This document shows, piece by piece, positions 1 through 40,690 of a stretch of 40,690 nucleotides of DNA. A program made the position numbers and the translations under genes. Each line of letters begins with the position of its first letter. Position 1 is the first letter of the stretch. The notes beneath the pieces were generated by a model that was given only the letters and a program-made list of their open reading frames with translations, ran no database searches and was not told the DNA's origin. The stretch is from Bacteroidia bacterium (GTDB lineage: Bacteria; Bacteroidota; Bacteroidia; Chitinophagales; Saprospiraceae), in contig JAUIEA010000019.1 of NCBI GenBank assembly GCA_030429045.1, positions 1 through 40,690 on the forward strand. Direction: 5' to 3'.

Positions 1-477
1 CTCGATCCTGACCCTGATTTCTCATTCAACATTTCTGATTTCTCATTTTCTTTCCAATGGCGACTAAAGTCACCATTACAATAAATCGTCCTTTGGTCTC
101 ACAGGCTCACAGTCCTCGACCCTAGAAATTCCAAAAATCAAATACCAAATTCAAATAACCAATACCAAAAAGATATGCAGATGCTCTTCGTCACTCCGCC
201 TCTCAGTCACTTCGTCTTATTTTGGCAGGAAACGAAGCGGCAGTTATCCTCCCCGGCAGCTAAAGCAGCCGATACAAGAGACATGCCTCAGCTTCTCACG
301 GTCGCAAAGTCCTCGATCCTGACCCTGATTTCTCATTTTCTTTCCAATGGCGGCTGAAGTCACCGCTACAACTTTCTTCCTTCGGTCTCTTCAACTCAAA
401 GTCTAAGCGTCTCAGCTTCTCACAGTCCCAAAAGTCTCCATTTCGCCTACCTTTGCGGCTTGTTCAACACACAGACC
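1..477. repeat. Intergenic region with degenerate direct repeats
   Basis: No convincing gene is seen. Positions 1-100 and 312-389 are diverged copies of one element: both begin CTCGATCCTGACCCTGATTT, share TTCTTTCCAATGGCG, and end TCCTTYGGTCTC. The left copy carries an extra 21 bases (27-47) that duplicate its own GATTTCTCATT word. In the aligned core (48-81 against 338-371) the four differences are all transitions. A third partial copy of the opening word lies at 111-122. The middle (120-175) is A-rich and low in complexity. The element may continue to the left of the window. Confidence 0.6.
448..455 (+). promoter_or_regulatory. Candidate Bacteroidota -7 box (TACCTTTG) upstream of ftcD
   Basis: TACCTTTG matches the TAnnTTTG -7 consensus of Bacteroidota exactly. 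Transcription would begin near 460, which favours the ATG at 478 over the TTG at 460 as start codon. No clear TTTG -33 element is found about 19 bases upstream, so the call is tentative. Confidence 0.35.
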
Positions 478-2169
478 ATGGCAACCTTGCAACCCCTTAT
501 CGAATGTGTCCCGAATTTTTCCGAAGGCCGTGACCTGGCCGTGATCAAACAGATCACGGACGCCATGGAAGCAGTAGAAGGGGTCAAGCTCCTGGATGTC
601 GATCCCGGCAAGGCCACCAACCGGACGGTCGTGACGATCGTCGGGCATCCGGAACCGGTTATCGAAGCCGCATACCGGGGCATCGCCAGGGCAGCCGAGT
701 TGATCGACATGAACAAGCACCAGGGCGAACACCCGCGCATGGGTGCCACCGATGTCTGTCCCCTCATTCCGATCGCCAATATTTCCATGGAAGAGGCAGC
801 GGAATATGCCCATCGCCTGGCAAAACGCGTTGGTGAGGAATTGCAGATCTCCTGCTTCATGTACGAATCCGCGGCCACGTCAGTCAAGCGTCGCAATCTG
901 GCCACTATCCGATCGGGTGAATATGAAGCCATGGCCAAGAAGATCCAGGAAGCCGAGTGGAAGCCGGACTATGGCCCCACCACCCTCCATCCACGTGCTG
1001 GCGTAACAGCCATCGGGGCACGCGACTTCCTGATCGCCTATAATGTCAATCTGAATACCACGTCCGTTCGCCGGGCCAACTCCGTCGCCTTTGACATCCG
1101 CGAACAGGGGCGGGTCAAGCGGGAGGGTGATCCCATCACCGGTCCTGTGGTCAATGGTCCGGATGGGGAACCCGAGCGGATCCCGGGCACCTGCAAATCT
1201 GTCAAGGGCATCGGTTGGTATATCGAGGAATATGGTCAGGCCCAGGTCTCCATGAATATCACCAATATCCGGGACACCCCCCTGCACATGGCCTTTGAGG
1301 CCTGTGTAGAATCGGCGCACAGCCGGGGTATGCGGGTCACCGGGTCGGAACTGGTCGGACTGGTTCCCAAGCAGGTGATGCTGGATGCTGGTCGATACTT
1401 TCTACACAAACAACAGCGGTCCACGGGATTGCCAGATGAGGAGATCATCCGTCTGGCGGTCAAGACCATGGGCCTGGATGAACTGGGGCCGTTTGACATC
1501 CGCAAGAAGATCATCGAATACCAGTTGGAAGATGCCAGCGACAGCCGACTGGTACGCATGGATCTACGGCAGTTCTCGTCCGAAACGGCATCGGAGAGCC
1601 CGGCCCCCGGTGGCGGTTCCATCTCTGCCTATGTCGGCGCATTGGGTGCTGCCCTGGGGGGTATGGTGGCCAACCTGTCGGCACACAAACGGGGATGGGA
1701 TGATCGCTGGGAAGAATTTTCCACCTGGGCTGAAAAAGCCCAGGCCATCCAGGATCGATTGTTATTCCTGGTAGATGAAGACACCCGGGCATTCAATGGT
1801 ATCATGGATGCATTTGGATACCCCAAGAATACCCCGGAAGAAAAGGCCGCACGCACTGCTGCGATCCAGGCGGCTACCCGCCACGCTATTGCCATCCCGC
1901 TCCAGGTCATGGAACAGGCCAGCGCGGCATTGCCCATCCTCAAGGTGATGGCTCGGGACGGCAATCCCAACTCTGCCAGTGATGCTGGCGTCGGAGCGCT
2001 ATGTGTCCGGGCTGCCGTACAAGGGGCCTGGTTGAATGTGCGGATCAATGCCGGGGGCTTCAAGGACAAGGTCTGGCTGGATACAGTGCTGGCCCAGGGT
2101 CAGAAACTGGCAGACAATGCCGATCAGATGGAGAAGGAGATCCTGGAGATCGTCAAGGGGCAGATGTAG
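478..2169 (+). CDS. ftcD: Bifunctional glutamate formimidoyltransferase / formimidoyl-THF cyclodeaminase
   Basis: The 563-residue protein joins the two activities of FTCD. It transfers the formimino group of N-formiminoglutamate (from histidine breakdown) to tetrahydrofolate, then deaminates the product to methenyl-THF. The N-terminal transferase starts with ECVPNFSEGRD (residues 9-19). It carries the conserved HQGEHPRMGATDVCP segment (81-95), which holds the proposed catalytic histidine. The C-terminal cyclodeaminase (about 365-560) has the PAPGGGS turn and the NPNSASDAGVGA motif. Length and order match full-size FTCD, so this is an intact fusion rather than separate ftcD and fchA genes. The ATG at 478 is chosen because homologues begin just before the ECVPNFSEG segment and a -7 box lies at 448; a TTG at 460 would add six residues. 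No hutH, hutU or hutI is nearby, so the rest of the pathway lies elsewhere. Confidence 0.93.
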   Translation: MATLQPLIECVPNFSEGRDLAVIKQITDAMEAVEGVKLLDVDPGKATNRTVVTIVGHPEPVIEAAYRGIARAAELIDMNKHQGEHPRMGATDVCPLIPIANISMEEAAEYAHRLAKRVGEELQISCFMYESAATSVKRRNLATIRSGEYEAMAKKIQEAEWKPDYGPTTLHPRAGVTAIGARDFLIAYNVNLNTTSVRRANSVAFDIREQGRVKREGDPITGPVVNGPDGEPERIPGTCKSVKGIGWYIEEYGQAQVSMNITNIRDTPLHMAFEACVESAHSRGMRVTGSELVGLVPKQVMLDAGRYFLHKQQRSTGLPDEEIIRLAVKTMGLDELGPFDIRKKIIEYQLEDASDSRLVRMDLRQFSSETASESPAPGGGSISAYVGALGAALGGMVANLSAHKRGWDDRWEEFSTWAEKAQAIQDRLLFLVDEDTRAFNGIMDAFGYPKNTPEEKAARTAAIQAATRHAIAIPLQVMEQASAALPILKVMARDGNPNSASDAGVGALCVRAAVQGAWLNVRINAGGFKDKVWLDTVLAQGQKLADNADQMEKEILEIVKGQM

Positions 2170-2514
2170 AGAGTGGAGGAGGTTATGAGTGGAGGAGTTG
2201 AGGAGAAAGTCAGTCATCAAATGAGCTTTCCAATTCAGGGCCGAAGTCCGAATACAGAACGCCGAAAACCTATCCAACCATAGCCAGATTTGGTTCTACC
2301 ACACTCAAGCCCCGAGCACTCGGGGCGAAAAGCAGGTTAATCATGCAGGCTTGACCTCCCTAGTTTAGAAGGAAGTCTAGGAAACATGCTGCATGCAAAA
2401 TCACCAGGCATTCTTAATACTGCAGGGATAGGTCAGGCCATTACCTTTTACCTTCTCCATATGGAGTCATGTCCAGTTATAACGTGCTGTGCGAATAGCA
2501 ATTCATGATTTCGC
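2170..2514. other. Intergenic gap with palindromes
   Basis: No gene or known RNA is recognised in these 345 bases between two convergent genes. The gap begins with a small repeat of GAGTGGAGGA (2171 and 2188). It holds a near-perfect GC-rich palindrome at 2309-2326 and a 12-base perfect palindrome, CTCCATATGGAG, at 2455-2466. The GC-rich palindrome has no T-tract, so a terminator role is possible but not shown. Confidence 0.5.
2309..2336. repeat. GCCCCGAG-CA-CTCGGGGC hairpin element, copy 1
   Basis: Arms GCCCCGAG (2309-2316) and CTCGGGGC (2319-2326) are perfect reverse complements around CA. They are followed by GAAAAGCAGG. Two relatives of the same hairpin, each followed by GAGCAAACGCAGG, occur at 35361 and 35850. 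This suggests a small dispersed element rather than a chance terminator. Confidence 0.5.
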
Positions 2515-3762
2515 CTACACCATCTCCAGGGCCTGGCCGATCACATGCACCAGATCCCGACTGTTTTCCACCCCGACTGAGATACGGATCAGGTTGGGGG
2601 TGATGCCGATCTCGCGCTGATGCTCGGGTTTCAATCCGGCATGGGTCATGGTTGCCGGATGTTCAGCCAGCGACTCGGTACTGCCCAGGCTGACGGCCAG
2701 CTTGATCATCTTCAGGTTGTTCAGAAAACGGAATGCTTCTGCTTCACCACCTTTGACCTCGAAGGAGACCATGGCCCCCGGTGAGCTGCATTGCCGCTTG
2801 TATATGGTGTATTCAGGGGTATTCTCCGGGATCAGCCCCAGGTAGTAGACATTCTCAACCTTGGGATGATCCTTCAGGTATCGAGCCACAACGCCGGCAT
2901 TTTCGGCCTGTTGTTCCATTCGTACTTTCAGGGTTTCCAGGCTGCGAAGGAGGAGCCATCCGGTCCATGGACCGGCCATATTCCCCAGGAAGGTGCGCAG
3001 GGTTTTGACACGGGTGATCAGCTCACTGTTCCCCAATACGGCTCCGGCGATGACATCGCTGTGTCCACCGATATACTTGGTCGCAGAATACATGACCAGG
3101 TCGGCTCCGTGATGAAGGGGGTGTTGCCACAGCGGCCCCATATAGGTGTTATCCACTGTGACAAGTACGCGTTCTTCATCGTCACTGAAATGGTTGGCCA
3201 CCTCGCGACACATCTGCAGATCGAACAGGTCATTGGTCGGGTTGGCCGGGGTCTCGATCAAGATCAATCGCAGGCGATCCGCACGGCCACTTTCGTTCAC
3301 CATCCGGATCAGGTCTTCCTTGTTTTGATCCGGTCGGAACCCGATACCCTGGATATTGTACTTGGGAAGGACTTCCAGGATAAAATGTTCTGTTCCGCCA
3401 TAGACCGGCATACTGTACAACAGCAAGTCGCCGGGATGGAGGAATTCCAGGAGAACCGTGGTGATCGCAGACATTCCACTTTCAAAGACAGCGGCAGCTT
3501 CTGCTTCATCCCAGAGGCACAGGCGTTCTTCGAGGATCTGCAGATCCGGATTGTTGAGCCGGCTGTAGATCAGTCCGGGCACTTCTCCCGGGCGGGCCTC
3601 CCGCAAGCCATAGGCGACTTCAAAGAAGGCTTTTCCATCTTCAGCAGATTCGAAAACGAAGGTCGAGGTCTGAAAAATCGGGCATTTGACAGCCCCTTCG
3701 GAAAGTTCCGGCTTGTAGCCGTGAGACATCATCAGGGATTCCGGTGAAAATTTGTGACTCAT
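2515..3762 (-). CDS. Cys/Met metabolism PLP-dependent enzyme (cystathionine gamma-synthase family)
   Basis: The 415-residue protein is a fold-type I PLP enzyme of the trans-sulfuration family (cystathionine gamma-synthase/lyase, methionine gamma-lyase, O-acetylhomoserine sulfhydrylase). The cofactor lysine is K229 in YSATKYIGG. The aspartate that pairs with the pyridine nitrogen is D204 in VDNTYMGP. The YSRLNNP segment (66-72) and the phosphate-binding ESGMSAI loop (94-100) are also present. Sequence alone does not settle the substrate, because members of this family interconvert cysteine, homocysteine and methionine derivatives. The subgroup seems to be the one usually named only 'cystathionine gamma-synthase family protein' in Bacteroidota. 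It is monocistronic, convergent with ftcD and divergent from the dipeptidase gene. Confidence 0.9.
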   Translation of the reverse strand: MSHKFSPESLMMSHGYKPELSEGAVKCPIFQTSTFVFESAEDGKAFFEVAYGLREARPGEVPGLIYSRLNNPDLQILEERLCLWDEAEAAAVFESGMSAITTVLLEFLHPGDLLLYSMPVYGGTEHFILEVLPKYNIQGIGFRPDQNKEDLIRMVNESGRADRLRLILIETPANPTNDLFDLQMCREVANHFSDDEERVLVTVDNTYMGPLWQHPLHHGADLVMYSATKYIGGHSDVIAGAVLGNSELITRVKTLRTFLGNMAGPWTGWLLLRSLETLKVRMEQQAENAGVVARYLKDHPKVENVYYLGLIPENTPEYTIYKRQCSSPGAMVSFEVKGGEAEAFRFLNNLKMIKLAVSLGSTESLAEHPATMTHAGLKPEHQREIGITPNLIRISVGVENSRDLVHVIGQALEMV

Positions 3763-3891
3763 GATCGTTCAGCTGGTTCTAGTGCATAGATAGTCATCAG
3801 AATGCAACCCGGGAGTGATCCAGGTCAATATTGCCATGATCCTGATCGATTTCGAACAAATGGTCTGAAAAAGAGGCCCTACCTTCGTCAG

Positions 3892-5121
3892 ATGCGTTTT
3901 TGTCTTTATTTCCTGTTGATTTGCATGACTCCGGGTATGGTATCCTCACAATCGGGCATTGACACCCAAGACTCTCTCTGGCAGAAAGCGGATGAATTGG
4001 CTCATCGCTTCATCCTCCTGGACGGGCACGTAGATCTGCCCTATCGGATGGGGGTGAAGAACTTTCGTCCCACCCGGGAGCTCCTGGGTATTCCGATCTC
4101 CTCGGACAAGGGTGATTTTGACTATGAACGTGCCCGAAAAGGCGGCCTGGACGTACCCTTCATGGCCGTCTATGTTCCTGCCGACTATCAAAAAAGCGGG
4201 GGTGGAAAGGCGTTTGCCGATCAGACCATTGATATGATCGAATCCATTATTGCAGCCCACCCCGACAAATTTGCCAAAGCACCGACCGTCCGCTCCGTCC
4301 GCGATAATTTTGCGAAAGGCCTGATGTCCTTACCCATGGGAATGGAAAACGGCGCGGGTATCGAAGATGACCTGGCCAACCTGCGGCATTTTCATCGACG
4401 TGGTGTGCGGTATATCACCCTGACACACAGTAAAGACAATCTGATCTGCGACTCTTCCTATGATGATGCGCATACCTGGAACGGATTGAGTCCCTTTGGC
4501 GCAAAAGTGGTCGCAGAAATGAACCGTGTCGGGATCATGGTGGATATTTCCCATGTGTCGGATTCCGCATTTTATGATGTACTCCGGATCAGTACCGCTC
4601 CGGTGATCGCATCACACTCCTCTTGCCGGACCTTCACGCCGGGATGGGAGCGGAACATGAATGACGATATGATCCGGGCCCTGGCCAAACATAACGGCGT
4701 GATCCAGATCAATTTCGGATCGACCTTCCTGGATAAGACGGTGGACAAGGCCAACAGAGAAAACCGAAAAAAACTGGATGCACTCCTGGAGAAAAAGGGA
4801 TTGACAGCCCAGGACCCGGAGGCAAAAGCCCATATCGACGCCTTCCAGAAGAAGAACCCGACGCTCTTTTCGGATGTGGAAATGGTGGCCAAACACGTGG
4901 ATCATGTGGTCCAACTGGTCGGTGTCGATCATGTCGGGTTGGGTTCAGACTTTGACGGTGTCGGGGATAGCCTGCCAACCGGACTGAAGGACGTCTCCCA
5001 ATACCCCAATCTGATCTACCTGTTGTTGAAAAAGGGATATTCAGAACAGGATATTGAAAAAATTTGTTCGGGCAATGTCCTGCGGGTGTGGTCCGAAGTG
5101 GAACGCATTGCGGCCCGATAA
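3892..5121 (+). CDS. Secreted membrane-dipeptidase-like metallopeptidase (family M19)
   Basis: This is a renal-dipeptidase-type zinc peptidase of 409 residues that hydrolyses dipeptides, probably in the periplasm or attached to the envelope. The dinuclear metal site is visible: H46 and D48 in DGHVDLP, bridging E152 in GMENGAGIEDD, H221 in DISHVSD, and H242 in ASHSSCR. The RNMNDDMIRAL segment and GSDFDG are also typical. The N-terminus MRFCLYFLLICMTPGMVSSQ is a signal peptide. I start at the ATG at 3892 for this reason; an in-frame ATG at 3802 would add 30 residues that hide the signal. The gene lies 36 bases upstream of the EVE-domain gene on the same strand and could be co-transcribed with it. 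Confidence 0.92.
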   Translation: MRFCLYFLLICMTPGMVSSQSGIDTQDSLWQKADELAHRFILLDGHVDLPYRMGVKNFRPTRELLGIPISSDKGDFDYERARKGGLDVPFMAVYVPADYQKSGGGKAFADQTIDMIESIIAAHPDKFAKAPTVRSVRDNFAKGLMSLPMGMENGAGIEDDLANLRHFHRRGVRYITLTHSKDNLICDSSYDDAHTWNGLSPFGAKVVAEMNRVGIMVDISHVSDSAFYDVLRISTAPVIASHSSCRTFTPGWERNMNDDMIRALAKHNGVIQINFGSTFLDKTVDKANRENRKKLDALLEKKGLTAQDPEAKAHIDAFQKKNPTLFSDVEMVAKHVDHVVQLVGVDHVGLGSDFDGVGDSLPTGLKDVSQYPNLIYLLLKKGYSEQDIEKICSGNVLRVWSEVERIAAR

Positions 5122-5157
5122 CTCTATAAAATCCTTCACAACTCAACTCCTGCACTT

Positions 5158-5571
5158 TTGAACTACTGGCTGATCAAATCCGAACCGTTTGTCTACAGCT
5201 TTTCCGACCTGGAGAAGGAAGGTGTCACCATGTGGGAAGGGGTACGGAATTACCAGGCCCGCAATAATCTCCGGGCCATGAAAAAAGGTGATCTCACCCT
5301 ATTCTATCACAGTCGAGAGGGATTGGAAGTGGTCGGTATTGCCAGGGTCGTCAAGGAACATTATCCAGATCCGACTGCCGAAAAAGGCGACTGGTCGGTT
5401 GTGGAATTCGCGCCTGTACGTCGATTGTCCCACCCCGTGACACTCAAAACGATCAAATCAGACCCTTCGCTACAAGAGATCCTGCTCGTCCGGAATGGCC
5501 GTATTTCAGTGATGCCTCTGGACCAGGATGCTTATGAACGGATATTGACCCACAGTGAAAACCCCTCCTGA
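5158..5571 (+). CDS. EVE domain-containing protein (PUA/YTH-like fold)
   Basis: The 137-residue protein is a single EVE domain, related to thymocyte nuclear protein 1 (THYN1). The start NYWLIKSEP, followed by MWEGVRNYQARNNLRAMKKGD, is the family signature. EVE domains belong to the PUA/YTH fold group, which binds modified bases in DNA or RNA. The start is a TTG at 5158, chosen because the conserved N-terminus begins directly there and no ATG lies nearby. The next gene, a DNA glycosylase, begins one base after the TGA stop, so translation is probably coupled. This supports a role in handling modified or damaged bases, but the ligand cannot be read from the sequence. Confidence 0.9.
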   Translation: MNYWLIKSEPFVYSFSDLEKEGVTMWEGVRNYQARNNLRAMKKGDLTLFYHSREGLEVVGIARVVKEHYPDPTAEKGDWSVVEFAPVRRLSHPVTLKTIKSDPSLQEILLVRNGRISVMPLDQDAYERILTHSENPS

Positions 5572-5572
5572 T

Positions 5573-6253
5573 ATGCTGGATAAACGGATCATTGATTTTC
5601 TGTCCAAACTACCTCTGCCCAAGGGGATCCCTGCCGGGGTCGAGGTCATGCATCCCTATACGGATACGGGGGTTATGCGGCTTGTCCGGGATTTCTATAC
5701 CAAGTTCTATCACGACAATGAGGTCAGGACGGGTTTGTTCGGGATCAATCCTGGCCGTCACGGGGCCGGGCTGACCGGGATACCGTTCACCGATCCCAAG
5801 CGATTGCGGGATCATTGCGGGATCGACAATATCCTGAGCTCCCATGAACCGTCTTCCGAGTTTGTCTACATGGTCATCGACCGGATGGGCGGTCCGGCCG
5901 AGTTTTACAAGCGATTTTTTATCAGTTCATTATCCCCTCTGGGCTTTACTGCTGAGGGCAAGAACCTGAACTACTACGATCGTCCGGATCTACAGAAAGC
6001 CATTGAACCCTATATCGCCATAACCCTGGAGCAGCAGATCCAGTTGGGTCTGCATACACAGACCGCAGTCATACTTGGTGCGGGAAAGAACCTGAAATTC
6101 ATCGAAAGGCTGAATGAGCAGAAGTCCTACTTCGGCCGCATCGTAGGCCTGCCTCATCCTCGATTCATCATCCAATACAAGCGCCGATTTCTGGACGATT
6201 ATCTGGATATCTGGGTGCGCACTCTGGAAGACGTGGGCAGCCAGAATATGTAG
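5573..6253 (+). CDS. SMUG2-like uracil-DNA glycosylase family protein
   Basis: The 226-residue protein resembles the SMUG2 branch of the uracil-DNA glycosylase superfamily, a branch described from Pedobacter (DUF4918-type). Motif 1 appears as GLFGINPGRHGAGLTGIPF (residues 54-72), matching the GMNPGPxGMxQTGVPFG pattern of SMUG1. Motif 2 appears as GLPHPRF near the C-terminus, in place of the HPSPxN of classical enzymes. These enzymes remove uracil or other deaminated bases from DNA. The ATG at 5573 follows the EVE stop by one base; a GTG at 5555 would overlap the EVE gene and seems less likely. The tight pairing with a modified-base reader is the notable feature. The exact base specificity is unknown. 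Confidence 0.85.
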   Translation: MLDKRIIDFLSKLPLPKGIPAGVEVMHPYTDTGVMRLVRDFYTKFYHDNEVRTGLFGINPGRHGAGLTGIPFTDPKRLRDHCGIDNILSSHEPSSEFVYMVIDRMGGPAEFYKRFFISSLSPLGFTAEGKNLNYYDRPDLQKAIEPYIAITLEQQIQLGLHTQTAVILGAGKNLKFIERLNEQKSYFGRIVGLPHPRFIIQYKRRFLDDYLDIWVRTLEDVGSQNM

Positions 6254-6347
6254 ATCCAGATGATGCCTGGACCGTTGGAGCGCAAGAGAGGAGACCTTCC
6301 TGGGTCGGATCAGATATCTTCTTTAGCAGCGTAACCTCTGGAATCCG

Positions 6348-7958
6348 CTATCGGCTTTCGGGCAGGATCTGAAATGACCCTTTGACTGGACCCTTCGGGC
6401 TTTGAATGGTGACGAAATAGGTACCACCCGGGAGTCCAGAGGTATCCAGGATGACTTCCTCTTCAGACACCTGCGTAAGGGATACGGGAATCAGTCGTCC
6501 CAGTACATCCCAAACAGAAACAAGAGCGGGGTCCACCTTGCCATTGTGCCAATACAGATGGGTTTGGTCCACTGCTGGATTGGGCCAAATCCGGACATTT
6601 TCCTGCTGGTTCGGTACAGGGTCAAGACCCGACGTCGTTTGGGGTTCATTGAAAACAGCTATGATAACGCCATCTGACTTACTTCGCCAGTTGCGAACTG
6701 GCATGCTGGAGCCATTGAATGTGATGGTCCATGTTTGGGTCGGTTGAGGGCTGATCGGTATGTCGGCACCCTGGAGGAAAGGCACAAGGGCAAAGGTGCT
6801 GATAGACTCCGCATTCCCCTGTCCATCTCCTGCATCATCATAGCAGAACAAAGCGATCATTGATGCAGATGCCTGGGCAAGTGCAGAAGATGAAAGTTCG
6901 AAGCCCTCCAGGGTGAGTTGATCGCGTCCGTGGATGACGGCTTGGGTGGCTGTAAAGATGCTGATCACGCTTTGGTTGTCGGAATTGGGAATGGCGGAGA
7001 GGAGGAGTCCTGCGAGTGAGAAAGGGGATGGAAACGTGCGCAGATATACGGTTGGGTTGTCCCGCACAAAGGGTTCGTAATAGTAGATAACCTTGCGGAA
7101 GCCTGAAGTCGGGGAAGAGATCTTGAACAAGTAGGAGGTGTTCGGAGCGACATCTACAGGCCCCCAAAACCCGTCCTGGGTGATATTGAAGGTGGCCAGT
7201 GGATCTCCATCCGGCTCGCCCTGACTGTCTACAGCATAGACCTCGATATTGGCGCCCGTAGTCGGGGCGTTTTCTCCAAGGGTAATGCACCGTCCACCAA
7301 TCGTGATAGTTGTTTCTGGAAGGATGTCGGTAGTGGCCGGTGGGGAGCCGTAGAAGAACTTGTACAGCGCAGCAAAGGTTGCAGCTGATGTAGCGACCTG
7401 GTAGTGGTCGAAGTCAGTGAACTGGGTATTTTCTGCACCAGGAATATCAGCTCCACTAACAACAGGATCGGCAGTGGACCAAATATTCAAGGTGGGTATG
7501 GATCCGGCTGGTCCGGCGGGCTCAGATTCAGGGCTACTCGCGAGATGGGCATAGGAAATCACCTTTGCGGCACGTGCAGGATCCGAGAGATAGGCATAGC
7601 CACGACCTCCTCCGGCAGAGTGCCCAACCAGATGAACCTGGTCTGACCCGGTGACCAGGCGTACAGAATCGATGAACAAGTCTAGGAGTTCGTCGGCCCC
7701 TGCAGCCGACAGGGAGTTCCAGTCGAAAGCAAAATAGCGATCCTGGCAATGTCCGTTACTGGCAAACCGCTGGATCTGGGTCGTCCAGGTGTCACCACTG
7801 GCCAGGAATCCATGGACGAAGACTACTGGAGCCTGCGTATCGTCACAATTACCCTGGGCGTGCAAGGCCGCAGAAAAGAGGGAGAAGGTCAATATGGACA
7901 GGACCGAAACAGTGAGGGTTGAGCATACTGTTCTGAAGCGATGGGTGATCATAGTCAA
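6348..7958 (-). CDS. Secreted alpha/beta-hydrolase (lipase-like) with T9SS sorting domain
   Basis: This 536-residue exported hydrolase shows a signal peptide (1-35, ending ALHAQ), the oxyanion strand VVFVHGF (45-51), and a nucleophile elbow GHSAGG with S114. The likely acid is D164 (STADPVV) and the likely base H185 (DFDHYQ), so the triad looks complete. This points to a lipase/esterase acting outside the cell. The middle (about 200-440) resembles the beta-rich accessory region seen in some extracellular lipases; it contains FRKVIYYYEPF. The last about 80 residues form a type A T9SS C-terminal domain: RIWPNPAVDQ, then VWDVLGRLI, then LPGGTYFVTI. The natural ester substrate is unknown. The gene stands alone, convergent with the glycosylase gene. 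Confidence 0.88.
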   Translation of the reverse strand: MTMITHRFRTVCSTLTVSVLSILTFSLFSAALHAQGNCDDTQAPVVFVHGFLASGDTWTTQIQRFASNGHCQDRYFAFDWNSLSAAGADELLDLFIDSVRLVTGSDQVHLVGHSAGGGRGYAYLSDPARAAKVISYAHLASSPESEPAGPAGSIPTLNIWSTADPVVSGADIPGAENTQFTDFDHYQVATSAATFAALYKFFYGSPPATTDILPETTITIGGRCITLGENAPTTGANIEVYAVDSQGEPDGDPLATFNITQDGFWGPVDVAPNTSYLFKISSPTSGFRKVIYYYEPFVRDNPTVYLRTFPSPFSLAGLLLSAIPNSDNQSVISIFTATQAVIHGRDQLTLEGFELSSSALAQASASMIALFCYDDAGDGQGNAESISTFALVPFLQGADIPISPQPTQTWTITFNGSSMPVRNWRSKSDGVIIAVFNEPQTTSGLDPVPNQQENVRIWPNPAVDQTHLYWHNGKVDPALVSVWDVLGRLIPVSLTQVSEEEVILDTSGLPGGTYFVTIQSPKGPVKGSFQILPESR

Positions 7959-8096
7959 TGTTTATCCGGAAACCAGCGTAAAGCGACATGCTGACAGGGC
8001 CCTCGAGGATGCAGGCCCGGCAGATCTCGATTAACGAATTTAAAGCCAATCGAATGGATTGGACCTGATCTTTTCAAAAAGGGAATGGAAGTTTCC

Positions 8097-8921
8097 TTAT
8101 TCTTCTTCGTCTGCCTTCTCCTGAAGGTGCTCATCTTCCGGCAAATCTGAAACTTCACCTTGTGGATCCGGGGCGACCAGCCAGAAATTATTAATGGCAT
8201 TCCCCTGGAGAATGTCGACTTGCTGCTGGTTCAGTAATTCCAGCAAAGCGAGGAAGGTCACGATCGCATGCACCCGGTTCTCACATTGCGAAAACAGGAG
8301 CTCGAAAGGGACTTTCACTCCCGATCGGATGCGATGGAGGATCATCTTCTGCTGATCCCGGATGGTGTAGGGCCACCTGACCACTTCATGGACGGTTACC
8401 CGCCGTTGATTATCATCGTACCGGATCATGACCCGTTCGAAGGCCCGCAGCAGCTTGTAGAGATCCAGTGATTCCAGTTCAACATCGACCAGGGCCTTGG
8501 TGGCCATCTTGCGCAATTGTTCCGAAGCAAATCCGCGTGGATTGCGATACTGCCGGTTCTCTTCCAGGACGCGCATGTCGTCCAGGACACTTTTGTAGCG
8601 CTTGTACTCCAGCAGCCGCTCGACCAGTTCCAGCCGCGGATCGACCTCTTCACCATGTTCGTCGACCTGTTTCCTCGGGAGCAACATCCGGGCCTTGATG
8701 CTCATCAACTGCGCGGCCACCAGGATGAACTCACTGGCCAGATCGACATTCATCACATCGAGGCCGTGGATATAGTCCAGGAACTCGTCGGTGATCTGAG
8801 CGATGGGAATATTGTAGATATCCAGCTCGTCCCGTTCAATGAAGAAGAGGAGCAGATCAAACGGCCCTTCGAATTGCGGCAGATTGATGGTAAAGGTGTC
8901 CTGTTGGCTGGTAGTTTGCAT
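8097..8921 (-). CDS. scpA: Segregation and condensation protein A
   Basis: ScpA (274 residues) is the kleisin subunit of the SMC-ScpAB condensin. It bridges SMC heads and helps compact and separate chromosomes. The N-terminus has the family signature FEGPFDLLLFFIERDELDIY, followed by IPIAQITDEFLDYI and the helix ELSIKAR-like AAQLMSIKARMLLP. The C-terminal winged-helix part includes VTFLALLELLNQQQV. The frame stays open far upstream to 9617, but that extension runs antisense through the methyltransferase gene. The family N-terminus fixes the ATG at 8919-8921. No scpB or smc gene is in the window. Confidence 0.93.
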   Translation of the reverse strand: MQTTSQQDTFTINLPQFEGPFDLLLFFIERDELDIYNIPIAQITDEFLDYIHGLDVMNVDLASEFILVAAQLMSIKARMLLPRKQVDEHGEEVDPRLELVERLLEYKRYKSVLDDMRVLEENRQYRNPRGFASEQLRKMATKALVDVELESLDLYKLLRAFERVMIRYDDNQRRVTVHEVVRWPYTIRDQQKMILHRIRSGVKVPFELLFSQCENRVHAIVTFLALLELLNQQQVDILQGNAINNFWLVAPDPQGEVSDLPEDEHLQEKADEEE

Positions 8922-9098
8922 GGAAGGACGAAGATACACACGTCGATGGGAGGTAGAGAGGATAATGGCCAGAATTGAGCAGCGCCAGTAAAGAATTTCT
9001 GCACGAAGGACAAAAAAAGGTGGTGGGTGGTATCCGGCAAAAGGGACAATGCCACCCGGGTCAGTGAATGATCCTGAAATTCTCCCGATGTTTGGGGT

Positions 9099-9827
9099 AT
9101 GACGAAACCAACAGGCACCCTCTACCTTATTCCCGTACCGCTGACGGAGGAGGGAACAGGGGCGGGTACCATCCCCGAGGATACCAGGGCCATCATTTCC
9201 AGATTGAAGGTGATCATCGCAGAACGAGCCCGTACGGCCCGGCGCTGGATACGGACGATCTGTCCGGAAGTCGACCTGGACCAGGTAGAGGTATTTGAAC
9301 TGGATAAACACCATCGGCATCGTATTGAAAACGAATGGTTTGAAGCGGCCCTGGCCGGGGAGGACATCGGGATGATGTCGGAAGCGGGGAGTCCTGGTGT
9401 AGCTGATCCTGGTGCCCGGGTAGTCTGTCGTGCCCGAGACCTGGGGTTGAAGGTCCAGTCTCTCGTGGGCCCCAGTTCCCTGTTGCTTGCCCTGATGGCT
9501 TCGGGGATGAACGGTCAATCCTTTGCCTTCCAGGGGTATCTTGCACCTCGCCGTCCGGCGGTGATTGAAGATCTGAAGCGCCTCGAAAAGCTGGCCAAAT
9601 CCACCAAGCAAACCCAACTGTTCATGGAGACACCCTATCGGAATGATGCCCTCTTCACCACTGCACTGGAGGTGCTCGAGCCGGATACGTGGCTTGGGTT
9701 GGCCGTAAACCTGACCAGCCCGGATGGCTGGCAGGACACCCGGACGGTCAAAGGGTGGTCCAAAGGAGGCCCGACGGTACTGGGTAAGGTCCCAGTCGTC
9801 TTTATGATCGGGGTACGAATCGGATGA
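9099..9827 (+). CDS. RsmI-like tetrapyrrole-methylase-family SAM methyltransferase
   Basis: The 242-residue protein belongs to the YraL/RsmI branch of the tetrapyrrole methylase family. RsmI 2'-O-methylates C1402 of 16S rRNA. The visible motifs are GTLYLIPVPL (6-15), the SAM-binding MSEAGSPGVADPGARVV, GPSSLLLALMASG, and FAFQGYLAPRRP. It is shorter than E. coli RsmI, and LYLIPVPL replaces the usual LYIVATPIGN. It therefore looks like the second RsmI-like paralogue common in Bacteroidota rather than RsmI itself, and the 16S target is uncertain. It is divergent from scpA with a 177-base spacer. Confidence 0.85.
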   Translation: MTKPTGTLYLIPVPLTEEGTGAGTIPEDTRAIISRLKVIIAERARTARRWIRTICPEVDLDQVEVFELDKHHRHRIENEWFEAALAGEDIGMMSEAGSPGVADPGARVVCRARDLGLKVQSLVGPSSLLLALMASGMNGQSFAFQGYLAPRRPAVIEDLKRLEKLAKSTKQTQLFMETPYRNDALFTTALEVLEPDTWLGLAVNLTSPDGWQDTRTVKGWSKGGPTVLGKVPVVFMIGVRIG

Positions 9828-10170
9828 TTCCTGAACGAAACCCCCGTATCGGTCGTTATAGAAAGGTTAAACCAATCAACCACCAGAGTCTATACTGGAT
9901 AATCCTGGATGAGCCAGTTAACTTTATCCACGACCGCGAATGTTCCACGCAATGCACCATTTACAGTTCTGTAGCGGGTTTCGGAGGCGGCAAAATTTTT
10001 CCATATTTTCCCGGATATTGCCCAGGAATGAAGATATTCTCCGATAACACCAGACAATATGCATTCCCGGGTCATCGTCTTTCCTTCGTGTTTCCGCACA
10101 AAAGTGAAAGTTCAGGGTTGATCGCACAATCGTAAATTCGTCTATGAGATATCCAACCAGTTCGTATACC
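9828..10170. other. Intergenic region upstream of the tail-specific protease
   Basis: These bases hold no gene I can support. An open frame from 9824 to 10135 overlaps the previous stop by ATGA but has no protein-like composition. The segment must carry the promoter of the protease gene. A TAAATTCG near 10133 weakly resembles the TAnnTTTG -7 box and would fit the downstream ATG at 10171, without a good -33 partner. A single TTATCCACG (9924-9932) resembles a DnaA box but stands alone. Confidence 0.4.
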
Positions 10171-12306
10171 ATGAAAGCCGGTAAGCCATTTTTCTTTTCT
10201 CTCATCGTCCTGATAGCGGCCATTGCAGCCTTTTATCCACCGGAACGTCCCGGCACAAAGGAGCAGATCCAGCTGGCCACGATGATGGAAGGCCTGCGGC
10301 AGTATCATTTTATGCCGAAGGAGGTTAATGATGCCTTTTCCGCCGCCGTCTTCCAGGAGTATCTGGATCGGCTCGACGGTGGAAAGCGCTTTTTCACCAG
10401 GACAGACGTAGAAACCCTGAATGCATTTAAACTGGATATCGACGACGAGATCAACCGCCGGAGTTTTGAGTTCTTCAATGCGGCCTCGGATCGGTTTGCC
10501 ACATCAGTGGATCGGACAGAGGGTTGGTTCAGGGAGATCCTGGAAAAGCCGTTCAATTTCGAGATCGATGAGCATATGGAAACAGATGCCGAGAAATTGG
10601 ACTGGGCGGCGAATGAACAAGAGTTGAAAGAACGCTGGCGTCAGCAGTTGAAATATGAGGTGCTGTCCCGGTTTGCGGACAAGATCGAAGACCGCCAGAA
10701 TGGCGTCGAGGAGCTTCAGGATAAAAGTATGGAGGACCTGGAGGCCGATTGCCGCAAGGCTGTTCTGGAGCGGTACCAGGACTGGTACGAACGACTCCAG
10801 AAGACCAAGAATTCGGAATACTTCAGTGAATACCTGTCCACCATCGCCAATCTGTATGACCCTCATTCGGAATACTTCGAGCCGGTGGAAAAGCAGAATT
10901 TCGACATCACCATGGCGGGCAAGCTGGAAGGCATTGGTGCGCGGCTCCAGACAGATAAAGACAACACCAAGGTGGTCAGTATCATCACCGGAGGACCGGC
11001 CTGGAAACAGAAGGAACTGGAAGTCAATGATGTGATCCTGAAAGTGGCACAGGGTGATGCAGAGGCAGAGGTGGTCACAGGATTGTCCATCAATGATGTG
11101 GTATCCAAAATTCGCGGAGACAAAGGAACTATTGTCCGGTTGACTGTCCGCAAGGTTGACGGGTCTACCAAGGTGATCTCCATTACGCGTGATGAGGTGG
11201 TCCTGGATGAAGGATTTGCCAAATCAGTGATCCTCAGTGATGCCAGCTCCCCCAACCGGGTGGGATATATCCGCCTGCCCCGTTTCTATGCAGATTTCGA
11301 GTCTGCGGCAGGAAGGTCTTGCGCCGTGGATATGGCCAGGGAGATCGACAAATTGAAAAATGAATCGGTGGACGGGTTGATCATCGACCTGCGGAACAAT
11401 GGCGGCGGATCTCTGCGGGATGTCGTCACCATGACGGGCTATTTCATCGAAAAGGGACCCATCGTCCAGGTCAAAAGCAAGTCCGGTCGTGCCAGTGTCC
11501 ATCAGGATCGCGACCCCTCCGTGAAATGGGACGGACCGGTCATTGTGCTGGTAAATGAATTCAGTGCTTCTGCTTCCGAGATCATGGCTGCGGCGCTGCA
11601 GGATTACGAGCGTGCAGTGATCGTCGGTAGTCCGTCGACCTTCGGAAAAGGGACGGTCCAGCGCTTCTTTGACATGGATAATGCCGTCAGTGGAAACGAT
11701 GATATCAAGCCCCTGGGCCAGGTCAAATTGACCATCCAGAAATTCTACCGCATCGACGGTGGATCCACCCAACTGAAAGGAGTCGTTCCCGATATCATCT
11801 TACCGGATAATTATTCCAAACTGGATATCGGGGAAAAGGAAAATCCATTCTCCATGCCCTGGACAGAGATCGAACCGGTCGAACATGACCAGCGCGTCTA
11901 TCGTGTGGATGGTTACCTCAATAAACTCCGGGAGCTCAGTCAGGAGCGGGTCCGGGAGTCTGCCGCCTTTCAGTTGACAGAAGCGAATGCGATGCGTTTC
12001 AAGACCCAGCAGGAGCAAACGACTTATCCCCTGAAGCTGGATTACTTCCAGGCCTATGTCAAGGAAAAGAAAGCCGAAGCAGATCGGTACAAGGATATTT
12101 ATACACCTGATGAATCGCTGACGGTGTACAATCCAGCTGTTGATCTTCCCCGAATTCAACAGGATTCTGCCAAAATTGCCTCCAATGAGGATTTCCTGAC
12201 CCAGGTCAAGAAGGATGCTTATATCGATGAGACGATCAACATCATGTCTGACATGATTCGACTGGAAGGGGATTATGCCCGGAATTCCAGGAAAAAAGTC
12301 AAGTAG
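10171..12306 (+). CDS. prc: Tail-specific (carboxy-terminal processing) protease, family S41A
   Basis: The 711-residue periplasmic protease is of the long Prc/Tsp type, which degrades or trims envelope proteins from their C-terminus. In order: signal anchor KPFFFSLIVLIAAIAAF; an N-terminal helical domain (to about 230); a PDZ domain (about 245-335) with GIGARLQ; the S41 core with DLRNNGGGSLRD; and a C-terminal DUF3340-like region (about 570-690). The catalytic dyad is S467 (middle Ser of SASASE) and K493 (TFGKGTVQ), with the same motif context as E. coli Prc. An ATG at 10144 would add nine residues; I prefer 10171 because the charged start of the signal sequence follows directly. A bidirectional terminator lies 20 bases after the stop. 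The short CtpA-type relative at 16468-18105 is separate. Confidence 0.92.
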   Translation: MKAGKPFFFSLIVLIAAIAAFYPPERPGTKEQIQLATMMEGLRQYHFMPKEVNDAFSAAVFQEYLDRLDGGKRFFTRTDVETLNAFKLDIDDEINRRSFEFFNAASDRFATSVDRTEGWFREILEKPFNFEIDEHMETDAEKLDWAANEQELKERWRQQLKYEVLSRFADKIEDRQNGVEELQDKSMEDLEADCRKAVLERYQDWYERLQKTKNSEYFSEYLSTIANLYDPHSEYFEPVEKQNFDITMAGKLEGIGARLQTDKDNTKVVSIITGGPAWKQKELEVNDVILKVAQGDAEAEVVTGLSINDVVSKIRGDKGTIVRLTVRKVDGSTKVISITRDEVVLDEGFAKSVILSDASSPNRVGYIRLPRFYADFESAAGRSCAVDMAREIDKLKNESVDGLIIDLRNNGGGSLRDVVTMTGYFIEKGPIVQVKSKSGRASVHQDRDPSVKWDGPVIVLVNEFSASASEIMAAALQDYERAVIVGSPSTFGKGTVQRFFDMDNAVSGNDDIKPLGQVKLTIQKFYRIDGGSTQLKGVVPDIILPDNYSKLDIGEKENPFSMPWTEIEPVEHDQRVYRVDGYLNKLRELSQERVRESAAFQLTEANAMRFKTQQEQTTYPLKLDYFQAYVKEKKAEADRYKDIYTPDESLTVYNPAVDLPRIQQDSAKIASNEDFLTQVKKDAYIDETINIMSDMIRLEGDYARNSRKKVK

Positions 12307-12325
12307 ACCGTACAGGTTCCTACGA

Positions 12326-12364
12326 GAAAAAGCCCCGACAAAGGAATTTGCCGGGGCTTTTTCA
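12326..12364. terminator. Bidirectional intrinsic terminator
   Basis: A-rich arm plus AGCCCCG (12327-12337) pairs with CGGGGCTTTTT (12352-12362) around a loop of about 14 bases. Because both flanks are A/T tracts it can end the protease transcript on the plus strand and the DsbA-like transcript on the minus strand. Confidence 0.85.
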
Positions 12365-12383
12365 GCTCTGGGGCCGAGGTGGC

Positions 12384-13097
12384 TTATTTCAATGTATCCA
12401 GGGCCTCCCGTATGCGAACGCGCAGCTCATCCAGACCGGCATAGCCACGTGTCAGGACGATCCGCCGATCGTCAACTTCGAGGAGCAGGGTAGGAAATCC
12501 CCGTACGCCCATCCCCTCACTTTTCGAGAATCCATTGATCATCTGTTGATACAACAGATCGTCAGAAAAGGCAGCTCTGGAGGTTTCTTCTTCCAGTCCG
12601 GAAGCCATCATGATCCCGATCAAGCCTTCCCGATCATCGGGTGCCATGCCCTGATGGTAAATGGCCTTCTGCAGTGCCGAGGCAAAGGCAATGGCCTGCT
12701 CGGGTCTGTATTGGTTGATGGCGGCCTGGGCCAGGCAGCCCGGCTCGGAATCCATGATCATTTCTGCCTCTCCGAAGAGCTCATCGAGATAGGCCTGGCC
12801 AAATCGGACGCCGGTGGTTTCTTCGACGGTTTTGTAAGCTCCCTGCAGGTAATCGGCAATATCAGATAGGGGTCCGACCCGATCCCCGCGGACCATTCCT
12901 CCCGGGATGACCTCAAAGGTGGCGCTGTCGGCATACAATTTTTCCAGCTGGCTGATCACCGGACTGAAACCATAACACCACCCGCAAAGGGGATCGTAGA
13001 CATAGATAAAATGGGGCATAGGCCGGATCGGTTGGGTGACTGCCAGTGAGGGCAGCCAGGCAAGAATCATGATGAAGAACAACTGTCTCACAGGCAC
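12384..13097 (-). CDS. DsbA family thiol:disulfide protein
   Basis: A 237-residue thioredoxin-fold protein of the DsbA/FrnE-like group. It has an N-terminal signal region (MILAWLPSLAV). The redox motif is C38-G-W-C41 in YDPLCGWCYGFSP, a helical insertion follows, and the cis-proline loop appears as VRGFPTLLLEV. Many FrnE-like relatives act in the cytoplasm, but the signal sequence places this one in the periplasm, where it would oxidise, isomerise or reduce disulfides. The start is uncertain: GTG codons at 13097 and 13091 or the ATG at 13070 all leave a usable signal sequence. It is monocistronic and shares the terminator at 12326 with the protease gene. Confidence 0.82.
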   Translation of the reverse strand: MPVRQLFFIMILAWLPSLAVTQPIRPMPHFIYVYDPLCGWCYGFSPVISQLEKLYADSATFEVIPGGMVRGDRVGPLSDIADYLQGAYKTVEETTGVRFGQAYLDELFGEAEMIMDSEPGCLAQAAINQYRPEQAIAFASALQKAIYHQGMAPDDREGLIGIMMASGLEEETSRAAFSDDLLYQQMINGFSKSEGMGVRGFPTLLLEVDDRRIVLTRGYAGLDELRVRIREALDTLK

Positions 13098-13194
13098 AGT
13101 TCAAAGGGTTGGATACCACCAGGAATGACGGAGATCACCTGCCGGATAAGATGGGATAATTGTTTTCAGCGGTTGGACGGGGTACATTACGGTC

Positions 13195-13659
13195 ATGAGA
13201 AGATCTGTCCTGGTCGGGATCTTGCTGGTCGCGGGATGTACGGCGATCCAGGCACAAGAAACGATAGATGGTCCGAGAAACCATGCCTTCTACTATGAGA
13301 TTTTTGGCCCGGGGTTGATATCTGGTTCAGTGAACTATGACCATTTGTTCCGCATCGGACTGGATCAGGGCGTTTCCCTGCGTATCGGTATGGCCTATCT
13401 GGACGGTCCGTTCCTGATCCCGGAGGTCAATTATCTTCTTGGCAATGGTGTTCATTTTGCAGAAATGGGCATTGGCACCTCCACCTTTTTTACCCTTTCA
13501 GGTGAACGAGGTCCGGACCTGTATGTCAGGCCGGGTTATCGGCTGCAAGGGAAGCGAGGTTTTCACCTGAGGGTTGCACCTGTGTTCAGTACGACCAAAG
13601 GATCCTTTGCGGGTCAAATACTTGTCCTGCCCGCTGTCTCTCTGGGCTATTGCTATTGA
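13195..13659 (+). CDS. Hypothetical small outer-membrane beta-barrel-like protein
   Basis: The 154-residue protein has a signal peptide (RRSVLVGILLVAGCTAIQAQ). The cysteine at 15 sits in LVAGC and could make it a lipoprotein, although cleavage after AQA is equally plausible. The rest consists of short amphipathic strands with alternating aromatic and polar residues (FYYEIFGPGLISGSVNYDHLF, then LRIGMAYLDGP and LPAVSLGY). It ends in a tyrosine, as outer-membrane barrels often do. Bacteroidota have many such small 'YEIFGPGLxxSxNYD' proteins with no known function. It is convergent with the next lipoprotein gene and is probably monocistronic. Confidence 0.7.
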   Translation: MRRSVLVGILLVAGCTAIQAQETIDGPRNHAFYYEIFGPGLISGSVNYDHLFRIGLDQGVSLRIGMAYLDGPFLIPEVNYLLGNGVHFAEMGIGTSTFFTLSGERGPDLYVRPGYRLQGKRGFHLRVAPVFSTTKGSFAGQILVLPAVSLGYCY

Positions 13660-13768
13660 GTGAGGGTGAATGGAGGGTTGTTATCATACCCTGTAAAACA
13701 CGATTCTGCAACTGCAGGATGCAGACAGGTCGTCCGTTCTCCCGGCATGTTTCAATGGCAATACCCGA

Positions 13769-14263
13769 TTACTCCCAGTCGCTGGGCCTGGGGGTATTTG
13801 TACCTGTGTCCAGCACATACTTCCAGGATCCATCCGGTTGCCGTTTCCAGATGCTGACATAGTTGCCATAGTAGAGGGTATCCGTACCGGCAGGGGTCGA
13901 GGCGGGAAAGCGCCAGTAACCGTAGGTGAATCCCAGGTCACCCGATGTGGCGACTTCTGCGTGGCGGGGTTCCCAGACCAGTGGGGAAGGGCCATCCGGT
14001 TTGGGGTCGGCCCATTGGGCCTGAAGGGCCTGGATCCCCCGAATAGCAGGTTGGCCATCCTCCATTTTAATGACGGCGCTGTCGGCATATTCGACAAATG
14101 CCACCTTCATGCCGGCTTCCTGGCTACGCAGACAAAAGGCCTGGTCCGTGGTGATCAGTTCCCCGGGGTCTGAAGTGTGTTCGAAGCCGGATTCGGTGGT
14201 GCAACCTCCCAGGCAACCCCAAAGTGCTAGCAGGGTAAAACCGTTGATAATTCTGTTGATCAT
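13769..14263 (-). CDS. Lipoprotein with SnoaL/DUF4440-like (NTF2-fold) domain
   Basis: This 164-residue protein starts with a lipoprotein signal: ALWGCLGG followed by C21 as the probable lipidated residue. The mature part (about 35-160) resembles the NTF2-like DUF4440/SnoaL fold. Pointers are FCLRSQEAGMKVAFVEYADSA near the start, then GYWRF, YGNYVSIWKRQPDGSWKYVLDTG at the end. This last strand pattern is characteristic of DUF4440. The function of such lipoproteins is unknown; the fold binds small ligands or serves as a dimer scaffold. It is divergent from marC, with an AT-rich spacer carrying a hairpin (14352-14373). Confidence 0.78.
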   Translation of the reverse strand: MINRIINGFTLLALWGCLGGCTTESGFEHTSDPGELITTDQAFCLRSQEAGMKVAFVEYADSAVIKMEDGQPAIRGIQALQAQWADPKPDGPSPLVWEPRHAEVATSGDLGFTYGYWRFPASTPAGTDTLYYGNYVSIWKRQPDGSWKYVLDTGTNTPRPSDWE

Positions 14264-14351
14264 AGCTTTGTAAAAATTAACATAAAAATTTGATCAAATT
14301 GGAACTTTGATACCAAACATTATTCTTTATTGATCGTTATGCATGAGCGTG

Positions 14352-14373
14352 ATCCCGATAGTGGTATCGGGAT
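14352..14373. repeat. 9-bp hairpin ATCCCGATA/TATCGGGAT
   Basis: Perfect arms ATCCCGATA (14352-14360) and TATCGGGAT (14365-14373) surround GTGG. The hairpin lies 15 bases before marC in a divergent spacer, with no T-tract. It could affect the marC leader or be a REP-like dispersed palindrome; a related ATCCCGC/GCGGGAT hairpin is at 35746. Confidence 0.5.
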
Positions 14374-14388
14374 GAAGATAATGGCCTT

Positions 14389-15021
14389 ATGGAATTGTTT
14401 GTCGCAGTACTCGGATCGTTGTTCTCCATCGTGGACCCACTGGGTGTCGTTCCTGTATACCTGGCATTGACCCATGACCAGACTAAGCAGCAACGCAACA
14501 GGATCGCCCTGATCACAGTGTTCTATTTTGCCATCATCCTGCTGGGTTTTTTCTGGGCGGGTACATACATCCTTCATTTTTTCGGCATCAGCCTGGATGC
14601 CATGCGTATTGCCGGGGGGGTGATCATTCTGGGATCGGGATTGACCTTGCTGCGTGGCGGAGGGGCTCCACGTCGAAAAACAGAGAACAGTCCACTGGTG
14701 GAAGAAGCAGATCAGGGTCATGATGTCACATTTTCTCCGCTGGCCATGCCCCTGCTGGCGGGACCTGGCGCTATTTCGCTGCTGATCGGGATGTCAACCA
14801 CCCAAACGGGCTGGGAAAATCATCTGATCATATCCGGGGTGATCCTGGTGTTGGGCCTGTTGACTTATGGAACCCTGCGGATGGCTCCATTGCTCTTCAA
14901 GGCATTGGGACGGTCCGGGATCACCGCGGTTACCAAGATCATGGGATTCATTACCATGGCAGTCGGGATCCAGTTTATGATCACCGCCTTGACAAATGTC
15001 TTTGCGACGTTGATGAAATAG
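14389..15021 (+). CDS. MarC family integral membrane protein
   Basis: A 210-residue polytopic inner-membrane protein with about six hydrophobic segments. Family motifs are SIVDPLGVVPVYLALT near the start, the glycine-rich RIAGGVIILGSGLTLL, and MPLLAGPGAISLLIG in the second half. This shows the internal duplication usual for MarC. MarC was once linked to multiple antibiotic resistance, but that link was withdrawn and the transported substrate is unknown. The next gene, pdeM-like, follows after 39 bases on the same strand and may be co-transcribed. Confidence 0.93.
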   Translation: MELFVAVLGSLFSIVDPLGVVPVYLALTHDQTKQQRNRIALITVFYFAIILLGFFWAGTYILHFFGISLDAMRIAGGVIILGSGLTLLRGGGAPRRKTENSPLVEEADQGHDVTFSPLAMPLLAGPGAISLLIGMSTTQTGWENHLIISGVILVLGLLTYGTLRMAPLLFKALGRSGITAVTKIMGFITMAVGIQFMITALTNVFATLMK

Positions 15022-15060
15022 GTTTTTCTGGCTGTCGGCACTACCGTACTTTCGCAGGTA

Positions 15061-15750
15061 ATGTCCATTCCTACCATTGGTGAATTTGTTCGACAGGCTG
15101 AACTGACGTTATCCGGCGAGCCTGCCATCCTCCTGGCTGACCGGGCTGTCTGGTTGCCCGGGCAACGGGCCTTGATCCTGGCGGATCTGCATATTGGCAA
15201 GGCCATGCATTTTCGAAAATCCGGCATAGCGGTTCCGGGACAGCTGGCAGATGCGGACCTGCAACGACTGGACCGCCTGATCCGACAGTGGCAGCCCGGG
15301 AAGGTGGTCTTTCTGGGTGATTTGTTTCACAGTCAGTACAACGGAGAATGGGATATGTTTGGGATGCAGATCACCCGGCATCGCAACATCCGGTTCATCC
15401 TGGTCAGGGGCAACCATGATATACTCGAGCAGGCGCATTATGATCAATTTGGCATTGAGCTCGTTCCCGAACAGCTTCAACTGGGTGGTTTACTCCTGAC
15501 ACATGATCATGTCCAGGATGTACCAGAGGGATTGTACAACCTGTCCGGACATATTCATCCCGGATTTCGATTGCGGGGTAAGGGCCGCCAGTCAGCGACC
15601 ATGCCCTGCTTCCATTTCGGGCGTCGACAGGGACTTCTTCCGGCCTTTGGCGGCTTTACGGGCGTGATGCCAGTCAAAGCGGATCCCGGAGATCGGGTCT
15701 GGGTGATCGTGCGGGATCAGTTGATGGAGGTGAACACAGGTACGCCGTAG
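15061..15750 (+). CDS. pdeM: PdeM-type metallophosphoesterase (ligase-associated DNA damage response nuclease)
   Basis: The 229-residue calcineurin-like phosphoesterase matches the PdeM family. Metal-site residues are D42 and H44 (DLHIGK), D87 (LGDLFHS), N118 and H119 (GNHD), H148 (LTHDH), H164 and H166 (SGHIHPG). The DLHIGKAMHFR and FGGFTGVMP stretches distinguish this family from general phosphoesterases. PdeM usually sits beside an ATP-dependent DNA ligase, an Lhr-like helicase and a predicted exonuclease. None of these partners is here, so the gene is separated from its usual cluster. It follows marC closely. Confidence 0.85.
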   Translation: MSIPTIGEFVRQAELTLSGEPAILLADRAVWLPGQRALILADLHIGKAMHFRKSGIAVPGQLADADLQRLDRLIRQWQPGKVVFLGDLFHSQYNGEWDMFGMQITRHRNIRFILVRGNHDILEQAHYDQFGIELVPEQLQLGGLLLTHDHVQDVPEGLYNLSGHIHPGFRLRGKGRQSATMPCFHFGRRQGLLPAFGGFTGVMPVKADPGDRVWVIVRDQLMEVNTGTP

Positions 15751-15847
15751 GTGATTGACAGAGATCATCTGGTTTCCTGACTGATGTCAGTACGTTCAGA
15801 GGGTGCTTCCCCTCAATTTTAAGCCACACAAAAAACCATGATACGCT

Positions 15848-16414
15848 ATGAAAAGGTTCCTGTATGTAATTAGTGGAGTACTAGGTCTTTTAATCCTTAA
15901 CTCTTGCGCCCAGGGCGGTGATGTCCAAACGGATTCAGCCGGCATGACGGGTACGGCCATGATGAAAGGACAATCGGCTGTGGAGGAAGATCCCAATGCT
16001 CCAAAGAGTATTTTGGGCGTGGCAATCAGCTCTCCTGATCACACCACCCTGGTGGCCGGTGTTCAGGCTGCAAGTCTTGAAGATGTACTGGTCAATGCCG
16101 GTCCACTGACTGTCTTTGCGCCGAACAATGCGGCATTTGATGCCCTGCCAGCTGGTACATTGGACGAGCTGTTGAAGCCCGAGAACAAGGCCACACTTGC
16201 CCGCATCATCAAGTTTCACGCTTCACCCGGCTCCTATCGGATCAAAGATCTCCGGGACGGAATGCAGCTGTACCAGGCAACTGGTCACTACATCAAGGTT
16301 GAGAACAAGGATGGTCAGGTGAAAATCAACGGCGCCAATATCCTGGGAACAGTAGAAGCATCCAACGGAGTTGTCCACGTGATCGATGCGGTCATGTTGC
16401 CACCGGAAGGATAG
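15848..16414 (+). CDS. Fasciclin-domain lipoprotein
   Basis: The 188-residue protein has a lipoprotein signal (LGLLILNSC, C20 lipidated), a short linker (21-55), and one FAS1 domain (about 56-187). Both FAS1 signature stretches are visible: LTVFAPNNAAFDALPAGTL and, at the end, ASNGVVHVIDAVMLPP. FAS1 domains mediate adhesion or protein contact at the surface. The protein is probably anchored in the outer membrane. The gene is convergent with the S41 protease gene. A weak hairpin (GAGGG/CCCTC, about 15799-15814) before it may end the pdeM transcript. Confidence 0.92.
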   Translation: MKRFLYVISGVLGLLILNSCAQGGDVQTDSAGMTGTAMMKGQSAVEEDPNAPKSILGVAISSPDHTTLVAGVQAASLEDVLVNAGPLTVFAPNNAAFDALPAGTLDELLKPENKATLARIIKFHASPGSYRIKDLRDGMQLYQATGHYIKVENKDGQVKINGANILGTVEASNGVVHVIDAVMLPPEG

Positions 16415-16467
16415 GTATCTGGTCTGCTCAGGCCAATTCTCTACTGGTTACCAGGTCTAAAAACGGC

Positions 16468-18105
16468 CTATTTGCCGCTCAGAATTTTCCGGTATTGCGC
16501 CGGATCCTTTAACAACTGGTTTGCCGCAACGATCTCCGGATCGTTGCGCAGGCCAAGTTGCTTTCTGCCCCGGTTGAAATAGTATCGCCCGATGATCTCC
16601 TGTTCGATCAGACTGATGATCGCTTCCCGATGTTCGGACAGACTCTTGGACCGGTACTCTCCCAACTGACTCTCGATGGCGGTGATCTGCGCCTGTAAAG
16701 AGGCGTTCAGACCCTCTTCTTCTGCCTTTTCCTTCAAGACTGTCAACGCTTCGTCCGAGGCGGTCTCAAAAGTGAATTTCCGATCCTGTAAAAAGGAGGT
16801 GAAACCATTCCAGTCATCGAAGCGAAAGGCTTCAGGTCCGGCGATGGTATCATGTTCCAGGCAGAATTGGGTGGTGAAATCAAAGATCATATTCTGATCC
16901 GCCAAAGCACGGATCAAGGCGGGATCTTTCGGCTTTTCCAGCACGACATCCGGCTTGACACCCCCACCATCCAATACGGTCCGTCCATTTTTGGTTTTGA
17001 ATTTGGCCCGCTGGTCATCCGGTATATGCACCGGTTCTCCATCTTCATAATTGATGGCCTGGATGCAGCGGCCGCTGGGAATGTAGTATTTGGCTGTAGT
17101 CAGTTTGAGCCGGGCGTTATACCCGATCTCTTTGGTGTGCTGGACGAGCCCTTTCCCATAGGTGAGCTGACCCATGACCACCCCGCGGTCCAGGTCCTGA
17201 ATGGTTCCACTGACAATTTCAGAAGCTGAAGCCGAGCGGTTGTTGACCAGGATGACCAGCGGGATCTCTGTATTCAGTGGATTTTGCGTCGTTTTGTAGC
17301 TGCGATCCCATTCAGGGATCTTCCCTTTGGTACTCACCACCAGTTCGCCGCGATCGACAAAGATGTTGCAGATATTGACGGCCTCATTCAGCAACCCCCC
17401 ACCATTGTCGCGCAGATCCAGGATCAATCCCTGGATCTGGGGATCCTTGGCCCGCAGGTCCTTGTATGCTTTGGCGATATTATTACCTGCTTGCTGTGTA
17501 AACGTAGTAAGGGAGATATATCCGATATGATCATCGACCATACCGAAGTAGGGGACATTGGGCAGATCGACCTCCTCCCGGGTCAGGGTCAGGTTGAAGG
17601 GCTTGTTCTCGCCAGGCCGGTTGATCCTCAGCTTGACCTCGGTGCCCGGGAATCCCTGCATGATATTATTCAGATCCTCGGTACTGCGGTTTCGCGCATC
17701 CTGGCCATCGACCTCGATGATCCGGTCACCCGCCTTCAGGCCCGCTTTGAGCGCCGGGCTGTTTTCATAGATCTGGGTGATGGTCACCAGATCGCCGATC
17801 TTCTTGACCTGGGCGCCGATCCCGTTATAGCGTCCTTCTGTCAGGGTGCGGTACCCTTCAATATCACTCTCAGAAATGTAATTCGTGTAGGGATCCAGGG
17901 CCTGAAGCATGGCGTCGATCCCGGTCCGCATGGTCCGGGCAGGGTCCAGTTCATCGACATAGCCCGCATTCAACTCCTTGTACAGGTTGGTGAAGATCTC
18001 CAGGTTTTTGATGATCTCGAAGTACTTGTCCGAGACGGGACGGACAAAGGCAAAGGAGCTGATGATTCCAGCAAGTACGAAAAAGGTAAATAACCGACGT
18101 TTCAT
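16468..18105 (-). CDS. CtpA-type S41 carboxy-terminal processing peptidase
   Basis: A 545-residue periplasmic serine protease of the shorter C-terminal processing type. It has a signal sequence (LFTFFVLAGIISSFAF), a helical segment, a PDZ domain (about 90-175, with GIGAQVKKIGD and GLKAGDRIIEVDG), the S41 core with LDLRDNGGGLLNEAV, and an extended helical C-terminus (400-545). The catalytic pair is S293 (middle of SASASE) and K318 (TYGKGLVQ). It differs in architecture from the 711-residue Prc at 10171, so the two are not recent duplicates. Substrates are unknown; T9SS bacteria use several such proteases in envelope maturation. Confidence 0.92.
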   Translation of the reverse strand: MKRRLFTFFVLAGIISSFAFVRPVSDKYFEIIKNLEIFTNLYKELNAGYVDELDPARTMRTGIDAMLQALDPYTNYISESDIEGYRTLTEGRYNGIGAQVKKIGDLVTITQIYENSPALKAGLKAGDRIIEVDGQDARNRSTEDLNNIMQGFPGTEVKLRINRPGENKPFNLTLTREEVDLPNVPYFGMVDDHIGYISLTTFTQQAGNNIAKAYKDLRAKDPQIQGLILDLRDNGGGLLNEAVNICNIFVDRGELVVSTKGKIPEWDRSYKTTQNPLNTEIPLVILVNNRSASASEIVSGTIQDLDRGVVMGQLTYGKGLVQHTKEIGYNARLKLTTAKYYIPSGRCIQAINYEDGEPVHIPDDQRAKFKTKNGRTVLDGGGVKPDVVLEKPKDPALIRALADQNMIFDFTTQFCLEHDTIAGPEAFRFDDWNGFTSFLQDRKFTFETASDEALTVLKEKAEEEGLNASLQAQITAIESQLGEYRSKSLSEHREAIISLIEQEIIGRYYFNRGRKQLGLRNDPEIVAANQLLKDPAQYRKILSGK

Positions 18106-18290
18106 CTTCAGGGCTTTGATGTGCTAAGGTAACGGCAAATCCCATTCCGGGATTATCCGGATAGTGGTCATCCAGGGGCAGGAGTTCATTATTTTCGGGT
18201 CTAACCCGTACATTGAGCAGCTTTTCCCGATCACTGATCCATTGAACATCCAGACCTCACCTGAGGTTTATCCTTCATTATCCGACGACT

Positions 18291-19769
18291 ATGATCCGTA
18301 TCACCATTGTATTACTCCTCCTCCTTTCCCAAGGTTTGCATGCCCAGACCACTGCACCCACTCACTGGTGTGGCACGCAAGATGGCAAGGTTGCCTGGCT
18401 GGAGGACTATCAGGCCAATCCCATGGCATTCCCCCGTTCAGTAGACACCCTGTACATCCCGGTGACCATCCATCTGGTGGGTACATCCGGTGGCGCCGGG
18501 TATTTTGGATTGCCGGATCTGCTGGATGCGTTCTGCACACTGAATCGTGATTTTGAGAACGCCAGCATTCAATTCTACCTCGAGGGAGGCATCAGCTATA
18601 TCCCGAACAATACCTACTACAACCATAATTTTGATACCGGATCCGAGATGATGGCGGCCTACAATGTCCCCAATACCATCAACTGTTATATCTCGAATTC
18701 ACCTGGCGAAAACCTCTGCGGGTACAGTGCCTATAACCTGGGGGTTGCCCTGGCCAAAAATTGTATCCAACCGGACGACCACACCTGGTCACACGAACTC
18801 GGACACTACCTGTCCCTGCCCCACCCGTTTTATGGCTGGGAAGGGTATGATCATGACTATGGCAAACCAGCACCCGAACAGATCAATGGCAATCTTGTAG
18901 AGCGGGTGGACGGACTGAATTGTAATGTAGCGGGCGATGGCTTCTGCGACACGCCACCCGACTATCTGAATTATCGCTGGCCCTGCAATACCCTGGGCGA
19001 GAGTATCGTCCTGCAAACGGATCCACTTGGCGTGAAACTCAAGTCCGATGGAAGTTTCATCATGTCCTATTCTTCGGACGAGTGTTCCTACCGTTTTTCA
19101 GACGAACAGATCGCGGCAATGCAGGCCAATGCCCTGTCTGACAAGGCTGAATTCCTCTATGACCAAACGGTTCGGTATCCGGTCTATGCCGGTCCTGTGG
19201 TACCTGTTTTCCCGGGCGAAGGCGACACCATCTCCACATTCAATGAGATCCCTTTCGTGTGGGAGCCCATGCCCGAAGCCACCCATTATATTGTGGAATA
19301 TTCCATCAATCCCAATTTCAACACAGCTGTATTTCAGTTTATGACCGTAGGGAATTCATGGGTCAGCAGCAAGCTGGTGAAGAACAAGACGTACTACTGG
19401 CGCTTACGCCCCTACAATGCCCAGCACACCTGTGAGGCCTATTCAGATATTCACACCTTTACCACGGGTGACCAGACCACCACCGCCGTGGATGATCTGA
19501 TCGATGGACTGTCTGCTGTCCATATTCTACCCAACCCGGTACAGTCAGGGGCTCCCCTGGGCCTTCAGATTTCCAGTGAGCGCAGCATGGAGTTGAACAG
19601 TGTTTTGATGACCCCGGGTGGACAGGTTGTCGGCCGGTATCAATGGCGGCTGGAAAGAGGCCAAACGAGGGTGCAGATCGACACACCAGGATTACCCTCC
19701 GGCATGTATGTCCTGAAACTGAGCACGGCGGACGGTCAGATGGTCCGCAAAGTGTTGATCGCCCGATAG
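18291..19769 (+). CDS. Secreted M43-like zinc metalloprotease with T9SS sorting domain
   Basis: The 492-residue exported protease has a signal peptide (1-19), then a pappalysin-like catalytic domain. Zinc ligands are in SHELGHYLSLPH: H168, E169 and H172, with the third ligand H178. The usual glycine of HExxHxxGxxH is serine here. A Met-turn is seen in FIMSYSSDECSYRFS, and cysteines at LNCNVAGDGFCDTPPDY match the M43 disulfide region. A fibronectin type III-like module follows (about 310-392; FVWEPMPEATHYIVEYS to YYWRLRPYNA). The protein ends with a T9SS type A domain (HILPNPVQSG to LPSGMYVLKLST). It is the first of four adjacent surface genes on this strand. Confidence 0.88.
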   Translation: MIRITIVLLLLLSQGLHAQTTAPTHWCGTQDGKVAWLEDYQANPMAFPRSVDTLYIPVTIHLVGTSGGAGYFGLPDLLDAFCTLNRDFENASIQFYLEGGISYIPNNTYYNHNFDTGSEMMAAYNVPNTINCYISNSPGENLCGYSAYNLGVALAKNCIQPDDHTWSHELGHYLSLPHPFYGWEGYDHDYGKPAPEQINGNLVERVDGLNCNVAGDGFCDTPPDYLNYRWPCNTLGESIVLQTDPLGVKLKSDGSFIMSYSSDECSYRFSDEQIAAMQANALSDKAEFLYDQTVRYPVYAGPVVPVFPGEGDTISTFNEIPFVWEPMPEATHYIVEYSINPNFNTAVFQFMTVGNSWVSSKLVKNKTYYWRLRPYNAQHTCEAYSDIHTFTTGDQTTTAVDDLIDGLSAVHILPNPVQSGAPLGLQISSERSMELNSVLMTPGGQVVGRYQWRLERGQTRVQIDTPGLPSGMYVLKLSTADGQMVRKVLIAR

Positions 19770-19800
19770 GCTGAATTGCTCCTGAACCAACCCAACCACT

Positions 19801-22197
19801 ATGCCCTTTTGTTACCCTTCGTTCTTTCGGATCATGTCCTCCCTGCTCTTCATTGCCGGAATGGGATGGGCATCATCCAGTTTTGCCCAGTCGGTCATCT
19901 ATGTCGATCAAACGGCTGCAGGTGCCCAGGATGGCACCTCCTGGGGAGATGCATTTGCCGACTTGCAAGCGGCGTTTGATGCAGCCTCCGCCGGTGATGA
20001 GATCTGGGTGGCACAAGGGATCTATGTACCCGGAGATACCTCCAAGGCCAGATATATCCTGGACAAGGACCTCTCCCTGTACGGTGGTTTCGCCGGTGAT
20101 GAAACGGCGCTGGATCAGCGCGACCCGGTTACGTATCAGACTGTGTTGTCGGGTGATGTGCAGGGAGACGACCTCCCGGGCGATGTGTTCAATTTTCGCT
20201 GGGATAATCTGTATACCATTCTGGAGATCACCCAGCAGGTGACCGGAGCGGCGGTCATTGACGGCCTTGCTTTTCGGGGTGGGCATTCGGTGGGCGACAA
20301 TTTTCTCCTCCCCAATCAATGGGGCGGGGCTATTTTCTGCCAGGGAGCCCCTTTGATCCAGCACTGCAGGTTTGACGATAATTATGCGGATAAACGAGGT
20401 GGAGCCATCTATGTGCAATCCGACCAGGCGAATGGATTATTGATCCGGAATTGCCAATTCGGATCGAACGTTTCAAATGAAGATGGTGGTGCCATATTTG
20501 TCAATCTGACGGATGTTTCCGGGGTATTGATAGAGGACTGTGTGTTCTCAGACAATCGTGCGGACCGACGAGGCGGTGCGGTTTCTGTGTACAATGCCAA
20601 CACCCATTTGAAGGGAAATCAGTTCTTGACCAACCAGTCTCGCCGAACCGGTGGAGCGGTCCATGTGCAGGCATCCTTCAACTTTCTGGAAAACACGATC
20701 GACAGTTGCTATTTTGAAGCGAACACAGCGACGCGAGGAGGGGCGCTATACCTGGTCTCTTCCAGTGTGTTCGGGTCTGTGGAGAATCATTTTTCGGTGA
20801 CACGATCCGATTTTCAGTTGAATGCAGCCACGGATATGACCAATAATCCCGATGATGCGATACGCGGTGGAGCAATCGTTCTGGAATCAAATGTCAATGC
20901 CAGTGAGACCTCTGCTACTATAGGGGAATGCACATTTTCAGAAAATGTTTCGGAAGAAGACGCTGCCGTTCTACACGTTCAATTTGATGGTCAGGAGTCC
21001 AGTCTGACTTACAGGAATAATGTCGCCAGTTTTAACCAATCCGGCAGGAATGGCCCCTTGACGATCTCCGTTACCAAACTCGGAGAAGCGGTTATCCGAT
21101 TAGACAGCTGTGGCTTCACATCAAATAACTCGATCACTAGCGGGTCGGCTGGTATCACTGTAGAAGCCAGTGACAATGCCATTGCTGATATCCATTTCTT
21201 CCAATGCATGATCAAAGGTGGAGAAGCCTTGAAGAATAGTGGGCTATCAATAAAGTCTTCCGGACAGGCCAGTGTGAAAGGGATCATTCAAAATTGTCGC
21301 TGGAGCAATAATGTGGGCGATGGATGCATTTCCATTGAGGATGAGAATGATTTGATGGATCTGCTCTTTCAAAACGTGCTATTGGAAAGTAACGGTAGCT
21401 GGGGAAATTCAATCGTCTCTCTATCTGGAGCAGGAGGGGATACCTCGAGTATTCCTCGGTTTCGATTCGAAAACATATTGATGCATCACCAAGCCGGAGG
21501 GAACGTCCTTTGGGAAATGGAGGGAATCCGAGCGGAGATTCTGAATATGACCTGTGCTGAAAATGAATTGCCAGGATTTCAAATTGGTCTAAATGCTGAA
21601 TTGGTCTTGCAAAACTCTATTCTGGCCAACCTGGGAGAAAAGGAACTTGTCTTCATAGATAAGACCGGATCTATTCTGACGAGTGGGGGTAATATCATCA
21701 ATGACAATTCATTTGTTGGATGGATGGGATCTTCCGATTTGGAGAATACAGATCCATTGTTCCTCGGAAGTGAGGACTTTGCACTCACAGCGGCCAGTCC
21801 GGCCATCGATTTTGGCGTCCAACCGGATTCCATCTACCCGTATGACCTGGCCGGAAATGCCCGCATCCAGGGCAAGGGAATTGATGCCGGAGCCTATGAA
21901 AGTCCATTTACCAGTGGCCTAGTTTCGTTGGAAACAACACCATTGGACCTCTGGCCAAATCCGGCAGCCGGGCAGGTGAATATCTCCCTGCCAGCGGGCT
22001 GGACCGGTGCAAAAGAAATCCGGATCATGGATACGTTCGGGGCCGTTTACCGGACCTGGTCTCCCGGCAATACTCCCGGTTCCATGCCCATTCCACTGAG
22101 CCTCGATGGCCTTCCCACAGGTACTTTCCATGTGGAAATGATCCATGCCAGCGGTGACCGGGCAACAGGCACCCTGATCCATCAGGCCGGGCATTGA
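19801..22197 (+). CDS. Right-handed beta-helix surface protein with T9SS sorting domain
   Basis: A 798-residue protein with a signal peptide ending SSSFAQ, followed by YVDQTAAGAQDGTSWGDAFADLQAAFDAA. This opening is typical of parallel beta-helix proteins of the 'choice-of-anchor Q' group. Most of the length (about 60-640) is made of short helical rungs with repeated RGGAIYV, DGGAIFV, RRGGAVSV and RTGGAVHV turns. These resemble polymorphic outer membrane protein repeats. The region before the tail has DPLFLGSEDFALTAASPAID and GIDAGAYES, also typical. The last about 80 residues form a T9SS domain (DLWPNPAAGQV to LPTGTFHVEM). A second ATG at 19834 would shorten the signal. Likely an adhesin or glycan-binding protein; no catalytic residues can be assigned. 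Confidence 0.85.
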   Translation: MPFCYPSFFRIMSSLLFIAGMGWASSSFAQSVIYVDQTAAGAQDGTSWGDAFADLQAAFDAASAGDEIWVAQGIYVPGDTSKARYILDKDLSLYGGFAGDETALDQRDPVTYQTVLSGDVQGDDLPGDVFNFRWDNLYTILEITQQVTGAAVIDGLAFRGGHSVGDNFLLPNQWGGAIFCQGAPLIQHCRFDDNYADKRGGAIYVQSDQANGLLIRNCQFGSNVSNEDGGAIFVNLTDVSGVLIEDCVFSDNRADRRGGAVSVYNANTHLKGNQFLTNQSRRTGGAVHVQASFNFLENTIDSCYFEANTATRGGALYLVSSSVFGSVENHFSVTRSDFQLNAATDMTNNPDDAIRGGAIVLESNVNASETSATIGECTFSENVSEEDAAVLHVQFDGQESSLTYRNNVASFNQSGRNGPLTISVTKLGEAVIRLDSCGFTSNNSITSGSAGITVEASDNAIADIHFFQCMIKGGEALKNSGLSIKSSGQASVKGIIQNCRWSNNVGDGCISIEDENDLMDLLFQNVLLESNGSWGNSIVSLSGAGGDTSSIPRFRFENILMHHQAGGNVLWEMEGIRAEILNMTCAENELPGFQIGLNAELVLQNSILANLGEKELVFIDKTGSILTSGGNIINDNSFVGWMGSSDLENTDPLFLGSEDFALTAASPAIDFGVQPDSIYPYDLAGNARIQGKGIDAGAYESPFTSGLVSLETTPLDLWPNPAAGQVNISLPAGWTGAKEIRIMDTFGAVYRTWSPGNTPGSMPIPLSLDGLPTGTFHVEMIHASGDRATGTLIHQAGH

Positions 22198-22273
22198 TTC
22201 TCACTGTTCCACCGTTGAAAGGCTAAATCTTTCCTCCTCAGTACTTTGGAGTGGTTTTTGCTGCATTTGAACC

Positions 22274-22798
22274 ATGCGTCAAATCCCCTTTCTTCGGAGA
22301 GTAATCCCGGCTATGTTCCTCCTCTGTGGAATGGCTGGTGTGATCCATGCCCAATCGATTGACCAACGGGTTATTGCCAGCAGTGGCCGGGAGGTCAAGC
22401 AGGGGCCAGTCCAACTATCCTTCACCATCGGTGAACTGGCGGTTGCGTCTGTCCAGTCCGATACCCTGTATCTCACTCAGGGCTATCAGCAGGTCTTTCC
22501 TCAGGGGTCGACACCCATTCATTCAAACCCGCTGACCTTTGATCTATTGGTCTTTCCGAATCCCTTTTCGGATATCGTCACCCTGCGTTGTTCGGGTCAG
22601 CCTCCGCAGGAGCCTGTACGCCTGACCTGGACAGATGTCGCAGGTCATCTGGTATCCGAACAGACCCTGCACCTGGTGGCGGGTGTGGATCACACCCTAG
22701 ATCTACAATCACTGCCGGCAGGTTTGTACCACATCCAACTCTCCACGGGTCCGGAAGAAGTTCTGACTTCCTTCCAGATGATCCATGTCTTACGTTAA
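22274..22798 (+). CDS. Small T9SS-sorted protein preceding the fibre gene
   Basis: The 174-residue protein is nearly all export signals. It has a signal peptide (to VIHAQ) and about 60 residues with IASSGREVKQGPVQLSFTIGE and YLTQGYQQVFP. A T9SS type A domain follows (LVFPNPFSDIVTLRCS, LTWTDVAGHLVSEQ, LPAGLYHIQLS). The short 'SFTIGE...LTQGYQQ' module recurs in Bacteroidota next to large tail-fibre or collagen-like proteins. It is followed by such a gene here, with 34 bases between stop and preferred next start. I infer a partner role at the surface, such as anchoring or folding the fibre. No enzyme motif is visible. Confidence 0.82.
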   Translation: MRQIPFLRRVIPAMFLLCGMAGVIHAQSIDQRVIASSGREVKQGPVQLSFTIGELAVASVQSDTLYLTQGYQQVFPQGSTPIHSNPLTFDLLVFPNPFSDIVTLRCSGQPPQEPVRLTWTDVAGHLVSEQTLHLVAGVDHTLDLQSLPAGLYHIQLSTGPEEVLTSFQMIHVLR

Positions 22799-22832
22799 TC
22801 CCATGATTCCCCATCACCAAATTATCGGTCTG

Positions 22833-25832
22833 ATGAACACCAAGCACCTCATCCTACTCCTGTCAGTTGTTCTGTTGCCACTATTTGCCATGGCCCAGGC
22901 TCCGCAGTTGCTGAATTTTCAAGCTGTTGCCCGGAATGCAGCCGGCGAAGTCCTGAATGATAAAACCATTTCGGTCCGTCTCAGCATCTCCGACAACACA
23001 CCCAACGGACAGGTGGTCTACCAGGAGACACATACGGTCCTGACCAACAAACTGGGCATGTTCAGTCTGCGGATCGGAGGAGGTACGGTGCAGTCGGGTA
23101 GCATGAATAGCATTGATTGGAGCAACGGAACGAAATATCTCCGTACAGAGATCGATCCGAATGCGGGGTCTGCCTATGTCGATCTGGGAGCCACGCCCCT
23201 GGTCAGTGTACCCTATGCGCTTTATGCAGCCCAGGGAGGAACGCCATATGTCGGCGGTAGCGGTATCCAGATCACCGGAACAACGATCACAAATACCGGT
23301 GACCTCAATCCATCCGATGATGTGGTGCAGTCCACCCTGTTCGATGGCGATGTGACAGGCACGTTCAACAGCCTTCAACTGAAGCCTGGAAGTGTCGGGA
23401 CCCCGGAAATAGCCGATCAGAGCATCACCGGGATCAAGCTGCAATCGATGGGTGCCAACACCGGGGAAGTGTTGAAGTGGAACGGGTCGACATGGTCACC
23501 GTCCATGGACCTGGTGGGCAGTGGTGGAAACAACTATACTGCCGGAACAGGAATTGCCATCAACGGGAATGTCGTCAGTGCCCTGAATGACAATGTACTC
23601 TGGAATGCCCTGAAACTATATGGCCGGAATATTTCTGCAGCTGCCCCGACTGCGGGGCAGGTGCTCAAATGGACCGGCACGACCTGGGCGCCCCTGGATG
23701 ATGAAACCGGCAACGGAGGCGGAAATTACACGCCAGGTCTGGGGATCAGCATCAATGGGACCGTCATCGGTGCATTGGCCAATGATCCTTTGTGGAATGC
23801 CAATCGATTGCAGGGGAATGAAGTGGCTGCCGGAGCACCGACGAATGGCCAGGCCCTGGTGTATAACCAGGCGGCCAGTCGCTGGGAAGCCCAGACGCTG
23901 ATCGGTGGCGGTGGAGTAGGGGGATCAGGAACGCCCGGTTACCTGCCGAAATGGAATGGCACCAACTCCCTGACCAATTCGATCTTTTATGAGGCTGCCG
24001 GAAATGTCGGTATCGGGATCACCACGCCCCTGGCAAGATTGCATATCAATGGCCAGACGGATCAACCGCAATTGATGGTTCAGGCCGCCAATAACCAAAG
24101 CAATGCACAGCCCTTGATCCTGACACGAAAAGCAGATGGAACGGTCCTGTTTGGCATCCACTCCGATGACTCGAAAAATATATTCTTCGGTCTGGAAGCG
24201 GGAAAAAGCAATCAATTTGTCAACACCTTGTCCGGTGAACAAAACGTATTTATCGGTCGAGCTTCCGGCAAATCAAATACCACAGGTTCGGATAATACAG
24301 CTGTGGGCTACCAAAGCCTGCTGTCCAATACCCACGGTGGAAGTAATACGGTTCTTGGCTCCTATGGCCTGACCACCAATACGACCGGAGATCACAATAC
24401 AGCCATCGGGCCATATACCCTCCAACTCAACACAACCGGACGATTTAACACGGCTTTGGGTTCCGGTACGCTATCCCTGAATTCGGAGGGAAGCTACAAT
24501 ACGGCCGTCGGCGGACTTTCACTGAATGCCTGTGGTCTGGGTGAAGACAATATCGCAGTCGGTCACAGGTCCATGTTCAACAGCTATAACGGATTCAGGA
24601 ATATTGCCATCGGAAAGGATGCCATGTACAATTCCAATACAGGTGACCATAATATTGCCATCGGAACCGGGTCACTGAACAAAAACAATGGCAGGAGTTA
24701 TCAAATCGCCATTGGTGATTCGACCCTGTTTCACAACAGCCAGGGATTTGCAGACCCGTCCCATTCCCAGGCCAACACGGCAATTGGATCCAAGTCCATG
24801 TTTGAGAACACCTTGGGTTCACACAATACTGCCGTGGGGTTCAAGTCGATGTACGGGAATGTCGAGGGTGACCACAATGTGGGTATAGGTGCATTTGCCT
24901 TGTATACCAATGGGAGCGGAAACGAGAATACTGCCCTGGGTTATCAGGCGATGTATCACAACTATTCGGGTATACAGAATACCGGGATCGGAAAAGAAGC
25001 CCTGATCAACAATACCCTCGGAAGCCGGAACAGTGCCGTAGGTTATCGGGCCTTATCCAACAATAACGAAGGAACGGACAACACGGCGATGGGCTACCAG
25101 GCCCTGGATTCCAACCAGTATGGACAGGGGAATTCCTCCTTTGGGGCCTCTTCACTTGGCAGTAATTCTACTGGAAACTACAATACGGGGATCGGTTCCA
25201 AGGCACTTCAGTTCAGTACCGTTTTTTCTGGCAATACGGCCCTGGGCTATAATGCCGGAGGAGATAATGTGAACGGGAACAACAACACCTTCATCGGATA
25301 TGAAGCCAAAACCAATCTGTCCAACTATTCCAATTCTTCTGCACTGGGATACGGCGTGGTGATCACCGGTTCCAATCAGGTTCGGATCGGAAATGGACAG
25401 GTGACCTCGATCGGGGGATTTGCCAACTGGACGAACATTTCTGATCGTCGGGTCAAGAAGGACATTGAAGAGTCGGTCCACGGACTGGACTTCATCCTTC
25501 GATTGCGGCCCGTGACTTACCATCTGGATCTGGAGGCAGCTTCTCGCATCCAGGGGGTGTCCGGTACTGAACAATCAGACCAGGCCGGCAAGGAGGCTAT
25601 CCGGTATACCGGATTCATCGCCCAGGAAGTGGAAATCGCCGCCCGGCAAAGTCAGTATGACTTCAGTGGTGTAGACAAGCCCCAACATGATCAGGACCTG
25701 TATGGGATTCGTTATGCTGAATTTGTCGCACCCCTGGTGAAGGCAGTCCAGGAACAGCAGAAGATGATCGAAACCCAGGGTGAGATGATTCGCCAGCTGC
25801 AGGCAGAGCTCGAAGCACTGAAAAAGCAATAG
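22833..25832 (+). CDS. Tail-fibre-like surface protein with YadA-head-like repeats and S74 autochaperone
   Basis: The 999-residue protein has a signal peptide (NTKHLILLLSVVLLPLFAMA). A beta-rich N-domain follows (PQLLNFQAVARNAAGEVL to VSVPYALYA, 25-150). Next are repeated linker units containing GQVLKWTGTTW and LWNA. Then come about 20 copies of a 17-residue motif NTAxGyxxLxxNxxGxx (24177 to about 25380), similar to the trimeric YadA head. The C-terminus is the S74 intramolecular chaperone of endosialidase: SDRRVKKDI with S870 and K875 spaced as in the known Ser/Lys cleavage pair, then LRPVTYHLD and FIAQEVE. It ends in a coiled coil (VKAVQEQQKMIETQGEM). The start at 22833 places the signal sequence first; an upstream ATG at 22803 is possible. 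It is likely a trimeric, self-cleaved surface fibre. Confidence 0.88.
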   Translation: MNTKHLILLLSVVLLPLFAMAQAPQLLNFQAVARNAAGEVLNDKTISVRLSISDNTPNGQVVYQETHTVLTNKLGMFSLRIGGGTVQSGSMNSIDWSNGTKYLRTEIDPNAGSAYVDLGATPLVSVPYALYAAQGGTPYVGGSGIQITGTTITNTGDLNPSDDVVQSTLFDGDVTGTFNSLQLKPGSVGTPEIADQSITGIKLQSMGANTGEVLKWNGSTWSPSMDLVGSGGNNYTAGTGIAINGNVVSALNDNVLWNALKLYGRNISAAAPTAGQVLKWTGTTWAPLDDETGNGGGNYTPGLGISINGTVIGALANDPLWNANRLQGNEVAAGAPTNGQALVYNQAASRWEAQTLIGGGGVGGSGTPGYLPKWNGTNSLTNSIFYEAAGNVGIGITTPLARLHINGQTDQPQLMVQAANNQSNAQPLILTRKADGTVLFGIHSDDSKNIFFGLEAGKSNQFVNTLSGEQNVFIGRASGKSNTTGSDNTAVGYQSLLSNTHGGSNTVLGSYGLTTNTTGDHNTAIGPYTLQLNTTGRFNTALGSGTLSLNSEGSYNTAVGGLSLNACGLGEDNIAVGHRSMFNSYNGFRNIAIGKDAMYNSNTGDHNIAIGTGSLNKNNGRSYQIAIGDSTLFHNSQGFADPSHSQANTAIGSKSMFENTLGSHNTAVGFKSMYGNVEGDHNVGIGAFALYTNGSGNENTALGYQAMYHNYSGIQNTGIGKEALINNTLGSRNSAVGYRALSNNNEGTDNTAMGYQALDSNQYGQGNSSFGASSLGSNSTGNYNTGIGSKALQFSTVFSGNTALGYNAGGDNVNGNNNTFIGYEAKTNLSNYSNSSALGYGVVITGSNQVRIGNGQVTSIGGFANWTNISDRRVKKDIEESVHGLDFILRLRPVTYHLDLEAASRIQGVSGTEQSDQAGKEAIRYTGFIAQEVEIAARQSQYDFSGVDKPQHDQDLYGIRYAEFVAPLVKAVQEQQKMIETQGEMIRQLQAELEALKKQ
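24177..25380 (+). repeat. About 20 tandem 51-base coding repeats
   Basis: Within the fibre gene the motif N-T-A-hydrophobic-G-x-x-x-hydrophobic-x-x-N-x-x-G-x-x recurs with a 17-residue (51-base) period. One unit, beginning QIAIGDSTLFHN, has a 7-residue insertion, and the first unit is longer. The nucleotide copies have diverged strongly, so the array is old and not a recent slippage product. Confidence 0.85.
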
Positions 25833-25865
25833 GCAGACTGCCGGATCCTGTAAACAAGCCGGACT

Positions 25866-25896
25866 CCGGACGATCCGCCACCCGCGGATCGTCCGG
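25866..25896. terminator. 13-bp perfect hairpin (terminator-like, no T-tract)
   Basis: CCGGACGATCCGC (25866-25878) pairs perfectly with GCGGATCGTCCGG (25884-25896) around CACCC. It lies 33 bases after the fibre stop. The stem is strong but no T-run follows, so termination is inferred from position only. Confidence 0.5.
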
Positions 25897-25979
25897 TAGA
25901 TGACCTTGCCTCCCAGGGCGGAAGGTTTTGGCCACAACGGGCGCCCCGTATGCACGGGACCCGGACTGAGCGTGCCCCA

Positions 25980-26018
25980 GTAAAAGGGAAGGAGGCTCAT
26001 CGTACAGCCCCCTTTTAC
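25980..26018. terminator. Second hairpin GTAAAAGGG/CCCTTTTAC
   Basis: GTAAAAGGG (25980-25988) pairs with CCCTTTTAC (26010-26018). An inner GGCT/AGCC pair (25994-25997 with 26006-26009) can extend the stem. The CCCTTTT right arm on both strands makes a bidirectional terminator possible, though the T-run is short. Confidence 0.4.
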
Positions 26019-26144
26019 ACGACTCCACCACCAGCCTTGCCAACACCACACTTGAAACTGGAGGATCCAAAGGATGTCCGGTTTCAGATGGGCCAGTCAG
26101 CCAGCAGCCAAACGATACGTTCTGTATCTTGGATAAAAATCGTG

Positions 26145-27527
26145 ATGCGCTCCTTCTTTTGCCTCTTCTCGTGTCTGATGTTCCTGTCTGTCACGTCCAG
26201 TGATGCGACCAACTGGCCTGTAGGTCCCGGTCAGGCCTATATCAAACCCTCCCAGGTGGCCAATCTGGTGGCCAATGGAGACACAGTAACCATTGCAGCG
26301 GGTGAATACCTCGAAGATGTCGCTTTTTGGAAAGCAGATGGTTTGCTGCTGCGGGGAGAGGGTGGATTTGCCCACCTGAATGCCAATGGAAAAGCTGCTG
26401 GACAGAAGGCCATCTGGGTGATCCAGGGCGATGACATTACGGTCGAACAGATCGAGTTTTCCCACTGTACCGTTCCGGATAAAAACGGTGCCGGCATTCG
26501 CCAGGAAGGGGTCGATCTGACCGTGCGAAAGTGCTGGTTTCACCATAATGAGAACGGGATCCTTGCGGGGAATAATACCACCAGCACCATCCTGGTCGAG
26601 CACTCGGAATTCGGCTTCAACGGTTACGGGGATGGCTTCAGCCACAACATTTACGTGAACCACGTGGCCCGGTTCATTTTTCGGTACAACTATTCACATG
26701 ACAGTCAGATCGGACACCTGGTCAAGAGCCGGGCGCATGAGAATCACATCCTGTATAATCGCCTGGACAGTCAGGCCGGAAGCGGAGTGAGCTATGAGAT
26801 CGACCTGCCGAATGGAGGCCTTTCCTTTGTCATTGGTAACCAGGTTGTGCAGCCGGTCGACGGTCAGAACTCCGGCATGATGTCCTACGGTCTGGAAGGT
26901 CTTTCCAATCCCGGACCTCATGAGTGTTATGCCATCAACAACACCATGGTCAATGCCAAATCGGTGGGGCGATTTTTCAACCTGAATGCCTCTACCGCCC
27001 TGTTTAAGGGATGGAACAATCTATTGGTCGGCGGGGGCAACTTTGCCAATGGTCCCGTGCAGGTGATGGATACCGTCCGCAACCTGCGTGTACCAGATCC
27101 GGCAGATGCCGGTTTTGTGGACCTGGCTGGCATGGATTTACACATTGCAGAGGAATCGCCGGCGGTGGATCAGGGCCTGGACCCTGAATACGCCGGGACG
27201 GTCAACCTGTGGCCGACAGATGAGTATGTCCACCCGGTGGATCGGGTAGACCGGCCGGAACATGGACTTCTGGATGCAGGCGCATTTGAAGGCCCCCTGA
27301 TCAATTTAATGCCCCCTCAATCGCCACCACCGCATATCCAGTTGTGGCGGATGCATGGTTCTGTTGGTGCCAGGGGTATCGAGCAAGATGACCTGCTGGA
27401 GATCTGGTCGCTTTCCGGAGTGTTGCTTGGAAGGGGTCAAATCGCTGCCCTCAGATTGCCGGATATTCCGGTGATGATCTCCGTCTATCGGGGTGGACGA
27501 TTGCTGCGCTCACAGGTGTTGCTCTGA
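26145..27527 (+). CDS. Secreted right-handed beta-helix protein
   Basis: The 460-residue protein starts with MRSFFCLFSCLMFLSVTSSDA, a signal peptide; I choose ATG 26145 because the open frame before it is not protein-like. The body (25-390) is a parallel beta-helix with Asn- and Gly-rich turns (ILAGNNTTSTILVEHSEF, NHILYNRLDSQAGSGVSYE, YAINNTMVNAKSVGRFF). This is the fold of pectate lyases and other polysaccharide-active or binding proteins. Near the end LLDAGAFEGPL matches the choice-of-anchor Q type tail. The last about 45 residues (EIWSLSGVLLGRGQ to ISVYRGGRLLRS) look like a short T9SS C-terminal domain without the usual PNP strand. Catalytic residues cannot be assigned. Confidence 0.82.
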   Translation: MRSFFCLFSCLMFLSVTSSDATNWPVGPGQAYIKPSQVANLVANGDTVTIAAGEYLEDVAFWKADGLLLRGEGGFAHLNANGKAAGQKAIWVIQGDDITVEQIEFSHCTVPDKNGAGIRQEGVDLTVRKCWFHHNENGILAGNNTTSTILVEHSEFGFNGYGDGFSHNIYVNHVARFIFRYNYSHDSQIGHLVKSRAHENHILYNRLDSQAGSGVSYEIDLPNGGLSFVIGNQVVQPVDGQNSGMMSYGLEGLSNPGPHECYAINNTMVNAKSVGRFFNLNASTALFKGWNNLLVGGGNFANGPVQVMDTVRNLRVPDPADAGFVDLAGMDLHIAEESPAVDQGLDPEYAGTVNLWPTDEYVHPVDRVDRPEHGLLDAGAFEGPLINLMPPQSPPPHIQLWRMHGSVGARGIEQDDLLEIWSLSGVLLGRGQIAALRLPDIPVMISVYRGGRLLRSQVLL

Positions 27528-27528
27528 C

Positions 27529-27568
27529 AAAAAAAGGCCATCCTCCCGTGGGCAGATGGCCTTTTTTA
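27529..27568. terminator. Bidirectional intrinsic terminator
   Basis: A-run plus GGCCAT (27529-27541) pairs with ATGGCC plus T-run (27556-27567), with a loop of about 14 bases. It sits between the convergent beta-helix and DUF1761 genes and can serve both. Confidence 0.85.
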
Positions 27569-27581
27569 GACTGGAGAACGC

Positions 27582-28082
27582 CTAGACCCAGGCGGCGATC
27601 AAGCCTCCCATGAGGATGAGGGTGATCAACCAGTATCCCAGGTGAACCAGGATGTATTTCCAACTTCTGCGTTCAAACTGCGCGTTGATCGCCAGAAGGG
27701 GGAAGGCAAACATCAGGGCAGCGAGGATTCCATGTACCGCTCCATGGCTGAACGTCCTAAAGTTTTGGCCGTATTTGGCCATGAAGTCGCTGATATACAA
27801 GCCGATCTCTGAATTGGGATCACCAAAGCCCGGCTCGTTCATCAGGATGGAATTGATATGGATCTGATGGACCACCCAGACATTCATGAATACGGCAAGC
27901 AGAATGCTGAACAGGAGTGTCAAGCCGAAGATCCGGGCCATGTTTCCGGTTTTGATCATTTCCTCAGTCATGCCCGAGGACTCCATCCATACCTTTCCCA
28001 TGACCTTGGGATTATACCATATTCCACCGACAATGAGCGGAATGAGTGCCGACACCAGAATGGCGATCCAATTCGTTTCCAT
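27582..28082 (-). CDS. DUF1761 family membrane protein
   Basis: A 166-residue inner-membrane protein with about four hydrophobic helices, beginning METNWIAILVSALIPLIVGG followed by IWYNPKVMGKVW. The conserved WYxPxxxGKxW motif after the first helix is the DUF1761 signature. The end (ILVHLGYWLITLILMGGLIAAW) is also typical. The role is unknown. An upstream in-frame start near 28169 would overlap the barrel gene and add a non-hydrophobic tail, so the ATG at 28082 is preferred. It lies 58 bases downstream of the barrel gene and may be the last gene of the minus-strand run. Confidence 0.88.
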   Translation of the reverse strand: METNWIAILVSALIPLIVGGIWYNPKVMGKVWMESSGMTEEMIKTGNMARIFGLTLLFSILLAVFMNVWVVHQIHINSILMNEPGFGDPNSEIGLYISDFMAKYGQNFRTFSHGAVHGILAALMFAFPLLAINAQFERRSWKYILVHLGYWLITLILMGGLIAAWV

Positions 28083-28140
28083 AGTGTATTGTGTTGTTTT
28101 AAATGATAGGTCACCAAAAGATACAGCGAATTCAGGACTA

Positions 28141-28827
28141 TCAGCGTGATCCGGCGGGGCCAAAAGCATAGGAGACCTCCACCTGATTGATCAGATATCG
28201 CTCCTTCCGCTGGCCGGCCTGCCGGGATACCGGGGTGATACTCCACTCAAGGCGTTCTCTGAGCTGCCAGTGTCTTCCCAGTGAAACGGACAGTTCGAAG
28301 GGCAGCGTCAGGGTCAGGGGGCGCCTGGTTCGTTCGCGATAATGCAATGACACCTTTTTCCCGTTCAGGATTACCTCCCCGTAATCGGTCCAGCCCAGAA
28401 GTGTGGATTGAAGGCCAACCCCCGAACCGATCCTCATCCAGGAAAACAGGTCATAGGAGGCCATCCCGAGTAAGGATGCCTGCATGTGTGTGGCGATCCC
28501 GATCACGCCTCCGAGCAGGGCACCACTCTCATCCGTGAAAACGACTGGCATATCATAATATCGGGTCCGTCCGATCAGAAACTGCCCCCGAATATGGCTT
28601 TTTCGTTTCCAGGGTTGTTCCCAGCTCATCCCGGCACCGAAACCTCCCAGCAGGACACCTCTCCCTTCAGCGGAAGAATACCACAGTGCAGGATAATATC
28701 CCTTTTGGCTGTTGGCCAGAGGGTAGAGCTCATTCAGATTAATATGTATTCCCCATTCCTGTGCGTGGGCGGAGTGGAACCCTACCAGCAAAAGGACCAG
28801 AAGTGACAGGATGATCCGGGGCTTCAT
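28141..28827 (-). CDS. Hypothetical outer-membrane beta-barrel protein
   Basis: The 228-residue protein has a signal peptide (RIILSLLVLLLVGFHSAHAQ) followed by alternating polar/hydrophobic strands. Examples are GVLLGGFGAGMSWEQPW, HIRGQFLIGRTRYYD and LTLTLPFELSVSLGRHWQLRERLEW. These are separated by short turns, as in small barrels. I do not recognise the family. Its ATG overlaps the stop of the upstream lipoprotein gene by four bases (ATGA), which indicates translational coupling. The two products probably work together in the outer membrane. A C-terminal aromatic signature is weak (VEVSYAFGPAGSR). Confidence 0.72.
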   Translation of the reverse strand: MKPRIILSLLVLLLVGFHSAHAQEWGIHINLNELYPLANSQKGYYPALWYSSAEGRGVLLGGFGAGMSWEQPWKRKSHIRGQFLIGRTRYYDMPVVFTDESGALLGGVIGIATHMQASLLGMASYDLFSWMRIGSGVGLQSTLLGWTDYGEVILNGKKVSLHYRERTRRPLTLTLPFELSVSLGRHWQLRERLEWSITPVSRQAGQRKERYLINQVEVSYAFGPAGSR

Positions 28828-29153
28828 GGTTTTTGATTGATGATCTGACCGTAAAAGGATTCTCCATCCAGGATGACCTCCAGGACATGCACACCTTCAT
28901 CGGGTAGCTGAAGTTGGATGACCTGCCCCGGCATGAGGGTGAAGCGGGTCAATTCCTCCCCGTTTGGCCGGTATACGGTTGCCGAGCCAGGGGCCGGGAC
29001 AGGAGGATCCAAATAGACCTGACAAACCTCTTGACAGGGGTTGGGAAAGATCGAGAATGGGGGGAGTTCTACTGTTGTCCTGTCCTTGTTGCAAGACCCG
29101 AGTACGATCATAGTGGCAATCATTGCCACCGAGAGGAATCCAGATTTCAGCAT
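28824..29153 (-). CDS. Small lipoprotein made of a T9SS-like C-terminal domain
   Basis: The 109-residue protein has a lipoprotein signal (MIATMIVLGSC, C21). Nearly all of the rest resembles a T9SS type A sorting domain: FSIFPNPCQEVCQVYLDPP, then ATVYRPNGEELTRF, then LPDEGVHVLEVILDGESFYGQII. No cargo domain is present. C40 and C44 inside the PNP strand are unusual and could form a disulfide. The start at 29153 puts the lipobox in place; an upstream ATG at 29204 is less likely. The gene overlaps the start of the barrel gene by four bases. I infer a barrel-associated lipoprotein that reuses the sorting-domain fold; whether it goes through T9SS is unclear. Confidence 0.75.
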   Translation of the reverse strand: MLKSGFLSVAMIATMIVLGSCNKDRTTVELPPFSIFPNPCQEVCQVYLDPPVPAPGSATVYRPNGEELTRFTLMPGQVIQLQLPDEGVHVLEVILDGESFYGQIINQKP

Positions 29154-29210
29154 GTGGCTCTGGTGGAGAAGGGTGTCCATTCTTCGGGGCAGCTCGCCAG
29201 TCAAGATGAC

Positions 29211-30065
29211 CTAGTAGGTCGGAGTCATATCCTCATCTACGACCAGGATGAAGTCTGCTCTGTTCAGATGTTCTTCCTCCAGGCGGTCCAGGTTGGCCTG
29301 GGTGACTGTTGTGATCGTGGCATATCGCAGATCCGGCCGTTCTCTTTGCAGATACCAGAGAATGCCTTCATAGTTGTCGGAATGGTAGGCCCCGTTGTAA
29401 TGGATGAATTTTTTCCCAGGCTGGTAGCCCCGGAGAATGAAGTGTGCCATGGTGGCATCCTTCGAGGCCTGGGCCATGGGAAAGGTCTCCCCGCCATGGC
29501 CACCCATCATTTCGATCATGCCTTTGTATCCGGGCAGTTCCGGGTCATAAGGAATGGGCAAGGGAGCGATCCAGGTCTTCTCCAGTTCGGTCAGGGAATC
29601 CAGGGCAGCCCAGCCTTCATGGGAGACCATGGAGGCATAGCGCCGGGGTATATTAGTGGCGATAAAGGGCCACTCCTGTTCTTTGGCCAGGTCCACCAGA
29701 GGTGCATAATCTGTTTTATAATTCGACCATAACCGAGCCAGGGTGTCCAGTCCTTTGGCATCGATCTCTCCTGCCAGATATTGATCCAGTGGCTCCTGAT
29801 TGTCCGCTTCAAACATCTCGGCACCCAGGACCAGAGGCCCGGCCTGGCCCAGATCGCGGGTCAACTCCAGCTGAAGCCAGTGGGTGATGGCATTGTTGTG
29901 GTATTCGCCAAACAGGATGATATCAGTTTTGCTCACCGCCTTCAGCATCTTCCCGTACTTCACTTTTTTTCCCTTGGAAGAAAAGAGTTGGTAGGCAGGT
30001 TTGTCTTGCCCTTGCATGGAAATTGGAAGGAGGCTGCAGCAAAGGAGTAGGAGGAGATAGCGCAT
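29211..30065 (-). CDS. ChaN-like protein (haem-binding uptake, Tiki superfamily)
   Basis: A 284-residue exported protein of the ChaN/PF04187 family. After the signal peptide (MRYLLLLLCCSLLPISMQGQ) comes the characteristic DIILFGEYHNNAITHWLQLEL, with E and two H residues in the position of the ExxHxxxxxH motif. LGAEMFEADNQEPLDQYLAG and the late KFIHYNGAYHSDNYEGI are also typical. The family binds haem in Campylobacter ChaN and is related to the Tiki metalloproteases, so binding or hydrolysis are both possible. The ATG at 30065 is chosen from the signal peptide. A TAnnTTTG promoter candidate lies just upstream, so it may be transcribed separately from the VWA gene. Confidence 0.87.
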   Translation of the reverse strand: MRYLLLLLCCSLLPISMQGQDKPAYQLFSSKGKKVKYGKMLKAVSKTDIILFGEYHNNAITHWLQLELTRDLGQAGPLVLGAEMFEADNQEPLDQYLAGEIDAKGLDTLARLWSNYKTDYAPLVDLAKEQEWPFIATNIPRRYASMVSHEGWAALDSLTELEKTWIAPLPIPYDPELPGYKGMIEMMGGHGGETFPMAQASKDATMAHFILRGYQPGKKFIHYNGAYHSDNYEGILWYLQRERPDLRYATITTVTQANLDRLEEEHLNRADFILVVDEDMTPTY

Positions 30066-30086
30066 AGAGGTCTGAGTTATATGGCT

Positions 30087-30116
30087 CAAAGATAGTCGGA
30101 ATGACAGGTTCTCACA
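30087..30116 (-). promoter_or_regulatory. Candidate Bacteroidota promoter upstream of the ChaN-like gene
   Basis: On the minus strand TATCTTTG (30087-30094) matches TAnnTTTG exactly. TGTG (30113-30116) lies 18 bases further upstream, near the expected -33 TTTG position (three of four bases). The predicted start of transcription is about 20 bases before the ATG at 30065. Confidence 0.45.
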
Positions 30117-30134
30117 GTGGGTGGGGCATCCCCG

Positions 30135-31253
30135 CTAGGATCGATGATGTTTCCACCAGTCGAGGAGATCTTCGCCGGCCAGTGCCCGGCTCATCAGGTC
30201 GGGGAATTGCTCCAGGCCACAGGCAAATGCGGGAATACCCATCCGGACCAGACGGGAGGCGGCCTTCTGATCATATTCGACCGCCCCTTCCTGCCCCAGG
30301 GCGAGCAGGGTCACCACCCTGGTTCCACTGTCGACCATCGCCTGGAGATGGGCCTCCATCACTCCGGGCAACCCTCCGTCAAACAGGTCGCTGATCAGCA
30401 CCACGGTTGCATCGCGTGGAGACTGGATCTCCCTGCGTCCGGCAGCGAGGGCATTGCCAATATCTGTCCCTCCTCCGAGATGAAAACCGAGAAGGAGATC
30501 GACAGGATCATGTAGTAAATGGGTGAGATTCAACACCCGAGAGTCAAACGCCAGGATGGTCAGGCGGATCGTGGGGATCTGGCCGAGGACTGCGGCATAG
30601 ATCCCGGCATAGATCAGGGAGTCATGCATGGAACCACTCTGGTCGACCAGGATGATCAACTCCTTATGCCGGCGTTGTTTACGATGGAATCCGATCCGGG
30701 TTTCGGGGATGAGGGTGCGAAGATCTGGCTGGTAATGCTGCAGGTTTCTTCGGATGGTGCGGTGCCAGTCGATCTGTGCCCAGGGGGGATTGATGAGGCG
30801 TTGGCCCCGTTGCAATCGACCGCGGATGGCCTGATGAAGCGGGAGTTTTACCTGGCGAATCAGATCATCCGCTACCTGTTGGATCACCTGGCGTGCGGCG
30901 ACTCGACGGGCATCATCGAGAGATTCAAAGGATTCCAGTAGTACTCCGGCCAGATGAATATCCGGTTCGAGGGCTGCCAGAAGTTCCGGTTCCAGAAGCA
31001 GGTCGGTCAACCCCAGTTGTGCAAATGCATCGCGCTGGACCAACTGGATCACGGAGCCGGGAAAATACTGCCTTAATTCACCCAACCAGCGATGTACACG
31101 GGGCATGGAACCACCCAATTCTCCACGGCGATTTTCATTGTACAAGACATCCAGGGTCTCGTCCATGACGGAGAGATCCGTTTCGGAAAGGGCGGTCGTC
31201 TCATCCTCGGCATCTGAGCCCAGGATCAACCGCCAGCGGGTAGGACTGTCCAA
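30135..31253 (-). CDS. VWA domain-containing protein
   Basis: The protein has about 372 residues from the TTG at 31253, or 387 from a GTG at 31298 that would overlap the previous gene by 34 bases. The N-terminal half is helical (WRLILGSDAEDE to RGQRLINPPWAQIDWHRTIRRNL). The C-terminal half is a von Willebrand A domain with a complete MIDAS: DQSGSM, the Thr in GGGTDIGNAL, and the Asp in ISDLFDGG. This build is that of cytosolic VWA proteins that normally partner MoxR-type AAA+ ATPases and act in protein-complex assembly. No MoxR gene is beside it here. It follows the GlsB gene by only 11 bases from the TTG start. Confidence 0.85.
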   Translation of the reverse strand: MDSPTRWRLILGSDAEDETTALSETDLSVMDETLDVLYNENRRGELGGSMPRVHRWLGELRQYFPGSVIQLVQRDAFAQLGLTDLLLEPELLAALEPDIHLAGVLLESFESLDDARRVAARQVIQQVADDLIRQVKLPLHQAIRGRLQRGQRLINPPWAQIDWHRTIRRNLQHYQPDLRTLIPETRIGFHRKQRRHKELIILVDQSGSMHDSLIYAGIYAAVLGQIPTIRLTILAFDSRVLNLTHLLHDPVDLLLGFHLGGGTDIGNALAAGRREIQSPRDATVVLISDLFDGGLPGVMEAHLQAMVDSGTRVVTLLALGQEGAVEYDQKAASRLVRMGIPAFACGLEQFPDLMSRALAGEDLLDWWKHHRS

Positions 31254-31264
31254 TGGCGTCGGGT

Positions 31265-31513
31265 TCAGCGGCGACTGCGAATGAACGTGATCAGCCACAG
31301 GAGAATGACGGCACCGGCTACCCCGGTAACGATCTCACCGATCAGGTTGGAAGAGCCCAGACCCAACAGGCCGAAAACGACCTTGCCAACAAATGCACCG
31401 GCGATACCGACCAGAATATTTCCGAGGAGGCCAAATCCACTGCCCTTGATGAGTTTGCCGGCGATCCAGCCGACGACGGCACCGATAAGAATGAACCAGA
31501 GAAAATGTAACAT
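31265..31513 (-). CDS. GlsB/YeaQ/YmgE family stress-response membrane protein
   Basis: A small 82-residue membrane protein with three hydrophobic segments, MLHFLWFILIGAVVGWIAGK, LLGNILVGIAGAFVGKVVFG and IVTGVAGAVILLWLITFI, ending RSRR. The glycine-rich WIAGKLIKGSGFGLLGNI motif is the transglycosylase-associated/YeaQ signature. Relatives are induced by general stress, but the mechanism is unknown. The ATG at 31513 is chosen; upstream residues are not hydrophobic. It leads the minus-strand run with the VWA gene. Confidence 0.92.
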   Translation of the reverse strand: MLHFLWFILIGAVVGWIAGKLIKGSGFGLLGNILVGIAGAFVGKVVFGLLGLGSSNLIGEIVTGVAGAVILLWLITFIRSRR

Positions 31514-31680
31514 AGTCGTTTGTCTTTGTCTCAAAATACAAAAGCTTTCCCTTTATCCCGATCTCAGATGGGTGCGTTTGTCGGATTTCAGGGAGTGAAG
31601 GAGCTGCAGGGACATCTTTTGGCAAGATATTCTGTAAGGGACCTCCAAAAATCGGATCAATTTGCTTTGCTTTGCCGCTG

Positions 31681-32769
31681 ATGTCTCCCCCACCACGGAT
31701 CGAAGACGCCGGGCATGAGGTCATGCACTCCCTGCGCTTTACCCGACTGCTGATCCCTATCCTGATCGGGATAGGTGTCGTGGGCTATCTGTTATGGGAT
31801 CAATTTGATCCGGTTGAGTTTGCCAAGATCCAGTGGCGACTGCATACCCTGATCTGGATACTGGTCGCCTTTCTGCTGGTCGTCATCCGACACATTGTCT
31901 ATGCCCTGCGTCTGTACATCCTGTCTGATAAATTCTTTTCCTTCAGAAAATGTATCGAGCTGATCTTCATCTGGGAGTTCAGTAGCGCCGTCACGCCAAC
32001 CAGTTTTGGTGGAACAGCAGTCGCCCTGTTCCTGTTCGCCAAGGAGAAATTGCCCCTGGCCAGGACGGCATCCATCATCATTTATACCGTCGTGCTGGAT
32101 ACAGCAGTATTCCTTTTGTTTCTCCCCGTGCTATTTCTGTTCTTCGGAACATCCATTATCCGGCCGCACATGGATCATTTTTTTGATCTGGACGGTTGGG
32201 GGGTGACGTTCATCGTATCTCTTCTGATCATGTTCGGTTACGCGGCCTTTTTCTATTACGGGTTGTTCCGCAATCCGGCCCAATTTCGCCGCATACTGGT
32301 GATCGGCACCTACAATCGATTTCTTCGCCGGTTTCGGGCCCAGGCCGTCAAATTGGGGAATGATATCATCCTGGCTTCCCGGGATCTGACCCGACATACC
32401 AACCGGTTTCATTTTCTGGCCTTCGTTTATACGGCACTGGCCTGGATCTGCCGCTTCCTCGTCGTCAATGCCCTGATCATAGCCATCGTCCCCGGGGGGT
32501 ATGGCAATATCGGTGAGCAGCTGGTCCTGTTCGGCCGCCTGATGGCCATGTATGTGATCATGGCCTTTAGTCCGACACCCGGAGGAGCCGGCCTGGCAGA
32601 GATCGTCTTTGATGGTTTTCTGAGCGATTTTGTTCCCACCGGCATCTCCCTTGTGATCGCGTTTATCTGGCGATTGCTGACTTATTACCTCTACCTCTTT
32701 GCCGGGGCGATCGTGGTGCCGGCCTGGTTGCAGGGACACGTGAAGTTGAGGAAGAAGAAGGAAAAGTAG
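31681..32769 (+). CDS. Lysylphosphatidylglycerol synthase TM-region / UPF0104 family membrane protein
   Basis: The 362-residue protein has about eight transmembrane helices and matches PF03706 (YbhN-like). This domain occurs alone or as the flippase part of MprF. Visible landmarks are WEFSSAVTPTSFGGTAVALFLFAKE after the first helices and the late AFSPTPGGAGLAEIVF motif; both are conserved. The C-terminus is lysine-rich. Without an MprF synthase domain it is probably a lipid transporter/flippase of unknown substrate rather than a lysyl-PG synthase. The ATG at 31681 is preferred over a TTG at 31672. It is divergent from the GlsB gene. Confidence 0.9.
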   Translation: MSPPPRIEDAGHEVMHSLRFTRLLIPILIGIGVVGYLLWDQFDPVEFAKIQWRLHTLIWILVAFLLVVIRHIVYALRLYILSDKFFSFRKCIELIFIWEFSSAVTPTSFGGTAVALFLFAKEKLPLARTASIIIYTVVLDTAVFLLFLPVLFLFFGTSIIRPHMDHFFDLDGWGVTFIVSLLIMFGYAAFFYYGLFRNPAQFRRILVIGTYNRFLRRFRAQAVKLGNDIILASRDLTRHTNRFHFLAFVYTALAWICRFLVVNALIIAIVPGGYGNIGEQLVLFGRLMAMYVIMAFSPTPGGAGLAEIVFDGFLSDFVPTGISLVIAFIWRLLTYYLYLFAGAIVVPAWLQGHVKLRKKKEK

Positions 32770-32859
32770 GGAGAAGGTGAAAAGATGCAGTCGGGGTCAT
32801 CTGGCATTCTGCAATCCCACATAAAACAGACAGCCTTTCGTCAGCCTGCATTCCTGTTT

Positions 32860-33309
32860 CTAGGGAAGGGGATGCTCCTGTTCCAGCCAGGCTTTCAATC
32901 CCTGCATGACCTGAGGCCAGGCTTCCTGCACGGCATGGTAATACCAGTTCCAGTCAGCCCCTTCCCGGTATCCGTCCTGGCAAAGCTGGACGTCAGTCAC
33001 GCCCTTCCGTTCTTTTGTTTGAATGGATAATTGCATCGGACCTAAAAACGACTTTGCCGGGTTCAGATAGACCAGGTCCCGAATGACCAGTTCCCTGGCC
33101 GGTTCATACCGGCTGATGATCCCCGTCGAAATGTAACCCATGCCCTGTTCGGACACCTGCCATGCGAGGGTATACAGCCCGCCTGCCTGCTTCTGGATCA
33201 GGCTTTTTTCTACGCCCCACCACGCGTTCAACATCTCGGGTTCTGTAAAGGCATTGATCACCTGCTCAGGTGGCGTGTGGATCTGGATCTGAACTGTTAC
33301 TGCTTTCAT
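32860..33309 (-). CDS. SRPBCC (AHSA1/START-like) domain protein
   Basis: A 149-residue single-domain protein with the helix-grip fold of the AHSA1/Bet v1 group. It starts VTVQIQIHTPPEQVINAFTEPEMLNAWWG, the typical first strand and helices, and ends with the long helix WNWYYHAVQEAWPQVMQGLKAWLE. Such proteins bind hydrophobic ligands or act as co-chaperone-like factors; the ligand cannot be told here. No signal peptide, so cytosolic. It is convergent with the flippase-like gene. Confidence 0.9.
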   Translation of the reverse strand: MKAVTVQIQIHTPPEQVINAFTEPEMLNAWWGVEKSLIQKQAGGLYTLAWQVSEQGMGYISTGIISRYEPARELVIRDLVYLNPAKSFLGPMQLSIQTKERKGVTDVQLCQDGYREGADWNWYYHAVQEAWPQVMQGLKAWLEQEHPLP

Positions 33310-33698
33310 TTCTGATCATTCTTTAAACCCTGGAGAGGTATGCGATTAATCTTCGCAACAGGAAAGATAATCGAAAAACCGGGGCCGGATCTGCCTGTTT
33401 TACTGCAGGCATTTTTAAAATATTTGATCAAGGTAAATGCATGAGAAATAATTCCGGGTGCCTGAAAACGTCAAGATAATATTTCAGTAAAAACCCTTTC
33501 CCTCTTGAAATGGATTGGGGTGATTTAATTTTGGAAATCTACACAGGTTATTTTACGAAAAAACGGGCGCGTAGATTTTTATTGAGCATTGAAAAATACA
33601 CCTTCTGATCAAAACCATGCACCAGGAAATTGGAATTTATTTTGAACAATTTGTTACTTATATATGTTAAGTAAATAAATATAACCTGAATTTGATTT
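33310..33698. other. AT-rich intergenic region
   Basis: No gene is seen in these 389 bases. The second half (about 33520-33698) is clearly richer in A and T than the rest of the window, with runs such as TTACTTATATATGTTAAGTA. It probably contains the promoters of the divergent flanking genes. TTTG words at 33641 and 33650 followed by TA-rich sequence could form a -33/-7 pair for the plus-strand gene, but spacing does not fit well. Confidence 0.45.
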
Positions 33699-34187
33699 AT
33701 GTGTTCTCCTTATTATGTCGCACTTCTTTTCTTCTTCACGACGCTGATACCAGGCGTTTATGGACAGACTGAAGTATTGATCGGCGATGAGCGAGACTAC
33801 CTGGTTCGCGAAATGATCGCGGCCTATCCTGAACAATTTCAGTCCATAGAGATCACAGCCGTAAAACGCCTGGATGATCATTTTATCCAGCTGAACTATG
33901 TATCTGAAGGTCGAGCCTGGGAGGTGATCCTCCAGAATCATGATCCGGATCCGCTGCTGGTTGAAACAGCGCATGAATTATCTCCGGAAAGATGGCCGGC
34001 CCTGATCGTCGATGCATGGAAAAAACGAAATTCCGATGATCGGATAATGTCCCGGATCCTGAAAATATCAACCCCGTATGGCAAACAGGGATACCGGGTG
34101 GACTCTGTTTCCGGGTCGCCTGAAAAACGACAGGTCGACCGTCAGTATTTCGACCTCTATGGCCAGCCAATGAAGCCTTTTTATTAA
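33699..34187 (+). CDS. Hypothetical secreted protein
   Basis: The 162-residue protein starts with a signal peptide (MCSPYYVALLFFFTTLIPG then VYGQ). The mature part has charged helices alternating with strands (YLVREMIAAYPEQFQSIEI, HFIQLNYVSEGRAWEVILQ, RILKISTPYGKQGYRVDSV). The pattern of 'helix plus Tyr-containing strand pairs' is somewhat like PepSY-type domains, but the match is not firm. I do not recognise the family. It stands after the AT-rich region and before a two-gene unit on the same strand. Confidence 0.65.
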   Translation: MCSPYYVALLFFFTTLIPGVYGQTEVLIGDERDYLVREMIAAYPEQFQSIEITAVKRLDDHFIQLNYVSEGRAWEVILQNHDPDPLLVETAHELSPERWPALIVDAWKKRNSDDRIMSRILKISTPYGKQGYRVDSVSGSPEKRQVDRQYFDLYGQPMKPFY

Positions 34188-34279
34188 TCCGGGTGGCAGC
34201 TCGCTCTGCTACTCGTTCAATGAGATAAGCCTCAGGTTTTCCTGCGGGCAGAAACTGATTTTCTAACCATTAAACCAGA

Positions 34280-34594
34280 ATGATTTTTATGAATGCCCAA
34301 GATGTCAAAGAAAACATCCACACTATGGTCGATCAGGCGTTTGCCGAGATGGCCGAATTAAAAAAGAATGTCGCTCGTTCTACCGGGGATCTTCGAAAAA
34401 GTTTTCACAGTGAAATGCAGTCGCTGGAAACGAAGAAACAAGAGCTTGAATCCCGAATGATCGAACTGAGAAATGCGGCCTCGGATAAACGTGAAGAGGT
34501 CCTGGATGCAGTCGAAAAAAGTGCAGCCTCCTTCCGGGAAGGCCTTGAACACATGGCGGCAGTCTTCGGCAAGGAACCGATGGTTCGAAAATGA
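34280..34594 (+). CDS. Small coiled-coil protein
   Basis: A 104-residue protein, or 101 from the ATG at 34289, with no signal peptide. Almost the whole length is a predicted coiled coil with heptad spacing: MVDQAFAEMAELKKNVARST, EMQSLETKKQELESRMIEL, DAVEKSAASFREGLEHMA. It does not belong to a family I can name. Its stop overlaps the next start (ATGA, 34591-34594), so it is translationally coupled to the downstream small protein. A structural or adaptor role is an inference from the coiled coil only. Confidence 0.7.
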   Translation: MIFMNAQDVKENIHTMVDQAFAEMAELKKNVARSTGDLRKSFHSEMQSLETKKQELESRMIELRNAASDKREEVLDAVEKSAASFREGLEHMAAVFGKEPMVRK

Positions 34595-34965
34595 TGCAAG
34601 CCAGTCCAGGTACACATATGGCCACACTCTCGCAGACCTTGCAAGAACTCCGTCGTCAGGATTGTCAAGTCGATCTTCGGATCACTGCATCGGGTCATTT
34701 GCAAGTCAGGGGCCATCAGGGCCCATACTCGCCTCGGGATGTCCGTTTGATGTGGACCCGACGATTTGAGGGTCAATCCAACCCGGGTGACCTGGCCATC
34801 CTGTATGGCCTTCGTTTACCCGATGGTCAGACAGGAATATTGGTCGACGGTTATGGCCCGGCCAGTGACCCGAAAGTCACCACCTTTATCCGGGCTGTGC
34901 AGCCTGCCGGTCCGGGATCCTCTGAACCTGTCCCGGAATCATGGGAGCCCCGCTTTCACCCCTGA
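34591..34965 (+). CDS. Small protein of the type often labelled 'phosphoribosylpyrophosphate synthetase'
   Basis: The 124-residue protein resembles a group of about 100-residue Bacteroidota proteins that databases often label phosphoribosylpyrophosphate synthetase. It is far too short for PRPP synthetase, so that name is not meant as function. The matching core is MATLSQTLQELRRQDCQVDL, then RRFEGQSNPGDLAILYGLRL, then GILVDGYGPASDP. Starts at 34591 (ATG overlapping the previous gene), 34594 or 34618 are possible; the last gives MATLSQ, where relatives begin. The stop codon lies inside a terminator hairpin. Function is unknown. Confidence 0.75.
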   Translation: MMQASPGTHMATLSQTLQELRRQDCQVDLRITASGHLQVRGHQGPYSPRDVRLMWTRRFEGQSNPGDLAILYGLRLPDGQTGILVDGYGPASDPKVTTFIRAVQPAGPGSSEPVPESWEPRFHP

Positions 34966-34982
34966 AGGCGGGGCTCTTTTGT
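34945..34982 (+). terminator. Intrinsic terminator overlapping the stop codon
   Basis: GAGCCCCGCTTTCA (34945-34958) pairs with TGAAGGCGGGGCTC (34963-34976) over a CCCC loop, with one G-U pair, followed by TTTT. The TGA stop of the small gene (34963-34965) is the first part of the right arm. Translation to the stop would cover the left arm. Confidence 0.85.
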
Positions 34983-35360
34983 GTAGCAACATGTGAATAT
35001 GGAGCACTTGGTGACAGCGTATCGCATCATGTTGAACAATCTATTTCTCATTACCACATCTCAAACCGATGTCCATTCAGGAAAGGAGGACCATGAACTA
35101 AAGTGAACAGTGCGTTTATTTTTCAGTGACAATGTTTGAGGTGGACATCGATTCTTGTTCGGCAATACTCTTATGCGATGGGCTGTTCAAGTTTCAAGGG
35201 GCCTGCTGTCGCTGACCCTGTTCAAAGTGTAACGTGCCATACGTTGCACGTTGGTCTGCGTGCTCGTCTGAGCACCGCTTGGACCAGCCGGTTGGCGGGC
35301 AGGCTTTGAACCACCAAATATTCAATACTCCCTGCCAAACCTAAGAGCCAACCAGAAACC

Positions 35361-35393
35361 AGCCCCGAGTTCTCGAGGGAGCAAACGCAGGAA
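35361..35393. repeat. GCCCCGAG-TT-CTCGAGGG hairpin element, copy 2
   Basis: The word AGCCCCGAGTTCTCGAGGGA plus GCAAACGCAGGAAC matches copy 3 at 35850-35882 except for one base (A versus G in the right arm). It is related to copy 1 at 2309. The right arm has one mismatch in this copy. Confidence 0.6.
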
Positions 35394-35489
35394 CACAGGA
35401 ACCAGGAATCAGGAATCAGGAACCAGGAACGCAGGAATCTGAAATAAGGAATTAGAAATTAGAAAGGCGGAAAGCGGAAGAATCAGGAA
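35387..35489. repeat. CAGGAAY repeat array 1
   Basis: Degenerate 7-8-base repeats of the form (A)CAGGAAY, such as CAGGAACACAGGAACCAGG, decaying into GGAATTAGAAATTAGAAA. No fixed unit or spacers, so not CRISPR. Confidence 0.65.
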
Positions 35490-35584
35490 TGAGTGCCGGC
35501 CTTGGGTGTTGGGTATTGGCCGTTGGCTTTCATTGGGTCTATTGTGGCGTGATTTCGTTAAGGCGTGATTTCGATATTTCGAGG

Positions 35585-35680
35585 GATCAGGAATGAGGAA
35601 CACAGGAACACAGGAATCAGGAACACAGGAACCAGGAACCAGGAATCAGGAATCAGGAACGCAGGAATCAGGAATCAAGC
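35585..35680. repeat. CAGGAAY repeat array 2
   Basis: Same word family as array 1, with about twelve copies of AGGAAY in different spacings (ATCAGGAA, ACACAGGAA, CCAGGAA, CGCAGGAA). Confidence 0.65.
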
Positions 35681-35745
35681 CATGATCACCTTGAACGTTG
35701 AACAGGCAGGCTGTCAGGCCTCGCCTTAAACGTTGAACCCAGACG

Positions 35746-35807
35746 ATCCCGCTGAAGCGGGATGTCTGGATCCAGACTACCACCAAAGGTGGTACGTCCG
35801 GACATCC
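35746..35807. repeat. Cluster of nested palindromes
   Basis: In 62 bases there is ATCCCGC/GCGGGAT (35746-35763), the perfect palindrome GTCTGGATCCAGAC (35764-35777), TACCACC/GGTGGTA (35778-35794) and GTCCGGAC (35796-35803). An outer pair GGATGTC (35760-35766) with GACATCC (35801-35807) can close a larger cruciform around them. Confidence 0.65.
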
Positions 35808-35849
35808 AATCCTTGCACTTGAGTGCTCAACAACAGGCAACCAGGAATC

Positions 35850-35910
35850 AGCCCCGAGTTCTCGGGGGAGCAAACGCAGGAACCAGGAACGCAGGAACCA
35901 GGAACGCAAG
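35850..35910. repeat. Hairpin element copy 3 followed by CAGGAAY array 3
   Basis: AGCCCCGAG/CTCGGGGG hairpin (35850-35868) and GAGCAAACGCAGGAAC, then further CAGGAAC words to about 35910. It repeats the order of copy 2 followed by array 1. Confidence 0.6.
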
Positions 35911-35937
35911 CCTCTGGCGTCCAGGCGGGACCTTCAA

Positions 35938-35975
35938 TAAAAAAGCCCCGACAGACGATCCATCGGGGCTTTTTC
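35938..35975 (-). terminator. Intrinsic terminator of the DUF3078 gene
   Basis: On the minus strand the stem AAAAAGCCCCGA/TCGGGGCTTTTT (plus-strand arms 35940-35951 and 35963-35974) ends in a T-run. It lies 19 bases after the DUF3078 stop. Its core resembles the terminator at 12326. Confidence 0.85.
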
Positions 35976-35993
35976 ACGTGGTGTTCAATCAGA

Positions 35994-36983
35994 CTAGAAG
36001 ACATAGTTGTACTTCAGCAACAACGCCTGCGTCCAGCTCACACGTTTCCCGAGCTGGCCATCCGGCAGGGTATCCGAGGGACGTTCGACCAGGACATTGA
36101 TATCATGGTCATAGAATGCTTCCAGCAGGAAGTTGAGAGACAGGCTCTTCCAGATCTGCCATCCCAGATCGTTCTGCCACAGTACATCGATGTTCTGGGG
36201 GTTATTCAAATAGTTGGAGAACAGATCCAATTTACTGGAGAAGGCGATCTTGTCATTGAAATACTTGTTGGTATAGGCACCATTCAGCCGCGCACCCACT
36301 TGATGGAAGGCTTTCTCATATCCCATGGCTGGATCGTTGTCGTCTACCAGTTGTGTACCGTGGATACCCAGATCGGCGATCTCCTGGTCAGAGACATAGA
36401 TCAATTTGTAAGACGCCGGTGCAAAGAAGAATGTAAAGTGTGCATCGGGCTTGTACTGGATGCCGGGTGAAAGCTCCAGGCGGAAGGGAGAGAGGAATTT
36501 GGCCTGTGCCATGGCAGCATCCTCCTGGGCCTTCAGGAAGTTGCCCGGATAGGTGGGCATGGTCAGGGATTCGAACGTCAGCAATCCGGCAATCGACCAT
36601 TTCTCATTGTTCGTCTTGTAGCCGTACTGCGAATTGACGCGTAATACATCCAGACTTTTTTGCCAGTCGGCATCGGCCAGTTGTTGTACGGCAAGCTGTA
36701 GGGAGGCATTGTTTGACCAGGTATGGCGTCCTTTGGTGTAGTTGGCATAAAGATTTCCCAATCCACCGAAAGCGATCCGGTTGTCCCCGGAGCCAACGCG
36801 AGGATTGACCATCACCAATTGGGCAAAATCAAGGCCGATGGCACCTCCGGTGACCCAACCTTCACCCTCCTTCTTGGAGGCATCCTGCAGTTCCTTCAGA
36901 CGATCGTCGCCGGCTTGAGCCGACAGGGAGAAGGGCAGCAACAGCACTGCCCCGAACATTATTACCAGTGTTGAGATTCTCAT
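35994..36983 (-). CDS. DUF3078 domain-containing outer-membrane protein
   Basis: A 329-residue exported protein matching DUF3078. It has a signal peptide (STLVIMFGAVLLLPFSLSAQ), then GWVTGGAIGLDFAQLVMVNPRVGSGDNRIAFGG, the conserved start of this family. Beta-barrel-like strands (NASLQLAVQQLADADWQKSLDVLRVNSQYGY, LELSPGIQYKP) follow, with a C-terminal strand ending LKYNYVF. The terminal phenylalanine and alternating pattern fit insertion into the outer membrane by Bam. Function is unknown. It is monocistronic, with its own terminator downstream. Confidence 0.92.
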   Translation of the reverse strand: MRISTLVIMFGAVLLLPFSLSAQAGDDRLKELQDASKKEGEGWVTGGAIGLDFAQLVMVNPRVGSGDNRIAFGGLGNLYANYTKGRHTWSNNASLQLAVQQLADADWQKSLDVLRVNSQYGYKTNNEKWSIAGLLTFESLTMPTYPGNFLKAQEDAAMAQAKFLSPFRLELSPGIQYKPDAHFTFFFAPASYKLIYVSDQEIADLGIHGTQLVDDNDPAMGYEKAFHQVGARLNGAYTNKYFNDKIAFSSKLDLFSNYLNNPQNIDVLWQNDLGWQIWKSLSLNFLLEAFYDHDINVLVERPSDTLPDGQLGKRVSWTQALLLKYNYVF

Positions 36984-37060
36984 GAATCAAAGTTTAGTGA
37001 AACGTAAAAATAATGGATTAGAATCAGGTAAACACCAGATGCGGGTTCCTGTTCAGCGGG

Positions 37061-38506
37061 CTAGAATTCGATCCGCACAATTTTGAGCTTGTTACTCCGC
37101 TCACTCGGCACGAGCAGTTCGTAGACACCGGTCTGAACAGCTTCCCGGAAGATGATCTTCAATTTCTGGTAGTCGGTACTGAGGATACTGTTCCGGACCA
37201 CCTCACCCTGCCAGTCGACCTGATAGGCGCTCACCGTATTCTCATAAGCGATCTCGTCGTTGAAGATCAGGCGGATCTGGTCCGGAGCTGTCATCAGGTA
37301 ACAGGAAGAGAACAACCCGTCATCATCCTGGCTGTATTGTTTCTTGGGGAGGACAGCATGCCAGTCCTGACTGGCATCCTCACCCATGGACGTGATGTAG
37401 AGATCTTCATAGTAATAGTCCACTGTAAACCGGCCACTTCCCGGCCCGAACTGGAAGTTCTGTCCCGAGATGTTGCGTTCATACTTCCGGGATTCTTCCA
37501 TCAGGATGACCACGCCACCATCTTCGCGCAACAGCACCTGGAGGATCTCCAGGTCCTCCAGCCCTTTTTCATTGATGGAATTGGCATCTCCCATCCGGCC
37601 GAGCACGGCATCTGAAAATGGCTGGTGGATCAGCTTGAACGAATCCAGTGCCTGGTCGGACACATAGAAGTAGAAGTATCCCGGCGACCGGTCCCGGTCC
37701 CGATCGGCCTCCAGTCCCACGCCTACCAGGCGGTCATGCCGGTTGTCATAGGTAAAGTGGATCTGTCGTGACAGCAGGTCCCGAAGGCTGACAGTCCGGG
37801 TCAGCGGGCTGATCATCCCCGGCCCGTATTCGATCAGTTCGAGACTGTGGTCATCCAGTCGGGACCGGCGATTGTCTTTTTCCATCACCAGGTGCATCTT
37901 ACCGGCATTATCGACGATCAGGGTGCGAAATTCCTTGAAAAAGGAGAACGCATCGATCGATACCCGGGCCTCCCAAAGCTGGGATAACGAGGTCAGGTCG
38001 ATACACAGGATCTCCATCCAGGCTTGTTTCTCAATTTGATAGACCAGCGCCTTGGTCTTGTCTTCTGATATCTCGATCCGACTGTCCGGAGTGTAAAAGG
38101 ACTCCTTGTAGGTACTCAGTGTAATACTGTCAGAAAGTAATCCATCAGTTGTGTACCGGTGGGCTTTCATGAAATGGTCACCCTTTCGATGGTATTGATA
38201 CAACACGACAAAGGACTGGGCCTGGGGAATGATCCCGATCACCTGGGTGAGTCGCTTGTCCAGCTCCAGATCCTTCGTCCACAACACCCGCATCTTTTCA
38301 TCCAGGCAGGTGAGTTCCAGGGAATAGTCATTATCCGTACTCACCAGATATCGGTCATTATACCTGCCCAGAATTTGATAATAATCATCTTTGCGCAGGG
38401 AGATCCCCTCGGAAACAGTGACTCTCTGGGCCAAGACCGGCAAGACCAGCCACAGAAGGATGAAGGACAGGATCAGGGGGTTCCAGGGACGAAGGGAGAT
38501 ATTCAT
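37061..38506 (-). CDS. Hypothetical secreted protein of unknown family
   Basis: The protein is 481 residues from the ATG at 38506, which directly precedes the signal sequence MNISLRPWNPLILSFILLWL (continuing VLPVLAQ). Upstream ATGs at 38521 and 38566 are in frame but less suitable. The mature part is beta-rich: repeated blade-like strands such as YLVSTDNDYSLELTCLDEKM, MKAHRYTTDGLLSDSITL and HSLELIEYGPG, with many Asp-x-x-Leu turns. This suggests a propeller-like fold, but no known motif or catalytic residue is seen. No T9SS domain. It shares an 79-base divergent spacer with bshA, so co-regulation is possible. Confidence 0.75.
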   Translation of the reverse strand: MNISLRPWNPLILSFILLWLVLPVLAQRVTVSEGISLRKDDYYQILGRYNDRYLVSTDNDYSLELTCLDEKMRVLWTKDLELDKRLTQVIGIIPQAQSFVVLYQYHRKGDHFMKAHRYTTDGLLSDSITLSTYKESFYTPDSRIEISEDKTKALVYQIEKQAWMEILCIDLTSLSQLWEARVSIDAFSFFKEFRTLIVDNAGKMHLVMEKDNRRSRLDDHSLELIEYGPGMISPLTRTVSLRDLLSRQIHFTYDNRHDRLVGVGLEADRDRDRSPGYFYFYVSDQALDSFKLIHQPFSDAVLGRMGDANSINEKGLEDLEILQVLLREDGGVVILMEESRKYERNISGQNFQFGPGSGRFTVDYYYEDLYITSMGEDASQDWHAVLPKKQYSQDDDGLFSSCYLMTAPDQIRLIFNDEIAYENTVSAYQVDWQGEVVRNSILSTDYQKLKIIFREAVQTGVYELLVPSERSNKLKIVRIEF

Positions 38507-38585
38507 TGTGAGATTCCTCATGTCTATAGTCAACTGTTTATCCCCGAAATGGTTAATAGTGGACAAGTTAAATTCTTTAGGTGGT

Positions 38586-39722
38586 ATGAAAATAGGTATC
38601 GTTTGTTATCCCACCTTCGGTGGAAGCGGAGTATTGGCGACTGAGCTGGGCCGCGGGTTGGCAGCCAAGGGGCATCAGATCCACTTTATCACCTATCGGC
38701 AACCGGTCCGGCTCATCAATTTTGCAGAGAACGTGTACTATCACGAAGTTCCGACATCCGACTATCCCCTGTTTGAATACGCCCCTTACGATACTGCGAT
38801 GGCCAGTACCCTGGTGGATGTCGCGACCACTGCCAAACTGGATCTGCTTCATGTCCACTACGCCATCCCCCACGCCGCCATTGCATTTATGGCCAGGGAG
38901 ATCCTCAGAGCCCAGGGCATCTATATTCCAGTGGTGACCACCCTGCACGGTACCGATATCACCCTGGTGGGTAAAAACAGGAGTTTTGCTCCTGTCGTCG
39001 AATTCTCCATCAACCAATCGGATGGCGTGACCGCCGTGTCCGAGAGTTTGAAACGGGAAACGCTGGAGGCCTTTCATATCAACAAGGAGATCGAGGTGAT
39101 CTACAATTTTGTGGATTTCTCGCGGTTTACGAAGACCGATAAGGACCATTTCAGGCGTGCGATTGCCCCGGACGGGGAAAAGATCCTGGTGCATACGTCC
39201 AATTTTCGGCCGGTCAAGCATGTTGATGATGTCATTCGCATCTTTCAACGCATCAACGCCAGGATCCCCTCCAAATTGCTGTTGATCGGAGATGGACCAG
39301 AGCGCCAGAATCTGGAATTGCTCTGTCGCGATCTGGGCCTGTGTGATGAGATCCGCTTTCTGGGAAAACTGGAGGCTGTGGAAGAGGTACTGGCAATTGC
39401 TGACCTCTTTATCCTCCCTTCCGGACATGAGAGTTTTGGCCTGGCGGCCCTGGAGGCCATGGCTTGTGAGGTGCCTGTGATCTCCTCCAATGCGGGCGGA
39501 CTGCCGGAGGTCAATATCCATGGCGTGACCGGTTATCTGGAAGCACCGGGGGATGTGGAGGCGATGGCCGAAGATGCACTTTCCATTCTGACGGACCCGG
39601 AAAAGCATCAGGCATTCCGAACACAGGCCTACCGGCAGGCCCAGAGATTCAGCATTGAAAATATACTTCCGGAATACGAGGCATACTACGAGCGGATCCG
39701 TGAAGCCGCACTTATTGGATAA
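38586..39722 (+). CDS. bshA: N-acetyl-alpha-D-glucosaminyl L-malate synthase (bacillithiol synthesis)
   Basis: The 378-residue GT4 glycosyltransferase matches BshA, which joins UDP-GlcNAc and L-malate in the first step of bacillithiol formation. The N-terminus MKIGIVCYPTFGGSGVLATE is diagnostic. HYAIPHAAIAFMAREIL, TTLHGTDITLVG and the ESFGLAALEAMACEVPV donor-site motif support it. The long open frame upstream (from 38391) is antisense to the neighbouring gene, and the family N-terminus fixes ATG 38586. The gene ends 11 bases inside the convergent PorZ-like gene. bshB and bshC are not in the window. Confidence 0.93.
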   Translation: MKIGIVCYPTFGGSGVLATELGRGLAAKGHQIHFITYRQPVRLINFAENVYYHEVPTSDYPLFEYAPYDTAMASTLVDVATTAKLDLLHVHYAIPHAAIAFMAREILRAQGIYIPVVTTLHGTDITLVGKNRSFAPVVEFSINQSDGVTAVSESLKRETLEAFHINKEIEVIYNFVDFSRFTKTDKDHFRRAIAPDGEKILVHTSNFRPVKHVDDVIRIFQRINARIPSKLLLIGDGPERQNLELLCRDLGLCDEIRFLGKLEAVEEVLAIADLFILPSGHESFGLAALEAMACEVPVISSNAGGLPEVNIHGVTGYLEAPGDVEAMAEDALSILTDPEKHQAFRTQAYRQAQRFSIENILPEYEAYYERIREAALIG

Positions 39723-40690
39723 GCACGATCCTGGTCACGGCAGTGTCCGGGTCCCCGAACGGATTGTCGGATGCGGTGAAGACCAGGTAGACCCCGGATG
39801 CAGCCCTGCGACCGGTATAATCTGTGCCATACCAGATGGCCTGGCCACCCAGTGACGTGGTCTCATACACAAGCTTTCCCCGGATATCCGTGATCTTGAC
39901 ATTTCCATCCCGTGGCAAGCCTTTGATGGCGATCGGCCCCTGATATTCCGGCCGGACCGGATTGGGGTAAACTTCCACCTGGGAGGCATGCAGGTCTCCA
40001 CCGGATGTCGTCTCGGTTTGATAGATCATGATCCCCGCTTCGGTACCGATCCACATCTCACCTGTTTTGCCATTAAAGGCCAGGGTGTTGATCTGGTTGG
40101 AGAACAGGGGCGAGTTGGCTTCTGTGAACTGCTTGATCTCCGTCAAGCCATCCGGCGACTGGATGAACAGGCCCGATCGCGTCCCCAGCCATTTGCGGTT
40201 GGCCCCATCCACGGCAATGGCCCGAACCTCTTCATCGTTGAGCAGGGCCTCCGTGATGCCGTCCTGGGTGACGACGATTCGTGAAGCCTTGCAATTCTGA
40301 TCAAAGACATTGCCACAGCGAACCACACCGATGCCGTCATCGGTACCGATCCAGACCTCTCCATCCAGGTCCAGGCCGACACTGGTGACCTTGTTGGAAG
40401 GGAGGTTGCTACTTCCCGAGTCGAATATCCGAACCTGGTCATCCGCCGCAGAAAGCAGGTCATTGCCTTCATGATAGACCAGTATTCCTCCGGATCCCAT
40501 CACAAACCACTTGTTGTTCTGGTTATCTACGATGCCTTTGTACAGCTGGGTATTCCCGGTCGGCCGGAAGCTCTTCCATTCCTTGTCCGCACTGTAGAGG
40601 ACCAGGGGATTGTTGGCCAGGGTATTGGCGATCCACAGGTTGCCATTGTGATCCCGGACCAGGCCGCCTATGCGTTCTCGTTGTTCGTCA
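39712..40690 (-). CDS. porZ: PorZ-like T9SS component, C-terminal part (5' end outside window)
   Basis: The gene is open to the right edge; 325 residues of the C-terminal part are visible. They show beta-propeller blades of the two-component regulator type (GLVRDHNGNLWIAN, VGLDLDGEVWIGTDDGIGVV, VRAIAVDGANRKWLGTRSG, NTLAFNGKTGEMWIGTEAGI). A T9SS sorting domain follows (VEVYPNPVRPEYQGPIAIKG, VKITDIRGKLVYETTSLGG, GRRAASGVYLVF). PNPVRPxYxGPIAIKGL followed by LGGQAxWxGxDYxGRRA is typical of PorZ, which helps attach cargo to anionic lipopolysaccharide in T9SS. A generic propeller protein is the alternative. Its stop overlaps the bshA stop region by 11 bases. Confidence 0.78.
   Translation of the reverse strand, partial: DEQRERIGGLVRDHNGNLWIANTLANNPLVLYSADKEWKSFRPTGNTQLYKGIVDNQNNKWFVMGSGGILVYHEGNDLLSAADDQVRIFDSGSSNLPSNKVTSVGLDLDGEVWIGTDDGIGVVRCGNVFDQNCKASRIVVTQDGITEALLNDEEVRAIAVDGANRKWLGTRSGLFIQSPDGLTEIKQFTEANSPLFSNQINTLAFNGKTGEMWIGTEAGIMIYQTETTSGGDLHASQVEVYPNPVRPEYQGPIAIKGLPRDGNVKITDIRGKLVYETTSLGGQAIWYGTDYTGRRAASGVYLVFTASDNPFGDPDTAVTRIVLIQ

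Follow-up and report, generated by a model that had tools for sequence, protein, structure and literature searches.

The window, a 40,690-nucleotide stretch of a Saprospiraceae contig (Bacteroidia; JAUIEA010000019.1), encodes a phage-type fibre directly downstream of a small T9SS-sorted protein, and this partner-fibre pair occurs widely, with close linkage and joint inheritance of the two genes. We consider it probable, at roughly 60%, that they form a two-component T9SS surface fibre system: the small partner would bind a fibre that has no sorting signal of its own and export it, anchor it, or both. Our searches of open PMC papers turned up no description of the pair. The two genes are laid out as follows.

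22274..22798, + strand: small T9SS-sorted partner, 174 aa (ORF, Pfam Por_Secre_tail, TIGR04183)
22364..22501, + strand: partner N-half domain, about 50 aa (VIASSG...FTIGE...LTQGYQQ; profile A3, 60.7 bits)
22550..22762, + strand: partner T9SS type A C-terminal sorting domain, residues 93-163 (Pfam)
22833..25832, + strand: fibre gene, 999 aa (ORF)
22896..23234, + strand: fibre N-domain, a MAT-like base, residues ~22-134 (own-genome copies, NF053851)
23235..24176, + strand: stalk region from base to repeats, with no predicted fold (pLDDT mostly < 50 over 125-445)
24177..24242, + strand: opening repeat unit, longer at 22 residues (449-470)
24243..25385, + strand: array of 22 17-residue repeats (residues 471-851), one of them carrying an insertion
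24702..24773, + strand: the repeat lengthened by the 7-residue insertion (624-647)
25440..25634, + strand: S74 intramolecular chaperone/protease domain (PF13884)
25440..25457, + strand: SDRRVK, codons of residues S870-K875, with the putative catalytic Ser/Lys pair and cleavage site
25713..25826, + strand: C-terminal helix, likely the coiled coil of the chaperone (H961-998 in the model)

The fibre start at 22833 is supported because the other in-frame ATG, further upstream at 22785, is missing in the relative L162. The half of the protein made up of the repeats and S74 domain has matches in 51 of 50,697 phage records, the best PHROG for the fibre is a tail-spike family (1.5e-80), and PDB profile matches include an S74 tail fibre (6f45) and MyRF (7dc3), all of which bear out the phage-type fibre proposed from the sequence. 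The S74 domain and its SDxxxK dyad are common to the window fibre, the S74/ICA phage tail fibres and spikes, and MyRF. Unlike the phage fibres, the window fibre carries an N-domain with zero matches among the same 50,697 records at E<=0.001, and its gene sits among T9SS-tail genes. A prophage gene was considered and rejected, as four neighbours (the partner, two genes upstream and one downstream) have no PHROG match at E<=0.001. The word "giant" overstated the fibre's size, several relatives being longer than 999 aa.

The N-domain, with six copies in its own genome, resembles the base of the "mosaic adhesive trimer" (MAT) fibres of Bdellovibrio, a likeness that the sequence-only reading had not noticed. 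In the window it scores 35 bits against the MAT base model NF053851, below the cut-off of 60, and, counted by E-value (E<=0.001), 66 of 68 related fibres match the model; a sequence search of the PDB with the N-domain returned nothing at E<=1. These 68 fibres are the 69 N-domain hits minus L125, which has no intact ORF; three are under 200 aa. Among them one base carries exchangeable tips, as in the MAT superfamily: S74 in 23, collagen in four, YadA_head in three, and Peptidase_G2 and C1q in two each. Since the N-domain is MAT-base-like and unmatched in phages while the repeat and S74 half is phage-matched, the fibre is, judged from its domains, a MAT-like chimera with a bacterial base and a phage-type, putatively self-trimming tip.

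Phage-type trimeric fibres on a bacterial surface have already been published for Bdellovibrio bacteriovorus, where MAT fibres are described with a signal peptide, a beta-rich base of ~130 residues, a long shaft and exchangeable tips, with an S74 domain bearing SDxxxK in 13 of 21 (PMC10769870). The fibres here have a comparable layout, with a base that resembles theirs, and differ in their T9SS hosts, the linked gene for a T9SS-sorted partner and the 17-residue repeat tip.

The S74 chaperone read from the sequence was confirmed by a Pfam match to Peptidase_S74 at 870-934 (39.1 bits, cut-off 22), whose first residue is S870. With K875, this serine lies within SDRRVKK and fits the SDxxxK motif, at a spacing equivalent to S911/K916 of endoNF and S587/K592 of MyRF (PMC8326128). 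Loss of the dyad in close homologues was looked for, but it is retained in both of the closest relatives (L162, L163). It is also kept by all 23 S74-bearing fibres among the 68 and 59 of the 63 S74 ORFs at 43 related loci (L162-L204). Three of the four ORFs without the motif are intact and more distant (L196 and L173:5344-7500, where Asn replaces Lys, and L166:12309-15611), and the fourth is a fragment missing that part. S870, D871 and K875 are also invariant in alignment A5 (13 rows, including the window), an alignment that cannot fairly test the dyad because its rows were chosen for the S74 motif.

The partner gene, 34 nt upstream of the fibre gene, was likewise missed by the earlier reading. 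Judged by its sorting domain, it encodes an ordinary T9SS substrate of type A, having a signal peptide (recognised by eye; the model has a helix at 5-26) and matches above cut-off to Por_Secre_tail (35.5 bits, cut-off 27) and TIGR04183 (23.8 bits, cut-off 23). The closest structures to the sorting-domain model are Ig-like DUF3244 chains (E 3.4e-4), and chain 8glk_D, a T9SS substrate, ranks 13th (E 3.1e-3, TMt 0.68). The N-half matched no Pfam family, AlphaFold models residues 25-86 at pLDDT < 50, and the A3 score of the window partner is that of a training row of the profile. The window's own genome encodes SprA, PorV-family proteins and a T9SS sortase. What sets the pair apart from known T9SS substrates is that the large functional protein has no sorting domain, whereas the small linked protein bears one.

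This division of labour extends well beyond the window. Profiles found neither a type A nor a type B T9SS sorting domain in the window fibre or in any of the 68 related fibres (0/68 at E<=0.001, counting two that a contig end truncates), while 57 of 60 partner ORFs have one at E<=0.01 (56 type A, one type B). The same partner N-half also occurs on type B sorting domains, on contig C67 of the window's own genome and at L180, L199 and L234, and in three of these four cases (C67, L199, L234) a PorP/SprF gene above the Pfam cut-off lies beside it. A sixth partner in the window's own genome (L030:5678-6172) was recognised by eye only, having been missed by the profile at E<=0.1.

The linkage holds from both sides. 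Among N-domain genes of at least 75 bits, the window's own genome excluded, 45 of 69 have a small ORF with a T9SS tail motif directly upstream, compared with 3/275 of the other ORFs at these loci; adding partner-profile matches elsewhere in the locus (E<=0.1) brings the count to 60/69, leaving nine N-domain genes for which a partner went undetected. From the partner side, in genomes outside those used to build the profile, the 60 best hits have an N-domain gene directly downstream in 50 cases and directly upstream in three; four lie at a contig edge and three have no adjacent N-domain gene (53 of 56 testable), and the median gap between the last partner codon and the N-domain match is 18 nt. 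An earlier reverse count, with strong and hand-picked weaker N-domain hits, gave 48/53 adjacent (49/53 with the 68-bit G226 hit) and is partly circular because A3 was built from partners chosen for adjacency: 20 of the 53 are its training rows, and 28 of the 33 others are adjacent. The chance expectation for adjacency, 0.09, was calculated for genomes of 4 Mb and a 6-kb span and serves as a scale only. Across 247 genomes of the class, 140 have both elements, 16 the N-domain only, two the partner only and 89 neither, in a sample that overlaps the first by 9/156 N-domain genomes and 6/142 partner genomes. SprA is present in all 81 N-domain genomes and all 38 partner genomes, compared with 228/296 overall.

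Over 91 pairs, distances in the N-domain correlate with those in the partner N-half (r=0.815) and in the sorting domain (r=0.720), with partial correlations of 0.594 and 0.268. When paralogues were re-paired within genomes, the observed correlation was reached in 2/5000 trials for the N-half and in 0/5000 for the sorting domain. Because re-pairing lowers the sorting-domain correlation too, linked inheritance may account for much of the co-variation, and its value as proof of binding is weakened, the sorting domain also tracking its own fibre within genomes.

In the two-component system that we propose, the S74 domain would help the fibre to trimerise and fold and would then cut at S870, so that the repeat shaft becomes the mature tip. 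The fibre N-domain might be bound by the partner N-half in the periplasm, after which the pair could be taken through the SprA/PorV translocon, fixed to the surface by the partner's sorting domain after sortase processing (type A), or both. Alternatively, for type B, the sorting domain may stay on its PorP/SprF carrier; PorV as the carrier for type A and other carriers for type B are described in PMC10994853. The exposed tip would bind a glycan or another surface. Tentatively, and at somewhat less than even odds, we extend this to a two-partner type IX secretion: the assembled trimeric fibre might cross SprA on a small adaptor whose N-half holds the fibre base, with the exchangeable sorting domain serving for both export and anchoring, as a standard display route for phage-type fibres in much of the phylum.

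The linkage, the SprA data and the swapped sorting signals would also fit if the fibre crossed the outer membrane in some other way and the T9SS-exported partner captured its N-domain outside, tying it to the surface. The Bdellovibrio MAT proteins, with a similar base, are surface-displayed, and the term T9SS is absent from that paper (PMC10769870). However, another export route is not evident in the fibre sequence: there is no autotransporter barrel by profile search and no lipobox by eye, and no C-terminal membrane anchor barrel was found, since Pfam matches nothing but S74, near the C-terminus, at E<=0.01. We regard a partner that only anchors as unlikely. The preferred two-component reading faces a difficulty of its own, in that secretion may not always require a recognised sorting domain: in Flavobacterium columnare, deletion of the gene for a peptidase lacking a T9SS domain is reported to lower extracellular proteolysis (PMC9936825).

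Less probable still is that partner and fibre are independent, co-regulated surface proteins, needed simultaneously and not binding each other. Their separate genes and signal peptides would suit such neighbours, as would the finding of no ORF fusing partner and fibre domains and the part of the co-variation that linked inheritance explains. Yet the pairing persists across many families, varied tips and swapped sorting signals, a partner without an N-domain is rare (2/142 partner genomes in the class sample), and the fibre would be left with no export signal. The small conserved domain, not confidently folded when modelled alone, might also be read as part of a separately exported chaperone, plug or register cap for the trimer's N-terminal end, with fibre export independent of it; such a cap would have no need for a sorting domain exchangeable between types A and B, and we find it very improbable.

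A widespread fibre that has no sorting domain, and whose gene usually neighbours that of a small protein with such a domain, suggests export or anchoring in trans. The pair makes it testable how large, signal-less phage-like fibres reach the surface and what holds the MAT base, and through it many fibres that lack annotation, together with their tips, could be located in genomes. The binding partner of the MAT base was left to further study by the authors of PMC10769870. If two-partner type IX secretion is true, that partner in Bdellovibrio may, by analogy, be a comparable adaptor.

Most of what had been noted about the repeats stands. Lag-17 residue identity over 441-860 is 33.0%, compared with a maximum of 14.9% for 1000 shuffles at lags 5-39, and phased anchors from 471 to 835 mark 22 units where about 20 had been counted, all of 17 residues save the 24-residue unit at 624-647, which is the one described as having a 7-residue insertion. 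The first unit is longer, as stated, and the final one (835-851) is imperfect. The fibre repeats presumably resemble YadA head repeats, both having short units of the N-x-A-hydrophobic-G kind within a surface protein. YadA head repeats have a period of 14 residues; the window fibre differs in its 17-residue period, its lack of a PF05658 (YadA_head) match at E<=0.01, its lack of a YadA barrel match and the S74 domain near its C-terminus. A YadA-type autotransporter was ruled out by sequence, with neither YadA_head nor the YadA barrel matched.

The predicted left-handed beta-roll like that of YadA heads found no support in the AlphaFold fibre model, which is only suggestive of the fold, being a monomer built from a 13-row alignment. 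The model has pLDDT of ~66-94 per block of 10 over the repeats (471-820). YadA is absent among the 50 structural matches listed for it, an absence that does not exclude YadA. The repeats gave no convincing PDB match (best E 0.22, a putative acyltransferase), and a Foldseek search with the whole fibre gave none at E<=0.001. The leading structural matches of the monomer are beta-helix proteins, the best being the Sf6 tailspike (Z 14.0, rmsd 3.2, 244 aligned), and in a viral library Foldseek returned 20 matches to the whole fibre, headed by a Bodo saltans virus adhesin.

What sets this system apart as new is the linkage of a fibre gene to a gene for a partner sorted by the type IX secretion system (T9SS). 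The fibre on its own is not new in kind; it belongs to the known S74 fibres that resemble the mosaic adhesive trimers (MATs) of Bdellovibrio. Searches of open PMC papers turned up no description of such a pair. The two genes are as follows:

22274-22798, (+) strand: partner gene, 174 aa, ending 34 bases upstream of the fibre
22833-25832, (+) strand: fibre ORF, 999 aa

The partner, which the sequence-only reading had missed, bears a T9SS type A sorting domain, and its modelled C-terminal half is most like Ig-like DUF3244 chains; the T9SS substrate chain 8glk_D ranks 13th. The first half of the partner, some 50 aa long, matched no Pfam family and gave a low-confidence model when modelled alone from an 8-row alignment; possible reasons are folding that occurs only on binding and an alignment of insufficient depth. 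The fibre's own genome holds six copies of the N-terminal domain that forms the fibre base (N-domain), and all six genes adjoin a protein with such a first half (five by profile, the sixth by eye). The 13 other matches of the 174-aa partner in this genome begin at a residue number of at least 55, covering mainly the sorting tail. Elsewhere, the first half runs into kelch repeats and Fib_succ_major instead of a T9SS tail (L264:3929-5923), and one partner-like ORF of 117 aa stops early without a sorting domain (L173:10322-10672). Other neighbours in the window are a weak M43-like protein (18291-19769), a PMP-repeat protein (19801-22197) and, downstream of the fibre, a beta-helix protein (25950-27527). 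In the first two a T9SS tail scores under the Pfam cut-off, and in the M43-like protein it exceeds that of TIGR04183. Two related loci, L162 and L163, keep these three in the same order with partner and fibre.

From the fibre side, we fetched with their flanks 69 N-domain hits of at least 75 bits outside the own genome. Of these genes, 45 are directly preceded by a small ORF bearing a T9SS-tail motif, a description that fits 3 of the 275 other ORFs in the same loci; with profile hits (E<=0.1) added, a same-strand partner occurs somewhere in the locus for 60 and for 9 there is none. From the partner side, 48 of 53 hits in 296 genomes sampled from the phylum are adjacent to an N-domain gene (42 upstream, 6 downstream); 20 of these hits had served to train the profile, and 28 of the other 33 are adjacent. 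The best 60 partner hits from genomes outside this first sample have an N-domain gene directly downstream in 50 cases and directly upstream in 3, while 4 lie at a contig edge and 3 have no N-domain gene. Across 247 genomes of the class, 140 have both, 16 the N-domain only, 2 the partner only and 89 neither, with a Fisher value of 1.5e-47 that is only descriptive because the genomes are related and some were also in the first sample. One sampled genome (G226, contig C1, ~2211700-2225100; L123, L124, L126, L131) carries five clustered N-domain hits, three with S74 motifs, and a single partner-like hit at the cluster edge.

The T9SS translocon SprA is present in 81 of 81 N-domain genomes and 38 of 38 partner genomes of the 296-genome sample, against 228 of 296 overall. 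A T9SS sorting domain was matched by 0 of the 68 relatives (intact-ORF fibres among the 69 hits), and among 60 partner ORFs 56 have a type A domain and one a type B. The first half also occurs on type B sorting domains in the own-genome contig C67 and in L180, L199 and L234. A PorP/SprF gene above the Pfam cut-off stands beside the type B partner in C67, L199 and L234, and none was seen within bases 1-4000 of L180. Type B substrates use PorP/SprF proteins as carriers. According to PMC10994853, type B substrates exit with alternative carrier proteins, which anchor them. A constant first half with a swappable sorting signal would be the expected look of an adaptor.

We favour, at a rough probability of 0.6, a partner acting in trans, whose first half would grip the fibre base and whose sorting domain would provide T9SS export and/or anchoring. 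In 91 pairs, training pairs included, distances in the first half correlate with those in the N-domain at r=0.815, and those in the longer sorting domain at a lower r=0.720; partial correlations with the N-domain are 0.594 and 0.268, respectively, and the bootstrap difference runs from 0.065 to 0.128. The first half's excess co-variation hints at contact with the N-domain. When paralogues were re-paired within 17 genomes the correlation dropped, and the observed value was reached in 2 of 5000 re-pairings for the first half and 0 of 5000 for the sorting domain. Since re-pairing lowers both, partner and fibre move as a unit. Among rival readings, a partner that is an anchor only seems rather unlikely and a pair of co-regulated neighbours more unlikely still, and we regard a partner serving as cap or chaperone as very improbable.

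The fibre is a chimera of a phage-type tip and a bacterial base. A tblastn search with its repeat and S74 half (residues 470-999) hit 51 of 50,697 phage records at E<=1e-10, among them Bacillus, Synechococcus, Staphylococcus, Pelagibacter and other phages; 29 of the 51 matches span at least 80% of the query, and a tail-spike family is the top PHROG (1.5e-80). The N-domain has zero matches among the same records at E<=0.001 and occurs in 81 of the 296 sampled genomes (E<=1e-4). It resembles the MAT base, scoring 35 bits to NCBIfam NF053851, below the cut-off of 60; 66 of the 68 relatives match this family at E<=0.001, and none of seven other window proteins scanned does. Tips among the relatives comprise S74 (23), collagen (4), YadA_head (3), Peptidase_G2, another autoproteolytic domain (2), and C1q (2), the same mosaic pattern of varied tips on one base as described for MATs. 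Three own-genome fibres (L029:3662-5131, L030:3387-5486, L030:6179-8218) have the same base and a different common tip, IWYASLEGPEAAAYERG...GLAVV... (by eye), of no Pfam family. Contig C206 ends with a fibre base (L028) and contig C106 opens with collagen and S74 (L032), probably parts of one collagen-like S74 fibre gene divided between the two.

Self-cleavage of the fibre is predicted. Its S74 domain scores above the Pfam cut-off and begins at S870, and a cut there would expose the repeat shaft, which would then act as the tip. The sequence-only reading had likened S870/K875 to known autocleavage pairs, and the spacing is indeed that of S911/K916 in endoNF and S587/K592 in MyRF (PMC8326128); the pair also fits SDxxxK, the motif named for Bdellovibrio MAT proteins in PMC10769870. 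PDB profile matches were the S74 tail fibre 6f45 (6.4e-15), MyRF 7dc3 (6.4e-8) and a neck appendage, 3gud (0.0064). Checked for loss of the Ser/Lys pair, the closest homologues keep it, as SDGRVKK in L162 (Lewinellaceae MAG, 78% identity) and SDRRVKK in L163 (Saprospiraceae MAG, 85%). With an S74 profile built from the 13-row fibre alignment, S74 was found in 23 of the 68 relatives and SDxxxK in 23 of those 23; the dyad is invariant in 13 of 13 alignment rows, which had been picked for that motif. In 43 loci related to the whole fibre protein, 59 of 63 S74 ORFs keep SDxxxK, the others being L196, L173:5344-7500, L166:12309-15611 and one fragment missing the site; cleavage has probably been lost in a few more distant relatives. 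Asn replaces the catalytic Lys in L196:2194-3372 (SDKRFN) and L173:5344-7500 (SDGRIN), possibly uncleaved versions of the fibre.

The proposed gene at 22833-25832 was borne out as an ORF, and its start codon is supported because the corresponding place in L162 has no upstream ATG. The 17-residue period also stood, far above chance: identity at lag 17 was 0.330, and in 1000 shuffles no lag from 5 to 39 exceeded 0.149. The unit with an insertion (24 residues, one of 22 phased units starting at residue 471) and the longer first unit (22 residues, preceding the phased series) stood as well. The suggested left-handed roll, which may still hold, is unsupported: Pfam YadA_head did not match the fibre protein, and the AlphaFold monomer, modelled from a 13-row alignment with good confidence across most repeats and low confidence for stalk and S74, resembles beta-helix proteins, which form right-handed helices. 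Residues 534-857 resemble beta-helix tailspikes, lyases, epimerases and adhesins among the VIA-align matches listed, with Sf6 tailspike at Z 14.0 (rmsd 3.2, 244 residues), a scale on which Z below about 13 carries little meaning for repeats. Giant viruses also have predicted proteins with repeats resembling residues 470-830 of the fibre, such as an FhaB-like adhesin of Bodo saltans virus (36% identity, E 3.4e-21).
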